NCBI GenBank assembly: GCA_014860115.1
Contig: JACZKK010000200.1
Location: 17,384 to 81,383 of the forward strand
DNA length: 64,000 nt
Source: Ignavibacteriaceae bacterium
GTDB taxonomy: Bacteria; Bacteroidota; Ignavibacteria; Ignavibacteriales; Ignavibacteriaceae
Direction: 5' to 3'
Of the stretch, positions 1-64,000 are shown piece by piece; the first letter of the stretch is position 1, and each line of letters begins with the position of its first letter. The notes beneath the pieces are model-generated. The model did no database searches. It was not told the DNA's origin and saw only the letters and a program-made list of their open reading frames with translations. The position numbers were made by a program, and so were the translations under genes.

Positions 1-2250
1 TACGAGTGAAGTATCCGCAACAAGCGAATCTAAGTGAGCAAGTGCATTTAATGAATCCAGCAAAGCGCTCTCCTGCTTTCTTTTTTCCTGTTTGTAAAAT
101 GTAACTTTCGGTGCAATAACCCGTACATATTCCGATGCGGGATATTTTGCAATCAGCGTATCATAAGATTCAACAGCTGCTGTATAATCATTCAGCTTGT
201 TTTCTTCAATCCAGCCTGAAGCATAAATTGCTTTTGGTGCAATTGAAGATTTGGGATAGAGTTCGGGGATTTCTTTTAATTTATCTATAGCTGAATAATA
301 ATCGTCTGCAAGCAAATATTCTTCAGCCAATTTATACTCTTCCATTGCGGGGTCATAATTCAAATCTATAAAAGGTTTATTAAGCTTTGCAGCCGCAGCA
401 TTAACCACACTCTCATTCTTATAATTATCATAAATAATATTAAAAAGACTATCCGCACTTTTTTGATTATCTATTGTAAGATAATAGCTGCCCATTGCAA
501 ACATCGAGGTAGCATAATAATTGTTGTTCTGATATTCTGTAAGATTACTGTAATAATATTTGTACGCTGAATCAGGCATGTCAAATTCTGACAGAAACAA
601 ATTGCCAAGCTCAAGCTGATTTTTTGCAAGAAGGGTTTTCAGCGAATCCTCAGTTATCTTAGGTCGTCTGGGCGGGTTGTTCCTGAACTTAAGAGTATCA
701 GGTAATGAAGCAACTAACTGATTTCTCAGATTCTCACGTTCCCGTTTTTCCTGCTCAAGTTTCATTTTAGCATTCGGATCAAAAATTTTATTAGTGAACA
801 TACTGTCAAACTGTGCAACCAAAAGTGAATCCTGTGGCATGGGGTTTCTGACTTTACTGAAAATTGTATCTCTGTTTATGTACTCAAGAGAATCAATGTA
901 TCTCGTAATAAGCGTGTCAGCTACTTTAACCGAATCCTGATAATATCCTGTTGTATCCTCAGTGCCTGCCAATAAATCTCCAAGCCCTGCCCAGCTTTCC
1001 TGCAATTCTTTAACATTGGAAATCTCTTCTGCAATTGCTAATGAATCCTGAACATACTGAGCTGAATCTTTTTTAAACTCTTCAGGATTCTGCAGATAGA
1101 ATAACTCCTTTCCATTCTTTTTCAAATCTTTCTTAAGTAAAACGTATCTGCTGAAAAGTCTGTTTTTATCTCTTGCCAGATTCAGATATTCCTTTGGTAA
1201 GGATGCTGTTGAAGCCTTTTGATAATATACAGCAGCGCTGTCGAGCAGCTTAAGTCCGTGTTCATATACAGAACCAATTTCAAATTTAGCTGCACCCGAG
1301 TTTGGTGAGCTTTTATAAGTTGTATCCACTATAACGAAAAGCTCAAGTGCCTCATTATATTTACCAAGATCAGACTGTGTAATTCCCATTTCAAGTTCCA
1401 GGTCTGAATATTTTTCAACGTACTTATCTTCAGAGCGCATATCTGTAAATATTGAAAGGGCTTCTTCCGGTTCACCCGATTCTCTCAAAGCTCTGCCAAG
1501 TTTTATTTTAGCGGCAACTTCAAGATCGTAATCTGGTGAATATTCAAAAACATTTTCATAGGCTATTACAGCGTTTTCGATGTCCTCAATTTCCATGTTA
1601 AGGTTTCCTACTTCATACCACAGCTCTGCATTTATCTCATCATTATCTGATATTTCAAGGAATTCATTAGCCGTAAGTATTGCCGCAGGAATATCTCCAA
1701 TCGTTTTGCGATAAACGATCTCCTCAATGAAAGCTTCCTCCATAATTTCTTCTTCATCTTCTTCAATCGCAACAGCTCTTACTTCTTTCAAAGTTGTCAA
1801 TCCATCTGAATAATTTCTCAGCCTCATGTTACATTTGCCAATCCAAAGCCTCGATTCAAGAGCAAATTCTCCTTCAGGATCAGATGCAAGCAGCTCTTTA
1901 AATTTTTGTTGTGACTTGAGATAATTTTTTTGATAATAAAAGGCTTTACCAAGCATCATCAGTGCATCATCAACGTAGGAAGTGTTGGAATGATATTGCA
2001 GAATTACGGAACATTTTTCAATTAGCTTTTGAACGTCAGCATTTGCTGCGGGAGGAATTGTTGGCGTTTCAATAGAAAATAAATCTTTTTTCTGATCGAG
2101 TATTTGCTTTTCAATTTTAGTATACAGCTCATCCGCATTATAGTAAAGATTGAAGTAAGTGATAAAGTTATCCCAAACACTGCAGCCTGTAAGAAATATA
2201 AGTAATGGCAGCAGAATAATGATTCTATCTTTAAAGAAATTGGTGAACAT
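1..2250 (-). CDS. TPR-repeat lipoprotein, partial (3' end beyond window start)
   Basis: Reverse strand open from ATG at 2250 (MFTNFFKDRIIILLPLLIFLTGCSVWDNF...), lipobox LTGC, repeated TPR-like helices; runs off the window edge so absent from the ORF track. Confidence 0.75.
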   Translation of the reverse strand, partial: MFTNFFKDRIIILLPLLIFLTGCSVWDNFITYFNLYYNADELYTKIEKQILDQKKDLFSIETPTIPPAANADVQKLIEKCSVILQYHSNTSYVDDALMMLGKAFYYQKNYLKSQQKFKELLASDPEGEFALESRLWIGKCNMRLRNYSDGLTTLKEVRAVAIEEDEEEIMEEAFIEEIVYRKTIGDIPAAILTANEFLEISDNDEINAELWYEVGNLNMEIEDIENAVIAYENVFEYSPDYDLEVAAKIKLGRALRESGEPEEALSIFTDMRSEDKYVEKYSDLELEMGITQSDLGKYNEALELFVIVDTTYKSSPNSGAAKFEIGSVYEHGLKLLDSAAVYYQKASTASLPKEYLNLARDKNRLFSRYVLLKKDLKKNGKELFYLQNPEEFKKDSAQYVQDSLAIAEEISNVKELQESWAGLGDLLAGTEDTTGYYQDSVKVADTLITRYIDSLEYINRDTIFSKVRNPMPQDSLLVAQFDSMFTNKIFDPNAKMKLEQEKRERENLRNQLVASLPDTLKFRNNPPRRPKITEDSLKTLLAKNQLELGNLFLSEFDMPDSAYKYYYSNLTEYQNNNYYATSMFAMGSYYLTIDNQKSADSLFNIIYDNYKNESVVNAAAAKLNKPFIDLNYDPAMEEYKLAEEYLLADDYYSAIDKLKEIPELYPKSSIAPKAIYASGWIEENKLNDYTAAVESYDTLIAKYPASEYVRVIAPKVTFYKQEKRKQESALLDSLNALAHLDSLVADTSLV

Positions 2251-2445
2251 TGCACCTGAAACTATTAAAGAATAAATAAAACAAAAAGGTAAAAGTGAGG
2301 TAACCGGAATATGGTATAGCGTTCTAGGGTCTTTTAAATTCTGTTGGTCATAAAATAAACTGGAAAATTTGAATTTCTTACATACAATTGAAAATAATCA
2401 TTACACCATTATACTTATATACCTTTATTCCCTTATACCTCTCCA

Positions 2446-2802
<357 letters not shown>

Positions 2803-2870
2803 TTAGCCTGAACATAAACCTTCGAAGTTTCCTGTTCGATTAACAACGAGCAACCTTGAAGGTTATAAAA

Positions 2871-5800
2871 TTATTTACCGTGACACTGTTTATACTTTTT
2901 CCCGCTGCCGCAAGGACATGGATCGTTTCTGCCAACTCTCTCAATAACTTTTACTGGCTGCATTTTTCCAGCTACCTGTGGAGAACCTGGTCTTTGTTGA
3001 AGTCCGATATTTGTTGCCACCTGTTTGCTTTCAGTGAGCCTTGTTGCAGGTTGTCTTCTCTGCTGCTGAACTTCACCGGGAGCGTGCGGGAAAAATTTAA
3101 AGGCAAAGGACACAACATCATTTCTTATTTCTTCAAGAAGCGAAACAAAAAGCTTGAAAGATTCTGCTTTGTATTCAACCAGCGGATCTTTCTGTCCATA
3201 AGCACGGAGACCGATTCCCTCTTTCAAATCGTCCATCTCTCTCAGATGTTCTTTCCATTTCTGGTCAATCACGCTTAACATTGCATAGCGTTCAAGTCGT
3301 GCCATCAGTTCAGCACTAAGCATTTCTTCTTTTCTTCTGTAGAATTCTTTTGCCGTATTGAGCAGCTTTTCTTTTAATCCATCCTTGCCAAGCTTTTCAA
3401 ATTCTTCAGGTTCAATTTTAACTTCGACGAGCAGCTTCAGTAACATTTCTTCTTTTATCTGATCTGCTTCAACATTATCGAAGTGCGTTTCGACTAATTG
3501 GTCAATAAACTCTTCCAGCAGGTCAAAGATTTCACTTTTCAGTCTGTCACCCTTCAATGCACGATTTCGTTTTGTATAAATAACTTCTCTCTGTGAGTTC
3601 ATCGTGTTGTCATATTCGAGCAAACGTTTTCTGATCGAGAAGTTATTCTCTTCAACTTTTTTCTGAGCTCTTTCAACTGACTTGCTTATTAAAGGATGTT
3701 GAATTACTTCACCTTCCTTCAATCCCATTTTTTCCATCACGGATGAAATTCTATCCGAGCCAAATAATCTCATCAGATCATCTTCAAGAGACAGAAAGAA
3801 TTTTGAAGTACCGGGATCTCCCTGTCTTCCTGCACGACCTCTTAACTGTCTATCAATTCGCCGGGATTCATGCCGTTCTGTTCCGAGAATGTACAAACCG
3901 CCTCTATCTACTACTCCTGTGCCAAGCTTAATGTCAGTTCCTCTGCCTGCCATATTTGTAGCGATAGTAACAGCACTGATTTCACCGGCGTGTGCAACAA
4001 CATCTGCTTCTTTTTGATGCTGCTTTGCATTTAACACATTGTGCTGAATTCCTTTTCTCTTCAACATCCTGCTAATTGTTTCCGAAACTTCCACAGAGGT
4101 TGTACCTACAAGAACCGGCCTTCCTTCTTTTTTCAACTCATCTATTTTTTCGATAACAGCGTTGTACTTTTCTCTTTTTGTTTTGTAGATAGCATCATCC
4201 GTATCGTCTCTTATACAATCTTTGTGAGTTGGAATTACAACCACTTCAAGATTATAAATTGAGAAGAACTCATTTTCTTCGGTTTCAGCCGTACCGGTCA
4301 TACCGGCAAGCTTGTTATACATTCTGAAATAATTTTGGAGTGTAATTGTAGCAAGCGTTTGAGAATCTCTTTGAACCTTTACATTTTCTTTTGCTTCGAT
4401 TGCTTGATGCAATCCATCACTGTATCTTCTGCCGGGCAAAACTCGACCGGTAAACTCATCCACAATTGCAATCTTTCCGTCTTCTGTAATAACGTACTCA
4501 ACATCTTTATCAAATAAGGTGTAAGCTTTAAGAAGTTGATTTAGTGTATGGATTCTCTCGCTTGCTTCTGAATACTTGGAATATAGTTTATCCTTCATCT
4601 GGATTTTTTCCTGGTCAGAAAGATTTGGATCATTTTCAAATTTGCTTATTTCAGTTCCCAGATCAATTAGTACAAAATAGTCTTTTTCCATTCCGCTTCC
4701 CTGTGCAAGCTCTTCACGTCCTTTTTCAGTCAGGTCAATGCTGTTATTCTTTTCATCAATTACAAAATAGAGCTCTTCATCAATGATGTGCATATTCTTA
4801 GCTTTTTCACGAAGATATTCAAGCTCTGTCTCCTGCATAAGTTTTTTATTGGAAGCCTCACTTAAAACTTTTGCAAGCTTGTTGCTCTTTGGCAAGCCTC
4901 TGAATGCCCTGAATATTAGTACTCCTGCTTCAGGAGTTGGTCCACTCTCCTCAAGAATTTTTTCTGCTTCAGCTAAAATGTTTGCAACAAAATTTTTCTG
5001 CTTCCTATAAATCCTTTCGATCCGCGGTTTCATTTCGTTGTATTTATGATCATCGACATCAACCGGACCGGAAATGATGAGCGGAGTTCTTGCTTCATCT
5101 ACTAATACAGAATCAACTTCATCCACGATTACATAATTATGACCTCGCTGAACTTGTCCTTCTTTATCAACTGCCATATTATCACGTAAATAATCGAAAC
5201 CAAATTCATTATTCGTTCCGAAAGTAATATCACGGTTATAAATTTCTTTTCTTTGCTGTGGACTCATTGTATTGAGTATGCAGCCGACAGTAAGCCCGTG
5301 AAATTTATAAATCTCACCCATCCATTCGCTGTCACGTTGAGCAAGATAATCGTTCACAGTTACAAGATGAACTCCTCTTCCGGTAAGTGCATTCAGATAA
5401 ACAGGAAGAGTTGCGACAAGAGTTTTACCTTCACCGGTTGCCATCTCAGCAATCTTTCCCTGGTGCAAAACCATTCCCCCGATAAGCTGAACATCATACG
5501 GCACCATATCCCAATGAATTTTATTCCCGACAACTGTCCACGTTTTTCCAACCAATCTTTCGCAGGTAGATTTAACAACTGCAAAAGCTTCAGGCAAAAT
5601 TTGACTTAGTATCTCTTCGTATTCTTCGTTTAACTTTTCATCCAGGGCATCCAGTTCATCGTATGCAGCAGCTCTGTCAAAATCTTCATCACTTTGCAGT
5701 TTTTCTTTCAGCTCATCAATCTGTTTTTTTGTCTCAGCGGTATGTTCATTTATTTTATCTTTGAATTCCTGTGTTTTGGCGCGTAATTCATCATCGGAAA

Positions 5801-5909
5801 GCTGTTTCAGCTTCTCATATTCCTGATTTATTTCATCAACCACCGGCCAGAGAAGCTTGAGGTTTTTCTCGTGCTTATCGCCGAATATTTTCTTTAATAC
5901 GTTTAACAT
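2871..5909 (-). CDS. secA: Preprotein translocase subunit SecA
   Basis: GMVLHQGKIAEMATGEGKTLVATLP, DEVDSVLVDEARTPLIISG, GRGTDIKLG, C-terminal zinc motif CPCGSGKKYKQCHG. Confidence 0.98.
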   Translation of the reverse strand: MLNVLKKIFGDKHEKNLKLLWPVVDEINQEYEKLKQLSDDELRAKTQEFKDKINEHTAETKKQIDELKEKLQSDEDFDRAAAYDELDALDEKLNEEYEEILSQILPEAFAVVKSTCERLVGKTWTVVGNKIHWDMVPYDVQLIGGMVLHQGKIAEMATGEGKTLVATLPVYLNALTGRGVHLVTVNDYLAQRDSEWMGEIYKFHGLTVGCILNTMSPQQRKEIYNRDITFGTNNEFGFDYLRDNMAVDKEGQVQRGHNYVIVDEVDSVLVDEARTPLIISGPVDVDDHKYNEMKPRIERIYRKQKNFVANILAEAEKILEESGPTPEAGVLIFRAFRGLPKSNKLAKVLSEASNKKLMQETELEYLREKAKNMHIIDEELYFVIDEKNNSIDLTEKGREELAQGSGMEKDYFVLIDLGTEISKFENDPNLSDQEKIQMKDKLYSKYSEASERIHTLNQLLKAYTLFDKDVEYVITEDGKIAIVDEFTGRVLPGRRYSDGLHQAIEAKENVKVQRDSQTLATITLQNYFRMYNKLAGMTGTAETEENEFFSIYNLEVVVIPTHKDCIRDDTDDAIYKTKREKYNAVIEKIDELKKEGRPVLVGTTSVEVSETISRMLKRKGIQHNVLNAKQHQKEADVVAHAGEISAVTIATNMAGRGTDIKLGTGVVDRGGLYILGTERHESRRIDRQLRGRAGRQGDPGTSKFFLSLEDDLMRLFGSDRISSVMEKMGLKEGEVIQHPLISKSVERAQKKVEENNFSIRKRLLEYDNTMNSQREVIYTKRNRALKGDRLKSEIFDLLEEFIDQLVETHFDNVEADQIKEEMLLKLLVEVKIEPEEFEKLGKDGLKEKLLNTAKEFYRRKEEMLSAELMARLERYAMLSVIDQKWKEHLREMDDLKEGIGLRAYGQKDPLVEYKAESFKLFVSLLEEIRNDVVSFAFKFFPHAPGEVQQQRRQPATRLTESKQVATNIGLQQRPGSPQVAGKMQPVKVIERVGRNDPCPCGSGKKYKQCHGK

Positions 5910-6200
5910 TCAGTATCTAACTCCTTAATAAAAGTGTTTTTAACATACTTATGTAAGTTTTGAAATGCAATTTAAGAAATTTTGGCTAGAATAGGCTGTG
6001 GAGAATCTTGCCTTAATTCCGGACCTGTCTACCGACAGGCAGGCTTCGATCCGGAATCTCAGGTTTATATTTACTTAAAATTCTTGTTGATTGTTTCTTG
6101 AAGGTTGAGGAAGTTTGGAAAGAGATAATTTTTTCGGAAGGATCTTTAGTATATAAGTTTTCTGTATTCTATATTTAGATAAGAAAAAACAACAAATACG

Positions 6201-6500
6201 ATGAATAAAGAAAAAGTAAAAAATAATATTGTTGACTCATTAAAAGAGCAAAAGGAAATAGAAAAGATTATTGTCTTCGGCTCATTTAACAAAATTGATT
6301 CACCCAATGATATTGATATTGCAGTTGTTCAGAACAGCAATGAAAACTATCTTACTCTTGCATTGAGATATAGAAAACTTATTAGAAATATTTCAAGAGA
6401 AATTGCTGTAGATATTTTTCCGATCTCAAAGAAAAATGATAACAGCTTTTTTATAAATGAAGTTTCCAGCGGTGAAGTTATTTATGCAAGAGGAAACTAA
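6201..6500 (+). CDS. Minimal nucleotidyltransferase (MNT) domain protein
   Basis: GSFNKIDSPNDIDIAVV nucleotidyltransferase motif; overlaps the downstream HEPN gene. Confidence 0.8.
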   Translation: MNKEKVKNNIVDSLKEQKEIEKIIVFGSFNKIDSPNDIDIAVVQNSNENYLTLALRYRKLIRNISREIAVDIFPISKKNDNSFFINEVSSGEVIYARGN

Positions 6501-6870
6501 AAACTGGTTATTATATTCTGAAGAAAATCTAGAAGCTGCAAAAATTCTTCTCGGCAGTAAATTATTAAATCCTTGTCTTCAAAGTGTTCAGCAATCAGTC
6601 GAGAAAGCATTAAAATCTATTTTTATTGAAAAAACTATTCCATTTAAGAAAACACACAACATAATGGAATTGAAAACTATTTTGGAAAAAAACGCTGTTC
6701 AAATAAATTTATCTGAAGATGAATGCGATTTTCTTGATAGTATTTATTTACCAACCAAATATCCGATTGGTAGTGCACTTCCATCTTTTTATCCTGACGA
6801 GAAGATTTGCAAGGACTCAATTTTATTAGCTGAAAGAATACTGACGGAAGTCAAAAGTTTAATACGGTAG
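6484..6870 (+). CDS. HEPN domain protein
   Basis: MQEETKNWLLYSEENLEAAKILL...SVEKALKSIFIEKTIPFKKTHNIMEL; ATG at 6484 gives a better start than 6457. Confidence 0.8.
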   Translation: MQEETKNWLLYSEENLEAAKILLGSKLLNPCLQSVQQSVEKALKSIFIEKTIPFKKTHNIMELKTILEKNAVQINLSEDECDFLDSIYLPTKYPIGSALPSFYPDEKICKDSILLAERILTEVKSLIR

Positions 6871-6971
6871 AAGTAGATTTAAACAATAACAACCTACAAA
6901 CCGGTGATGTGATTTTAAGATTGAGGAAGTTTGAACAAGTGAAATTAGACAGTTCAATCTCGGCTGATTAG

Positions 6972-7208
6972 ATGAATTTTAAGGATACCTTAATAAAAAT
7001 TATCAATGACTTTTTCGAAAGCATTGGAATAGAACCAATTTTAGGAACAACTTTACTTTTTTTCCTAATTCTATTGCCAAGTTCTAAAAAAATAAAAGTT
7101 TGGAATACTTTGTCCAAAGGAGAAAAACAGTTTATAATACTTGGATGGATTGGTTTATTGACTAGTTTAACTTTATGTCTAATTCATTTTATAAGAAACA
7201 ATCACTGA
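6972..7208 (+). CDS. Small hypothetical membrane protein
   Basis: 78 aa ORF with two hydrophobic segments (LGTTLLFFLILLP, FIILGWIGLLTSLTLCLIHFI). Confidence 0.45.
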   Translation: MNFKDTLIKIINDFFESIGIEPILGTTLLFFLILLPSSKKIKVWNTLSKGEKQFIILGWIGLLTSLTLCLIHFIRNNH

Positions 7209-7370
7209 GATAACAACTTAAACGAATAATAATATCATTAACTCTTTATTAAACTTTTTAACCGCCACCAACCCCCAGCTTACTATCTCCAATCAACAAA
7301 GTGCTAACAACCCCATTTATACTTAAATTTGAGTAATAATTGATTATTTGAATTTAAGAACTAAAACCCT

Positions 7371-10211
7371 TTGCGACTAAAAACTTTATCGGACGATTTC
7401 ATAAACAAGCTCGCTGGCTTTTCAGCGGGTTCACTTCCGCCGCAGGATTTTGAACGCCTGGTAAAACTTTTCTCTTCAGAAATTAAAAAGCATTATTTCA
7501 CACATTCATCCGAATCAAACCTGCTGAGAATAACTAATGGAATGTTTGATAAATTCTTTTTCCTCAGCGAGTGTTTGCGATATCCTCATTACGTTGAAAT
7601 GCTTGTAAGTATTGCATCCAACAGCAATTATTTGAGTGATATACTCGTCATCAATCCGGAGTTTTTTTATATGATGACTGATTCATCAATTCTGGAATCG
7701 AAGATGGATCAAAAGTCTTTTTCAGAAGAAGTTGAAGAAAGGATCTCCCGTTACGCATCACTCGATGCAAAAACTCACGCACTGAATTCACTTAAACGAA
7801 GAGAAATTCTCAGAATTGGTCTGAAGGATATATGGGACAAAACAGAAGTTGCGGAAACAACTGCAGAGCTTTCCATACTTGCAAATACTTTGACTGAAAA
7901 TTTATTTGAAAGCTGTTACAAGTTCATTCTCAGCAAATACAAGATTAAAAAAGTTAGCAATTCGTATTGCATAATTTCACTTGGAAAGCTCGGCGGTGGT
8001 GAGTTGAATTACAGTTCAGATATTGACATTATAATCTTCTACGATGAAGAGGATCAATATGGAAGACGGATGATGGAGGATGGAAGATGGAAAGAGAATA
8101 TTCAAAAAAAATACTACAGTGAACTTTTATCTGAAACTATTCAATTATTCCTTGAGAAATGTACATCATCTGAAGCGGGAAGTTTGTACAGGATCGATCT
8201 TCGCCTGAGACCTGATGGGAAAAGCTCATCAGTTTGCAGAAGTCTGCAGGAATATCTCGATTACTACGAAAGCAGAGGAAGCGATTGGGAAAGACAAATG
8301 CTAATTAAAGCTGGCTATCTCGGCGGTAGCGAAAAGTTATATTCACAATTTATAAAATACGTTAATAGATTTATTTATCCGGCTGTTCATTTCGCTTCTC
8401 CAATCGAACAAATAAAAAAATTAAGAAAGATTATTGAACGTGAAGTTGAGGATTCCAATATAAAACTAATTCCTGGCGGAATAAGAGATATTGAATTTGT
8501 TGTCCAGGCTTTGCAGCTACTTAACGGCGGCAAGAATGAATCAGTAAAAACAGGTAACACTCAGGATGCTCTTCGAAGGCTGAGTCAGTCGAAGCTTCTT
8601 ACAAAAAATGAAACTAAATTTTTAACTGCAGCATATATTTTTTACAGAAAGATTGAACACTTTCTGCAACTGATGAACAACGCACAGACACATACAATTC
8701 CTGAAAGCGGTGAGATTGCAGAAAAGCTAAGTCATTATCTTGGATTTAAATCATTGAATAAGTTTAAAGAGAGTGTGAAAGATTGCCGCAAACAGGTCAG
8801 AGCTATTTATAACTCGGTGGTAGGACAGAGCAAGCAAGCTGCAGATACAAATAAAATTTTCAGCGAGATTAAGTTTGCAAATTCACAAAGAGCATCAAAT
8901 GACATTTCATTCTTACGTGAAGGAAAAGGATTAACCGTAAGCCGGAAGTTTGATAAGTCGGCACTCGAAGCTTTCGGTAAAATGGAAGAAAAAGTTTATG
9001 AATATCTTTTGAATGCCAATGATCCTGATCTTTGTCTTTCAAATTTTGTTCGGGTTATTAAGCAAGCTGACTTCCCTTCCATATGGTATAATGAATTCAC
9101 CGACGAGAACTTTCTTAAAATATTTTTGCAATTATGTGAACGTTCACAATTTGTAATTGACCTTTTTGCGGAAGATAAAATTCTCAGAGAAAGTTTTTTG
9201 AGCAGAGATTTTCTGAATGAAATATCAACAGATGAAAATAAAAAAATCAGATTGAAAAATATTTTATTCCGACTTGCTGTTCATCTAACAATAAAGCTTA
9301 TTGAACCGGCAACAGCTTCAAAAGTATTAAGCAAGACAGTGAGAGAAAAAATCAAGTGGTTGTCTGAGGAGTTCAGTAAAAAGAAAAAATGGAAAAATGA
9401 TTATTTAATAATCGTTCTAGGAAGCACAGGCACAGGAACAATGACTTTTGCTTCGGATGTGGATTTGATATTTGCTGTTAAAAATTCAGGCAAGCATCAG
9501 ACAATTCAAACGGATTTCCAGGAATTGCTGGGAATCCTGAAAAAAGAATTTTCTCCGTTTTCCGTTGACTGCAGATTACGACCAGAAGGCGCAAGCAGTC
9601 AGCTTGTCTGGGATTTTGATAAATACACTGAATACCTGAACAACCGTGCACGAATCTGGGAAATGCAGTCATTCCTGAAAGCAAGCTTCGTGAGCGGAAA
9701 TGAAAAATTGTTCAGCAATCTTTCCAAATCTTTTCAAAATAGAATTTCAAAGTTATCTTTAAATGAAATCATAAAAGGGATCAATGATATCAGATCAAAA
9801 TCAATATCAAGTTTTCCTGCTGAAATGAATTTAGTTGATTTGAAAAAAAATCCGGGCGGCTTGAACGATGTTGAGTATGTAGCTCATTATCTGCTCCTTT
9901 CAACTCCTGAATCTGCATTCGTGTTCATCGGGAAAGCTATTCCTGATATTTTAAAAGAACTTACAATGCAAACAATACACAAAAAAGTTTTAAATGAGCT
10001 CGCCGATAATTACATTTTCATTAAGAATTTAGAAATTTTTAACCAGATCGCTTTCAGCAGCAGTTCATCAAAATTATCAGGCGATGAAAAGAAATTTGAA
10101 AAGTTAGCTCCTTTGATGGAATTCGAAAGCGGATCAGTGTTAAAGAAAAAATTGAATTCTGTTCTTCAGTTTAACAGAGAAAGTTATTCGGCAATCATCC
10201 AAAGAAAATAA
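7371..10211 (+). CDS. glnE: Glutamate-ammonia adenylyltransferase / bifunctional glutamine synthetase adenylyltransferase
   Basis: Two nucleotidyltransferase repeats: LGKLGGGELNYSSDIDIIIFY...RIDLRLRPDG and LGSTGTGTMTFASDVDLIFAV...VDCRLRPEG; TTG start. Confidence 0.93.
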   Translation: MRLKTLSDDFINKLAGFSAGSLPPQDFERLVKLFSSEIKKHYFTHSSESNLLRITNGMFDKFFFLSECLRYPHYVEMLVSIASNSNYLSDILVINPEFFYMMTDSSILESKMDQKSFSEEVEERISRYASLDAKTHALNSLKRREILRIGLKDIWDKTEVAETTAELSILANTLTENLFESCYKFILSKYKIKKVSNSYCIISLGKLGGGELNYSSDIDIIIFYDEEDQYGRRMMEDGRWKENIQKKYYSELLSETIQLFLEKCTSSEAGSLYRIDLRLRPDGKSSSVCRSLQEYLDYYESRGSDWERQMLIKAGYLGGSEKLYSQFIKYVNRFIYPAVHFASPIEQIKKLRKIIEREVEDSNIKLIPGGIRDIEFVVQALQLLNGGKNESVKTGNTQDALRRLSQSKLLTKNETKFLTAAYIFYRKIEHFLQLMNNAQTHTIPESGEIAEKLSHYLGFKSLNKFKESVKDCRKQVRAIYNSVVGQSKQAADTNKIFSEIKFANSQRASNDISFLREGKGLTVSRKFDKSALEAFGKMEEKVYEYLLNANDPDLCLSNFVRVIKQADFPSIWYNEFTDENFLKIFLQLCERSQFVIDLFAEDKILRESFLSRDFLNEISTDENKKIRLKNILFRLAVHLTIKLIEPATASKVLSKTVREKIKWLSEEFSKKKKWKNDYLIIVLGSTGTGTMTFASDVDLIFAVKNSGKHQTIQTDFQELLGILKKEFSPFSVDCRLRPEGASSQLVWDFDKYTEYLNNRARIWEMQSFLKASFVSGNEKLFSNLSKSFQNRISKLSLNEIIKGINDIRSKSISSFPAEMNLVDLKKNPGGLNDVEYVAHYLLLSTPESAFVFIGKAIPDILKELTMQTIHKKVLNELADNYIFIKNLEIFNQIAFSSSSSKLSGDEKKFEKLAPLMEFESGSVLKKKLNSVLQFNRESYSAIIQRK

Positions 10212-10214
10212 ACC

Positions 10215-12143
10215 ATGACCTTAGTAAAAAAATACTACCACCTTCTGACATCAATAATTGTATTCATCGTTTATATGTTTACGCTTGCACCATCAGTTGT
10301 GCAAATTGATTCAGGAGAATTAGCGGCTGTGCAGGCTAAACTTGGGATTGCACATCCGACAGGTTATCCGCTTTTTACAGTGCTTGGATATTTGTTTTCG
10401 TTGATACCGTTTCCATTCACAAAAATATTTCAGTTGAACATTCTGGCTGCAATTTACTGCAGCGCTGCAGTTGGAGTGTTCACTTACACAATAAAATATT
10501 GTCTTGATAATCTTACTTCATTCAAAAGGAAAAATTCAGCAAAAGAATTATCAAAGAAGGAGAAGAAGAAAGGCAAAGAACAAACTACGACTGAAAAAGT
10601 GAATGAAATTCCCAAAAATATTAAACTACTTACAGCAGTATTTGGTGGACTTACACTTGCATTCAGCAGGACGTTCTGGTTTCAAAGTACATCGGTGGAA
10701 GTTTATTCGCTTCATTTACTATTGGTCACACTAACCGTTCTTTTTCTTCTGAAAGCATACGTAAAATCATTTGAGAATGACAAACTTTCTCATTGGCTAA
10801 TATTTGCATTTTTTCTGGCGCTCGGATTTACAAATCATCTTACAACATTGATGATACTTCCTGGAACTGCTTACCTTTATTTCTCGAGATACAAATTCAA
10901 TTCAGCCAGCTTCAAAAAATTAGCTTTGATGATTTTACTCTTTGCTATTGTTCTTGCTGCTGTTTATTCCTATCTGCCGTTTAGAGCATCACAAAATCCA
11001 TTTCTTAATTGGGGAAATCCGGTTGACTGGGAAAAAATTCTACGGCACGTAAGTGGCAAGCAATACCAGGTTTGGCTATTCAGCTCATTTGATTCTGCCG
11101 GAAAACAATTCAGTCACTTTTGGAATATCCTGCCTTTTGAGTTTTTTATCAGTTTGATACTTGCTTTGATTGGATTATTTGTTTCAGTTTTCAAGGCGCG
11201 AAAGTTAGCCTGGTTTATTCTGATAACTTTTGTGTTCACAGTTCTCTATTCAATTAACTATGACATTCACGATATTGATTCATATTTCCTGCTTGCATTT
11301 TTAATGCTTTCGTTCTTTGCCGCATTCGGTGCCTTGCAAATACTGGAGATGAAAAGTCTCAAACAAAATTTTGCGATTATTATTCTGACTGTCGTGATAG
11401 CAATTCAACTCTTTTTTAATTTCAGAGAAGTCAATCAAAGCAATATTTACACTTATGAGGATTATACGAAAGCTGTATTAAACACAATTCCTGAAAACTC
11501 AATTATCTTCAGCTACCAGTGGGATTATTTTATTTCCGCATCTTATTACTATCAGTTCGTGGAAGATTATAGAAAAGATGTAACTGTTATTGATAAAGAG
11601 TTGTTAAGAAGGTCGTGGTATTACAAGCAGATTGAAAATCACGATCCAAAAGTTCTTGATGGTGTTCGAAATGAGCTTGAACAGTTTCTGATTGCACTTC
11701 AGCCATTTGAGCGTGATGAAAATTTTGATGCCAACAGGCTCGAAGCTTTATTCAGAACAATTATGACTAACCTCGTTAAAACCAATGTCAGCGAACGAGA
11801 CTACTTCATTGCACCTGAATTAGTTGAGCAGGAAATGAAAAGAGGTGAGTTCAAACTTCCCGAGGGATATAATCTGGTTCCTCATTTATTCTTCTATAAA
11901 GTAGTTGCTGGAAATGAATATGTGCCTGCACCTGATCCGGATTTTTCAATAAGTATTGCAACAAACAGAAATGTTTACATTGACACCATCGAGAATATGG
12001 TCGGAAGGATGCTTTCTAACAGGGCATATTATGAAGTTCAAAACGGAAGATCAGACAGAGCAAAAATTTATCTAAAGAAAATTCTTAATGATCTGCCGGG
12101 ATTTAAGCTACATCCAGCATTACAAGATGTGCTTAAAAATTAA
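10215..12143 (+). CDS. DUF2723-type multi-TM membrane protein
   Basis: N-terminal APSVVQIDSGELAAVQAKLGIAHPTGYPLFTVLGYLF, many TM segments. Confidence 0.85.
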   Translation: MTLVKKYYHLLTSIIVFIVYMFTLAPSVVQIDSGELAAVQAKLGIAHPTGYPLFTVLGYLFSLIPFPFTKIFQLNILAAIYCSAAVGVFTYTIKYCLDNLTSFKRKNSAKELSKKEKKKGKEQTTTEKVNEIPKNIKLLTAVFGGLTLAFSRTFWFQSTSVEVYSLHLLLVTLTVLFLLKAYVKSFENDKLSHWLIFAFFLALGFTNHLTTLMILPGTAYLYFSRYKFNSASFKKLALMILLFAIVLAAVYSYLPFRASQNPFLNWGNPVDWEKILRHVSGKQYQVWLFSSFDSAGKQFSHFWNILPFEFFISLILALIGLFVSVFKARKLAWFILITFVFTVLYSINYDIHDIDSYFLLAFLMLSFFAAFGALQILEMKSLKQNFAIIILTVVIAIQLFFNFREVNQSNIYTYEDYTKAVLNTIPENSIIFSYQWDYFISASYYYQFVEDYRKDVTVIDKELLRRSWYYKQIENHDPKVLDGVRNELEQFLIALQPFERDENFDANRLEALFRTIMTNLVKTNVSERDYFIAPELVEQEMKRGEFKLPEGYNLVPHLFFYKVVAGNEYVPAPDPDFSISIATNRNVYIDTIENMVGRMLSNRAYYEVQNGRSDRAKIYLKKILNDLPGFKLHPALQDVLKN

Positions 12144-13228
12144 TCTTTAACTGCTTCAAGAAGTTCTTCTATTCTTTCTTCTGGAAGTTCAGCTTTTGTT
12201 CTGAAGGATTGAAGGGTCACATCCATCTGCTGAATAAGATTCCGTTTATAATACTTTGGCGCATAAACAGAACCGTCAATCATATAAATTCTTCGCAGCT
12301 CTTCATCATAAAAAAAATAATTAACGAATGGTCCGCCCATACCTTTAATGTTCAGTTCCCACAATCCCTGTGTGAACAGTGCATATCTTTCGTTAAAATT
12401 AACTTCCTTCACCACAAAGTTATCTGATGCAACCACTACGAACGAAGCATCATCAGAGGTTTGATAGAATTCTTTTGTGAGCCTGTCACGAATAACTTTT
12501 ATTGAATCCTGTGTTAGGTAATCGGGAGTTGCGTTATCGATCCAATGAATAAAAATCCATCGTTCCATTTCGCTGCCCGGTGATCTTCTTAGCCAGACAA
12601 ATTTTTCTTCCGGCTTATCGAGAGCAACAACAAAGTCAGCCTGAACATAAATTACCCAACTGTAATCCTTTAAAAATTTTCCTTCAATATCTTTCTTCTC
12701 ATAAGTGGGGTTGTAGAGATTGCTGAATAATCTTTCATCAGATTTTTTTTGAAACGCATAAAGCAGATCATCGGAGTTATTCAGGATTTTTTGGTTAAGT
12801 TCCTGCATTGTATTTGCTGATAGAACTGCAACAATCTGATTTTTTGCCCAGAGATCATATTTATATGCAACGAAATTTGAGTCAGTGACCATTTTGTTTT
12901 CTACCAAAGAATCAACTATAGCCTGAATGTACTGAGATGTTCTGCTTCCCGAACTCAATGGAGCAGCGATGATTATATTTTTTGTTCTCTGATTTTTTTC
13001 AAGCTGTGAAACACTCATTCTTTTCAGTGTGAAAAGTTTTTCAGGCTGAGGCGTGAATATTTCTTTCTCAAATACTAATTGAAGTGATGCAACAATCTCT
13101 TCGTATTCGAGTGAATCAGCTACGACCAGTATTTCATCTTCAAAACCTTTCGCTGGCTTGTTCGTAGAATCACAGGAAATAATTAAAGCTGAAATAAAAA
13201 TGATCAGAATAAAAAATAAATTTTTCAT
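12140..13228 (-). CDS. DUF4837-like lipoprotein
   Basis: MKNLFFILIIFISALIISCDSTNKPAKGFEDEILVVADSLEYEEI; lipobox-like IISC; start chosen at 13228 rather than 13294. Confidence 0.75.
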   Translation of the reverse strand: MKNLFFILIIFISALIISCDSTNKPAKGFEDEILVVADSLEYEEIVASLQLVFEKEIFTPQPEKLFTLKRMSVSQLEKNQRTKNIIIAAPLSSGSRTSQYIQAIVDSLVENKMVTDSNFVAYKYDLWAKNQIVAVLSANTMQELNQKILNNSDDLLYAFQKKSDERLFSNLYNPTYEKKDIEGKFLKDYSWVIYVQADFVVALDKPEEKFVWLRRSPGSEMERWIFIHWIDNATPDYLTQDSIKVIRDRLTKEFYQTSDDASFVVVASDNFVVKEVNFNERYALFTQGLWELNIKGMGGPFVNYFFYDEELRRIYMIDGSVYAPKYYKRNLIQQMDVTLQSFRTKAELPEERIEELLEAVKD

Positions 13229-13230
13229 AA

Positions 13231-13899
13231 CTACCTCGGTACGTTTGATAGTGTTAATTCCAGATTTGGCAGCAACGCCAGATACAAACCCCACATAGTA
13301 AATCCAACAGAAAGCGGAATAGACAAATTATCATCAACAAGTTTGAATGAAATATTTTCCACAATTGCACCCACAAATGCAGCAATAAATCCTATTAAAT
13401 ACTCTTCAGAAAATCCGCCGACTTTAGGTGTAAATAAAATCACAATACATGCACTGACAAAAAAGGTTAAAGTTCCCTCCAGACTTTTAGAGAGAAATTT
13501 ATGTTTGCCGAATTTCCTTCCAACAAGGGCTGCAAGTGAGTCACTGATAATGAGAATTGAAAATGCGGAGATAAAAATTACTTTGGGAAAAATCAGGACA
13601 CTTATAAGTGCTGATATTAAGACATACGTGGCACCATTGAGATTTCTCTTTTTATGATCCAGTTCATGAGCACGCAAGAGGAAACCGAAAAATTTATAAA
13701 AAATCTTTCCTGTCTCGGGGTGCAGATATCTGCCCAAATCAATAATCAGAGCTAAACCGGCAAGAATTCCCAGAATAAGTGCAGCTGTCTCCGTCGAGAT
13801 AAAATAATAGATAATAGGTATGGAGAGCGAGGTAAGATGAATTAATTTACGGAATAATTCATCTTTGTATTGAATCGTACCATTATCAATTTGCGTCAT
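13231..13899 (-). CDS. Diacylglycerol/polyprenol (dolichol-like) kinase family membrane protein
   Basis: [19 protein letters not shown]...[30 protein letters not shown]. Confidence 0.82.
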
Positions 13900-15937
13900 C
13901 TTTTACTGGCGCATCCTTGTGCTTGCGCTGCTGCATCATAGCTTTAACATGATCGGGTACCTCATCCTGCTTTTTGTCAACTTCAATGACAGGCATCGGG
14001 GGAAGTTTCTCACCTTTAATGATTCTGTCAATCTCTTCAGAATCCAGAATTTCGCGTTCCAGTAATTCCAGTGAAAGTTTATGAAGCAAATCAATATTGT
14101 CTCTTAAAATTTTCTCAGCACGGTTCATCGCACTATTTATGATGCCCCGAATTTCCTCATCAATTTCGATTGCAGTCTTTTCACTGTAATCTCTGTGTTT
14201 TTGAATTTCCCTGCCGAGGAATATCTCTTCCTCTTTTGCACCGTAGCTCATTGGTCCGAGCTTTTCACTCATTCCCCATTCGCAAACCATTTTGCGCGCA
14301 ATGTTGGTAGCTTTCTCAATATCATTACCAGCACCAGTGGTATAGTGTTTGAAAACTATCTTTTCAGCAGCTCTTCCGCCAAGTGCATAAGTAATAACTG
14401 CTTCAAGATATTCTTTTGAGTAAGTATGTTTTTCATCTATCGGAAGATAGCTTGTAACACCAAGCGCACGACCTCTTGGAATAATAGTTACTTTGTGAAC
14501 CGGATCAGCTTCAGGTATCATCCTGGCAACAAGAACATGTCCAATTTCGTGGTAGGAAGTAGTTTTCTTTTCCTCTTCAGAAATAATCATACTCTTTCTT
14601 TCCATTCCCATCATAACTTTATCTTTTGCTTCTTCAAAATCAAGCATCTCTACTTTTTTCTTATTTTTTCTTGCAGCAAGAAGAGCAGCTTCATTAACAA
14701 GATTTGCAAGATCTGCACCGGCTAATCCGGGAGTACCTTTGGCAAGAACTTCAAGATTTACTTTTTCCTCAAGAGGAATATTTCTTGTGTGAACTTTTAA
14801 AATCCCTTCTCGTCCTTTTACGTCTGGTCTATCGACAACTACCTGGCGATCAAATCTTCCCGGTCTCATCAACGCGGGATCGAGCACATCAGGGCGATTG
14901 GTTGCAGCAATTATGATGACTCCGCTATTCTGTTCGAAACCATCCATCTCGACAAGTAATTGATTAAGCGTCTGTTCTCTTTCATCATGTCCACCGCCAA
15001 GACCCGCACCGCGGTGTCTTCCAACTGCATCAATCTCATCAATAAAAATTATACAAGGTGCATTCTTTTTTCCCTGTTCAAAAAGATCTCTCACACGACT
15101 GGCGCCAACTCCAACAAACATTTCAACGAAGTCTGCACCACTTATCGAAAAGAACGGAACGCCTGCTTCACCAGCAACTGCACGTGCAAGAAGAGTTTTT
15201 CCGGTTCCGGGAGGTCCGAGTAAAAGTACGCCGCGAGGAATTTTTCCACCAAGTTTCTGAAACTTTGTTGGCTCTTTTAAAAATTCAATTATTTCCTGAA
15301 GTTCAACTTTGGCTTCATCTGCGCCAGCAACATCACGAAATGTAACTTTCTGACCTGACTGGCTTATGAGCTTTGCCTTGCTTTTTCCAAAAGAAAATAT
15401 TCCGCGAGAACCACCTCCCTGTCCTTGCATTCGCCTCATAATTATTATCCAAACTGCAATTATCAAAAGCCAGGGTAAAAAGCCAAGCAGAATGTTTAAC
15501 CATTCGCTGGACTGTTTATCGAATGAGTAGGTTATTCCTTTCTCTTTCCAAAGTGCTTCTTCATCTCTTATAATCGGTTCCGGAATGTAAACGGATATAG
15601 CTTTCACGTTTGTGGAAGTACCATTGATATTAATTGAAGTCTCTGAAGTCAAGTCAGCACGAAAGAAATAATCATTGATATCCGACTTGGTAATGGTGGC
15701 TTCTTTAATTTTATCTGTTTCGTTTACGAGTCTTCGGTATTCAGCAAAAGGGATATCAACGTAAGTTTCCTGGCTGGTTCTGAAGACCTGCATAACAATT
15801 ACTGCTGCAACAATTACAGCACCCCATCCGAACACCATCCGTAAAACTTTCGACCAATCAAAATTATCATCCGGTTTAATTGGACCCTGTCCTTTGGGAT
15901 TTCTAGATGGTTTTTTTTCGTTGTTATTATCGGCCAT
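13886..15937 (-). CDS. ftsH: ATP-dependent zinc metalloprotease FtsH
   Basis: [26 protein letters not shown] region, zinc site HEIGH; start set at MADNNNEK. Confidence 0.97.
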
Positions 15938-16043
15938 AAAAAAAATTCTAATATCTATATTCATTAAAAAGCTTATTCTCCTTTTTTATTTTTAACACGT
16001 GAAATAATAATTGAAATATTACTTTTCTTTGCCACCATATAGC

Positions 16044-16592
16044 TCACGTGTTTAATACGTAAATTCCTCTTAAATTTCGATATTTTTGAGCAAAATCCAG
16101 ACCATAGCCAATAACGAATTTATCGGGAATTCTGAAACCAATATAGTCAATTTTCACATCATATTTAAGGCTTCCGGGCTTCACCAGCAGTGATACAACC
16201 TTCATACTATTCGGACTTTTCTCTGAAAAAAGCTCCTCTATATATTTTAAAGATAGCCCTGTATCAACGATATCTTCAACAATAATAATATCTCTATCGT
16301 TCACCTCGCAGTTAAGTTCTTTGAGTAATTTCACATTTCCGGTAGAAATTTTTGCATCACCATAGCTTGAGAGTTTGAAAAAATCAATTTCACAATTTAT
16401 GTCGAGATATCTAATCAGATCTGACATGAAAAGAAACGAACCATTCAATACTCCAATGAAAACCGGCACAGAAGATTTGTACTCCAAAGAAATTTGAGCA
16501 GCAAGTGCTTTAATTCTGTTTTGAATTTGCTCTTCCGTAAAAAGCGGCACAAATTCATCATTGCCGATGATTACTCTTTCAGGTGAGTTCAA
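16044..16592 (-). CDS. hpt: Hypoxanthine phosphoribosyltransferase
   Basis: VEDIVDTGLSLKYI PRPP motif, VPVFIGVLNGSFLFMSDL. Confidence 0.93.
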   Translation of the reverse strand: MNSPERVIIGNDEFVPLFTEEQIQNRIKALAAQISLEYKSSVPVFIGVLNGSFLFMSDLIRYLDINCEIDFFKLSSYGDAKISTGNVKLLKELNCEVNDRDIIIVEDIVDTGLSLKYIEELFSEKSPNSMKVVSLLVKPGSLKYDVKIDYIGFRIPDKFVIGYGLDFAQKYRNLRGIYVLNT

Positions 16593-17962
16593 TTGTCAGT
16601 TAATGTAAGTTTTAAAATCTTTTCTGTTTTTGGCATTACTTTGAATCTCTCATCAATCCTTAGACCGATGACCCAAACAATTTTTCCTGAGTTAGTTAAA
16701 ACAAGATGTTGCCTTTTCATGGATGAAGAAATTTTTTGATCGGCAAGAAAATCTGAAATCTTTTTTGTGCCTTTCATCCCAATCGGTTGAAATTTATCTC
16801 CGGTTCTCCATTTTCTGATTTGAAAAATATCTTTCACTCCGTCGGCTGAAATAAACTCAACAGATTTATTTCGAGTGAACTTAAACATTTTTTGGTTGAC
16901 TTCACTAATGGAAATAATTTTCCCATCAACTTTGATCACCCCACCAATTTTAATATTGTTGAATATTTCAGTTTTAACGGTAGATTTTCTACCGATAATT
17001 AATTCATTTCTTTCTTTCGATGCAATAATATTTTCTTTGAGATGAACTGCTTTGCCTACCTGTGCATACACCAATTCAACCAAAGCATAAATATTTTCTG
17101 ATAACAACTCAATATTAAAATTTTTCTCAACAACAGATTTAAAAAAAATGCTCAGAAAACTTCTATCAAGTTTCGAGACTGTTTTTGTATTTATCCGAAG
17201 CTCTTTCCCATCAATAATAACGGCTGTAGGACTAATCTTTTCTACCTGCTTTTCGATGAATGAATTAATTTCTGAAATAATCTTTGATGTATTGCTGATC
17301 TTTTCTTCGAGTCGTGGATTTAATCTTACTTTAAGTTTTGGGATGACTTCATTTCTTAAAAAATTTCTTTCATAATCTGAATCAAGATTGCTTTTATCAA
17401 CACGGAAGGAGATTTTATTTTTTTTAAGATATTGTCTGATCTCCTCAGAAGTAATAGAGAGAATTGGTCGAATGATATTATCTCTTCTAACAGGAATTCC
17501 TGATAAACCTTTGATACCAGCTCCTTTTACAAAGTTGAGCAAAATAGTTTCAACATTATCGCTTGCGCTGTGTGCCGTTGCGATTTTAGTACAGCCCATT
17601 TTATCTGCTGCTTTATTCAATTCAAAGTAACGGATTTCTCTGCCAGATTCTTCAACAGATAGTTTCAGCTTCTTTGCATAAGACTTCACATCTTTTTTAA
17701 CGCAAATAAATTCAATTTTGTTTTGTTTGCAGAAATCGGAACAAAACTTTTCATCTGCATTCGCTGATTTTCCACGAAGCTTGTGATTTAAATGGAAAGC
17801 GGCTATTTCAATCCCAAATCTTTTTTTGAACTTAATCAGGAAGGATAAAAGGAATATCGAATCGGCACCACCGCTTAATGCAACAAGGATTTTATCACCC
17901 TTTTCAATAAGATGATTTTCATCAATAAATTTGATCGCCTTTTGCTCGATGGTTTTAGTCAT
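16589..17962 (-). CDS. tilS: tRNA(Ile)-lysidine synthase
   Basis: ILVALSGGADSIFLL PP-loop, HLNHKLRG, TAHSASDNVETILLN. Confidence 0.95.
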   Translation of the reverse strand: MTKTIEQKAIKFIDENHLIEKGDKILVALSGGADSIFLLSFLIKFKKRFGIEIAAFHLNHKLRGKSANADEKFCSDFCKQNKIEFICVKKDVKSYAKKLKLSVEESGREIRYFELNKAADKMGCTKIATAHSASDNVETILLNFVKGAGIKGLSGIPVRRDNIIRPILSITSEEIRQYLKKNKISFRVDKSNLDSDYERNFLRNEVIPKLKVRLNPRLEEKISNTSKIISEINSFIEKQVEKISPTAVIIDGKELRINTKTVSKLDRSFLSIFFKSVVEKNFNIELLSENIYALVELVYAQVGKAVHLKENIIASKERNELIIGRKSTVKTEIFNNIKIGGVIKVDGKIISISEVNQKMFKFTRNKSVEFISADGVKDIFQIRKWRTGDKFQPIGMKGTKKISDFLADQKISSSMKRQHLVLTNSGKIVWVIGLRIDERFKVMPKTEKILKLTLTDN

Positions 17963-18018
17963 TATAATGGAAATGTTTTTGCCTCACATAAAAAGCAACT
18001 AAAATGTCGATTAATTAC

Positions 18019-18107
18019 CTTTGTGCCTTTATGACTTGGTGGCTATGAATTGCTTTTCAGAAAATGACAGAAGATTTTATTAGCCACAAAGACACCAAGA
18101 CTCGAAG
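18019..18107. repeat. Imperfect inverted repeat, arms ctttgtgcctttatgacttggtggct / agccacaaagacaccaagactcgaag
   Basis: 26-nt arms at 18019-18044 and 18082-18107 between tilS and greA. Confidence 0.6.
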
Positions 18108-18116
18108 AATCATTGT

Positions 18117-18593
18117 TCAACTTATTTCAATAATTTCATACTCAAGAATACCGGCGGGAGCCTGCACCTTAACTTTGTCGCCAACTTGAGTATTCAGCAA
18201 ACTTTTTCCCACAGGAGAAGTGATGGAAATTTTTCCTTCCTGAAAATCTGCTTCCTCAGGAGATACAAGGAAATAATCAAATATTTTATTGTTCTTCAAA
18301 TTTTTAATTTTAACTCTGGATAGAATATGGACTTTACCTTCTTCAAAATGAGAGGTATCAATCACACGGGCACGCGAAAGAACATCTTCCATTTTAGCAA
18401 TCTTAAGCTCGAACAAACCCTGCTCTTCTTTTGCAGCATCGTACTCGGCATTTTCTGAAAGATCACCGTGCGAACGCGCTTCAGCAATTTTTTCAGCCAT
18501 GGATTTTCTGCCGTGGGTTTTCATTTCCAAAAGCTCTTTTTCTATCTCGACTATTCTTTCTCTTGTGAGATATACAAAGTTTCCTTCTGCCAT
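18117..18593 (-). CDS. greA: Transcription elongation factor GreA
   Basis: YLTRERIVEIEKELLEMKTHGRKSMAEKIAEARSHGDLSENAEYDAAKEEQ; start at MAEGNFVYL. Confidence 0.96.
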   Translation of the reverse strand: MAEGNFVYLTRERIVEIEKELLEMKTHGRKSMAEKIAEARSHGDLSENAEYDAAKEEQGLFELKIAKMEDVLSRARVIDTSHFEEGKVHILSRVKIKNLKNNKIFDYFLVSPEEADFQEGKISITSPVGKSLLNTQVGDKVKVQAPAGILEYEIIEIS

Positions 18594-18694
18594 CTCTATC
18601 CTTTTGATTTGATAAAAAAAATTGCCACCGTCCTGATTATGGAGACAGTGGCAGAACAAAATTAAGGAATTGAACTTACCTTGTCAAGGCTTGA

Positions 18695-20650
18695 TTATTT
18701 GAGAAGTATCATCTTCTTCGTTTCAACAAAGTTTCCGTTTTCAATTTTGTAGAAATAAACTCCGCTGTTCAGTCCACTCGCATCGAAATCTATTTTGTGT
18801 TTGCCAGCCATAACCTGCTCATTTACCAAAGTTGCTACTTCTTTGCCGAGAATATTGAATACTTTGAGAGAGACAAATCCGTTTTGCGGAATGCTGTACT
18901 CTATGGTAGTTGAAGGATTGAAAGGATTGGGATAATTCTGTTCGAAACTGAACTGTAACGGAAAGGTTAAATCTTCCAACGAAGTTATGATCGTATTGTT
19001 TTTCAGAATCCAGTTTCCGGGATCAAAAACTATAGACTGAGGATCGCCAATTAAATCAAATTGAAATGTTTGAGTTTGTGCATCGTTAAAGAGAGTTACT
19101 GTTGTGTCTCCCAATGTAGTGTTCAGTTTTATCTGTACAGGCATTGTGAAGTAAGAAGGATTCGTATTTACAGCTTGATATATAGTTATCGTAACATTAT
19201 AAATGTCTCCGCTCACAAGGGATTTATCCCAGCCTATTGTATAAGTTGGTTCGTTCACACCGTAAACCCATTCCTGGAAAAAATAGTTTAGACTCTGTCC
19301 ATAAACACTTTCAGCAATTGCCTGGAAGTCTTCAGTAGTTGCAACGCCATAGGAAACAGAGGGATGTGCACTATATGTTCTCATTATATCAAAGTAAGTG
19401 GAATCACCAACAACTCCCCGAAGCATATGCAGAACGCAAGCTCCTTTTGCATAAGAACGATTGCCATTAAAAATTTCCCATTCATCTTCAATATTCTGAA
19501 CCCAAAGAGTTCCCTGTGCATTTCGTGCGGCATTCATTTCACCGATAATTTGAGTATTGTATGCTGTCTTTCCGCTTTTTGCTTCGATATAAACTGCCTC
19601 GGAGTAAGTTGCAAATCCTTCATTAAGCCAGATGTTATGCCAGTCAGCACAAGTAATCATATCACCGTACCATTGATGAGCTAGTTCGTGTGAAATTACT
19701 CCAGATCCCCAAAAGCCCATTGATGTACAGGTCTGATGTTCCATTGCCCCGCCCCATTGAAACTCAGCGTGTCCGTATTTTTCCTGAATGAAAGGATATT
19801 CACCATATCGGTCTGCAAAAACTTCAATCATCTCATCAGTTTCATCAACGTATGGTTTTACAGAATTGAAATTTTCAGGATAGATAAAATTCATTATCAC
19901 CATCGAGTCTGATTGTCCGTAATGATAATAAGTATCATACTGTGTGTAGTTTGTGATTGCTAGAGAGATCAGGTAGTTAGCTATCGTATAATGATTTTTC
20001 CAGTGATAAGTGTGAGTTCCATTTCCATTCGGCGTAATGCTTTCAAGAGATCCGTTAGAAACAGGGACTAAATTATCAGCAACAGTAATCCATACATCTG
20101 AAGAATCAGCTTTATCACCGGGAGTATCTTTCTGAGGCCACCAATAAGGTCCGCTGTAAGACTCACTCAAAGAACCTATTACTGGTGTACCTTGATGTGT
20201 TCCAAAAAAGAATCCGCCAAAATTAGTCCCGCTTGGAACACCGCGATAATAAACTTTTAGTGTAAAGGGTTCTCCCTGAGAATAAGTATGATCTAACGAG
20301 ATATTAATTTTATTGTTTAAATGCGTGTATTGTGCAGTAGCATTGTTTAATAATACTGAATCAACAATAAGAAAGCTTCTCAGATCGAGGAAGCAGTTGT
20401 TGAGTGAAGTAGTATCTGACTTGACACCAATAGTAACATTGCCAGAAATATAGTTTGGATTGTATGTGACCTTTAAATCCAGTCCATAATAAGTGATATC
20501 AATCTTAGAATCTCCTGGGTACATAACTTTTGACATTTGAATTTGTCTTGAGTGTCTTTCACGTTCACCCTTAATCCAGGGTTTGTATTCATCCTGCGCA
20601 ATCAGCAGAGAAGATAATAGAAGAACAACAGTAAAGATTTGTCTGATCAT
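18695..20650 (-). CDS. M1-family (aminopeptidase N-like) metallopeptidase with T9SS type A tail, copy A
   Basis: HELAHQWYGDMITCADWHNIWLNEGFATYSE (HExxH+E), signal peptide MIRQIFTVVLLLSSLLIA, tail NYPNPFNPSTTIEYSIP...ETKKMILLK. Confidence 0.93.
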   Translation of the reverse strand: MIRQIFTVVLLLSSLLIAQDEYKPWIKGERERHSRQIQMSKVMYPGDSKIDITYYGLDLKVTYNPNYISGNVTIGVKSDTTSLNNCFLDLRSFLIVDSVLLNNATAQYTHLNNKINISLDHTYSQGEPFTLKVYYRGVPSGTNFGGFFFGTHQGTPVIGSLSESYSGPYWWPQKDTPGDKADSSDVWITVADNLVPVSNGSLESITPNGNGTHTYHWKNHYTIANYLISLAITNYTQYDTYYHYGQSDSMVIMNFIYPENFNSVKPYVDETDEMIEVFADRYGEYPFIQEKYGHAEFQWGGAMEHQTCTSMGFWGSGVISHELAHQWYGDMITCADWHNIWLNEGFATYSEAVYIEAKSGKTAYNTQIIGEMNAARNAQGTLWVQNIEDEWEIFNGNRSYAKGACVLHMLRGVVGDSTYFDIMRTYSAHPSVSYGVATTEDFQAIAESVYGQSLNYFFQEWVYGVNEPTYTIGWDKSLVSGDIYNVTITIYQAVNTNPSYFTMPVQIKLNTTLGDTTVTLFNDAQTQTFQFDLIGDPQSIVFDPGNWILKNNTIITSLEDLTFPLQFSFEQNYPNPFNPSTTIEYSIPQNGFVSLKVFNILGKEVATLVNEQVMAGKHKIDFDASGLNSGVYFYKIENGNFVETKKMILLK

Positions 20651-20710
20651 TTTTTTTCCGCCTTTTAAATAAATTGTTGAGGGCAAAAATAGGTTATATT
20701 TAGATAAAAC

Positions 20711-20743
20711 AAACACTGAATATCTGCCATAGTTAATTAAGTC
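20711..20743. promoter_or_regulatory. Conserved block upstream of M1 copy A (identical to 23042-23074)
   Basis: aaacactgaatatctgccatagttaattaagtc identical in both duplicates. Confidence 0.6.
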
Positions 20744-20766
20744 TATCAACTTTCTTTAATTGTTTA

Positions 20767-20795
20767 TTGACAGATTACTTTAACATAAGTATTTT
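20767..20795 (+). promoter_or_regulatory. Predicted TTGACA-N17-TATTTT promoter (duplicate of 23099-23127)
   Basis: Same boxes and spacing as the paralogous intergenic region. Confidence 0.45.
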
Positions 20796-20844
20796 GCCCG
20801 CCTTTTCAATTAAAATAAAATATCAGCAAAACAAACAGAAGAAG

Positions 20845-20970
20845 AAATGAGATTATATTTTTCCTGCAGTTGGTTTTCATTTCCAAAAGCTCATTTTCTA
20901 TCTCAACTATTCTTTTTCTGGTGAGATAAATAAAGTTTCCGTCTGTCATTTTAGTTTCCCAATTTGATAA
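20845..20970. pseudogene. Duplication scar: 5' remnant of the divergent reprolysin-like gene fused to a 5' remnant of greA
   Basis: atgagattatatttttcctgca resembles 23177 atgagaataaacttttcttaca; ggttttcatttccaaaagctcattttctatctcaactattctttttctggtgaga resembles greA at about 18518-18570. Confidence 0.75.
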
Positions 20971-20998
20971 ATAATGATTTTATGAAGTCAAGATAGGA

Positions 20999-22981
20999 TC
21001 ATTTGAGCAATATCATCTTCTTAGTATCAACAAATTCTCCCGCTTTTCCGTCTTTGCCCTGCAATTCCGAGACTAGCAATTTATAAAAATATACTCCGCT
21101 GTTCAGTCCTGTTGCGTCAAAGTCAACTTTATGTTTTCCTGCTTCATTATACCCGTTAATAATTATTGCCACTTCATTACCGAGAATATCATATACTCTA
21201 AGAGATACATTACCGCTCACCGGTAACTGATAACTGATCGCCGTTTTGGGATTAAACGGATTTGGATAATTTTGCTTAAGGCTGTATTTAATAGGCTGAT
21301 AAATGTCTTCAACTTCAGTTAAGCTTTGAATTGTTTTCAATATCCAGTTATCGGGATCGAAATTAATTGATATAGGATTTCCAACAACATCAAGCCGAAA
21401 ATTCTGGTTCTGTGCATTGTTGAATAAAGTCACCATTGTATCACCCGAAACAAAATTAACCTTTATCTGAACCGGCATCGTAAAGAATGCAGGATTAGGA
21501 TTAACAACTTGAGCGATATTCAAATCGATCCTGTAAATATCACCACCGAGAGAGGTCTTGCCCCATCCTATAGCATACTTTGGAAAATTCTCTCCATAGA
21601 TCCACTGCTGGAAGAAGTAATCCAAACTCTGTCCGTAAACACTTTCAGCAATAGCCTGAAAGTCTTCTGTAGTAGCAACTCCATAAGAAACTGCTGGGTC
21701 TGCGCTGTACGTTCTCATTATATCAAAGAAAGTAGAGTCGCCAACAACACCTCTCAGCATATGTAAAACAACACCAGCCTTTTTGTAAGTCCGGTACCAA
21801 TCAAATATCTGTCCTACTTCTGAAATATCCTGAACCCAGATTGTACCTTGAGCATTTTTTGCCTGGTTCATCTCGTTCATAATGTATGAGTTGTAAGCAG
21901 CTTTTCCATTTTTTGCCTCAACATAAACAGCTTCAGAGTATGTTGCAAATCCTTCATTGAGCCAGATGTTATGCCAGTCAGCACAAGTAATCATATCGCC
22001 ATACCATTGATGTGCGAGCTCATGGGCAACTAACCAGGTTTCCCATAAACCAATTGAAGTGCAGGTTTGATGTTCCATACCAACTCGTCCGAATTGAGCA
22101 TGCCCATATTTTTCATTTATGAATGGGTACAATCCGTAACGATCACTAAAAACAGCAATCATAACGGCGGTTTCATCACAATAAGGTTTCACTAGATTGA
22201 AGTGTTCAGGATAAACGAAGTGAGTAATGATCATTGAGTCATTTTGTCCGTAGTGAAAATATGTATCGTAATGATGATAATTAGTTATCGCCAGCGATAT
22301 AAGATAGTTTGCAATAGTATAACGGTTTTTCCAGTAGAAAGTTTTAGTTCCGTTTCCATTATCAATTTCACTTTCAAAAGTTCCGTTTGATACAGCGGTA
22401 AATTGATCTGATACGGTAATCCACACATCGGATGAATCAGCTTTATCTGCTGGTGTGTCTTTGCAGGGAAACCAATCCGGTGCACCATATGGTTCACTTA
22501 ATGTCCAGATTGCAGACACTCCACTGTGCGCACTGAACTCAAAACTTCCAAAGCCGCTTGAGCCGGGAATTCCTTGATAAAATACCTTTATAAAAAACTC
22601 TTCGCCGTAAACATAAGTTCTGTCTAAAGTCACAGAAATAATATTATTAATGTGAGTGAACACAGCGGGTGTACCGTTCAGTTGGAGGCTGTTAATTGTC
22701 AGTGCATTTTGTAAATCCAGAAAGCATGAATTTATGGAAGATGTGTCGACCCGAATTCCAATTATTACCGATCCCGATAAATAGTTCGGATTAGCAGTTA
22801 CTGTCAAATCCAATCCGTAATAAGTGACATCAATTTTTGAATCACCCGGATATTGAACCTCGGACATTTTAATTGCTCTCAAATATCTTTCCTGCTCAGA
22901 CTTAACAAAAGATTCATTATACGTTTGTGCTGATAGAAAAGCCGAAATGAAAAGAAGTATAGTAAAGATTTGTTTGTTCAT
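20999..22981 (-). CDS. M1-family metallopeptidase with T9SS type A tail, copy B
   Basis: HELAHQWYGDMITCADWHNIWLNEGFATYSE; tail NYPNPFNPKTAISYQLP...DTKKMILLK; paralog of copy A. Confidence 0.93.
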   Translation of the reverse strand: MNKQIFTILLFISAFLSAQTYNESFVKSEQERYLRAIKMSEVQYPGDSKIDVTYYGLDLTVTANPNYLSGSVIIGIRVDTSSINSCFLDLQNALTINSLQLNGTPAVFTHINNIISVTLDRTYVYGEEFFIKVFYQGIPGSSGFGSFEFSAHSGVSAIWTLSEPYGAPDWFPCKDTPADKADSSDVWITVSDQFTAVSNGTFESEIDNGNGTKTFYWKNRYTIANYLISLAITNYHHYDTYFHYGQNDSMIITHFVYPEHFNLVKPYCDETAVMIAVFSDRYGLYPFINEKYGHAQFGRVGMEHQTCTSIGLWETWLVAHELAHQWYGDMITCADWHNIWLNEGFATYSEAVYVEAKNGKAAYNSYIMNEMNQAKNAQGTIWVQDISEVGQIFDWYRTYKKAGVVLHMLRGVVGDSTFFDIMRTYSADPAVSYGVATTEDFQAIAESVYGQSLDYFFQQWIYGENFPKYAIGWGKTSLGGDIYRIDLNIAQVVNPNPAFFTMPVQIKVNFVSGDTMVTLFNNAQNQNFRLDVVGNPISINFDPDNWILKTIQSLTEVEDIYQPIKYSLKQNYPNPFNPKTAISYQLPVSGNVSLRVYDILGNEVAIIINGYNEAGKHKVDFDATGLNSGVYFYKLLVSELQGKDGKAGEFVDTKKMILLK

Positions 22982-23041
22982 TTTAATCCTCCTTGATATT
23001 CAAACTGCTGGTTCTAAAAATATGTTTTTGCTTTACAAAAA

Positions 23042-23074
23042 AAACACTGAATATCTGCCATAGTTAATTAAGTC
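23042..23074. promoter_or_regulatory. Conserved block upstream of M1 copy B
   Basis: Identical 33 bp to 20711-20743, continuing to 51 bp with two mismatches. Confidence 0.6.
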
Positions 23075-23098
23075 AATCAACTATCTTTAATTTGCTAA

Positions 23099-23127
23099 TT
23101 GACAAACTTCTTTTGCCTGAGTATCTT
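23099..23127 (+). promoter_or_regulatory. Predicted TTGACA-N17-TATCTT promoter for the reprolysin-like gene
   Basis: Consensus boxes with 17-nt spacer, conserved in the duplicate at 20767-20795. Confidence 0.5.
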
Positions 23128-23176
23128 GCCCGCGTTTTAAAATAAAATAACTACCAACCAACTAACAGGAGAAACA

Positions 23177-25753
23177 ATGAGAATAAACTTTTCTTACAAG
23201 AGCTTCTCATACTTTTTAATCGTTGTGCTTTTCATATTTACAACCATTATTAATGCTCAGCAAAACTTTGCAGATTTGTGGAATGATATTGCAGAAAATG
23301 GATTGGATGCCCAGGGCACACGATACATAATTCCTCAATCTTACCGCACACTTGAACTTGACTTGCAGAATTTATCATCATCATTGAACCAGGTTCCGCA
23401 CGAAAATACAACTCGTGTAAACAGATCCACATTCTTGTTAAGCTTACCTTTGCCCGAGAATTCATTTGCTACGTTTAGAGTTGTTGAATCACCTGTCATG
23501 GAAGAGGAGCTTTCACTAAAATATCCGCAAATAAAAACTTTTCTTGGACAAGGAACTGGTAAAGATTCTGATGCACGAGTTCGTTTCGATATCACACCTG
23601 CGGGGTTTCACGCAATAATTTTTTCTACTAAAGGTACAGTTTATATAGATCCTTATTCACTTGGTGAAACAAGATATTACATTTCTTATTATAAGAAAGA
23701 TCACATTCCAACAGAAGAACGATTAAATCTTGAATGCACACTATTAGGAGCTGATTCAGAATTTGGCGATCATATCAGACAATTAGTTTCAGAAAATCCT
23801 TTCTTGATGACCGGGCCACAGTTGAGAACTTACCGGACTGCAATTGCAACAACCGGTGAATACACTATTTTTCACGGCGGAACTGTTGCACAAGGATTAG
23901 CTGCGGTTGTTACTGCATTGAACCGTGTTACAGGAGTTTATGAAAATGATTTTGCAGTTAGAATGATACTCATTGCAAATAACGATCTTATCATTTACAC
24001 AAATCCTTCAACTGATCCATATACAAACAATGATGGTTTTGCGATGCTGTCACAAAATCAAACAAATCTTGATGCAGTTATTGGAAGCACCAATTATGAT
24101 ATTGGACATGTCTTTAGTACTGGAGGTGGTGGAGTTGCATACCTTGGTGTTATTTGTGAAGCAAATTATAAAGCGAGAGGAGTAACCGGTTTACCTCAAC
24201 CAATCGGAGATCCGTTTTACATAGATTATGTAGCTCACGAAATGGGACACCAGTTCGGCGGAAACCATTCCTTCAACGGAAGTGCCGGGGCGTGCAGCGG
24301 TGGGAACAGAAATGCTTCGACAGCTTATGAACCGGGAAGCGGGAGTACAATTATGGCTTATGCCGGAATCTGCTCACCGCAAAATCTTCAGAACAACAGT
24401 GATGATTATTTTCATAACATTAATTTTATTGAGATTGTAAACTATACAACAAACGGAAACGGAAATTCTTGTCCGGTCATAACAAATACAGGAAACGGTG
24501 AACCGACCGTTACAGTTCCTGCAGGAGGATTTACTATCCCAATCAACACACCGTTTATGCTAGTTGGTTCTGCAACCGATCCAGATAACGATCCATTAAC
24601 ATATTGCTGGGAAGAATGGGATCTCGGACCGGCCGGTCATCCAAACACTCCTTCAGGAAATGCACCGATATTCAGATCGTTCGATCCTGTTGATGTACCT
24701 TACAGATATTTCCCAAAGCTATCAAACATTTTAAATAATACACAGACAATCGGTGAGATTCTTCCAACCTATACACGCACTTTAACTTTCAGGTTGACTG
24801 TAAGAGATAATCGTGCCGGCGGAGGAGGAGTTAACTATGCTCAAATGTCTGCGATAAATGTTACAAACACAGCCGGACCTTTTCTTGTAACGCAGCCAAA
24901 TACAGCAGTCACCTGGCTCGGGAATACAACCAACACTGTTACGTGGGATGTTGCAAACACAAGTGTTGCACCTGTTAATGTAACACAAGTAAATATTCTT
25001 CTCTCAACTGATGGTGGAAATAATTTTACAGAAGTTCTGGTTTCCAATACCGCAAATGACGGATCTGAAGATATATTTCTTCCAAACATCCCTACAACTT
25101 CAGCAAGAATAAAAGTTGAAGCTGTTGGTAATGTATTCTTCGATCTCTCAAATACAAATTTTACAATTGAAGATTTCATACCTGTTGAGTTGACAGCATT
25201 CTTTGCTCTGCAGGCTGAGAATGGTATTCTTCTGAAATGGACAACTGCAACTGAAAGCAACAACTCAGGTTTTTCAATTGAGCGAAGCACAGATAAACTT
25301 AATTTTAATGAAGTAACTTTTGTGAATGGAAGAGGAACAACAATAGAAGTCAGCGATTATGAGTATGTTGATGTTATTTCAGCTCCAGGAAAATATTATT
25401 ACAGGTTGAAGCAGATTGATTTCGATGGTTCATTCAATTACTCGAATATTGTTGAAACTCAAATTGAAGGACCGCAGGTGTTTAATCTTTCACAGAATTA
25501 TCCAAATCCTTTCAATCCATCTACGATGATTAAGTTCTCACTGCCGGTTGATTCTCGGGTGATGATTGAACTGTTCAATACATTAGGTGAAAAGGTTGAT
25601 GAGTTGACAAACCGTGATTACAGTATCGGTAATCACCAGTTAAGTTTCGATGCTTCAAAACTTTCCAACGGTGTTTACTATTACACAATCAGCGCTAATG
25701 GCGTTGATGGAAGTTCATTCGTTTCAACAAAGAAGATGGTTTTAATCAAGTAA
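23177..25753 (+). CDS. Reprolysin-like (M12B-type) secreted metalloprotease with T9SS type A tail
   Basis: HEMGHQFGGNHSF zinc site, signal peptide, NYPNPFNPSTMIKFSLP...STKKMVLIK. Confidence 0.9.
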   Translation: MRINFSYKSFSYFLIVVLFIFTTIINAQQNFADLWNDIAENGLDAQGTRYIIPQSYRTLELDLQNLSSSLNQVPHENTTRVNRSTFLLSLPLPENSFATFRVVESPVMEEELSLKYPQIKTFLGQGTGKDSDARVRFDITPAGFHAIIFSTKGTVYIDPYSLGETRYYISYYKKDHIPTEERLNLECTLLGADSEFGDHIRQLVSENPFLMTGPQLRTYRTAIATTGEYTIFHGGTVAQGLAAVVTALNRVTGVYENDFAVRMILIANNDLIIYTNPSTDPYTNNDGFAMLSQNQTNLDAVIGSTNYDIGHVFSTGGGGVAYLGVICEANYKARGVTGLPQPIGDPFYIDYVAHEMGHQFGGNHSFNGSAGACSGGNRNASTAYEPGSGSTIMAYAGICSPQNLQNNSDDYFHNINFIEIVNYTTNGNGNSCPVITNTGNGEPTVTVPAGGFTIPINTPFMLVGSATDPDNDPLTYCWEEWDLGPAGHPNTPSGNAPIFRSFDPVDVPYRYFPKLSNILNNTQTIGEILPTYTRTLTFRLTVRDNRAGGGGVNYAQMSAINVTNTAGPFLVTQPNTAVTWLGNTTNTVTWDVANTSVAPVNVTQVNILLSTDGGNNFTEVLVSNTANDGSEDIFLPNIPTTSARIKVEAVGNVFFDLSNTNFTIEDFIPVELTAFFALQAENGILLKWTTATESNNSGFSIERSTDKLNFNEVTFVNGRGTTIEVSDYEYVDVISAPGKYYYRLKQIDFDGSFNYSNIVETQIEGPQVFNLSQNYPNPFNPSTMIKFSLPVDSRVMIELFNTLGEKVDELTNRDYSIGNHQLSFDASKLSNGVYYYTISANGVDGSSFVSTKKMVLIK

Positions 25754-25777
25754 AAAGATAAAATTATAAAGTAAAAA

Positions 25778-25808
25778 GTAGAGGCGAGTCAGTGACTCGC
25801 CTTTTTTA
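25778..25808 (+). terminator. Rho-independent-like hairpin, gtagaggcgagtcagtgactcgccttttttatt
   Basis: Stem aggcgagtc/gactcgcct followed by a T-run just after the protease gene. Confidence 0.7.
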
Positions 25809-25966
25809 TTTGTTGATTGCCAAGTGTTGCTTGTTTATGTAAGCAACAATTTGCATTTTATTTACAGAAAAATAATTTCTACTCCGATAGAGCAAGATTT
25901 ACAGTGACAGATTCCTGAATAACTTGCTGTGTCAACTCTCCTGATTACTCTACCGAAGCAGAAGAT

Positions 25967-27376
25967 TTGAAAATAAATTTTTCAACTTCTTTTAGGATGC
26001 ACGCTATGTTGAGTGAAACAGTTTATCCTGATCAATCGGAAAAATCCCGCCTGTCTGCCGACAAGGCAGGGCTCGCGGGAAAAATACCAACACACATCTT
26101 GTTTTTCTTTCTAACATTAACACAGTTTTGTTTTACACAAAACGGATATATGGGCAAGTATATCCCTCAAGTAATTACTAAGGGAAAAGCGATTACCGAT
26201 AGTACAATTCTGATAAAAAGAATTGACCACATCTCTGCTTATTATAATAGCATTGCAGAGGTAGATTCAATGCAAAGTCTGTTCAATGGAATACTGGAAT
26301 TACCCCAATGGTTCAGTCCGGCGATCAGGGATGTTGTATCGCCGCCCAACTCAAAATTTTATAATACCGGTGTTTATTTGGGAAACGTATTTCTGGAGTT
26401 TATAACATTCAACATTGACACACTTAATCTTGCTCCCCCGACTTATATACCATATTTTAATGCTTTCGCATTCTCAAATGAAATTACTAATACTGCGGCT
26501 ATACTGGATAGCAGAGGTATACCAAGATCACAAGTATTCCATTATTTATTCAGAGAACCAGATGGGACAATTCTTACACTCTTTTCCAATATTACGTTAA
26601 GTAATTTTTATACCAATGACTTATTAGTCTTCTTCTGCCAGTATCATTCCGAGTTGTTTGATTGCGAGTCATTTGATTTTGGAAATTTACCTGCGATAAC
26701 AAATCCCGACAGTCAGCATATTTATTATGGTAATTTAGTAGACAGTATAAATGGCGGTCCTTTAACTTTAAGTAAAGCTAAAAACATTATCCTTACATCA
26801 AATAATTTCGAAAATTACAGGCAGAAATTAAGTACCCTGTTTTTCCCGACAGAGGAAGATGAACCAGGGAAATGGAGTCCTCCTGCCGGTCCTTCCTTAT
26901 TTCTTCAGAGCAGTCAGACAACTATTAAATTAACAACAATTAATATTGCGGTTGATTCATTACAAGCAACCAAGGAATTTTTGATTGCACACGGCCTTGG
27001 TTTTGAGGATGGTGGAAACTATTTGAAGCTTAATTTAAGTACTAATATTGGGATGGATATAATTTTATCGGACATCATTACTTCAATAGATGATCAAATC
27101 AACTATACCACAAATGATTTTACACTTTATCAGAATTTCCCAAATCCTTTTAATCCAAGTACAACAATCAATTGGCAGTCGCCAGTCGGCAGTCATCAAA
27201 CCATAAAAGTATTTGATGTTTTGGGAAATGAGATTGCAACACTTGTTGATGAATACAAACCCGCAGGAAGGTATGAAGTTGAGTTTTTCGCTTCAACATT
27301 TCCGAGCGGAGTGTATTTCTATCGGTTGAAGGCAGGTGAATTTGTGCAGACAAAGAAGATGTTATTTCTGAAATGA
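25967..27376 (+). CDS. VOC/glyoxalase-like secreted protein with T9SS type A tail
   Basis: IDHISAYYNSIAEVDSMQSLFNGILELPQWF...VYLGNVFLEFITF and TINIAVDSLQATKEFLIAHGLGFEDGGNYLKL; tail NFPNPFNPSTTINWQSPVGS...QTKKMLFLK. Start uncertain. Confidence 0.7.
   Translation: MKINFSTSFRMHAMLSETVYPDQSEKSRLSADKAGLAGKIPTHILFFFLTLTQFCFTQNGYMGKYIPQVITKGKAITDSTILIKRIDHISAYYNSIAEVDSMQSLFNGILELPQWFSPAIRDVVSPPNSKFYNTGVYLGNVFLEFITFNIDTLNLAPPTYIPYFNAFAFSNEITNTAAILDSRGIPRSQVFHYLFREPDGTILTLFSNITLSNFYTNDLLVFFCQYHSELFDCESFDFGNLPAITNPDSQHIYYGNLVDSINGGPLTLSKAKNIILTSNNFENYRQKLSTLFFPTEEDEPGKWSPPAGPSLFLQSSQTTIKLTTINIAVDSLQATKEFLIAHGLGFEDGGNYLKLNLSTNIGMDIILSDIITSIDDQINYTTNDFTLYQNFPNPFNPSTTINWQSPVGSHQTIKVFDVLGNEIATLVDEYKPAGRYEVEFFASTFPSGVYFYRLKAGEFVQTKKMLFLK
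26045..26080. repeat. Nested palindromic element tcccgCCTGTCTGCCGACAAGGCAGGgctcgcggga inside the CDS
   Basis: Outer arms tcccgc/gcggga, inner arms cctgtct../..ggcagg; related to 6024-6043 and 35853-35873. Confidence 0.7.
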
Positions 27377-27398
27377 TAAGTAAAATAACGGAGGTTAT

Positions 27399-27566
27399 AT
27401 GAGACTTTTTCAAATCATTCTTTTTTTAGTTGCGGCTTTGTCTTTTATTGCAGCGTTGTTCTTCATTGGGTCAGACACAGGTTTAGATTTGTGGCGTGCT
27501 GGTGTAGCCATTCTTCTTATCGATGTGGTGTGTTTAATGTTATGGCCAGCTAAATCCAAAGTATAA
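27399..27566 (+). CDS. Small two-TM hypothetical protein (55 aa)
   Basis: MRLFQIILFLVAALSFIAALFFIGSDTGLDLWRAGVAILLIDVVCLMLWPAKSKV* with SD-like ggagg upstream; below track cutoff. Confidence 0.5.
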   Translation: MRLFQIILFLVAALSFIAALFFIGSDTGLDLWRAGVAILLIDVVCLMLWPAKSKV

Positions 27567-27570
27567 AACT

Positions 27571-27612
27571 GGTTCTTTTGTTGAGACTAAGAAGATGATT
27601 CTTTTAAGGTAG
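27571..27612 (+). pseudogene. Orphan T9SS type A tail remnant (GSFVETKKMILLR*)
   Basis: ggttcttttgttgagactaagaagatgattcttttaaggtag encodes the end of a sorting domain with no gene in front of it. Confidence 0.75.
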
Positions 27613-27622
27613 TCAGAAGTTA

Positions 27623-27645
27623 GTAGGAGCGAGACGCCGTCTCGC
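27623..27645. repeat. Hairpin gtaggaGCGAGACgccGTCTCGC
   Basis: Perfect 7-bp stem with GTAGG lead. Confidence 0.6.
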
Positions 27646-27687
27646 CCGAATTGAAAAGGTTATTTGACAATGGAACTCATCCTCCAG

Positions 27688-27746
27688 CCCCTTCTCTTTG
27701 GAAGAGAAGGGGAGTTAAAGTCCCTCTCTTAGTAAGAGAGGGACTT
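27688..27746. repeat. Paired hairpins ccccttctctttggaagagaagggg and aagtccctctcttagtaagagagggactt
   Basis: Two adjacent near-perfect inverted repeats upstream of the Ycf48-like gene. Confidence 0.7.
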
Positions 27747-27798
27747 AGGGAGAGTTCACATTAACCAATTTTTAATCATCCATAACTAGGAGGATAAA

Positions 27799-29883
27799 AT
27801 GAATAAAATAGTTTACATTTTGTTTTTCTTTTTGCTTACTACACAAATTTGTTTTGGACAGTGGTACTGGCAAAATCCATATCCTCAGCCCAACGAGCTG
27901 CATGATGTTTGCTTCCCTGATTCACTTAATGGATGCGCTGTAGGCAATCAGGGAACTATAATCTATACGCTTGATGGCGGAAATTCCTGGGATCAACAAT
28001 TTTACGGAACTGATCCACTATATGGAGTGTGGTTTATAAATTCAAATATTGGTTGGATTGTAGGTCACAATGGTTTGATAATGCATACAGGCAACGGCGG
28101 CTTTACATATGTAATTCAGAATAGCAATTCTACAGCAACTCTTTATGATGTACTTTTTTATGATAATAATACTGGTTGGGTATCGGGTACTGCTGGAACT
28201 ATATTAAAAACTACAGATGGAGGCACCAATTGGCAAACTCAAAATTCAGGTGTTTCAGTTACAATTAATGAAATATGTTTTGTAACACCAGCAATTGGCT
28301 GGGCAGTTGGCTTAAACGGAACAATACTCAACACAACAAATGGAGGAATCAACTGGACAACACAAAGTGCAGGAACTGGAATTGATTTTTATTCAGTTGA
28401 TTTTTTAAATAATCTTTATGGACATATCTCAGGATCAAACGGAAGTTTGTACCGTACAAACGATGGCGGGACATCATGGATAGAAGAACCGACAGGTGCT
28501 CTTACAGAAGAACTTTTTTGTGTTCGCAATTTTGATATGAACCGTGCATTTGCTTGCGGTAGTAACGGTACAATGATATCCACACAGGATGGTGGATTTA
28601 CCTGGTTTACACAGATTAGTGGAACTGATTACAATCTCAATGCAGTCAACGCGCAACATAATTTTTGGGCTGTTGGAGAAGATGGTGTTATAATAAATAC
28701 TACCAACAATGGATTTCCCTGGACAGTTGAAAACGAAGGACCGCGCTCCTGGATGGCGGCAATAAAATTCACTGATAATACTCACGGTTGGGCAGTTGGT
28801 GATAGTGGCATTATCCTGCATACACAATATGCCGGAACATACTGGGAAGAACAAGCGCGTGCACCATTTAGATTATTTGCACTAGATTGTATTAATAGGG
28901 ATACTGCCTGGGCAGTCGGTGATGATGGAATTATTATGCGAACAATAACCGGAGGTGGTTTTTGGAGACGTATGGATACAGTTGGAACAGATCTTTACTC
29001 GGTTGATTTTGTTGATGGTCAGTATGGCTGGGCAGTTGGGCGTTACTCAGTAATTTACCACACTACCAATAGTGGAGTTGATTGGACAGAGCAGAATAGC
29101 GGTATATATCCTATTCCTTTGCACGCAGTAAGATTTGTTAGCAGAACGGAAGGCTGGATAGGCGGGCTGGAAGGATATATGATGCACACTACTGATGGTG
29201 GTAACACATGGACCCAACAGACTACAGGAACTATGGCAAGGTTTGCCGGAATTGATTTTATTGATTCAGAAAATGGTTGGGCAGTAGGAATCAGTGGTAC
29301 TATTCTGCATACAACCGATGGGGGACAAAATTGGTCGTCACAAATTCAGGGTACTTCAGAATTATTTCATGCAGTAGATTTTATTGATCTCAACAACGGA
29401 TGGGTAACTGGCCGTAATGGTACGATCTTACGAACAACGGATGGCGGAAATACATGGTTCCAGCAAACTACACGTACATGGTACGATGTAAGTTCGGTTT
29501 GTTTTATTGATGTAAACAACGGATGGGTTAGTGGAGATTATGGATTAATTATGGCAACAAATAATGGCGGCGGAATTGTAAGTGTTGAGCTTGAAGAAAA
29601 AACAGGTAGTGCAATCCCATCAGATTATACTCTTTATCAAAACTATCCAAACCCGTTTAATCCAAGTACAACAATAAAGTATTCGATACCAGAAATAAGC
29701 AAAGTTAAGTTAACACTATTTAATCTGTTGGCAGAAGAAGTTGCAACAATAGTAAATCAAGAAAAAAATGCTGGGAATTATTCAGTTGAGTTCAACGCAT
29801 CAAACTTACCTAGCGGAGTTTATTTCTATCAATTGAAGGCGGGTGAATATGTGCAGACACGTAAAATGATTTTAATAAAATAG
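27799..29883 (+). CDS. Ycf48/BNR-like repeat secreted protein with T9SS type A tail
   Basis: Repeated GWAVGxxGTIxxTTDGGxxW units; tail NYPNPFNPSTTIKYSIP...QTRKMILIK. Confidence 0.9.
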   Translation: MNKIVYILFFFLLTTQICFGQWYWQNPYPQPNELHDVCFPDSLNGCAVGNQGTIIYTLDGGNSWDQQFYGTDPLYGVWFINSNIGWIVGHNGLIMHTGNGGFTYVIQNSNSTATLYDVLFYDNNTGWVSGTAGTILKTTDGGTNWQTQNSGVSVTINEICFVTPAIGWAVGLNGTILNTTNGGINWTTQSAGTGIDFYSVDFLNNLYGHISGSNGSLYRTNDGGTSWIEEPTGALTEELFCVRNFDMNRAFACGSNGTMISTQDGGFTWFTQISGTDYNLNAVNAQHNFWAVGEDGVIINTTNNGFPWTVENEGPRSWMAAIKFTDNTHGWAVGDSGIILHTQYAGTYWEEQARAPFRLFALDCINRDTAWAVGDDGIIMRTITGGGFWRRMDTVGTDLYSVDFVDGQYGWAVGRYSVIYHTTNSGVDWTEQNSGIYPIPLHAVRFVSRTEGWIGGLEGYMMHTTDGGNTWTQQTTGTMARFAGIDFIDSENGWAVGISGTILHTTDGGQNWSSQIQGTSELFHAVDFIDLNNGWVTGRNGTILRTTDGGNTWFQQTTRTWYDVSSVCFIDVNNGWVSGDYGLIMATNNGGGIVSVELEEKTGSAIPSDYTLYQNYPNPFNPSTTIKYSIPEISKVKLTLFNLLAEEVATIVNQEKNAGNYSVEFNASNLPSGVYFYQLKAGEYVQTRKMILIK

Positions 29884-29932
29884 CAACAAATGTCGTTATA
29901 GTAAGTAGTTTTTTATTCGAAAGGGAAATAAA

Positions 29933-31561
29933 ATGAAAAGATTATTCTGCTTGACAGCGATTATTTTTTTACCTTTTTATCTATATCCTCAGGTAATCGA
30001 AGAATGGGTAGCCAGGTATGACGGACCGGGTAATAATTATGATGAAGCCAATTCAATTGCTATAGATCAGTCGGGTAATGTCTATGTGACAGGAAGAAGT
30101 GAACAAAGTTCTTTAAACTATGACTGTGCAACCGTAAAATATGACCCATTCGGTACTGAAAAATGGGTGCAGAGATACAATGGACCTGAAAATGAATGGG
30201 ATTATGGAAAATCAATAGCTGTCGATGCAGGGGGTTATCCCTATGTGCTTGCTCAAAGTTTTAACAGATATACTACTTTCAAATACAGTTCGTTATTAGG
30301 AACTGAGATGTGGTTAACAACATTTAGCGATTGTAATAATGCGACCGCACTCGCTTTAGATAATCTAGAAAATGTTTACGTAACCGGTGGTGGCTACGCA
30401 GGCGGAACAAGTGGTAATGACTTTACAACTATTAAATATAGTCATTTGGGCAACGAGCTTTGGGTTCAACGATATAGTGGTCCTGATAGTCTCGATGATA
30501 ATGCTTATGCAATTGCAGTTGATGATTTTGGAAACGCTTACGTAACAGGAACTAGTAATGAATATCTTAATAATTATGACTACGCAACGGTTAAATACAG
30601 CACTGATGGTGTTTTGCAATGGGCGCAAAGATATAATGGACCTGCTGACCTTGATGATATTGCACACTCAATCGCAGTAGATAACCAGGGCAATGTTTAT
30701 GTAACAGGACAGAGTGAAAATTTCTATGATAATAATGACTATGCAACTATTAAGTATAATCCGGATGGGGTTCAGCAATGGGTTAAAAGATATAGTATGG
30801 GAGGGGACAATGCAGCATATGCAATTGCAGTTGATCTTTCAGGAAATGTTTATGTAACTGGTGAGAGCGAAGGAATTGGAACAAGTCTTGACTATGCAAC
30901 TATAAAATATAATACGACAGGTGATCAGATATGGGTTTCACGATATAACGGACCTGATAGTACAGTGGATGCGGCATTATCTCTGGCATTAGATGGTTCG
31001 GGCAATGTTTACGTAACAGGAGGAAGTACAGATTCCGGGAATGAAGATTGTACTACTGTAAAATATAATTCGAACGGCTCCGAAATATGGGTTCAAAGAT
31101 ATAATGGACCGGGAAATGGCTGGGATCAAGGGAAAGCGATTGCCGTTGATGACGCTGGGAATGTTTATGTGACTGGTGGAGGTTATGGTGACGGAACGAA
31201 AACCGATTATGTAACAATCAAATATTCACAGCCCGCCGGAGTTGAACAAATTTCAAATAATATTCCTGATGAATTTATTTTGTCTCAAAACTTTCCAAAT
31301 CCTTTTAATCCTAAAACCAGGATAAGATTTTATTCCCCGGATCAACAATTAATTACTCTTACTGTGTATGACGTTTTAGGAAATGCCGTTGCAATTCTAG
31401 TCAATGAAGAATTACCTGGGGGAGAATATGAAGTAGATTTCAATGCAACGACACTATCGGGCTCCGTTTCCGCCAAAGGCAAACACGCCTCTGGCGTATA
31501 TTTCTATCAATTACGCGCTGGAGAATATACAGCAGTGAAGAAGATGATATTAATCAAGTAA
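29933..31561 (+). CDS. SBBP-type beta-propeller secreted protein with T9SS type A tail
   Basis: Repeated DYATVKYxxxGxxxWxxRYNGP...GNVYVTGxS units; tail NFPNPFNPKTRIRFYSP...VKKMILIK. Confidence 0.9.
   Translation: MKRLFCLTAIIFLPFYLYPQVIEEWVARYDGPGNNYDEANSIAIDQSGNVYVTGRSEQSSLNYDCATVKYDPFGTEKWVQRYNGPENEWDYGKSIAVDAGGYPYVLAQSFNRYTTFKYSSLLGTEMWLTTFSDCNNATALALDNLENVYVTGGGYAGGTSGNDFTTIKYSHLGNELWVQRYSGPDSLDDNAYAIAVDDFGNAYVTGTSNEYLNNYDYATVKYSTDGVLQWAQRYNGPADLDDIAHSIAVDNQGNVYVTGQSENFYDNNDYATIKYNPDGVQQWVKRYSMGGDNAAYAIAVDLSGNVYVTGESEGIGTSLDYATIKYNTTGDQIWVSRYNGPDSTVDAALSLALDGSGNVYVTGGSTDSGNEDCTTVKYNSNGSEIWVQRYNGPGNGWDQGKAIAVDDAGNVYVTGGGYGDGTKTDYVTIKYSQPAGVEQISNNIPDEFILSQNFPNPFNPKTRIRFYSPDQQLITLTVYDVLGNAVAILVNEELPGGEYEVDFNATTLSGSVSAKGKHASGVYFYQLRAGEYTAVKKMILIK
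31471..31496. repeat. Inverted repeat CGCCAAAGGC-aaacac-GCCTCTGGCG inside the T9SS tail coding region
   Basis: 10-nt arms with one mismatch; encodes extra residues in a conserved tail. Confidence 0.65.
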
Positions 31562-31563
31562 AA

Positions 31564-31614
31564 TGTAGGGATTGGTCTCTCTGCCTTTTTCGGCAGACCG
31601 ACCAATCAATCCTA
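31564..31614. repeat. Long hairpin tgtagggattggtctctctgcctttttcggcagaccgaccaatcaatccta
   Basis: Inverted repeat immediately downstream of the SBBP gene. Confidence 0.65.
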
Positions 31615-31636
31615 AATAATGTTGGTGAAAAAAAGC

Positions 31637-31658
31637 GGAACGGACAGGAGTCCGTTCC
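31637..31658. repeat. Hairpin GGAACGGACaggaGTCCGTTCC
   Basis: 9-bp perfect stem; reverse strand reads TGTAGGGAACGGAC. Confidence 0.7.
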
Positions 31659-31754
31659 CTACAGAAGTAAATTAACCAATTAGAGTGCTGAGTCATTCTG
31701 TAACTAATGTGACTTAACAGCATTATAATTTTATCTAATTATAAAGAGGACGAA

Positions 31755-33950
31755 ATGAAAAAGGTGGTACTTTTAGTTGTTCTTTTAATTATTCTTCCTT
31801 CTTTAACATTATCGCAAACTTACATTCCTCCCGGTGATGTTTCTGGCATCTGGTTGGTTAATAATTCCCCATTTTATATTCAGGGGGATATTACAATTCC
31901 GAATGATTCGTCTTTAATTATTGAACCTGGTGTCCTGGTTGAATTTCAGGGATATTATGCCTTGAATGTTCAGGGAAGATTATTAGCCAACGGAACAGAG
32001 ACAAATAATATTACTTTCACAATAGATGATACAACTGGATTTTATAATCCAGATACTACTCAAGGTGGATGGAATGGTATTCAGTTTATTGATACACCAA
32101 ATGAAAATGACACTTCTAAAATTATTTACTGCACCCTCCAATATGGAAAAGCTGTAGGTTCAAATCCTCCTGATAATTCGGGTGGAGCAATTTTCGTTTC
32201 CAATTTTAACAAAGTTTTAATCTCTAATTCGCTAATTACTCATAATAGTGCTGGTGGAACAAATTCACCTTGTGGTGGGGCAATACGCGCTCAGTTTGCG
32301 GATATTACTTTAAGTGATAATGAAATATCACATAACCGAGCATATTATGGTGGCGCTATAAATTTTAATGAATGTTATGTACAAATAAACAATTGTGAGA
32401 TAAAAGATAACTCTTCTGCCTGGATAGGTGGTGGAATAAATGCCTACTCTTGTTATCTTGAAATCAATAATACAAGTTTTGAAAGAGACACTGCTTATAT
32501 TTTTGGCGGTGCTATGGGAATATACAATTCTGAACTTACTATCAATCATTCCCTCCTGATGGATAATAGTTCCGGAATTTTAGGTGGTGGAATTCATTCC
32601 GATTATAGCTTGGTAAATATAAAAAACACAATCTTTGAAAAAGATACTTCGGGTAATGCCGGTGGTGGAATTTTCACCTGGCAAAGTAGTTTGAATGTTG
32701 AAGGTTGTGAATTTATTAATAATTCTGCAACAATTAATGGTGGAGCTGTAAGTTCATCAAATTGCCATTTATTGATTGATAGTTGTATGTTTTATCAGAA
32801 TATAGCTGGTAATGAAGCAGGAGCTATAGAATGTTTTATTGATACTTCTTACTTCACAGAAAAACTATTTATTCAAATAAATAATTCTGAGTTTTTGAAT
32901 AATAGTTCCGGGAATTTATATGCTGGTGTAAAAATAAGGCAGGACAATTCTGATACTGCATTATGCAGCGTTCGAATGGATAATAATTTATTTAAAGGTA
33001 ACACAGCAAATTCATATTCTGCAATTCGTTTTATAGGAAATATTGACGATATCATTGTAAACAATTCAATATTTGAAGAAAATTTTACAAATCAAATTAC
33101 CTCAATTTTTTCAGCAAATGGAGGAGCAAAAGTTAAGGTAAACAATTCCTTATTTTCAAAGAATTATCCTCGGGCTGCTTCACTTAACTTAAATGCAAGA
33201 ATAGATTTTATGAACTGTACCTTCGCAAATAACTATGGAACCAACAGCTCCGGGTTAAGTATTAGAAATAATGCTGAAGCAACATTAACCAACTCAATTC
33301 TATGGAATAATGGTAACAATCCAATACTGATAGTTAATGTAGGTACTAATGGAAGCATTTTAACCATAAACCATTCCGATGTTCAGTTCGGACCCGATTC
33401 ACTTATTGTACCTGACTCACTTTCTATTTTAAACTGGGGAACTGGAAATATTGATCTTGATCCGTTATTTGCGGATATATTGAATAATGATTTTCATTTA
33501 CAAGAATCAAGTCCTTGCATTGCCGCAGGAATAGACTCAATTCAGATTGGAGGATTTTGGTATTATTGTCCCTCAACGGATATTGAAGGAAATCCAAGAC
33601 CTGACCCCGTTGGTACTACGCCGGATATTGGCGCTTATGAATCACAATTCCCGGTAAGATTCGATGATCAAAATTTAGATTTACCAACCCAATATATTTT
33701 ACATCAAAACTACCCCAACCCATTCAATCCAAGCACGAAGATCAGTTGGCAATCCCCAGTAGGCAGTTGGCAAACATTAAAAATATATGATGTGCTTGGT
33801 AATGAAGTGGCGACTCTCGTTGATGAATACAAACCTGCAGGAATTTATGAACTGGAGTGGGATGTAATCGGTTTACCAAGTGGAGTTTATTTCTATCAAA
33901 TAAAGGCTGAAAGTTTTATCGAGACTAAGAAAATGGTGTTAATCAAGTAA
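31755..33950 (+). CDS. Right-handed beta-helix repeat secreted protein with T9SS type A tail
   Basis: Parallel beta-helix NNSxFxxNxAxxxGGGI units, DPLFADILNNDFHLQESSPCIAAG, tail NYPNPFNPSTKISWQSPVGS...ETKKMVLIK. Confidence 0.88.
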   Translation: MKKVVLLVVLLIILPSLTLSQTYIPPGDVSGIWLVNNSPFYIQGDITIPNDSSLIIEPGVLVEFQGYYALNVQGRLLANGTETNNITFTIDDTTGFYNPDTTQGGWNGIQFIDTPNENDTSKIIYCTLQYGKAVGSNPPDNSGGAIFVSNFNKVLISNSLITHNSAGGTNSPCGGAIRAQFADITLSDNEISHNRAYYGGAINFNECYVQINNCEIKDNSSAWIGGGINAYSCYLEINNTSFERDTAYIFGGAMGIYNSELTINHSLLMDNSSGILGGGIHSDYSLVNIKNTIFEKDTSGNAGGGIFTWQSSLNVEGCEFINNSATINGGAVSSSNCHLLIDSCMFYQNIAGNEAGAIECFIDTSYFTEKLFIQINNSEFLNNSSGNLYAGVKIRQDNSDTALCSVRMDNNLFKGNTANSYSAIRFIGNIDDIIVNNSIFEENFTNQITSIFSANGGAKVKVNNSLFSKNYPRAASLNLNARIDFMNCTFANNYGTNSSGLSIRNNAEATLTNSILWNNGNNPILIVNVGTNGSILTINHSDVQFGPDSLIVPDSLSILNWGTGNIDLDPLFADILNNDFHLQESSPCIAAGIDSIQIGGFWYYCPSTDIEGNPRPDPVGTTPDIGAYESQFPVRFDDQNLDLPTQYILHQNYPNPFNPSTKISWQSPVGSWQTLKIYDVLGNEVATLVDEYKPAGIYELEWDVIGLPSGVYFYQIKAESFIETKKMVLIK

Positions 33951-33969
33951 ACATTTAGAGGTAGGAAAT

Positions 33970-34947
33970 ATGAAAATTTTTATAACTGGCGGTACCGGCT
34001 TTATTGGTAAACATACAACTGAGTTGCTATCCAAAACCAATCATAAGATGAAGTTGCTAATTAGAAAATCCAGTACAGCTTCGTTCCAGAATAAACCCAA
34101 TATAACCCTGGTTGAAGGTGATTTGACTGACCGACAGTCTTTACTGCGTGGTATGGAAGGTTGTGACGCGGTAATTAACATTGCCGGGCTCTATACGTTC
34201 TGGGAGCCTGATAAAAAAATATTCAGCAAGGTAAATATCGATGGCACCCAGAATGTAATGGAATGTGCGCTGGAATCAGGCATTAAAAAAGTAGTTCATA
34301 TTAGCACAGCAGGTGTATTCGGTAAACCAGCCGAAAGTCCTTTTACAGAGGAAAGTCAATTTGGTCCCGTTCAGTATAGTGAGTATTTTCGGACTAAGTT
34401 TGAGGGAGAGCAAATCGCCTGGGATTTACACAGAAAAAAAGGATTACCACTTGTAGTTATCTACCCAGTATGTGTTATAGGTGAAGGAGATACAAAGGCT
34501 AGCGGGAGGTATATACGAGACTTTATAAATCGAAAACTGCCTGCAACTATTTTTAAGAACAGAATTTTCTCTTTTGTATGTGTGAGAGATGTAGCGAAGG
34601 CTATTGTAAATGCACTCGAGAAGGGAAACAATATTGGTGAAAAATATTTAATAGGAAATTATCGATACACCTGGGGAGAAGTCAATAAGCTTCTAAGTGA
34701 AATATCAAGAGTTCCGTTGCCCAAAATAAATTTACCTGAGTCACTTACAATGGTGAACGCATATATTTTTACCGGTTTAGCCAAACTGATTAAGAAACCA
34801 CCTCTCTGGGGGATGGCTGTTGACCAAATGAAAGTGATGAAGGCAGGATTTAATGTTGATGGAAGCAAAGCACAAAGAGAGCTTGGAATAAAATATACAC
34901 CAATTAGTCTGGCTCTTCAGGAGGCTATTGAGTCATTAGAAAAGTGA
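33970..34947 (+). CDS. NAD-dependent epimerase/dehydratase (extended SDR)
   Basis: MKIFITGGTGFIGKHTTELL Rossmann motif; no T9SS tail. Confidence 0.88.
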   Translation: MKIFITGGTGFIGKHTTELLSKTNHKMKLLIRKSSTASFQNKPNITLVEGDLTDRQSLLRGMEGCDAVINIAGLYTFWEPDKKIFSKVNIDGTQNVMECALESGIKKVVHISTAGVFGKPAESPFTEESQFGPVQYSEYFRTKFEGEQIAWDLHRKKGLPLVVIYPVCVIGEGDTKASGRYIRDFINRKLPATIFKNRIFSFVCVRDVAKAIVNALEKGNNIGEKYLIGNYRYTWGEVNKLLSEISRVPLPKINLPESLTMVNAYIFTGLAKLIKKPPLWGMAVDQMKVMKAGFNVDGSKAQRELGIKYTPISLALQEAIESLEK

Positions 34948-34977
34948 AGACACATTTGAACAATCGCAAGAAAAAAA

Positions 34978-35004
34978 CGGAACTGGCAGAGATCCGTTCT
35001 ACAT
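34978..35004. repeat. Degenerate hairpin cggaactggcagagatccgttctacat
   Basis: Related to 31637-31658 (reverse strand ATGTAGAACGGATC...). Confidence 0.45.
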
Positions 35005-35071
35005 ACAATGAACTCAAATGAATTAGATGACTTTTCCGCACAAAATTTTGAGTCCCTATTAATTCACAAAA

Positions 35072-38000
35072 TCAATCTACCTCCTGTATTCTACAGATTT
35101 TCTTAAAGTCGCAGTAACGGCAGACTTTCGCTTCCCGGTTCTTTAAAGTAGATAGATGAAACTTCCCTAGCGAAATAGCTCCGGTAAATTTATCAACCAT
35201 CTCCAAACAAATTTTTATCATCTCTTCAGCGGCATCGATTTCTTCTTTTAGGTCCTCTGTTTTTGATCTACGGCTTTGTAAGCTGATGCTCTTCTTGCCA
35301 AAATCTTTCTCATTGTATTTCAGAGAGAATATCTGTGCATCAGCAGGGCTGTATTCCAAACCAAGTTCTCTTTTAATTAATTCTTTAGCAGCAAAAAGAT
35401 ACAGAGGCAATTGTAAAGAAATTCCGGTTGCAAGTTCTTCTGCAGTGGGTTTTGTACCGCCAAGCTTGTAGTCAATTACTTTAAGAGTTTTTTCTGATTC
35501 ATTTATATCAATCCTGTCTATCTTCCCTTTCAGTTTTACACTGCCGGCAGTGACTACTTCCTTAAATTTTTTAGCATATTTTTCTTCGTGCTTTACTTTG
35601 CCATAGCTTAATTCAAAAAAAGAAGGAACATAGCCGCTGTCATTCTTTCTTTCCTCTTCAAGAAATTTGTATAGAAGTGACTGAGCTCTTCTGCCATTAA
35701 TGCCAAGCAGCTTCTCACGTTCGTAAAATGAAAATTCCGGATTGAGATTCAGTTCATCAAATCTTCTCTCAGCAATTTTAAAAAGCAAAATTTCCGCTGA
35801 TTTAAAATCTTCGTCACTACAATTAGAAAGAACAATCCCCTTCTCTTTCAGCCCTGCCTGTCCGACAGACAGGTTGGTATAAAATTCATAAAGTATTGAG
35901 TGAATGAGACTTCCGTACTCAAAGGCTTCAAGTTCTTCTACCGGTTCAGCAATAGTTTCTAGTCTGAGCACATTCTCAACAAAATATTTGTATGGACATT
36001 TTGCATAATTTTCAAGCTGCGTAGCTGAAAACTCCCCTTCCGAAATTTCACTCAGCTTATTTTTTAATTCCTCTGAAATATCCTTCGAAACAAAACCTGT
36101 AAACTCCGACTCACTGAAAGGTTCTTCCATTCTCTTTTTGTCAATCTCAATTGCGCGGCTGATTCCGTCAATATCAATATTAATTTCTTCCGAAAATTCT
36201 AACTCTTTTCTCTGTTCTGAAGAAAGCCTGCCGAGCAGTTCAAGAAGCTCTTCTTTCGAATAAATCTCATTATTGAAATCCTCTTTATTAATTTTTTTTG
36301 TGTCAAAGAGTAAGTTAAAATCCTGCAAAAAGCTTGATTGAACAAGATCTCGCTTTCCATCAGTCTGAGGATAAGAGAGATATAATTTTTTCTTCCAGGA
36401 ACATAAAGCTTGATAGAACAAATATCTTTGTTCCACCTGATGCTGCACCTCTTCTCTTGCAAATGAACCCGAAAAGAAAATTTCAGGCGTAAATCTGGTT
36501 GGTAAATCACCATCATTTAATCCGCCGATGAAAAGATAATCAAAACTAAGTCCGCGAATTTCATTCAAGGTTGTGATCTGCACTCCATATCCGGGCTTTT
36601 CGGGGATGTTATATCGTGTAAAAGCCGTAGTAGTTCTTAATTGATTAAGATAAAAATGAAGCGGAAACTTTTCCTCACTGCCATATTCAAGCCTGATAAG
36701 ATTAGTTATTTCATCAATCACCGAAATAAAAGTATTTAAAGCAATTGCATCATTTTCAACAACTTCTGAAGGGGCCTTGAGTAGATTCGCAGGAAAGTCA
36801 AGTGAGTAAATCAACGATAAAATATTCTCGCGGAATTCATCGGTAGTAAGTTTTTGAGAGAATGGTTTGAGATAGAAATTTATCTTTTTAAAATCAGTTA
36901 TTGCCGTTTCATACAATTGAATATTTTCTCGCTTATTATTTGAATGTTCACCCGTTGATGAGAGTTCGGAAATCTTAGCCTTTAGTTTATTCAGCCAGTT
37001 ATTATAGCCTGAAACAATTTTCAGTTCAACAGAAGTCTTCAGCAGATTTGAGATATCAATTCCCATTTTACCCAGAAAACCACTGCTGAAAACCCGGAAA
37101 ATATTTTTGAAGTAAAAATCATTCTCGAGAATTTCAAGCAGACCAAGCAGAGTTTTTACTGGAGGTGAGGTGCTTAGCGAAAATCTATCAGTAAGATTGA
37201 AAGGAATCCCATAAACATTAAATCTATCCCTGATTATCGCTGAATAGTTTCCAATCAGGTTAAACACGATGCAAATTCTTTCTGATTCAACTTTATCATT
37301 TAATAACATCCTCTTTATTTCTTTTGCTATAAGTTCAATTTCTACTTCTCTGCTGGAAGAATCTACCTGCGTAATGAAATCCTGAAAAGAAGTTTCCTTT
37401 TTCTCCTGAGATTTTAATGAAAGTTTTTCCCTGACAATGTTTAGAAATTTAGATTGAGTACTTGGCGAAATATCTTTTACTTCCTTAAAGCCCTTTGCTT
37501 CCAAACGATCGTGACAGGAATTCAGGTGAGAAAAAACTGCCGGGTTGTATTTGTAGTAGTCGAATGCTACGAAAAGTTCAACTCCAATTATTTCAGAAAC
37601 AGAATTGATTATTTCAACTTCAGGCATTGTGAACTCGTCAAAACCATTTACCAATACAAATTGAGCGGCCGGGTAGATAAAATTGAAAGCTTCATTAAAT
37701 AATTTTTTCTCTTTCCTGTTAAGCGATGAATAGATATCACCTGTTTCCCTGAAGTTATTTCCGATGAGAGTCCTTTGATAATCTTCAAATACATTAGAAA
37801 TGTCAAGCGCTTTCAACTTTTCACTGCCGGATAAATTTTCCGCTTCCTCTTTCAATCGTTCCGGAGTGATACCGTGTCGTTTGTATTCTGAGATAGCATT
37901 CTTTACGCGCTCAAGTGTGCCGAAGGGGATTTGATTTTTATACTGAGAGAAGTATTTCAGCTTAATTCTGTTAAAACTATGGTTGAGGAGAAGAACTGCT

Positions 38001-38254
38001 GCCTCTTCACTTATCAGGTTCACTTTTCCTTCTATTTCTGTAAGGAGCTTTTCTGCAAACGAACCAATAGTTTCTATTTTTAATCCTGACAGTGATTTAC
38101 CCGGACTCAGGGAAATAAGTTCGCGAGTTAGATACCGGATTTTTCTTTTTGTGGGAACGATGAAGAGTACTTCACTAATTTTATTTTTACTGAGCTTATC
38201 GTTAATAAGAAAATCAATATCAATCTGATCTATTTTTTGCTTTGTAAGAATCAT
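35072..38254 (-). CDS. AddB-like PD-(D/E)XK nuclease/helicase-family protein
   Basis: FIVPTKRKIRYLTREL, FSATQLENYAKCPYKYFV, GKIDRIDINESEKTLKVIDYKLGG, C-terminal CRYCDFKKIC. Confidence 0.82.
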   Translation of the reverse strand: MILTKQKIDQIDIDFLINDKLSKNKISEVLFIVPTKRKIRYLTRELISLSPGKSLSGLKIETIGSFAEKLLTEIEGKVNLISEEAAVLLLNHSFNRIKLKYFSQYKNQIPFGTLERVKNAISEYKRHGITPERLKEEAENLSGSEKLKALDISNVFEDYQRTLIGNNFRETGDIYSSLNRKEKKLFNEAFNFIYPAAQFVLVNGFDEFTMPEVEIINSVSEIIGVELFVAFDYYKYNPAVFSHLNSCHDRLEAKGFKEVKDISPSTQSKFLNIVREKLSLKSQEKKETSFQDFITQVDSSSREVEIELIAKEIKRMLLNDKVESERICIVFNLIGNYSAIIRDRFNVYGIPFNLTDRFSLSTSPPVKTLLGLLEILENDFYFKNIFRVFSSGFLGKMGIDISNLLKTSVELKIVSGYNNWLNKLKAKISELSSTGEHSNNKRENIQLYETAITDFKKINFYLKPFSQKLTTDEFRENILSLIYSLDFPANLLKAPSEVVENDAIALNTFISVIDEITNLIRLEYGSEEKFPLHFYLNQLRTTTAFTRYNIPEKPGYGVQITTLNEIRGLSFDYLFIGGLNDGDLPTRFTPEIFFSGSFAREEVQHQVEQRYLFYQALCSWKKKLYLSYPQTDGKRDLVQSSFLQDFNLLFDTKKINKEDFNNEIYSKEELLELLGRLSSEQRKELEFSEEINIDIDGISRAIEIDKKRMEEPFSESEFTGFVSKDISEELKNKLSEISEGEFSATQLENYAKCPYKYFVENVLRLETIAEPVEELEAFEYGSLIHSILYEFYTNLSVGQAGLKEKGIVLSNCSDEDFKSAEILLFKIAERRFDELNLNPEFSFYEREKLLGINGRRAQSLLYKFLEEERKNDSGYVPSFFELSYGKVKHEEKYAKKFKEVVTAGSVKLKGKIDRIDINESEKTLKVIDYKLGGTKPTAEELATGISLQLPLYLFAAKELIKRELGLEYSPADAQIFSLKYNEKDFGKKSISLQSRRSKTEDLKEEIDAAEEMIKICLEMVDKFTGAISLGKFHLSTLKNREAKVCRYCDFKKICRIQEVD
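35853..35873. repeat. Palindromic element cctgcctgtccgacagacagg inside the AddB-like CDS
   Basis: Same family as 26050-26070 and 6024-6043. Confidence 0.7.
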
Positions 38255-38374
38255 TCCGATCTTAGGAAATAAATTGTTTTGTTTTAAGAATATATTTCAG
38301 CTTTAAGCCCAGCAATTATGCTATTGATTCTGATAAAAGGTTGATTATTTTAGACATAGAAATTTAAAGATAAT

Positions 38375-39019
38375 ATGCGACGATTAATATTTTTAATATT
38401 GTTTATAATTCCAACATCTTTGCTCTTTTCACAGGAAATTGGTGAGCTTGTACCTCCCAAATCACCATTGATTTTTCCGCCGAATGCCTGGGGTTTTGAT
38501 TTAATGATTGGTGAGAGCGGTTTCGGATTTGGCGGATTTTACAGGAAACAACTAAGCACAAAGTTCACTCTATTTGGGGATATTTCGATTTCTGAAGCCA
38601 AAGATGAAAGAGAGATTGAATACATTGATATCTATGGACAAACATTCACTATCGGAAAACAGAACCGTGTGTTCCAGATTCCCGTGACCTTCGGCGCGCA
38701 ATTCCGCTTATTTGAAAATGAACTTACAGATAATCTCCGTCCTTACATTAATGCAGGCGTTGGACCAACAATTGCATTAACAACTCCGTATGCAGAAGAA
38801 TTTTTCAGAGCATTTTCTTATTCACAGACACATTATGCAGTTGGCGGATATGCGGGCTTTGGAGCAAACTTCGGTTTGGATCAAAAGAGTCTTATCGGAA
38901 TAAACGTCCGATATTATTACACACAATTTCTTGATGAAGGTGTCGAGATTTTAAAAGACCGATATAAAAGTGCATTAAGCGGTTTCTACATCACGTTGAA
39001 TTTTGGATTTATGTATTAG
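38375..39019 (+). CDS. Outer membrane beta-barrel-like protein
   Basis: Signal peptide LIFLILFIIPTSLLFSQ, alternating beta segments, aromatic C-terminus ITLNFGFMY. Confidence 0.65.
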   Translation: MRRLIFLILFIIPTSLLFSQEIGELVPPKSPLIFPPNAWGFDLMIGESGFGFGGFYRKQLSTKFTLFGDISISEAKDEREIEYIDIYGQTFTIGKQNRVFQIPVTFGAQFRLFENELTDNLRPYINAGVGPTIALTTPYAEEFFRAFSYSQTHYAVGGYAGFGANFGLDQKSLIGINVRYYYTQFLDEGVEILKDRYKSALSGFYITLNFGFMY

Positions 39020-39052
39020 ACCTAAATCCCAATTAAATGACAAATCCCCAAT

Positions 39053-39631
39053 TCACTTCTTCCACTTAATCGTACAGCCAATTGTAAAAGTCTCAGGGAC
39101 TGAAATTTCCTTTCCTGCAATCAGTTCATTCAATGCATTTCTTAAATAATGATTCTGCACTTTGCCTGGTTCCTGCCAGTTGTCATCAATCTTCCCGTGA
39201 AAAGCTAATTTTCTTTCTCTGCCAAAAAGAAAAATCTCGGGTGTATGTGTCGCATCATAAGCATGGGCAACAGATTGATCATCATCTCTTAAGTACAGAA
39301 AATTAAAATTCTGTTCGGTGGCACGCTTATTCATATTTTCAAAGCTGTCTTCTGGATAACCCTTATCTTCATTAGAATTGATTGCAACAACCGAAACTCC
39401 CTTGCTGTCATAATCAGTTTGTATCTGTTTAATCCTGTCTTCATAAGCCTGAACGTAAGGACAGTGGTTACAGCTAAAAATTACAATCAATGCTCTTTTA
39501 TCGGCAAAGAAACTAAGTGAATACTTTTTCCCATCAACACCCATCAAATTAAAATCAGGCGCAGGCGAACCAATTTTCAAATTATTTGTAGCCAAGATAA
39601 AATCTCCCTTCCACTTTTTAGTAAATAACAC
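39053..39631 (-). CDS. Thioredoxin-family (AhpC/TSA redoxin) protein
   Basis: IGSPAPDFNLMGVDGKKYSLSFFADKRALIVIFSCNHCPYVQAYEDRI. Confidence 0.88.
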   Translation of the reverse strand: MLFTKKWKGDFILATNNLKIGSPAPDFNLMGVDGKKYSLSFFADKRALIVIFSCNHCPYVQAYEDRIKQIQTDYDSKGVSVVAINSNEDKGYPEDSFENMNKRATEQNFNFLYLRDDDQSVAHAYDATHTPEIFLFGRERKLAFHGKIDDNWQEPGKVQNHYLRNALNELIAGKEISVPETFTIGCTIKWKK

Positions 39632-39656
39632 ATCTAATAATTAAATTAAAATCGTT

Positions 39657-41156
39657 ATGAAAAAATCTCTTTTCAATAATAGCTGGAAATCGCTTCGAAT
39701 ACTACTTTTTACAATCTTATTATTAGGAAACATAATGGCACAGGAAAAACAAATTGCCTGGGATCTCTATCACTCATACGAAAACTTTAAAGAAAAAAGT
39801 TTAACTAACCGACGATTCAAACATTCTGACATTGTTCCGTTAATCGAACAATTAAAAAATAAAAGGAATTTCAAGGTGGATAAAGTCGGTAAATCAGTCG
39901 AGGGAAGAGATATTTATTTAATTTCAATAGGAAGCGGTGAGATAAAAGTTTTTCTGTGGTCACAAATGCATGGCGATGAACCAACAGCCACCGCAGCTTT
40001 ATTCGATATGTTCAACTTTTTTTCTGATGATAGCGCTTTCCCGGAATTCAAAAAATTTCTTCTCTCAAATCTGAGCATTTATATTATTCCTATGGTGAAT
40101 CCCGATGGTGCAGAAGAATTCCAGCGTAGAAATATTGTTGAGATTGATTTGAACCGTGATGTTTTAAGGCAACAAACTCCCGAAGCAAAAATTTTGAAAG
40201 AAGTTTTTGACAGTCTAAAAGCCGATTTCGGTTTTAACCTCCACGATCAAGGAAGAGATTATTCAGCAGGAAATTCGATCAATCCCGCTTCGATATCATT
40301 TCTTGCACCTGCACCGGATTATGACAAAACTCTCACACCTCCAAGAGAAAATGCCATGAAACTTATTGGGAATTTGGTCTCAGTTTTAAATGAATTCATT
40401 CCCGGGCATATCGCTAAATATTCCGATGACTATGAGCCGCGGGCATTCGGAGATAATTTTACTAAATGGGGAACGGCAACTGTTCTGCTTGAAAGCGGCG
40501 GCTGGCGTGGTGATCGCGAGAAACAATTCCTTAAAAAAATAAATTACATTACGATTCTCTCTGCATTAAACAGCATTGCTAGTGGAAGTTATGCAAATAC
40601 AAATTTAAATGTCTATGAATCCATTCCACAAAATGAAAAATTTATGATGGATTTAATTCTGCGAAATCTAAAAATTAAAAGAGATAATATCGAGTATGTT
40701 ATTGATATAGGTATAAACTACGATGAAGTAAATCTAAAAGACGCAAAAGATTTTTATCTTAAAGCGAAAATCGAGGACGTAGGTGATCTCTCCGTTTTTG
40801 CTGGTTATGAGGAATTTGATTTTTCGGAATATACTGTCGAGCCCGGAAAAACTAAACCTGAGCCATATCTTTCACTCGAAGAATTAGAAAAAATAAATCC
40901 GTCTCAACTCTACAATGAAGGATACACAAATCTCATTTTGGACGATGAAAGTTTTCAGGGTGAATATTCTCATCTTCCGTTCAACATAATTTTTAATGGC
41001 AAAAAAGTTTCAGAAGTTAACGTTAAACCAGAGGAATCTCCAAATTTTATAATAAGAAAAAATGATGAGGTTCTGTATGCTGTTGTCAATGGGTTTTTGA
41101 TTGATATCAAAAAAGTTGATAGTTGGGATGGGAATTCAATAGTTTACGGGAAGTAG
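39657..41156 (+). CDS. M14-family zinc carboxypeptidase-like protein, secreted
   Basis: Signal peptide; VGKSVEGRDIYLISIGSG, WSQMHGDEPTATAALFDMFNF, PMVNPDGAEEFQRRN. Confidence 0.88.
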   Translation: MKKSLFNNSWKSLRILLFTILLLGNIMAQEKQIAWDLYHSYENFKEKSLTNRRFKHSDIVPLIEQLKNKRNFKVDKVGKSVEGRDIYLISIGSGEIKVFLWSQMHGDEPTATAALFDMFNFFSDDSAFPEFKKFLLSNLSIYIIPMVNPDGAEEFQRRNIVEIDLNRDVLRQQTPEAKILKEVFDSLKADFGFNLHDQGRDYSAGNSINPASISFLAPAPDYDKTLTPPRENAMKLIGNLVSVLNEFIPGHIAKYSDDYEPRAFGDNFTKWGTATVLLESGGWRGDREKQFLKKINYITILSALNSIASGSYANTNLNVYESIPQNEKFMMDLILRNLKIKRDNIEYVIDIGINYDEVNLKDAKDFYLKAKIEDVGDLSVFAGYEEFDFSEYTVEPGKTKPEPYLSLEELEKINPSQLYNEGYTNLILDDESFQGEYSHLPFNIIFNGKKVSEVNVKPEESPNFIIRKNDEVLYAVVNGFLIDIKKVDSWDGNSIVYGK

Positions 41157-41167
41157 GTAATTTATAA

Positions 41168-42001
41168 ATGTCGCATCAATCATTAAGAGAAAGATTTAAT
41201 ACAAGCAAAGAGGAATTGGCAAAGCTTGGTTCAGAATTTAATTCTGAAGCGCTCCCACTCTTGGACAAACTCTACAATACTTCCTTTTGGATACTATTGA
41301 ATAAAAGGGGAGCAAAAAAAATAATCAGGCAAACATTTTACGAAGCAATTGAAAATTGTGATATAACTAAAAACTTTGCTGATTGGTATAGTTGGATTCA
41401 CCGAATCTGGATGAGAGAAATTCATGAGTTTTATTCTGACAAAGAAAATGACAAACAAACTGTTTTTGATTTTATAGATCATACAAAAGTGGAATTAAAT
41501 AATGTTGAGGATTTCTTCAACTCAAGGTTACCAGAAGATAAATTAATGAAATCTCTCGAACATCTACCAGCTGTTCTCCGTATTCCGATGATAATGAAAG
41601 AGATTCATTCGCTCGATTACGAAATCATTTCTGATTTGATAGATGTTCCCGTTGGAGTAATCGCAACAAGGATTTACCGGGCTAGAAAATTATTATATCT
41701 TTTTATGAAAGGCGATTTTAATTATGAAGAGCAAAAAAGATTAGGAACCCAGCAAGGTTCTTCAAAGCTAATTTTTGAGCTCAGGCAATCTGCACTATTA
41801 GTCGATGACGAATTAAGTCTCGAACAAAAAGCTGTTTTTAATGAATCAACCACTAATAGTAATTTGTTTAAAGCCGAGACTTTGATCCAGAGCGAAATTA
41901 AAAAGCTTTTCAGCAGTATATCTCCACATAATCAGGCAATTGAAAGAATGAGAGCCAAAATCGAAAGAAAAGCTAATAAAAGATTCGGGAAACGAGATTA
42001 G
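41168..42001 (+). CDS. Sigma-70 (ECF-like) factor with C-terminal extension
   Basis: Region-2-like helices; region-4-like LEHLPAVLRIPMIMKEIHSLDYEIISDLIDVPVGVIATRIYRARKLL; C-terminal LLVDDELSLEQKAVF. Confidence 0.65.
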   Translation: MSHQSLRERFNTSKEELAKLGSEFNSEALPLLDKLYNTSFWILLNKRGAKKIIRQTFYEAIENCDITKNFADWYSWIHRIWMREIHEFYSDKENDKQTVFDFIDHTKVELNNVEDFFNSRLPEDKLMKSLEHLPAVLRIPMIMKEIHSLDYEIISDLIDVPVGVIATRIYRARKLLYLFMKGDFNYEEQKRLGTQQGSSKLIFELRQSALLVDDELSLEQKAVFNESTTNSNLFKAETLIQSEIKKLFSSISPHNQAIERMRAKIERKANKRFGKRD

Positions 42002-42169
42002 TTCAACAAATTCCCAAACCCCACTCATTATGCAGCGATTCTCTTACGAACGCTGATTTCTTATAATAAATCAAACTTTTTATCTGAACCTGAATTACTA
42101 CACACGAAAAATTTGACTCTAGGAGAGGTTAGCGTTAAATTAGTGTCCTGAATTAAAAAAGAGTTAGTT

Positions 42170-42562
42170 ATGGCAAGGATAAAAAATATAGAAGCGTTTT
42201 GTAACTCGTGCGGTACGGTACAGAAAATGGAAATCACTAGCAGCGTGACCGGCGAAGAATCAGAATATAAAAAGTGGGCGAAATGTAAATCCTGTAAACA
42301 GGTGATGCTTGTAGATATCAGTGATATTATTAAAAGCAATAGCGCCACATTAGAGGGAATTGAAAATGAAGAGTGTAAAAAGTATTCGCCTTTAAGCACT
42401 TTTGAAATCGGAGAAACAATATATCACGAAAATTGGGATGACTTTGGGAGAGTAGTTTCCAAAGAAACGCTTACAAACGGTAAAAGCTCAATTTCAGTTG
42501 ATTTTCAAAAATCAGGTTTAAAAAAACTTATCGAATCATTAAATAACCAAGAAGCGAGGTGA
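42170..42562 (+). CDS. Zinc-ribbon protein with Tudor-like C-terminal segment
   Basis: CNSCG...CKSCK; GETIYHENWDDFGRVVSKETLTNGKSSISVDFQKSGLKKLIE. Confidence 0.6.
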   Translation: MARIKNIEAFCNSCGTVQKMEITSSVTGEESEYKKWAKCKSCKQVMLVDISDIIKSNSATLEGIENEECKKYSPLSTFEIGETIYHENWDDFGRVVSKETLTNGKSSISVDFQKSGLKKLIESLNNQEAR

Positions 42563-42568
42563 AATAAT

Positions 42569-42757
42569 TTGGTTGGCATATCAGTCGGTGAAAATGAATC
42601 CATTGATAAAGCTTTAAGACGTTTCAAGAAGAAATACGAGAGATCAGGAATTCTTAAGGAATATAAAAAACGAACTTTCTTTGTAAAACCTTCAGTTAAA
42701 AAGCGAATGGAAAAAATTAAGGCCACCCGGCGCGCTCAGCGATCCGATGAATTTTAA
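42569..42757 (+). CDS. rpsU: 30S ribosomal protein S21
   Basis: VGISVGENESIDKALRRFKKKYERSGILKEYKKRTFFVKPSVKKR; TTG start. Confidence 0.93.
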   Translation: MVGISVGENESIDKALRRFKKKYERSGILKEYKKRTFFVKPSVKKRMEKIKATRRAQRSDEF

Positions 42758-42766
42758 TTTTAGAAG

Positions 42767-42788
42767 CCCCTCACTTGAGGGGTTTTTT
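42767..42788 (+). terminator. Rho-independent terminator after rpsU
   Basis: cccctcacttgaggggtttttt. Confidence 0.85.
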
Positions 42789-42849
42789 AGGACATGAGAT
42801 ATTGAAGTTCCAAGAGAGCGACATTAGTTAAAATTATCTCACGTCCTAA

Positions 42850-43701
42850 TTATCTGAGATGTAAAACCGGTTCTATAACTTTTGGTTCTTTTTCTTTTGA
42901 ATAATATTTTTTTAGATGCTTTATTATTGCATCGTAAGCTTCATCAATCGTATCGCACATCGTGAATAAACTTAAATCAGATTTACTAATCATACCAAGT
43001 TCTACAAGTGCATCGAAGTTTATTATTTTACTCCAGTACTTTCTGTCATAAATAATCACTGCAAGTTTTTTTCTCAATTTTGCCGTTTGAATAAGAGTCA
43101 TTATTTCAAACATCTCATCCATAGTACCAAACCCACCGGGAAAAACTACTAGTGCTTTTGAGAGGTATGCAAACCAGAATTTACGCATGAAGAAATAGTG
43201 AAACTCGAAACTCAAATCAGGTGTAACATAATTGTTGACAAATTGCTCAAATGGTATACTAATATTCAATCCTATCGAATAACCTCCAGCTTTCTTTGCT
43301 CCTTTATTTGCCGCTTCCATTATGCCGGGACCTCCTCCTGTACAAACGATAAACCTGTTAGCGCTAGTTTCAAGATTCATCGACCACTCCGTTAATCTTT
43401 TCGAGAGTTCGACGGCATCTTCGTAATATCTTGACATATCTAGATAAAGTTGTGCCTCTCGGAGTTTCTTAGCAAAATTTTCAATCTGTTTTGGGTTTGA
43501 GGCTTTAATTGCGTTGTATTCTCTCAGTGCATCTCTTCGTGCTTTGAGTCTTGCAGAGCCAAAGAACACAATAGTATCCATCACTTTGAATTTTTTAAAT
43601 TTACTCTTCGGCTGAAGGTATTCTGTTATCATCCTGATCGTTCTTCCATCGGATGAATTAAGAAAATCCACATCCTGATAAGCTTTGACTGGCTTTTTCA
43701 T
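42850..43701 (-). CDS. LOG family (TIGR00730-type Rossmann fold) protein
   Basis: CTGGGPGIMEAANKGAKKAGGYSIGLNI, VVFPGGFGTMDEMFE. Confidence 0.93.
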   Translation of the reverse strand: MKKPVKAYQDVDFLNSSDGRTIRMITEYLQPKSKFKKFKVMDTIVFFGSARLKARRDALREYNAIKASNPKQIENFAKKLREAQLYLDMSRYYEDAVELSKRLTEWSMNLETSANRFIVCTGGGPGIMEAANKGAKKAGGYSIGLNISIPFEQFVNNYVTPDLSFEFHYFFMRKFWFAYLSKALVVFPGGFGTMDEMFEIMTLIQTAKLRKKLAVIIYDRKYWSKIINFDALVELGMISKSDLSLFTMCDTIDEAYDAIIKHLKKYYSKEKEPKVIEPVLHLR

Positions 43702-43859
43702 TTGACCTTTTAAATTTTATTTTTTAATAATCTATTGAATGTTTAAGGATAGAATGATTTATTTGTAGGGAATAATTATTTCTACTTTTAACAAATGTAA
43801 TATAAATATATTGTTGTTCATTCTCATTTCAATTTAGATTAAAATACTAAAATTAATCA

Positions 43860-45113
43860 ATGAAAATTCCGGCTATACTTTTTTTTGTAATTTTTTCTCT
43901 TAACAATCTTTTTGCCGAAGCACCTGAAAAAATTATTCAAGAAATTAATGATATTATTTCAGGAATAACTTCCAGCACAAAAATGGCAATTATGATATAC
44001 GATCCTTTAACGCAGGATACTTTGGTTTGTATCAATCATACTGAATCAATGATTCCAGCTTCTAATACAAAGTTATTTACTACAGCAACAGCTCTTGAAT
44101 TAATGGGCGGTAATCATCTACTATCCACAAAAATATTGGCAGATGATGATGAAATATCGGACGGTATCATAGAGGGAAATATTTACATCAAAGGTTTTGG
44201 AAATCCAAGCTTCAGCTCTGAAGATCTGGATAAATTGGTAAATCAATTATATCAATTTGGTCTTCGAAAAGTAACCGGGAATGTTGTTGGCGATGATACT
44301 TACTTTGACAATGTATACTCAAGGGACGATTGGATAAGTGAAGAACGTGCAAATGTTAAGCTTCCTCCAATTTCAGCATTAGTTATCGACAGGAATAGAA
44401 CGATAGTTACAAAGAAACGAAGAGGTAAATACAGAAATTATTTTGTTAACGTTGATAATCCACCACTTTTTGCTGCAAAGAAACTGAGAGAGAAATTGAT
44501 TTCATACGGAGTAGAAGTAATTGGAAATTCCATTTCCGGAATAGCTGATGAGAATGCCAGACTTCTGATTGAGTCATCAATCGAACTTCGCAAGCTACTC
44601 AAAGAAACAAATAAAAGCAGCGATAATTTTTATGCGGAATGTTTATTTAAAACTTTAGGTTCTGTTTATAGTGGACAGCAAGGAAATTCGTTTTTCTCAA
44701 CGCAAGCTATTCTAAATTACATTGAGGATAACAGTATTTATTCAAACGGAACAAAAATAGTTGATGGCTCAGGTATATCCAGGTTTGACCAGGTTACTGC
44801 TGGAGCTTTAGTTGGATTGCTTGAAAAAGTTTATTTCAACATTAAGCAATTTGATGATTTTTTTAATTCATTGAGTATTGCAGGAGTTGATGGGACATTA
44901 AAAAAGAGAATGATAGGAACAGCTGCAGAAAATAATTTCAGAGGGAAAACGGGAACTCTTAACGGCGTATCATCGCTTGCGGGCTATGTTACAACTGCAA
45001 ATGATGATGATTTAATTGTCTGTATAATGTTTGAATTTACTTCAGGAGGAGCCAATAAATACAAAAATATTCAGGATAAAATTATTGAAATTCTCGCAGG
45101 ATGGAAAAATTAA
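43860..45113 (+). CDS. dacB: D-alanyl-D-alanine carboxypeptidase/endopeptidase, PBP4 family
   Basis: MIPASNTKLFTTATALELMG (SxxK), SSDNFYAE (SxN), RGKTGTLNGVSSLAGYV (KTG). Confidence 0.93.
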   Translation: MKIPAILFFVIFSLNNLFAEAPEKIIQEINDIISGITSSTKMAIMIYDPLTQDTLVCINHTESMIPASNTKLFTTATALELMGGNHLLSTKILADDDEISDGIIEGNIYIKGFGNPSFSSEDLDKLVNQLYQFGLRKVTGNVVGDDTYFDNVYSRDDWISEERANVKLPPISALVIDRNRTIVTKKRRGKYRNYFVNVDNPPLFAAKKLREKLISYGVEVIGNSISGIADENARLLIESSIELRKLLKETNKSSDNFYAECLFKTLGSVYSGQQGNSFFSTQAILNYIEDNSIYSNGTKIVDGSGISRFDQVTAGALVGLLEKVYFNIKQFDDFFNSLSIAGVDGTLKKRMIGTAAENNFRGKTGTLNGVSSLAGYVTTANDDDLIVCIMFEFTSGGANKYKNIQDKIIEILAGWKN

Positions 45114-45166
45114 AGCCCTGATTGAATTTCATTCAGAGCCTCATTAAAAAGTTTAGTTAGTTGCTT

Positions 45167-45499
45167 TTACTCTTGCTCAGGAAGCTGCTGCGGTAATGAT
45201 GGTGTTTGAGGAATATTTTGTCTGCCTGTTTCCTGAATAATGCTTCTTTGCTCCTGTGTTACTTTACCGGGCAAAAAGAAAAGGTTAGCTACAATTGCAA
45301 GAACAGCAACGACTCCAGCCAGCCACCATGTTGCCTGACTCAAAAAATCAGCGGTTCTTCTTGTTCCAAACATCGAACTCATATTACTTGCGCCACCGAA
45401 TGTTCCGGATAATCCGCCGCCTTTACTGGCTTGCATTAATACTACTATAATCAGAAGTACGGCTGCAATCGATGCAATTAAAACTAAAATACTATACAT
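45167..45499 (-). CDS. secG: Preprotein translocase subunit SecG
   Basis: LMQASKGGGLSGTFGGASNMSSMFGTRRTADFLSQATWWLAGV. Confidence 0.93.
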   Translation of the reverse strand: MYSILVLIASIAAVLLIIVVLMQASKGGGLSGTFGGASNMSSMFGTRRTADFLSQATWWLAGVVAVLAIVANLFFLPGKVTQEQRSIIQETGRQNIPQTPSLPQQLPEQE

Positions 45500-45545
45500 A
45501 ATTTTTCCTTTGTTCTATATAATCTAAAATTTTTCTCTTTGTTTG

Positions 45546-45619
45546 TAGCGGGGGAGGGATTCGAACCCCCGACACGTGGATTATGATTCCACTGCTCTAA
45601 CCGACTGAGCTACCCCGCC
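45546..45619 (-). tRNA. tRNA-Met (anticodon CAT)
   Basis: Reverse strand GGCGGGGTAGCTCAGTCGGTTAGAGCAGTGGAATCATAATCCACGTGTCGGGGGTTCGAACCCCTCCCCCGCTA; full cloverleaf; loop ATCATAA. Confidence 0.92.
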
Positions 45620-45720
45620 CTGTTTGATCCCACTAAAATCGGGATGCAAATATAGCCACAAAGCTTAATATTTTCAAAAATACTGGAGAATTACATTATT
45701 TTGACAATCCAGAATCTCTT

Positions 45721-46719
45721 TTAAGAATTCTTTTCTTTTTCGAGACTATTCCACAAAATATCCAACATTCTATCCAATCCATGGCCTGAGATTGATGAGA
45801 ATATTAATGGTTTATCTTTTATGCCTTTAAACTTAAAATGCAAAACTTCCTTCATTTTATCTGAATCAATCAAATCTGCTTTTGACAGGGAGACAAAAAT
45901 TTTCTTCTGAATTAATTTAGGGCTATAACTCTTCAATTCATTCATCAGAATATTAAAATCATTCTGATAATTTTCTGAAGTTATGTCAATGAGAAAAAGA
46001 ATTATTCTCGTTCTTTCAATATGACGAAGAAATTGATGACCCAATCCTTTACCTTCCGATGCACCTTCAATGATACCCGGGATATCTGCAACAGTGAAGC
46101 TTTGAAAATCTTTATACTTAACAATGCCAAGATTCGGCTCGAGTGTGGTGAAGGGATAATCAGCAATTTTTGGTTTAGCAGCAGATATTTTTGAAATCAA
46201 AGTAGATTTTCCTGAATTTGGAAAACCTACCAGCCCGACATCGGCGATTAATTTTAATTCGAGTATTACTTTTTTATACTCACCAGGTTTTCCATCTTCT
46301 GCAAATCGGGGAGTTTGATTTGTAGGCGTAGCAAACTTACTATTGCCCTTTCCTCCCTTTCCACCTTTTGCCAGAATTATTTCTTTACCATCAGCTTCGA
46401 GATCAAAAAGTAATTTTTCTGTTTCCGCATCTTTAATAACAGTTCCAACAGGCACTCTAATGAGCACATCACTTCCATTTTTTCCATCTTTCAGTGAATT
46501 GCCGCCTTTCTCTCCGTCGCCAGCACAGTATTTTTTTTTGTATCTGAAATCGAGAAGAGTGTGAAGATTTGTACTGGCTTTGATTATAATATTTCCACCG
46601 TTTCCGCCGTCACCACCTGAAGGACCACCTTTGGGAACATATTTTTCACGTCGAAATGTAACTGCACCATCTCCGCCTTTTCCGGCGTACGCTTCTATAA
46701 CGGAGTAATCGACAAACAT
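45721..46719 (-). CDS. obg: GTPase Obg/CgtA
   Basis: Glycine-rich N-terminal domain; GLVGFPNSGKSTLISKISAAKPKIADYPFTTLEPNLG. Confidence 0.96.
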   Translation of the reverse strand: MFVDYSVIEAYAGKGGDGAVTFRREKYVPKGGPSGGDGGNGGNIIIKASTNLHTLLDFRYKKKYCAGDGEKGGNSLKDGKNGSDVLIRVPVGTVIKDAETEKLLFDLEADGKEIILAKGGKGGKGNSKFATPTNQTPRFAEDGKPGEYKKVILELKLIADVGLVGFPNSGKSTLISKISAAKPKIADYPFTTLEPNLGIVKYKDFQSFTVADIPGIIEGASEGKGLGHQFLRHIERTRIILFLIDITSENYQNDFNILMNELKSYSPKLIQKKIFVSLSKADLIDSDKMKEVLHFKFKGIKDKPLIFSSISGHGLDRMLDILWNSLEKEKNS

Positions 46720-48653
46720 CAGGCTTGCCTAAAGTAGTTGGATACAGCGTTTGTGAATGTAATGGCTTCTTTAGAGTAGGGACTGATTTTGTATGAAGTG
46801 AAAACTGCTTTCAAAATCTCTGAGGCTTCTTTATAAGAATGACAATCCATCAGCCTTTCTATTGTATTTGTAAAATCTTCTTCATCATTTGCAAAAATGA
46901 AGGAGACGATTTTTTTAACTTCTTTTCTTCTTAGATAACTGAAGAGATCTTTGGGCCGAATCACTCTGCTAACCTTTTCTTTCTCCTCATCAACCTTTTT
47001 TTCAACTACCACTCTTTCTTCAACTTCAACTGGCTTCGGTGGTTCAGGTTTTTCATCAACTATCTCTTTTTCAATTTCATCAACAACTGGTTTGTTTTTT
47101 TTGTCAGAGGACACAATTTCATCAAGACTATTTATATAATCATCCAGTCCATCTTCCTCAAGAAAGGGTGAAAATAAATCTTTGGCTTGATTCATATTAT
47201 CGTCAGGAATTTCTTTTACTTCCTCAAAGGATATTTCTTCTGAAGAAACACCGGCATTATACTTGTCTACGTCTTCAAAGATATTCAGCAATTCGTTTTC
47301 GAGTGTTTCAATATCAGGGAGCTCTGCATCTGAAATTTGCTTGTCTTTTTCTAAAACATTTTCAGAAGTTTCGTCAAATGATTCAGTGGTTTTTCCCTCA
47401 CCAATAAAATCTCGGATCATTTCATCAACAATCTCTTTTTCAATACCTTCATTAGCAGACTCTGACTCAATTTCTATTTGATCGGCGAACTCATCTGTTT
47501 CCAGTTCGGGAATTTCTTCAGATAATGATTCACTTTCTATAGATTTAGACGAAGTTAAGTCCTCTCCTGCTAAAAACTCTGATTCATCTGAGTCCTGCTC
47601 AAACAGCGTTTCTTCTTCCTCTTCTGAATTAGATTTTGTCAATCCAATTTCATTTTCAGGAACTTCGCTATCAGTTACTTCAATAAGCTCTTTTAGTTCT
47701 TCATCATATAAAGAAAGAAGGGTTTCTTCTTCTTCCGGACTCAGGAATGACTCAACATTTGTTCTATCCATTTCTTCTGCATATTTACCCGCTAGTTCAT
47801 CAAGGTTTGTCTTTTCTGATTCTTCATTTATATTTTCTTGCCCATCAATTACAATTTCCGAATCTGTAATTGTAATCTTTTCACTCTTTTCTTCGTTAAC
47901 TGTTGAGTATAAAACCCGTTTCAGATCATTTTTATCATAACGTTTTTTCTGACCCTCGGGAACTTCTTTCCTAAGCCTGAATACCAACTCGAGCATATTT
48001 TTTTCTTTGAGGAAGATTTCAATAGCACTGGATGAAACCAGATTCTTTTCAACTCCACCAATGTTAAAAAAGTCTCCCATAGATTTAAGAGCGTTTTCGA
48101 CTAATTGTTCCTGGCTTGAACTGAATAATTCACTATCTATTTTATTTAGGATAAGATCAAATTCGGTTAGAGATATCTGAACAAGTTTTCTTTTTGACAG
48201 ATATGCAGAGAGAACCTTTCTGAAATATTCGTAGTAATACAAATAGTTCAGCATCATCTGAAGCTCTTCCACAGAGATGATAGGCTGCTCATTAAAAATT
48301 AATTTTGTTAAAGACCACCGTGGTCTAACAAGGTAATTAGCATTAAAGGAAACTGCCTGTATAATTAATTTCTTCAAGTCATCAAATGAAATTTTTTTAT
48401 TTCTCTTAATTTCACCTGAGATTCTTTGAAAATGATCCGATATTTCTTTACCTGAATAATCAAAATAAGATTGCTGTAGAAGCTTGCGTCTATCAGCATA
48501 GATCATAAAATCCAGTTCTGCAGAAATGTAGCACAAGACTGCTGGATGAAGATTGGTGGTTGTGATTTTTTCAAATGTGAATACAGGACCAAGATTCTTA
48601 ACTTGGTTGAGGCAGAAATCACCGATAAATTTAATTTCTTTTTCAAACATCAC
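46719..48653 (-). CDS. Hypothetical protein with very acidic central region
   Basis: 644 aa ORF overlapping obg start; helical ends separated by a long Glu/Asp/Ser-rich segment. Confidence 0.7.
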   Translation of the reverse strand: MMFEKEIKFIGDFCLNQVKNLGPVFTFEKITTTNLHPAVLCYISAELDFMIYADRRKLLQQSYFDYSGKEISDHFQRISGEIKRNKKISFDDLKKLIIQAVSFNANYLVRPRWSLTKLIFNEQPIISVEELQMMLNYLYYYEYFRKVLSAYLSKRKLVQISLTEFDLILNKIDSELFSSSQEQLVENALKSMGDFFNIGGVEKNLVSSSAIEIFLKEKNMLELVFRLRKEVPEGQKKRYDKNDLKRVLYSTVNEEKSEKITITDSEIVIDGQENINEESEKTNLDELAGKYAEEMDRTNVESFLSPEEEETLLSLYDEELKELIEVTDSEVPENEIGLTKSNSEEEEETLFEQDSDESEFLAGEDLTSSKSIESESLSEEIPELETDEFADQIEIESESANEGIEKEIVDEMIRDFIGEGKTTESFDETSENVLEKDKQISDAELPDIETLENELLNIFEDVDKYNAGVSSEEISFEEVKEIPDDNMNQAKDLFSPFLEEDGLDDYINSLDEIVSSDKKNKPVVDEIEKEIVDEKPEPPKPVEVEERVVVEKKVDEEKEKVSRVIRPKDLFSYLRRKEVKKIVSFIFANDEEDFTNTIERLMDCHSYKEASEILKAVFTSYKISPYSKEAITFTNAVSNYFRQA

Positions 48654-48740
48654 TATTCTCTTTAATTTTGCGGTCTCAAATTAAGAAACAGAATAACTAT
48701 TGACAAATTTCTATTTCAATTTAGTCTGATCGAAACTAAT

Positions 48741-48778
48741 AAAAAATCCCGATTAAACTAAACCGGGATTTTTTATTT
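48741..48778. terminator. Bidirectional terminator-like hairpin downstream of sdhCAB
   Basis: aaaaaatcccgattaaactaaaccgggattttttatt. Confidence 0.7.
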
Positions 48779-48799
48779 TTCCAAAAATACTTGATTTAT

Positions 48800-49570
48800 T
48801 TACACTTCTACTTCTTTATTTTTAATCTTCGCCATTATAAAATCTCTATTCAGCCTTGCAATGTTGGTTACTGATATTCCCTTGGGACATTCGGCTTCAC
48901 ACGCATAAGTGTTTGTGCAGCTTCCGAAGCCAAGTTCGTCCATTACTTTTACCATTTTTTCAACTCTCTGGTATCTTTCTGGTTGACCCTGAGGAAGAAG
49001 AGCGTATTGCGAAACTTTTGCTGAAACAAATAACATTGCAGAAGCATTCTTACATGCGGCTACACAAGCACCACAACCAATACAGGCTGCAGCATCCATG
49101 GCTAAGCTTGAAATCTCTTTTGGAATTGGAATTGCATTTGCATCCGGCACTCCACCCGTGTTTACTGAAATATATCCGCCTGCCTGGAGAATTTTATCAA
49201 ATCCTGAACGATCAACCATTAAATCTTTTATAACAGAAAATGCTTTTGCTCTGAAAGGTTCTACCCATAGTGTGTCTCCATCTTTGAAGTTCCTCATATG
49301 AAGCTGACAGGTTGCAATTTTAGCTAACGGTCCATGTGGTCTTCCATTAATTACTAATCCGCAAGTCCCACAAATACCTTCGCGGCAATCACTTTCAAAG
49401 TGAACAGCCTCTTCTCCCTTAAGTTCAAGAGAGTTATTTAACTCATCAAGCATTTCAAGGAAAGAAGCATCTGGAGAAACCTGAACTTTATAGTCGATAA
49501 AGCTGCCAGCCGAGTTTGAATTTTTTTGTCTCCAGATTTTAAGTGTCAGATTAAGTTTTTTTGCTTCCAT
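48800..49570 (-). CDS. sdhB: Succinate dehydrogenase/fumarate reductase iron-sulfur subunit
   Basis: [38 protein letters not shown]. Confidence 0.96.
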
Positions 49571-51480
49571 TATTTGTAACTCCTTATTGCCGGTTTCACA
49601 TATTCAAATTCGAGAGTTTCTTTGTGAAGGTTCCATTTATTCTCGCCTGCAAATTCCCAGGCTGAAACATAAGAGTATTTTTCATCATCACGTTTTGCTT
49701 CACCATCTTCAAACTGATATTCAGTTCTGAAATGTCCACCGCAGGATTCATTTCGGTCAAGTGCATCAAGTGCCATCAACTCACCGAGTTCAAAGTAATC
49801 AACCAATCTTCCAGCACGCTCAAGAGTTTGGTTAACATCATCACCACTGCCGGGGATTGTAACATTTTTCCAGAATTCTTCTTTTACCTGCCTGACCTGC
49901 TCGATAGTTTTTTTCAATCCTTCTTCGGTTCTTCCCATACCAACATTATCCCACATAATTCTGCCAAGCTGCTTGTGTAAATCATCCACTGTCCTCTTTC
50001 CTTTTATGGAAAGTAGCTTGTTGGTAAGATCTTTAACTTCCTTAGCAACTTTTTCAAACTCTGGATGATCAGTTTTTACTAATGTTGGTTTGTCTCCTGC
50101 AAGATAATTTCCCATAGTATAAGGAATAACAAAATAACCATCTGCCAAACCTTGCATAAGTGCAGACGCACCCAAACGGTTTGCCCCGTGATCTGAAAAG
50201 TTGGCTTCACCAAGTACAAATAATCCCGGAACGTTACTCATCAAATTATAATCAACCCACAAGCCGCCCATTGTATAGTGTGGTGCGGGATAAATCATCA
50301 TTGGAGATTTATATGGATTTTCTCCTGTAATGGTTTCATAAATCTCAAAAAGGTTTCCATAGCGTTCTTCAATTACGTGTTGACCGAGTCTGTTTATTGC
50401 ATCTTTGAAGTCAAGATAAACAGCATCCCCACCTTTAACTCCTCTTCCTTCATCACAAACTTCTTTTGCTGCACGTGATGAAATGTCCCTAGGTGCAAGA
50501 TTTCCGAATGAAGGATATTTTCTTTCAAGATAATAATCTCGTTCGTCTTCAGGAATATCGCCCGGATTTCTCATATCTCCTTTTTTCGTGGATACCCAAA
50601 CTCTTCCATCATTACGTAGAGATTCGCTCATAAGTGTTAGTTTTGATTGCGATTCCCCGTGTAACGGCAAACAGGTTGGATGAATTTGTGTAAAGCATGG
50701 ATTTGCGAAATAGGCTCCTCGTTTATGCGCACGCCAGATTGCTGTTGCATTACAGTTCATGGCATTTGTAGAAAGGAAAAATACATTTGAGTATCCACCA
50801 GTTGCAAGAACAACAGCATGAGCAGAATATTTTTCAATCTCACCTGTTAACAGATTTCGTACAATAATTCCCTTTGCTGCACCGTCAATAATCACGACAT
50901 CAAGCATTTCTCTTCTTAAGTATAGCTTAACAGTGCCTTTATCAACCTGACGGTTTAATGCGCTTATGGCACCGAGTAATAATTGTTGTCCCGTTTGTCC
51001 TCTCGCATAAAAAGTTCTTGAAACTTGTGCACCACCAAAAGAACGGTTATCAAGCAAACCTCCATACTCTCTTGCGAACGGAACTCCCTGGGCAACACAT
51101 TGATCAATAATATTGCTGCTTACTTCTGCAAGACGATGAACATTTGCCTCGCGAGCGCGGAAATCACCGCCTTTTACAGTGTCATAAAATAGTCTATATG
51201 TTGAATCACCGTCATTCTGATAATTCTTTGAAGCATTAATTCCACCTTGCGCAGAAATGCTGTGTGCTCTTCTTGCACTGTCGTGAAAAGTGAAGTTTAA
51301 AACATTATAGCCGAGTTCACCAAGAGAAGCTGCAGCAGAGGCACCGGCTAATCCGGTTCCAACAACAATTATTGTATATTTTCTTTTATTGGCTGGGTTA
51401 ACCAGCTTCATGTTGAATTTATGATTCGTCCACTTTTCCGAAATGTGGCCGGCTGGAATTTTTGAATCAAGCTTTGTCAT
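49570..51480 (-). CDS. sdhA: Succinate dehydrogenase/fumarate reductase flavoprotein subunit
   Basis: [57 protein letters not shown]. Confidence 0.96.
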
Positions 51481-52154
51481 TGGTTACCTCCGTAAAAGAA
51501 GAAGAAATAAATCGGCATTGAAGCAAACCCGATAGCCATAAATACTGCGTAGATAGCTCCAATTTTTTGGATTAGAGGAAAATACTTTTTATGATTCCAT
51601 CCAAAAGTTTGGAATGCACTTTGAAAGCCATGATTAAGATGGAAACCAAGCAGTACCATCGCAATGACATAAAGTATTACATACCACCAGATTCCAAAAA
51701 AGTAAACAACTATGTCAAAGTACTGATGAATGTTTGCAAGACCCATTGGATCGTACACATTAAATCTCCAGAAGAAGGTCCCCAGATGTGATACCAAAAA
51801 AATGAAAATAATAGATCCCGATAAAAACATTGTTCGGGAATAAAGAGCACTGTTTTCTGGTGAACCGTTTACTTTGTAATTAACACCTCGAGCTCTTTTA
51901 TTTTCAATCCACAATTTCAATCCATTAAAAATGTGTAAAACAAAAGCAGCAAGCAGCACAACTTCAACTACACGGATGAGCGGCTTAACAACATCTAGAG
52001 CTCCAACATAACCATTGAAAGCTTCGGCACCAAAGAACAGAGTTATGTTTCCAATCAAATGAATGATCAGAAAAATTAGCAAAAAACTTCCTGTTACTGC
52101 CATCATTAGCTTCTTGCCAATTGATGAATTGAGAAACTTAGTAAATGAACTCAT
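51477..52154 (-). CDS. sdhC: Succinate dehydrogenase cytochrome b subunit
   Basis: Five TM segments, [27 protein letters not shown]; single membrane subunit. Confidence 0.92.
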
Positions 52155-52444
52155 AAGCAGACTCCTTCTTCACCGTTAATTAATGAACTCAATTATTGAA
52201 CAGACAAAGAATTTCTTTAGTTCATAAGCCGACGGAGAGATTATATTATAGAATGTCAACAATTTTAGAAATGTCGTTTTTGTAAGTTGAAATTTGCTGT
52301 TCAAAATTATCATTAAGAACTTATAAAATCAATTTAAGATGGTGATTGTTGGGCAATAGCAACTATTGTGTTGTTTTTTATTTTTATTAAGATTAAGTTT
52401 AGATAAGAATTAAAAATTATTTTTATCAGACAAACCGAATTGCT

Positions 52445-54661
52445 ATGAACATATTCTCAGCACTTACTCATCTGTTTTTTATCGTATTACTTTGGTTATT
52501 TTCCATCTCTCTTTTAGGGCAAAACGCAGAAGGCCAAATCCCAAAAACTAATAATAAACCCGAGCTTGATACTGTATCATCCATAAAGACATATGATTTT
52601 CCCCAGATTGATATAATTGGCAGAAAACCTGCTCTGATCAATCGTATACCAGGCTCAGCTAATATAATTACAGAAGCATCACTCAAAAACAGCAAGCCAA
52701 TTACCGGCAACGAAATGTTTAAAAAGGTAACCGGAATAAATGCAGTTGATGAGGAAGGTGCAGGTTTGAGAGCAAACATTGGAATGCGAGGACTCGATCC
52801 GGATAGAAGCAGAAATGTTTTAATGATGGAAGATGGAGTACCAATCGCACTCGCACCTTATGGTGAACCTGAAATGTATTACACGCCAGCAATTGACAGA
52901 ATGAAGAGCATAGAAGTATTAAAAGGCAGTGGTTCAATTTTATATGGTCCGCAAACTATTGGTGGAGTAATTAACTATATAACATATGATCCGCCGTTAT
53001 CTAATTCTCTTTCTTTGCAAGTGAGAGGTGGTGATGGCGGCTATTTTAATGGTCAGGCTGCTTACGGAAATACGATAGATAACGTAGGATTTCAATTTGG
53101 ATTTTTACATAAACAGGCATATAGAATTGGAATAACAAGATTCGATATCAATGACCTGACGGCAAAGATCAAATTCCAAACAGGAGAAAATTCAAGAATA
53201 GGAATTAAGATCGCTTACTATGATGAGAATTCTAACTCAACTTATGTGGGATTAACAGCAAGTATGTATGATAACGGAGAATATTATACTATCGTCGCAC
53301 CGAATGACGAGTTGGATGTAAGTAGATACTCCGCAAGTCTCATACACGATTATTTTTTCTCTGAAAGTGCTTTTCTAAGAACAACATTTTACGGCTATAC
53401 GACAACAAGAAACTGGCTGCGACAGGATTTCAGCCGAACTCCAACCAGTAATTTGACGGGAGTTGTTTTTGGTGACACCACCGTGCCTGGAGGTGCAATC
53501 TATATGAGAAATAGTACAGCCAATAGAAACAGACAATTTGAAGTTGCTGGTGTTGAACCAAGATTTAGTTACAATTACCACATCGGCAATCTTAAAAATG
53601 AGCTTGAGGGTGGATTCAGATTTCATTATGAAAAAGCATTTGAGCAAAGAATTGATGGCAGGACCGCTGATGCAAAATCCGGCGATTTGAGAGATGATGA
53701 AATAAGAACAGGTTACGCAGAAAGTATATTCGCACAGAATAGATTTTTCATCAGCTCAAACTTCACTGTTATACCTGGAATACGTTTAGAAAATTTTCAC
53801 TTCGAGCGGGACATTTTCAGAATTGCTTACAAGGATACAAATATTACAAATAGTGATAATATGTTTACTCCAATTCCCGGTATAGGAGTTAATTATAACT
53901 TCAATGATGTTTATTCAATATTTGCCGGAGTTCACAGAGGTTACGCACCTCCAAGAATAAAAGATGCCATCACAAACGAAGGTACTGCTCTCAACCTTGA
54001 TGCTGAATTAAGCTGGAATTATGAAGCAGGCATCCGAGCAAGTTTTGCTTCTCCAATTTATTTTGAGTTGACCGGATTCCTGATGGACTTTTCAAACCAG
54101 GTAATTCCTGTTTCAGTTTCTTCGGGCGGATCGGGAACAGGATTAGTGAATGGTGGCGAAACAATGCACATCGGTGCCGAAGCTGGAATTCGTTTTGACA
54201 TTCATCAGCTGTTGCAAACCAAATATATTTTCTCTCTTTCAGCTTATTCAACTTATGTGAATTCAACTTACAGTAGTGATCGTTTCATTACTGTTGGAAG
54301 TGAAACGTTTAATGTCAGGGATAACAAACTACCGTATGCACCTGAGTTTATGCTTACAGGCAGTCTGGATTTCAATACACCATTTGGTCTAGGAATTAAT
54401 CTTTCAACATCTTATGTGGGTGAGCAATTTACAGATGAACTTAACACAATTGATGCAGGGCCAAGCGGCGAAACAGGCTTGATGCCTTCGTTCGTTACTA
54501 CAGATTTAACTGCTAGTTATCTTATTTCCAATATAAACAGCAGCGTGTATTTTTCTGTAAAGAATATGACGGATGAAAGATACATCACAAGCCGAAGACC
54601 TCAAGGAATCAAAGTGGGCATTCCCAGATTTATTTCGGCTGGTGTAGAACTCTCTTTGTAA
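52445..54661 (+). CDS. TonB-dependent receptor (FecA-like)
   Basis: Plug LRANIGMRGLDPDRSRNVLMMEDGVPIALAPYGEPEMYYTPAIDRMKSIEVLKGSGSILYGPQTIGGVINYIT; C-terminal barrel. Confidence 0.92.
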   Translation: MNIFSALTHLFFIVLLWLFSISLLGQNAEGQIPKTNNKPELDTVSSIKTYDFPQIDIIGRKPALINRIPGSANIITEASLKNSKPITGNEMFKKVTGINAVDEEGAGLRANIGMRGLDPDRSRNVLMMEDGVPIALAPYGEPEMYYTPAIDRMKSIEVLKGSGSILYGPQTIGGVINYITYDPPLSNSLSLQVRGGDGGYFNGQAAYGNTIDNVGFQFGFLHKQAYRIGITRFDINDLTAKIKFQTGENSRIGIKIAYYDENSNSTYVGLTASMYDNGEYYTIVAPNDELDVSRYSASLIHDYFFSESAFLRTTFYGYTTTRNWLRQDFSRTPTSNLTGVVFGDTTVPGGAIYMRNSTANRNRQFEVAGVEPRFSYNYHIGNLKNELEGGFRFHYEKAFEQRIDGRTADAKSGDLRDDEIRTGYAESIFAQNRFFISSNFTVIPGIRLENFHFERDIFRIAYKDTNITNSDNMFTPIPGIGVNYNFNDVYSIFAGVHRGYAPPRIKDAITNEGTALNLDAELSWNYEAGIRASFASPIYFELTGFLMDFSNQVIPVSVSSGGSGTGLVNGGETMHIGAEAGIRFDIHQLLQTKYIFSLSAYSTYVNSTYSSDRFITVGSETFNVRDNKLPYAPEFMLTGSLDFNTPFGLGINLSTSYVGEQFTDELNTIDAGPSGETGLMPSFVTTDLTASYLISNINSSVYFSVKNMTDERYITSRRPQGIKVGIPRFISAGVELSL

Positions 54662-54806
54662 ATCTTTTTTCATAAATAACTTATCTTTCAGGCAAGTTAG
54701 TGGCTTTGATGTCACCACCTCCAATAATTCAACACTATGAAATAACTGCGAGAATCTTATTTTTGTATCTTAAATCATAGTGAGAAAAGTATTTAATATT
54801 TACTAA

Positions 54807-55682
54807 ATGAATAAAGCACTTCATAAAATATACGTCAGTTTGTTTTTAGTTGTTGGAATAAGTGTTACTATTCTTCTGACAATCTATGGATTTGATTATT
54901 ACACAACCCCACTTGAGGAAAGATTTTTCAATGCCAATCATAATTTATTAAAACCTAGTGGTGCATTAGGTCACGGTTTTGGAATTATTGGGACATTGAT
55001 GATGATTGTTGGGGTGAGTGTTTATATGATCAGGAAGAGATATAGAAAATTTTTCAACATCGGATATCTGAAACATTGGCTGGAGTTTCATATTTTTCTT
55101 TGTTCGGTTGGCCCAGTGCTGGTATTGTATCATACAGCATTTAAATTTGGCGGAATTGTGTCCGTTAGTTTCTGGAGTATGGTACTGGTAGTTCTGAGTG
55201 GTGTAGTCGGGAGATTCATTTACCTTCAAATTCCAAGAACTATTCAGGGTCAGGAAATTAGTGTCAATGAATTGAATTCAATAAAGGAAAAACTTGCGAT
55301 AAAAGTCAGAAGTGTGTTGAGTGAAGATTCTTCAACCTTATCGGAGTTTGAAAAAATTTCATCAGCGGATCGGTACAAGTCATTTAATCTGTTAACAGCC
55401 GCTGGATTTTTTGTAAGGGATTATTTTGATATTAAAAGAGTAATGAGACTTTTGAAAATGAGAATCAAGCTATTAGGGGTAGGTAAGTCGGAGAGCAATG
55501 AGCTGATCAAAGCGGCCAAATCTGAAATTGTAATAGCCAGAAGAATAGCATTGTTAAGAACATCTCAGAAATTATTCCACTGGTGGCATATTTTTCATTT
55601 ACCTTTCGCTATAACTATGTTTGTCATAATGGTTATCCACGTTGCTGTAACAATTATTTTTGGTTACAAATGGATTTTTTAA
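54807..55682 (+). CDS. Multi-TM, probable heme-binding (cytochrome b-like) membrane protein
   Basis: Histidines in or next to TM segments: GALGHGFGIIG, KHWLEFHIFL, LYHTAFKF, HWWHIFHLPFAITMFVIMVIHV. Confidence 0.55.
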   Translation: MNKALHKIYVSLFLVVGISVTILLTIYGFDYYTTPLEERFFNANHNLLKPSGALGHGFGIIGTLMMIVGVSVYMIRKRYRKFFNIGYLKHWLEFHIFLCSVGPVLVLYHTAFKFGGIVSVSFWSMVLVVLSGVVGRFIYLQIPRTIQGQEISVNELNSIKEKLAIKVRSVLSEDSSTLSEFEKISSADRYKSFNLLTAAGFFVRDYFDIKRVMRLLKMRIKLLGVGKSESNELIKAAKSEIVIARRIALLRTSQKLFHWWHIFHLPFAITMFVIMVIHVAVTIIFGYKWIF

Positions 55683-55710
55683 TTAATTTAGATTTATCAA
55701 GAGGATTAGA

Positions 55711-56313
55711 ATGAAATTCAAACCAGTATATTTATATGGAATACTTGTAATCGTTGCTGTCTCGTTATTGATTATTGTCGGCATTCAAGAAACATCCGAT
55801 TCAACTGAGGCTCCTGTAATTAACAATCAAACAATGCCAGACGATGATGTCCACAAAGAATTAAAAAATCAAATCGGGAACACACCTGGTAAAGAAAATG
55901 TTTCCGAAGAGTATCGAAAAAAATTAGCTGAGTTTAAAGAAGCTGTCGATAAAAATCCTTCAGACACACTTGCAATGCGAAACTATGCTGACTTCCTTTC
56001 CGCTTCTCATAAAATGAATGAAGCTATTCCTTATTATGAAAAGATATTACAGATTAACTCAAAACGGACAGATATTTATTTTTCACTCGCATTAATTTAT
56101 TACAATAAACAAGATTTTGCTAAATGTGAAGAAGTAAATAAAGAAGTACTTTCCTTTGATCCATCAAATCAGATGGCTCTTTATAACATTGGAGCTATCG
56201 CAGCAACTCAGGGGAATAAAGAAAAAGCAAAAGAATTTTGGAATCAGGTAGTTTCTATCAATGCAGAAAGTGAGACAGGAAAACTTGCGATAGAATCGTT
56301 AAGTAAATTATAA
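55711..56313 (+). CDS. Membrane-anchored TPR protein
   Basis: N-terminal TM YLYGILVIVAVSLLIIVGI followed by TPR units. Confidence 0.8.
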   Translation: MKFKPVYLYGILVIVAVSLLIIVGIQETSDSTEAPVINNQTMPDDDVHKELKNQIGNTPGKENVSEEYRKKLAEFKEAVDKNPSDTLAMRNYADFLSASHKMNEAIPYYEKILQINSKRTDIYFSLALIYYNKQDFAKCEEVNKEVLSFDPSNQMALYNIGAIAATQGNKEKAKEFWNQVVSINAESETGKLAIESLSKL

Positions 56314-56321
56314 TCTATTTG

Positions 56322-59300
56322 TCAGGAATTTTTATTTCTTAACCGTATCCTGCTGATCATAAAATATAATGCGCCAATTAAAAGCAGAATTAATAAAATG
56401 TGTGTTACTCCTATCGATGAAGCCTGTTGAAGTTTTAATGAAGATGGGTTTCCTGAAAGAACAAAAGCAGACCAATAATAAGGATTTGCTGAATAATTTT
56501 TTATAAACTCCAGCTTCGCCTGTCTTAATGCATCCGACTTTGATTTGCCTTCTGCCAAATGTTTATAGAAATCCCGCATAAAATATGAAGTATACTTGTC
56601 ATTAACATCCCACAAAGAAACAATTACACTTTTACTTCCGGCTTCGAAGAAAGCTTTTTGCATTCCAACTATTCCTTCTGCTACATCCACTTTTCCCAAA
56701 CCACTGCGGCAGGAACTCAAAACAACTAATTCACTTTGAAGATTAAGCTGAACTATTTCTCCTAACTCTAAAAATCCATCTTCTTTTTTGTCTCCCTGAG
56801 AGGAAAAGAAAATTAAAGGTTGATCCTTTAAAAGAAATGAGTGTGTTGATAAATGTACTATATCACTTTTCGGTGCGTTTCGCTTAAAGTTACTTTCAGT
56901 TGCTTGATTAGATGTAAAAATCAAATTGTTAGTAATCGTCTTATCAATACTTTCAATTTCGTCCTGAGAATATTCCAGAGGGAATAAAAGAATATTTCTC
57001 GAGCTTGATGGATTAACATCTATTAAGCCACTTCTTACACTTAATGAGTACTCGGTATTCATGATAAATGGATTCCCGATAAGAAGATTTTGATTATTGA
57101 TATTTACAGATTTATCCATTTGAATAAAATAGATTGTAGCCGAAGGTGTATAAGAAATTTGATATTCATCCAGCAGAAATTTTTTGTCACTGTAATAGTA
57201 AGGGCTTTCGCCATCCTTCCATTCAGTAACCAGCATTTCAATTGGCAGCTTTACCAGTTCAGGTGGAAAACTTACTATCAAATTAGAATTAGTTGGAATC
57301 CTTGAGAGAAAATCATTAAATACTGCTTTGAACAATCGGTAGGCAGCTAACGCATTAAATGAAAATAAGTCTTCATTGACATAAATTTCCTCATCTGCCA
57401 TATCATATCGATAGATTGGTGAAACTGATTTGAGAATTGACAATAAACTATCCCGACCAATATTTATGCTCTTGAGACTCAATCCCTGTGAATTTAAATC
57501 AAAAAGTGTCAAAAACTTCTCGCCGATATAAATCGTAACTATATGATCATCTTCTCCAAGTTTTTCCTGCATATCTTTTATTGTCTTAGATTTTTTCTCA
57601 AGCAGAGTTCGATCTAATAATTTATTCACAGCAACAATTTCAGTTTTAATTTTTGTAACGACTTCCTTTAATGAATCAGTTACTGCTTCATCATAAAGTC
57701 CCGAAGAAATCATCCATTCAAGATCGATCAGCAAATTGTAATCTGTTTTATCTTTGAAGTGAGAAAGAAGTTTGAGTCTCTCTAAATTAGTTTTTGTATT
57801 TCTTGATCTGGATTTATCTATGATAACAAATGCTTCTTCACCCCTGCCCTGTTTAAGGTACAATTCTGCCAATGAATTGAAAACAGAATTCACTCCTGAA
57901 AAATGTGCTATCTGAATCTCCTGGTTTGGGCTAAGCGGTGAAGAAATTTTTTCAATTATTTCTATTGCTGCCAAGTACCTTTTTTCTGCTTCATTAGTAC
58001 TGTTTTCTTTCTCATAATTTTGCCCAAGCAGATATGCAGCTTCGATCTGATTGTTGTAATCGTGCACACTTCCACTTATTTGAAATGCGGCAAGATATTT
58101 CTCAACTGATAACTCAATTTTATTTTTAGCTTCATATATCTTACCAAGATATAATTCCTGTAATCCCAAAAGCTGAGTTAGTTCATACTCTCTTGATGAC
58201 GATTGTGCTTCACTCAGCAACTTAATTGCATCGTCGTAATTCTGTTGCTTAAAGTAGTTGTAAGCCAGTTCAGTCTTCAAAACTATTGAACTGTAAATAT
58301 CTCCTACATTATTTGCAAGGTTTAATCCTTTTTGAAAATAAGTTTCGGCTTGACTTACACTATCAATCGAAGTTAACACTGTTCCGATTTTAGAATATAG
58401 TTTTACTATTTCAAATGGTGATTCGTTGCTTGAAATTTCAGAGTCTGCTTTCTTAAAAATTTCCAAAGCATTAAAGGGACGGTTGATATTGTAATATAAA
58501 GCTCCAATGCCTTGATCGATTTTTAAAGCAGAAGTTACATCCTTCACTGAGTCGGCTATCCCTTTTGCACGGCTGTAATATTGAAGAGCTTTAGAATAAT
58601 TTGATTGGTTCGAATAGACATCCCCCAATCCGGTAAGATTCAAAACTTGTCCTAATTTATTCTCGCCGGCGAAATTTAATCCCCTGCTGTAATAATCAAG
58701 TGCTGATTTGTAGTTAGCAATTTGAAGATAGAGTGAGCCAATGTTGCTCGACAGGTACGAAAGTCGCTCATTGTTTTTCAGTTTCTCGTAAAGGGAAAAA
58801 CTTTTTTCGTAATTCTTTCTGGAATCAATCAAACTTGCGGTGTATGAGAACGAAACACCAAGCTCCGAATAGAGGAATGCGAGTAATTCCATATTCTCAA
58901 TTTCCTCAGCCATTTTAATAGCAACCTGAAAATCATCTCTCGCTTCAAAAATCTCTCCATAAACATCCTTGATTATCGCAAGGTTTGCAAAAGATTTTAT
59001 TTCTTCAGATTTATTACCTGATTTGATTGATGCCTCCAAGGCTGACTGGTATTTTTTTTTTGCTTGTTCGTACTCTCCAGACAAATAAAAAATAGTCCCT
59101 TTCAGGTTGATGATTTTAGAAAGAAAGACATCACTATCTTTACACAATTTTTCAGCTTCCATAACATTTCGTAAAGAAGCATCGTAGTCCCCGATGACAC
59201 GATGTAAATATGCCAATTGATAATAAATTTCTTTTGATGCAAATCCGGTCCCGACTAAAGACTTTATTTTTTCAATTGCGACTGAACTGTTCCCTTCATT

Positions 59301-59765
59301 CATTTCTACCAGTGCATCAAGATATCGGTAGAATGGATCAGTAGATTTCTTTTCGTTTGAATTAAGCCACTTCGATAATTCATCGAGTCTGCCTGTTACC
59401 TTCGCAAAAGCAGAAAGCTCTTCATAATAATTTAAGTGTGAAGGAAAATATTTTAGAAGAGTAAAAAGTTGGTTGAATGAGCCTTCAAAATCTCCTGATC
59501 TTTTTTTAAGCAAAGCAGATAAAAATTCCCGTTCAAAATCGCTTGATAAAGAATTTAACTCCATTTGAACTTTTTCTTTATCAATAGATTTATTTTGGAT
59601 GATATCGAGATAGTAAAAAAACTCTTTGGAAGGATTGGTTATATTTAGATCTTCCTGTTGGCTGGATGGAGAATAATTTTTGTAGGAGTTAGAAACTCCC
59701 GAGAAGCTAATCGCAGCTATAATAAGACAAGAAGCTAATACAATAATTTCTTTTATTAGAAACAT
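56322..59765 (-). CDS. TPR-CHAT domain protein (caspase-like peptidase)
   Basis: N-terminal hydrophobic segment, many TPRs, CHAT motifs DIVHLSTHSF and ELVVLSSCRSGLGKV, SVIVSLWDVND; C-terminal TM HILLILLLIGALYFMI. Confidence 0.92.
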   Translation of the reverse strand: MFLIKEIIVLASCLIIAAISFSGVSNSYKNYSPSSQQEDLNITNPSKEFFYYLDIIQNKSIDKEKVQMELNSLSSDFEREFLSALLKKRSGDFEGSFNQLFTLLKYFPSHLNYYEELSAFAKVTGRLDELSKWLNSNEKKSTDPFYRYLDALVEMNEGNSSVAIEKIKSLVGTGFASKEIYYQLAYLHRVIGDYDASLRNVMEAEKLCKDSDVFLSKIINLKGTIFYLSGEYEQAKKKYQSALEASIKSGNKSEEIKSFANLAIIKDVYGEIFEARDDFQVAIKMAEEIENMELLAFLYSELGVSFSYTASLIDSRKNYEKSFSLYEKLKNNERLSYLSSNIGSLYLQIANYKSALDYYSRGLNFAGENKLGQVLNLTGLGDVYSNQSNYSKALQYYSRAKGIADSVKDVTSALKIDQGIGALYYNINRPFNALEIFKKADSEISSNESPFEIVKLYSKIGTVLTSIDSVSQAETYFQKGLNLANNVGDIYSSIVLKTELAYNYFKQQNYDDAIKLLSEAQSSSREYELTQLLGLQELYLGKIYEAKNKIELSVEKYLAAFQISGSVHDYNNQIEAAYLLGQNYEKENSTNEAEKRYLAAIEIIEKISSPLSPNQEIQIAHFSGVNSVFNSLAELYLKQGRGEEAFVIIDKSRSRNTKTNLERLKLLSHFKDKTDYNLLIDLEWMISSGLYDEAVTDSLKEVVTKIKTEIVAVNKLLDRTLLEKKSKTIKDMQEKLGEDDHIVTIYIGEKFLTLFDLNSQGLSLKSINIGRDSLLSILKSVSPIYRYDMADEEIYVNEDLFSFNALAAYRLFKAVFNDFLSRIPTNSNLIVSFPPELVKLPIEMLVTEWKDGESPYYYSDKKFLLDEYQISYTPSATIYFIQMDKSVNINNQNLLIGNPFIMNTEYSLSVRSGLIDVNPSSSRNILLFPLEYSQDEIESIDKTITNNLIFTSNQATESNFKRNAPKSDIVHLSTHSFLLKDQPLIFFSSQGDKKEDGFLELGEIVQLNLQSELVVLSSCRSGLGKVDVAEGIVGMQKAFFEAGSKSVIVSLWDVNDKYTSYFMRDFYKHLAEGKSKSDALRQAKLEFIKNYSANPYYWSAFVLSGNPSSLKLQQASSIGVTHILLILLLIGALYFMISRIRLRNKNS

Positions 59766-59768
59766 CAA

Positions 59769-60755
59769 TCAATTCTTCTCCAGATCTGATATCAAATTTG
59801 CAGCTTCTTTTGAATATTTTCCTTTACCGTCTACAACCTTTTGTAAGCTGGATATTGATGAATCTCGCTCGTCACTCAGCAGATATGCTCGTCCGATATA
59901 ATAATAAGCATCAAGCTTTAAGCTTTCATAATCACCAGAATTATTTTTATCTATTGATTCCTTGAGATTGGCAATTGCAAGATTTACATTTTCACGATCG
60001 TACGACTTAAATAATCCGAAAAAATCTTTTTCAGATGCTTTCAGATATGTAATTCCGATTATATAGTGAGAGTAGAATATTGATCTTTCATTCTGATGTT
60101 TCTGGATATCTTCAGACAAGAACTCAATGGCTCTTGAATAATCGCTCTTATCGATTGCATTCAAACCCTGCTGAAACAAAGGTGAAGTTCTACCTCTTGT
60201 TTTATAAAAATCTTCCTGCTCATTTGCAAAAATATTTTTTTTGTAGTCGGGAGTGATAGAAGTTGAAACAACAAACAATCCGAAATAGGCAACTATAAAT
60301 ACAGCCAGAGTTGCGAATGCATATCTGAAAGAAGTTGACGGTTTAAAGAACGAAGGGATAAAAGAATTCTTCTCTCTTACTGAGGTTTGAGATGTTCTAA
60401 CAACAGATTTGTTCACATGCTCACGTACCTCGGAATACTCTCTAACTAACTCGTTATATTCATTTTTACAGATTATACATTGATCCAGATGAGATTTTAT
60501 CTGCCCACTCAGCATGGCAATTATTTTATTTTCGTGATCATCTTCCTTTTCATTTAAAACATAAAATGCCAATAAATCAGTTGGAAGGTGACCGGAGGAA
60601 GTAAGTGAAGAGCTAAGAGTTTTATAAATATTGACAAATGATTTGATCTCTTCATCTGAATCAGCATATTGTTTTAAAAACTTCTGGTCATCTTCATTTA
60701 AAGATTTCTTATCTAGGAGCTCTAATATTTTATCAAATTTTTCCATAGTTCTCAA
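59769..60755 (-). CDS. Putative anti-sigma factor: zinc-finger-like N-terminus, one TM, C-terminal TPR
   Basis: IKSHLDQCIICKNEYNELV (HxxxCxxC), TM FRYAFATLAVFIVAYFGLFVV, TPR SPLFQQGLNAIDKSDYSRAIEFLSEDI. Confidence 0.8.
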   Translation of the reverse strand: MRTMEKFDKILELLDKKSLNEDDQKFLKQYADSDEEIKSFVNIYKTLSSSLTSSGHLPTDLLAFYVLNEKEDDHENKIIAMLSGQIKSHLDQCIICKNEYNELVREYSEVREHVNKSVVRTSQTSVREKNSFIPSFFKPSTSFRYAFATLAVFIVAYFGLFVVSTSITPDYKKNIFANEQEDFYKTRGRTSPLFQQGLNAIDKSDYSRAIEFLSEDIQKHQNERSIFYSHYIIGITYLKASEKDFFGLFKSYDRENVNLAIANLKESIDKNNSGDYESLKLDAYYYIGRAYLLSDERDSSISSLQKVVDGKGKYSKEAANLISDLEKN

Positions 60756-60804
60756 TTTGGTTTTTATCGATCATTTAGTATCCCAAGTATTTATTTCGTG
60801 ACAT

Positions 60805-61281
60805 TTATTTTAACTTATCTTTAAGTTCTAGCAATGTCCTGTAAAACATTTTCTTTACGGCAGCTTCATTTTTATTCAATTTTTCTGCAATCTCATTGAA
60901 TTTTAAATCACCCCAAAATCTCAGTCTGACGATTTCCTGCTTTTCTTCACTTAAAGTATTTAGAACGGATAATGCGCTTTCCGAATCGATCATATCTGAA
61001 CTTTCCGAAAAATTGTCAGGGGCCGGTATATTTTCCTTCAGAGAAGAATGCGATTTGTTTTTATTCGATTTATACCATTTTACAAAATTTAAGAATAGAA
61101 CTCTTCGAAGCCATTTTTCAGGCTCTTCTATATTATGGTATTGCTGTGCGAATGAGAGGTAAACATTTTGGGTAAGATCATCAACATCATCCTGGTTAAG
61201 AATTCTTTTTTGGTGGTACTTGGATAAATAATATGTATGGGAGATTTGCCTTACAAATCCGGAAAGTTTTGCAAAAGCCAC
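60805..61281 (-). CDS. ECF-type RNA polymerase sigma factor
   Basis: DDVDDLTQNVYLSFAQQYHNIEEPEKWLRRVLFLNFVKWYKS; region 4 LSEEKQEIVRLRFWGDLKFNEIAEKLNKNEAAVKKMFYRTLLELKDKL; N-terminus probably extends upstream. Confidence 0.88.
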   Translation of the reverse strand: MAFAKLSGFVRQISHTYYLSKYHQKRILNQDDVDDLTQNVYLSFAQQYHNIEEPEKWLRRVLFLNFVKWYKSNKNKSHSSLKENIPAPDNFSESSDMIDSESALSVLNTLSEEKQEIVRLRFWGDLKFNEIAEKLNKNEAAVKKMFYRTLLELKDKLK

Positions 61282-61417
61282 CGAATCACCTTCTTTTGAC
61301 TTTTTCAGGAGGTCATCGAGCTCTGAACCAGAAATATTTAGATAGTCTATTTTTTTCTCGCTTTATTTTTGTCACGAAATTACTAAACTTGATACTAAGT
61401 AGAAAAAAATCCATCAT

Positions 61418-63007
61418 ATGAAATTTACGATTATCACATTTTTTATCATTTTCAATGTCGGGGTGCTTGCTCAACCCGAGCTTGATATTAAACCAAACCG
61501 GATTGAATTTGAAGATCTATTCAACAGGATTGACTATGTATTCTTAATTAATAAAGGTGATGCAATATTAACAATAGATAGTATTAATTATAACGATTCA
61601 CTTTACATTTTAGAATTTGAGAACAATTTAACTTTACCATTCACAATAATTCCTGATGACTCAATAAGAATGAACGTATTTTTAACCGCTTTTTATCAGG
61701 TTACTATAAATGATACTTCAGATACAATATTCGTTTATAACAATGGTATTCAAAACCCAAAACCTCTCGAGGTGAGAATAAAATTTTTCGAAGATGAGTT
61801 TGGAGAATTTAATGGAGCAGTACGAGATAGTCTGAATCCTGTGGATAGTGCCACTGTTTATTTTTTCTATAATGGAATTTATCTTCTTGATACTGCAAAA
61901 ACCAGCTCATCGGGAAATTATCGGATAACATTGCCTGAAGGTGACTACACCATTGGCGTTGAGAAAGAAGGTTACTACGTTGTTTTTCACGACAGCACTT
62001 ATGATCCATTTTTTGCTGAATTAGTTGAACTTGATTCGGGTGATGTAAAAACCATAAACTTCAACCTGAAAAAAATCGAAAATAATAGTCTTTCTGTAAG
62101 CGGACAAATTATTGATTCAGTAAACGGAATAAATGTTAATAAGGGAATTATCATTGTACGAACTGGTACGCACGTTCCTGTACCGTTCTCAAAAGAGAAT
62201 ACCGTGCTTTTAGACACTATAAATGCTTTTGCTGGATTTATTAAAGAAGATGGTTCATACCTAGTGAATGTACAAATACAGGATTACTACTATTTACAAG
62301 CTTACACTAACAATTTCCTTCCGGGATTTTATAACGATGAAGGGATTCCGGCTGTATTCTGGCAAAATGCAGATTCAGTTTTTATTAACGGTAATATAAC
62401 TGATAAAAATATTCCGCTTGTCAGAGATTCTTCGTACGGTGCTGGTGGTATTGGTGGGTTGATTACATTTTCAATGCCGTCCGATGGAAGCGACTTTGAA
62501 GGTATAACAATTTTAGCAAAAAATATTAATAATGGTGCTTTGTATTCTTACAACTTCGGAAAAGAGTTGGGTGAATTCAATGTGACAAACATTCCTTACG
62601 GCACCTATGAGCTAGTCGCTCAAAAGATCGGACTAGATAATACAGTTAGTCAAACTGTGGTTATAGATCCTTTGAACAATCAGATTACAGGTATCAATCT
62701 TAATTTTATTATTAATAACGTTGAAGATGATAACATATTACCGGATGGTATCATACTCTATCAGAACTACCCCAATCCTTTTAATCCGATTACAAACATT
62801 TCTTTTTATTTACCTCAAACATCTGATATAAAATTGAAGGTGTTCAATGTTTTAGGTGAGTTAGTTGAAACAATTGTTGACACAGAACTAAGCAGCGGGT
62901 TTCATACTGTAACATTTAGCGGAAGCAAATTTGCATCTGGTATTTATCTAATACTTCTCGAGACGAACGAATTTAGGCTAAGCAAGAAGATGCTGCTTCT
63001 TAAGTAA
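61418..63007 (+). CDS. Secreted protein with carboxypeptidase-regulatory-like domains and T9SS type A tail
   Basis: Signal peptide; SATVYFFYNGIYLLDTAKTSSSGNYRITLPEGDYTIGVEKEGY; tail NYPNPFNPITNISFYLP...SKKMLLLK. Confidence 0.85.
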   Translation: MKFTIITFFIIFNVGVLAQPELDIKPNRIEFEDLFNRIDYVFLINKGDAILTIDSINYNDSLYILEFENNLTLPFTIIPDDSIRMNVFLTAFYQVTINDTSDTIFVYNNGIQNPKPLEVRIKFFEDEFGEFNGAVRDSLNPVDSATVYFFYNGIYLLDTAKTSSSGNYRITLPEGDYTIGVEKEGYYVVFHDSTYDPFFAELVELDSGDVKTINFNLKKIENNSLSVSGQIIDSVNGINVNKGIIIVRTGTHVPVPFSKENTVLLDTINAFAGFIKEDGSYLVNVQIQDYYYLQAYTNNFLPGFYNDEGIPAVFWQNADSVFINGNITDKNIPLVRDSSYGAGGIGGLITFSMPSDGSDFEGITILAKNINNGALYSYNFGKELGEFNVTNIPYGTYELVAQKIGLDNTVSQTVVIDPLNNQITGINLNFIINNVEDDNILPDGIILYQNYPNPFNPITNISFYLPQTSDIKLKVFNVLGELVETIVDTELSSGFHTVTFSGSKFASGIYLILLETNEFRLSKKMLLLK

Positions 63008-63122
63008 ATAATTTTCTCCCCTGATTTCTATAATCCTATTCTATTCTTAGAAAAATTCATTTGTTATTGTTTATTTTCTATTTACTAAGTTTGTTAATAG
63101 TAATCATCAATTTTTACCAGAG

Positions 63123-64000
63123 ATGAAGCAGAAATCCACGGAAAATAAAAAGTTAATCCAGCGAGGACTAAAAACTACGCTAATTGGTATCATTGCTAGT
63201 GCAGTGCTTGCTGCAATTAAAATTTTTACAGGTATAGTTGGCAATTCATATGCGCTCATCGCTGATGGTATAGAATCACTTACAGATATTTTCACTTCTT
63301 CTATTGTTCTAACAGGTTTATATTTTTCTGCCAAACCTGCCGATGAAGATCATCCTTATGGACACGGAAAAGCTGAACCGTTTGCTGGAGTAGCTGTTGC
63401 TTTCGGAATTTTTATTGCAGCTATGATAATTATTGTCCAAAGTGTTTATGAAATCATCACACCTCATCATGCTCCAGCACCATTTACATTGATAGTTCTT
63501 ATTCTTGTGATTATTACTAAGGAAACATTGTTCAGGTTTGTAATCAAAGTAGGAACAACTGTAAACAGTGTCGCAGTAAAGAGCGATGCCTGGCATCATC
63601 GAAGTGATGCGATTACCTCTGCTGCAGCGTTTATTGGGATTTCAATTGCTTTAATTGGTGGAGAAGGATACGAATCTGCAGATGACTTTGCAGCGCTGTT
63701 TGCTTCAGTTATCATCATCATAAATGCTTACAGAATTTTTAAACCTGCTCTGTACGAACTTCTAGATACTGCTCCTCCTGCTCAAACAATACAAAAGGTC
63801 CGAAACGTAGCTAGTAAAGTTGAAAATGTGATGGGCATTGATAAATGTTACGTAAGAAAAATGGGATTCGATTATTTTGTTGATATTCACGTTCTCGTTG
63901 ATGCTAATCTTCCTGTTCATAAAGGACACGAAATAGCTCACAAAGTAAAAGATGAATTGATGAAAGAATATTCCAACATAAGTGATGTACTAGTTCACAT
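63123..64000 (+). CDS. Cation diffusion facilitator family transporter, partial (3' end beyond window)
   Basis: NSYALIADGIESLTDIFTSSIVLTGLYFSAKPADEDHPYGHGKAEPFAG; AWHHRSDAITS. Confidence 0.92.
   Translation, partial: MKQKSTENKKLIQRGLKTTLIGIIASAVLAAIKIFTGIVGNSYALIADGIESLTDIFTSSIVLTGLYFSAKPADEDHPYGHGKAEPFAGVAVAFGIFIAAMIIIVQSVYEIITPHHAPAPFTLIVLILVIITKETLFRFVIKVGTTVNSVAVKSDAWHHRSDAITSAAAFIGISIALIGGEGYESADDFAALFASVIIIINAYRIFKPALYELLDTAPPAQTIQKVRNVASKVENVMGIDKCYVRKMGFDYFVDIHVLVDANLPVHKGHEIAHKVKDELMKEYSNISDVLVH

Follow-up and report, generated by a model that had tools for sequence, protein, structure and literature searches.

A candidate sigma-factor signalling module with a predicted periplasmic CHAT protease in Ignavibacteria

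CHAT proteins are widespread in bacteria, and to our knowledge a substrate is known for very few of them. In the 64,000-nucleotide stretch of Ignavibacteriaceae DNA analysed here (the window), a gene for one such protein lies beside genes for an ECF sigma factor and a membrane anti-sigma factor, which raises the question of whether the protease controls the sigma factor through its inhibitor. An earlier sequence-only reading had described the three genes as an operon in which an envelope-facing CHAT protease could cleave the anti-sigma. We confirmed the sigma, anti-sigma and TPR-CHAT open reading frames on the minus strand at the coordinates given there, and obtained domain matches. The module is four genes, with the divergent gene for a T9SS-sorted protein, t9, as a conserved member (Table 1).

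Table 1. Features of the module and its predicted promoters, in window coordinates.
Feature	Coordinates	Strand	Remarks
TPR-CHAT protease, 1147 aa	56322..59765	-	N-terminal signal/anchor segment, TPRs, C-terminal TM
CHAT peptidase domain	56448..57335	-	PF12770 E 1e-55
Catalytic Cys1019 codon	56709..56711	-	Invariant
Catalytic His975 codon	56841..56843	-	Invariant
Membrane anti-sigma	59769..60755	-	HLxxCxxC domain (predicted cytoplasmic), one TM, linker, TPR (predicted periplasmic)
TPR-like ectodomain of anti-sigma, residues 192-328	59772..60182	-	Domain matches, structure model
Arg187-Gly188 of anti-sigma, predicted CHAT cleavage site (P1-P1')	60192..60197	-	Arg187/CHAT correlation
Anti-sigma TM helix, residues 146-164	60264..60320	-	Hydropathy; helix 141-167 in structure model
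HLDQCIIC zinc-finger-like motif, residues 89-96	60468..60491	-	H89, C93, C96 kept in 94-97% of CHAT-positive loci
Predicted sigma-dependent promoter of anti-sigma-CHAT, TGTCAC-N18-ACTA	60776..60803	-	Motif position and spacing
ECF sigma factor	60805..61350	-	GTG-called ORF 60805-61281; probable true start AUA at 61350
Predicted sigma-dependent promoter of t9, TGTCAC-N18-ACTA	61370..61397	+	Motif position and spacing
t9, T9SS-sorted surface protein	61418..63007	+	Carboxypeptidase-regulatory-like domains (PF13620), PF18962; fourth module gene
Candidate further promoter, TGTCAC-N18-ACTA	54710..54737	+	5' of 54807-55682 and 55711-56313; weaker than both module promoters

The conserved synteny by which the sequence-only reading proposed to check itself was found, as about 35 Ignavibacteriales genomes share the four-gene set. 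CHAT lies 3' of the anti-sigma gene on the same strand in 32 of 38 related loci; 27 of the 38 carry all four genes, as does the window, and most of the loci without the full set end at a contig edge. Identity across the order is 29-45%, and the place of CHAT in the gene order is fixed while that of t9 varies (divergent in 23 loci, downstream in 7). Outside the family, within the same class, an ECF gene lies at most two genes from CHAT in 10/36 loci, with the gene orientation changed. At these outside-family CHAT loci, ECF genes accounted for 10 of 138 near genes versus 2 of 181 genes further away (Fisher p 0.006). PADLOC returned generic matches only and no defence system, and among the papers searched ECF-CHAT modules were reported nowhere except in Craspase.

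The sigma ORF matched sigma70_r4_2 (PF08281, E 4.8e-10) and the sigma70-ECF model TIGR02937 at 51.7 bits, above the curated cut-off of 42.9; in the short ORF, region 2 (PF04542) gave no match below E 0.1. With sigma-70 region 4, an ECF-type length (~181 aa) and neither region 1 nor region 3, the protein belongs with the ECF sigma factors. Its homology extends 5' of the called GTG as far as the AUA codon, and the upstream-extended frame contains no ATG, GTG or TTG. The start codon is probably AUA or AUC in the window's clade. Two other accounts of this start were rejected. A programmed frameshift or polymerase slippage was suggested by the first five loci (conserved GTGACA...A7) and was ruled out by more loci, which do not conserve the A7 run, and by L126-L128, in which the GTG frame stops at once. 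GTGACA itself as the start was rejected as well; it is the complement of TGTCAC in the t9 promoter and does not occur at loci with t9 downstream of CHAT.

The anti-sigma, which more likely starts at Met4 than at the called start, adjoins the sigma gene and combines an HxxxCxxC N-terminal domain with a TM helix, as class I (zinc) anti-sigma factors do, and is predicted to bind sigma. Pfam anti-sigma models did not match the protein. The HLxxCxxC motif is present in >90% of order members and absent in L122 and G013. A single TM and a C-terminal TPR region of ~160 residues, in the presumed orientation, are those of a membrane-spanning anti-sigma of the kind subject to regulated intramembrane proteolysis (RIP); in the structure model, the linker is predicted to be flexible and the TPR is well folded.

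The start of the CHAT protein is more likely the ATG at 59765 than that of the ORF as called (56322-59768). Its catalytic blocks, HLSTHSF and LSSCRSG, are intact, and the catalytic His and Cys are kept in 29/29 near-full-length relatives. The domain and these two residues are those of a CHAT peptidase (clan CD), for which proteolytic activity is predicted from sequence. The window's genome (99% complete) has only this one CHAT gene. The protein has a hydrophobic segment at its N terminus and, at its C terminus, a TM followed by the basic tail RIRLRNK. By hydropathy, these ends fit the envelope-facing placement suggested earlier, and CHAT is predicted to lie outside the inner membrane. The TPR array was modelled well, and the CHAT domain fell below pLDDT 50. 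For both the CHAT domain and the anti-sigma, PDB sequence and fold searches returned generic TPR folds or non-significant matches only.

We found the motif TGTCAC-N18-ACTA (at least 9 of 10 positions matching) upstream of the anti-sigma gene in 28/39 loci, against 0.1 expected by shuffling, and upstream of divergent t9 in 21/24. The motif was found only at spacing 18. Sigma probably drives anti-sigma-CHAT and t9, and not itself, presumably by binding to this motif. The three genes are adjacent on one strand as previously described, but the unit is not simply a three-gene operon because a promoter-like motif sits between sigma and anti-sigma. Separate transcription of CHAT and sigma had been held to speak against the proposal; CHAT and anti-sigma probably do have their own sigma-dependent promoter, which does not refute it because the motif common to t9 makes a feedback loop. 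Thus, the sequence-only reading stands in part: the synteny, the envelope-facing CHAT ends and t9 as a target gene (from the fixed-spacing motif and its loss together with CHAT) agree with our data, and a single transcript shared with the sigma gene probably does not.

A weaker candidate promoter in the window precedes genes for a 291-aa membrane protein and a TPR protein, and the homologous gene pair in G205 also has TGTCAC-N18-ACTA upstream. We rejected a whole-genome regulon drawn from motif counts, with 7 matches versus 6 for a reversed-pattern control; some of the matches are the Cys-His codons (TGTCAC) of haem CxxCH motifs. Genome-wide sites were retained only if conserved at homologous genes, as weak candidates.

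t9 has the marks of T9SS cargo with a type A CTD (Por_Secre_tail PF18962, E 4.3e-9, and a hydrophobic N terminus), and its orthologues at the locus are 31-58% identical. This protein could be the signal as well as a target, with CHAT sensing T9SS cargo reaching or missing the surface and the module monitoring T9SS or the outer membrane. Within the module, t9 is the sigma target that is conserved, and it is kept and lost together with CHAT; there is also a precedent in P. gingivalis, where the T9SS CTD protein PorA feeds into PorXY-SigP (PMC7712824). That system shares with the module a T9SS CTD protein and an ECF sigma pathway; however, its link runs through a two-component system, and the abstract names no CHAT or anti-sigma partner. 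An output would be conserved equally well, and no sign places t9 in contact with CHAT, so we treat the sensing role as a tentative possibility.

Residue 187 of the anti-sigma is arginine in 33/33 CHAT-positive loci and in 0/3 CHAT-negative loci (Q, G and Q there), a correlation noticed post hoc, with just three CHAT-negative loci in existence. It is the only anti-sigma column invariant in CHAT-positive loci and absent from all CHAT-negative ones, and the CHAT presence/absence label switches three times on the tree. The following residue is glycine in 30/33 CHAT-positive versus 0/3 CHAT-negative loci and is mostly small (G/A/S in all order members). Arg187 lies ~23 residues past the TM helix, within the flexible linker and before the first TPR helix, in low-confidence coil of the model. 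Five distant CHAT-positive relatives, aligned without columns 187-189, have arginine at the same site in 5/5 cases, 20-26 residues past the TM. These data support a CHAT-dependent arginine at the position expected for a site-1 cut, and since Arg187 alone tracks the presence of CHAT, we predict the bond between R187 and G188 to be the CHAT cut.

Two of the CHAT-negative genomes, G125 and G291, lack CHAT domains altogether. G125 retains a 114-aa remnant ORF of the CHAT gene; over its C-terminal 45 aa this ORF shares 53% identity with the CHAT anchor of the nearest relative (E 1e-9). The third locus, L150, is a long-branch sigma/anti-sigma fusion that has also lost the Cys motif, and its genome carries other CHAT genes. 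All three loci also lack t9. The CHAT-negative loci have lost the anti-sigma promoter motif too, and Arg187 could therefore have decayed with the whole circuit.

Taken together, we believe, at a probability of roughly two in three, that the locus encodes a self-contained transmembrane module in which periplasmic CHAT, as site-1 protease, cuts the anti-sigma at Arg187 and frees sigma. On this view the cell would make little sigma, and the single-pass anti-sigma would keep it bound at the inner membrane. TPR-CHAT, exported and anchored facing the periplasm as hydropathy suggests, would sense a presumed activating signal through its long TPR array, and its His975/Cys1019 site would cut the anti-sigma after Arg187 (T-R/G-R), in the linker that joins the TPR region to the membrane. 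A housekeeping site-2 protease may finish the membrane stub and release sigma; three PF02163 matches in genome G000 are homologues of such proteases. Freed sigma would transcribe anti-sigma-CHAT and t9 from their TGTCAC-N18-ACTA promoters, and with anti-sigma-CHAT under a sigma promoter the response would therefore both amplify (CHAT) and reset (anti-sigma). t9, exported to the surface by T9SS, would be the output and possibly also the signal.

CHAT could instead be the effector, with sigma freed by another trigger and sigma-driven CHAT degrading misfolded or other periplasmic proteins or killing the cell. Other CHAT proteins are of the executioner type, and the predicted promoter common to CHAT and anti-sigma is as for a regulon member. 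We consider this unlikely, as it explains neither the loss of Arg187 exactly where CHAT is lost nor its persistence in distant CHAT-positive relatives. Control might also be conformational, with TPR-TPR contacts binding CHAT to the anti-sigma and Arg187 as a docking surface. TPRs occur in both partners, and the correlation by itself would look the same for a residue that binds and for one that is cut. However, the arginine lies in coil outside the TPR helices, the mostly small residue after it is typical of a scissile bond, and the catalytic dyad is invariant, so binding without cutting appears quite unlikely. Adjacency through common ancestry alone, with no direct mechanism, is very improbable: all members belong to one class and near relatives are present in MAG collections, but the divergence across the order with CHAT fixed while t9 moves, the joint loss of t9 and CHAT, and ECF-CHAT linkage elsewhere in other orientations all speak against it.

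The site-1 cleavage reading has counterparts in known systems. Like DegS-RseA-RseP of sigma-E RIP, the module combines a single-pass anti-sigma with a predicted site-1 cut on the periplasmic side, close to the membrane, and a presumably envelope-facing signal, and its genome encodes site-2 proteases; DegS is a PDZ serine protease, whereas here the operon itself encodes the putative site-1 protease, a cysteine protease with a caspase fold. Eukaryotic separase (C50, clan CD), which has arginine at P1, likewise joins a TPR-like helical array to a caspase-fold protease; its match in the CHAT domain is weak (PF03568, E 0.03), and substrate, compartment and partners all differ. Craspase (type III-E CRISPR: Cas7-11-Csx29, Csx30 and CASP-sigma) resembles the module in its TPR-CHAT protease, sigma inhibitor and locus motifs. 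There, the protease frees an RpoE-like sigma by acting on its inhibitor, and internal sigma-binding motifs suggest positive autoregulation (PMC10028731). Craspase is RNA-guided and its inhibitor Csx30 is unrelated, whereas the module has a membrane anti-sigma and a protease with membrane-anchor segments. We found no detectable sequence match between the window's CHAT domain and Csx29 chains in PDB or between the anti-sigma and Csx30 in PDB, and no obvious cas gene in the module neighbourhoods as read. Craspase cuts at non-conserved sites, between A and S, L and D, and M and K (PMC11106740); as the only precedent for CHAT and a sigma inhibitor, this counts against a cut at the conserved Arg187. 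We infer that the module works like DegS-RseA and Craspase, with membership in neither implied. The fuller picture is doubtful as a whole: a dedicated periplasmic caspase-fold site-1 protease cutting after a single conserved arginine, with the T9SS-exported surface protein as the sensed signal, as a membrane equivalent, outside CRISPR, of the sigma arm of Craspase, spread across the class Ignavibacteria with its genes arranged in several ways.

Genome comparison alone thus proposes what a CHAT protein cuts and at which residue, together with two promoters and the seed of a regulon. With substrate and scissile residue named, its function is testable with a single cleavage assay and a single point mutation. 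If the proposal is true, caspase-fold enzymes would be added to the few kinds of site-1 protease in transmembrane sigma signalling, the Craspase sigma arm may be one case of a wider CHAT-sigma partnership, and there would be a second route tying a T9SS surface protein to gene control.

The three genes proposed by the sequence-only reading were all present as described. The sigma protein hit the ECF superfamily model as well as region 4. Its zinc-finger-like neighbor, the anti-sigma, carries HLDQCIIC at residues 89 to 96, one transmembrane (TM) helix (146 to 164), and a TPR-like C terminus. The third protein combines TPRs with a CHAT domain (PF12770, E = 1e-55) and has the claimed His and Cys blocks and two hydrophobic ends; the structure model of its CHAT domain was poor. 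The genome holds no other CHAT gene and about 16 sigma region-4 matches.

Searching the class with the protein and the order with a profile turned up the anti-sigma in some 36 genomes (those named are Ignavibacteriaceae, Melioribacteraceae, and other Ignavibacteria MAGs). Synteny, which the earlier reading had named among its checks, was evident: a same-strand CHAT gene followed the anti-sigma in 32 of 38 loci (window not counted), typically with a gap between a few-base overlap and 23 nt. The complete set of sigma, anti-sigma, CHAT, and t9 (the gene for the T9SS-sorted protein, divergent in the window) occurred in 27/38, with contig ends cutting most others. t9 was divergent in 23 loci and downstream of CHAT on the same strand in 7, its orthologues being 31 to 58% identical to that of the window. 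Five genomes of a more distant family kept the sigma, anti-sigma, CHAT order. Among class CHAT genes outside the module family, an ECF gene lay no more than two genes away in 10/36 loci, often convergent or divergent (10/138 near genes versus 2/181 further off). Other class members (L048, L055, L056, L065, L066, L068, and L073) have ECF genes, some also with an anti-sigma-like gene, convergent or divergent to a CHAT gene, which adds CHAT-sigma pairings whose partner proteins differ. In one close relative, a lipoprotein-like gene with no Pfam match separates sigma from anti-sigma.

Five columns were invariant across 33 CHAT-positive anti-sigmas. Only three CHAT-negative loci exist for comparison, L150 being a weak one. 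At four of the columns the invariant residue survives in at least two of them; none has the fifth, Arg187 (Q stands there in L037/G125 and L150/G149, and G in L142/G291). These losses represent three changes on the tree. Gly188 followed the same trend (30/33 versus N, E, and P). General decay is no obvious cause, since L037 and L142 deviate at only 3/22 and 2/22 other conserved positions, within the range of CHAT-positive members. Arg187 was chosen after the data were seen; as an unbiased test, five distant anti-sigmas were aligned to the family profile with columns 187 to 189 omitted. All five had Arg at 187 (RTA, RGT, RGA, RGT, and RDG), 20 to 26 residues beyond the TM helix. The structure model places Arg187 in low-confidence coil immediately ahead of the first TPR helix. 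Cleavage after a P1 Arg with a small residue next is the habit of many clan CD proteases. Mainly from the Arg187 evidence and this habit, we predict that CHAT cuts between Arg187 and Gly188.

G125 and G291 are 98 to 100% complete, and no CHAT domain was found anywhere in either. Where CHAT would stand, G125 has an open 114-aa ORF that retains an N-terminal hydrophobic segment and a C-terminal anchor but lacks the ectodomain. Over its last 45 aa it resembles the membrane anchor of the nearest relative's CHAT protein (53%, E = 1e-9), which implies that CHAT was once present and lost its ectodomain. t9 was absent from 3/3 CHAT-negative loci, and the anti-sigma promoter motif was lost in 3/3 (6 to 7 of 10 matches). 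In L150, a degenerate sigma is fused to an anti-sigma and CHAT is not adjacent; that genome carries another sigma-anti-CHAT locus at L151.

The motif TGTCAC-N18-ACTA stood upstream of divergent t9 in 21/24 loci (16 perfect) and of anti-sigma in 28/39 (21 perfect, window included). Other spacings gave 0 to 4 and 0 to 8, respectively, and shuffled sequence gave 0.1. A scan before the sigma gene itself found none. Thus, the probable targets of sigma are anti-sigma-CHAT and t9, and not the sigma gene. The suggestion that t9 is a target gene gains a predicted promoter, to which sigma would bind.

Other matches in the window's genome were few, and counts were no higher than control, so a wider regulon is only a lead. 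One match precedes a pair encoding a 291-aa multi-TM protein, which matches nothing in Pfam, and a TPR protein with a membrane anchor; motif and pair recur in G205, beside multihaem cytochrome genes. Another precedes a PepSY lipoprotein gene in this genome and G181. Both have a cluster with module-type motifs encoding T9SS-sorted proteins, the PepSY lipoprotein, an FAD/4Fe-4S oxidoreductase, and MtrC-like multihaem cytochromes; that of G181 adjoins its module, about 3 to 19 kb away. Proteins with a T9SS sorting tail are very numerous in the window's genome, where the tail of search profile A8 has at least 150 matches.

Coordinates of features at the module and related loci
Feature	Position	Also at
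Apparent sigma start codon (AUA/AUC)	window 61348-61350	homologous place in L119-L121, L124-L128, L130, L131, L037
Motif before 291-aa/TPR pair	54710	G205
291-aa/TPR pair	window 54807-56313 (+)	G205
Two-TM 114-aa ORF (G125)	L037:7945-8289	
Sigma-anti-sigma fusion, 487 aa	L150:2933-4396 (G149:C327)	
Motif-bearing cluster	L211 (G000:C146:26000-41810)	L212 (G181)
Lipoprotein-like gene, 292 aa	L077:2849-3727	L121

No ATG, GTG, or TTG lies in frame before the conserved sigma N terminus in the window's clade. Every member has AUA or AUC at one fixed position that follows a GAG-rich stretch resembling a Shine-Dalgarno sequence, and this is kept in about 12 genomes; sister clades mostly use TTG. A frameshift was rejected as the explanation. 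Translation of sigma apparently begins at this AUA or AUC and may deliberately be held weak.

The model with the most support has a caspase-fold enzyme serving as dedicated site-1 protease to open the membrane anti-sigma, and two predicted sigma-dependent promoters giving feedback. Its parts, their conservation, the correlation, and the motifs were read from sequence. CHAT, predicted from hydropathy to be exported, would cut the anti-sigma upon a putative trigger, and site-2 processing would follow, for which M50 homologues are candidates. The closest system in logic is Craspase, in which a TPR-CHAT protease likewise frees an RpoE-like sigma (PMC10028731, PMC11106740). However, inhibitor, trigger, predicted compartment, and site differ, and we do not file the module as Craspase because sequence searches linked it to neither Csx29 nor Csx30. 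DegS-RseA is closest in topology but uses a different protease. t9 is at least an output of the module and possibly also the signal, with a precedent in PorA-PorXY-SigP (PMC7712824).
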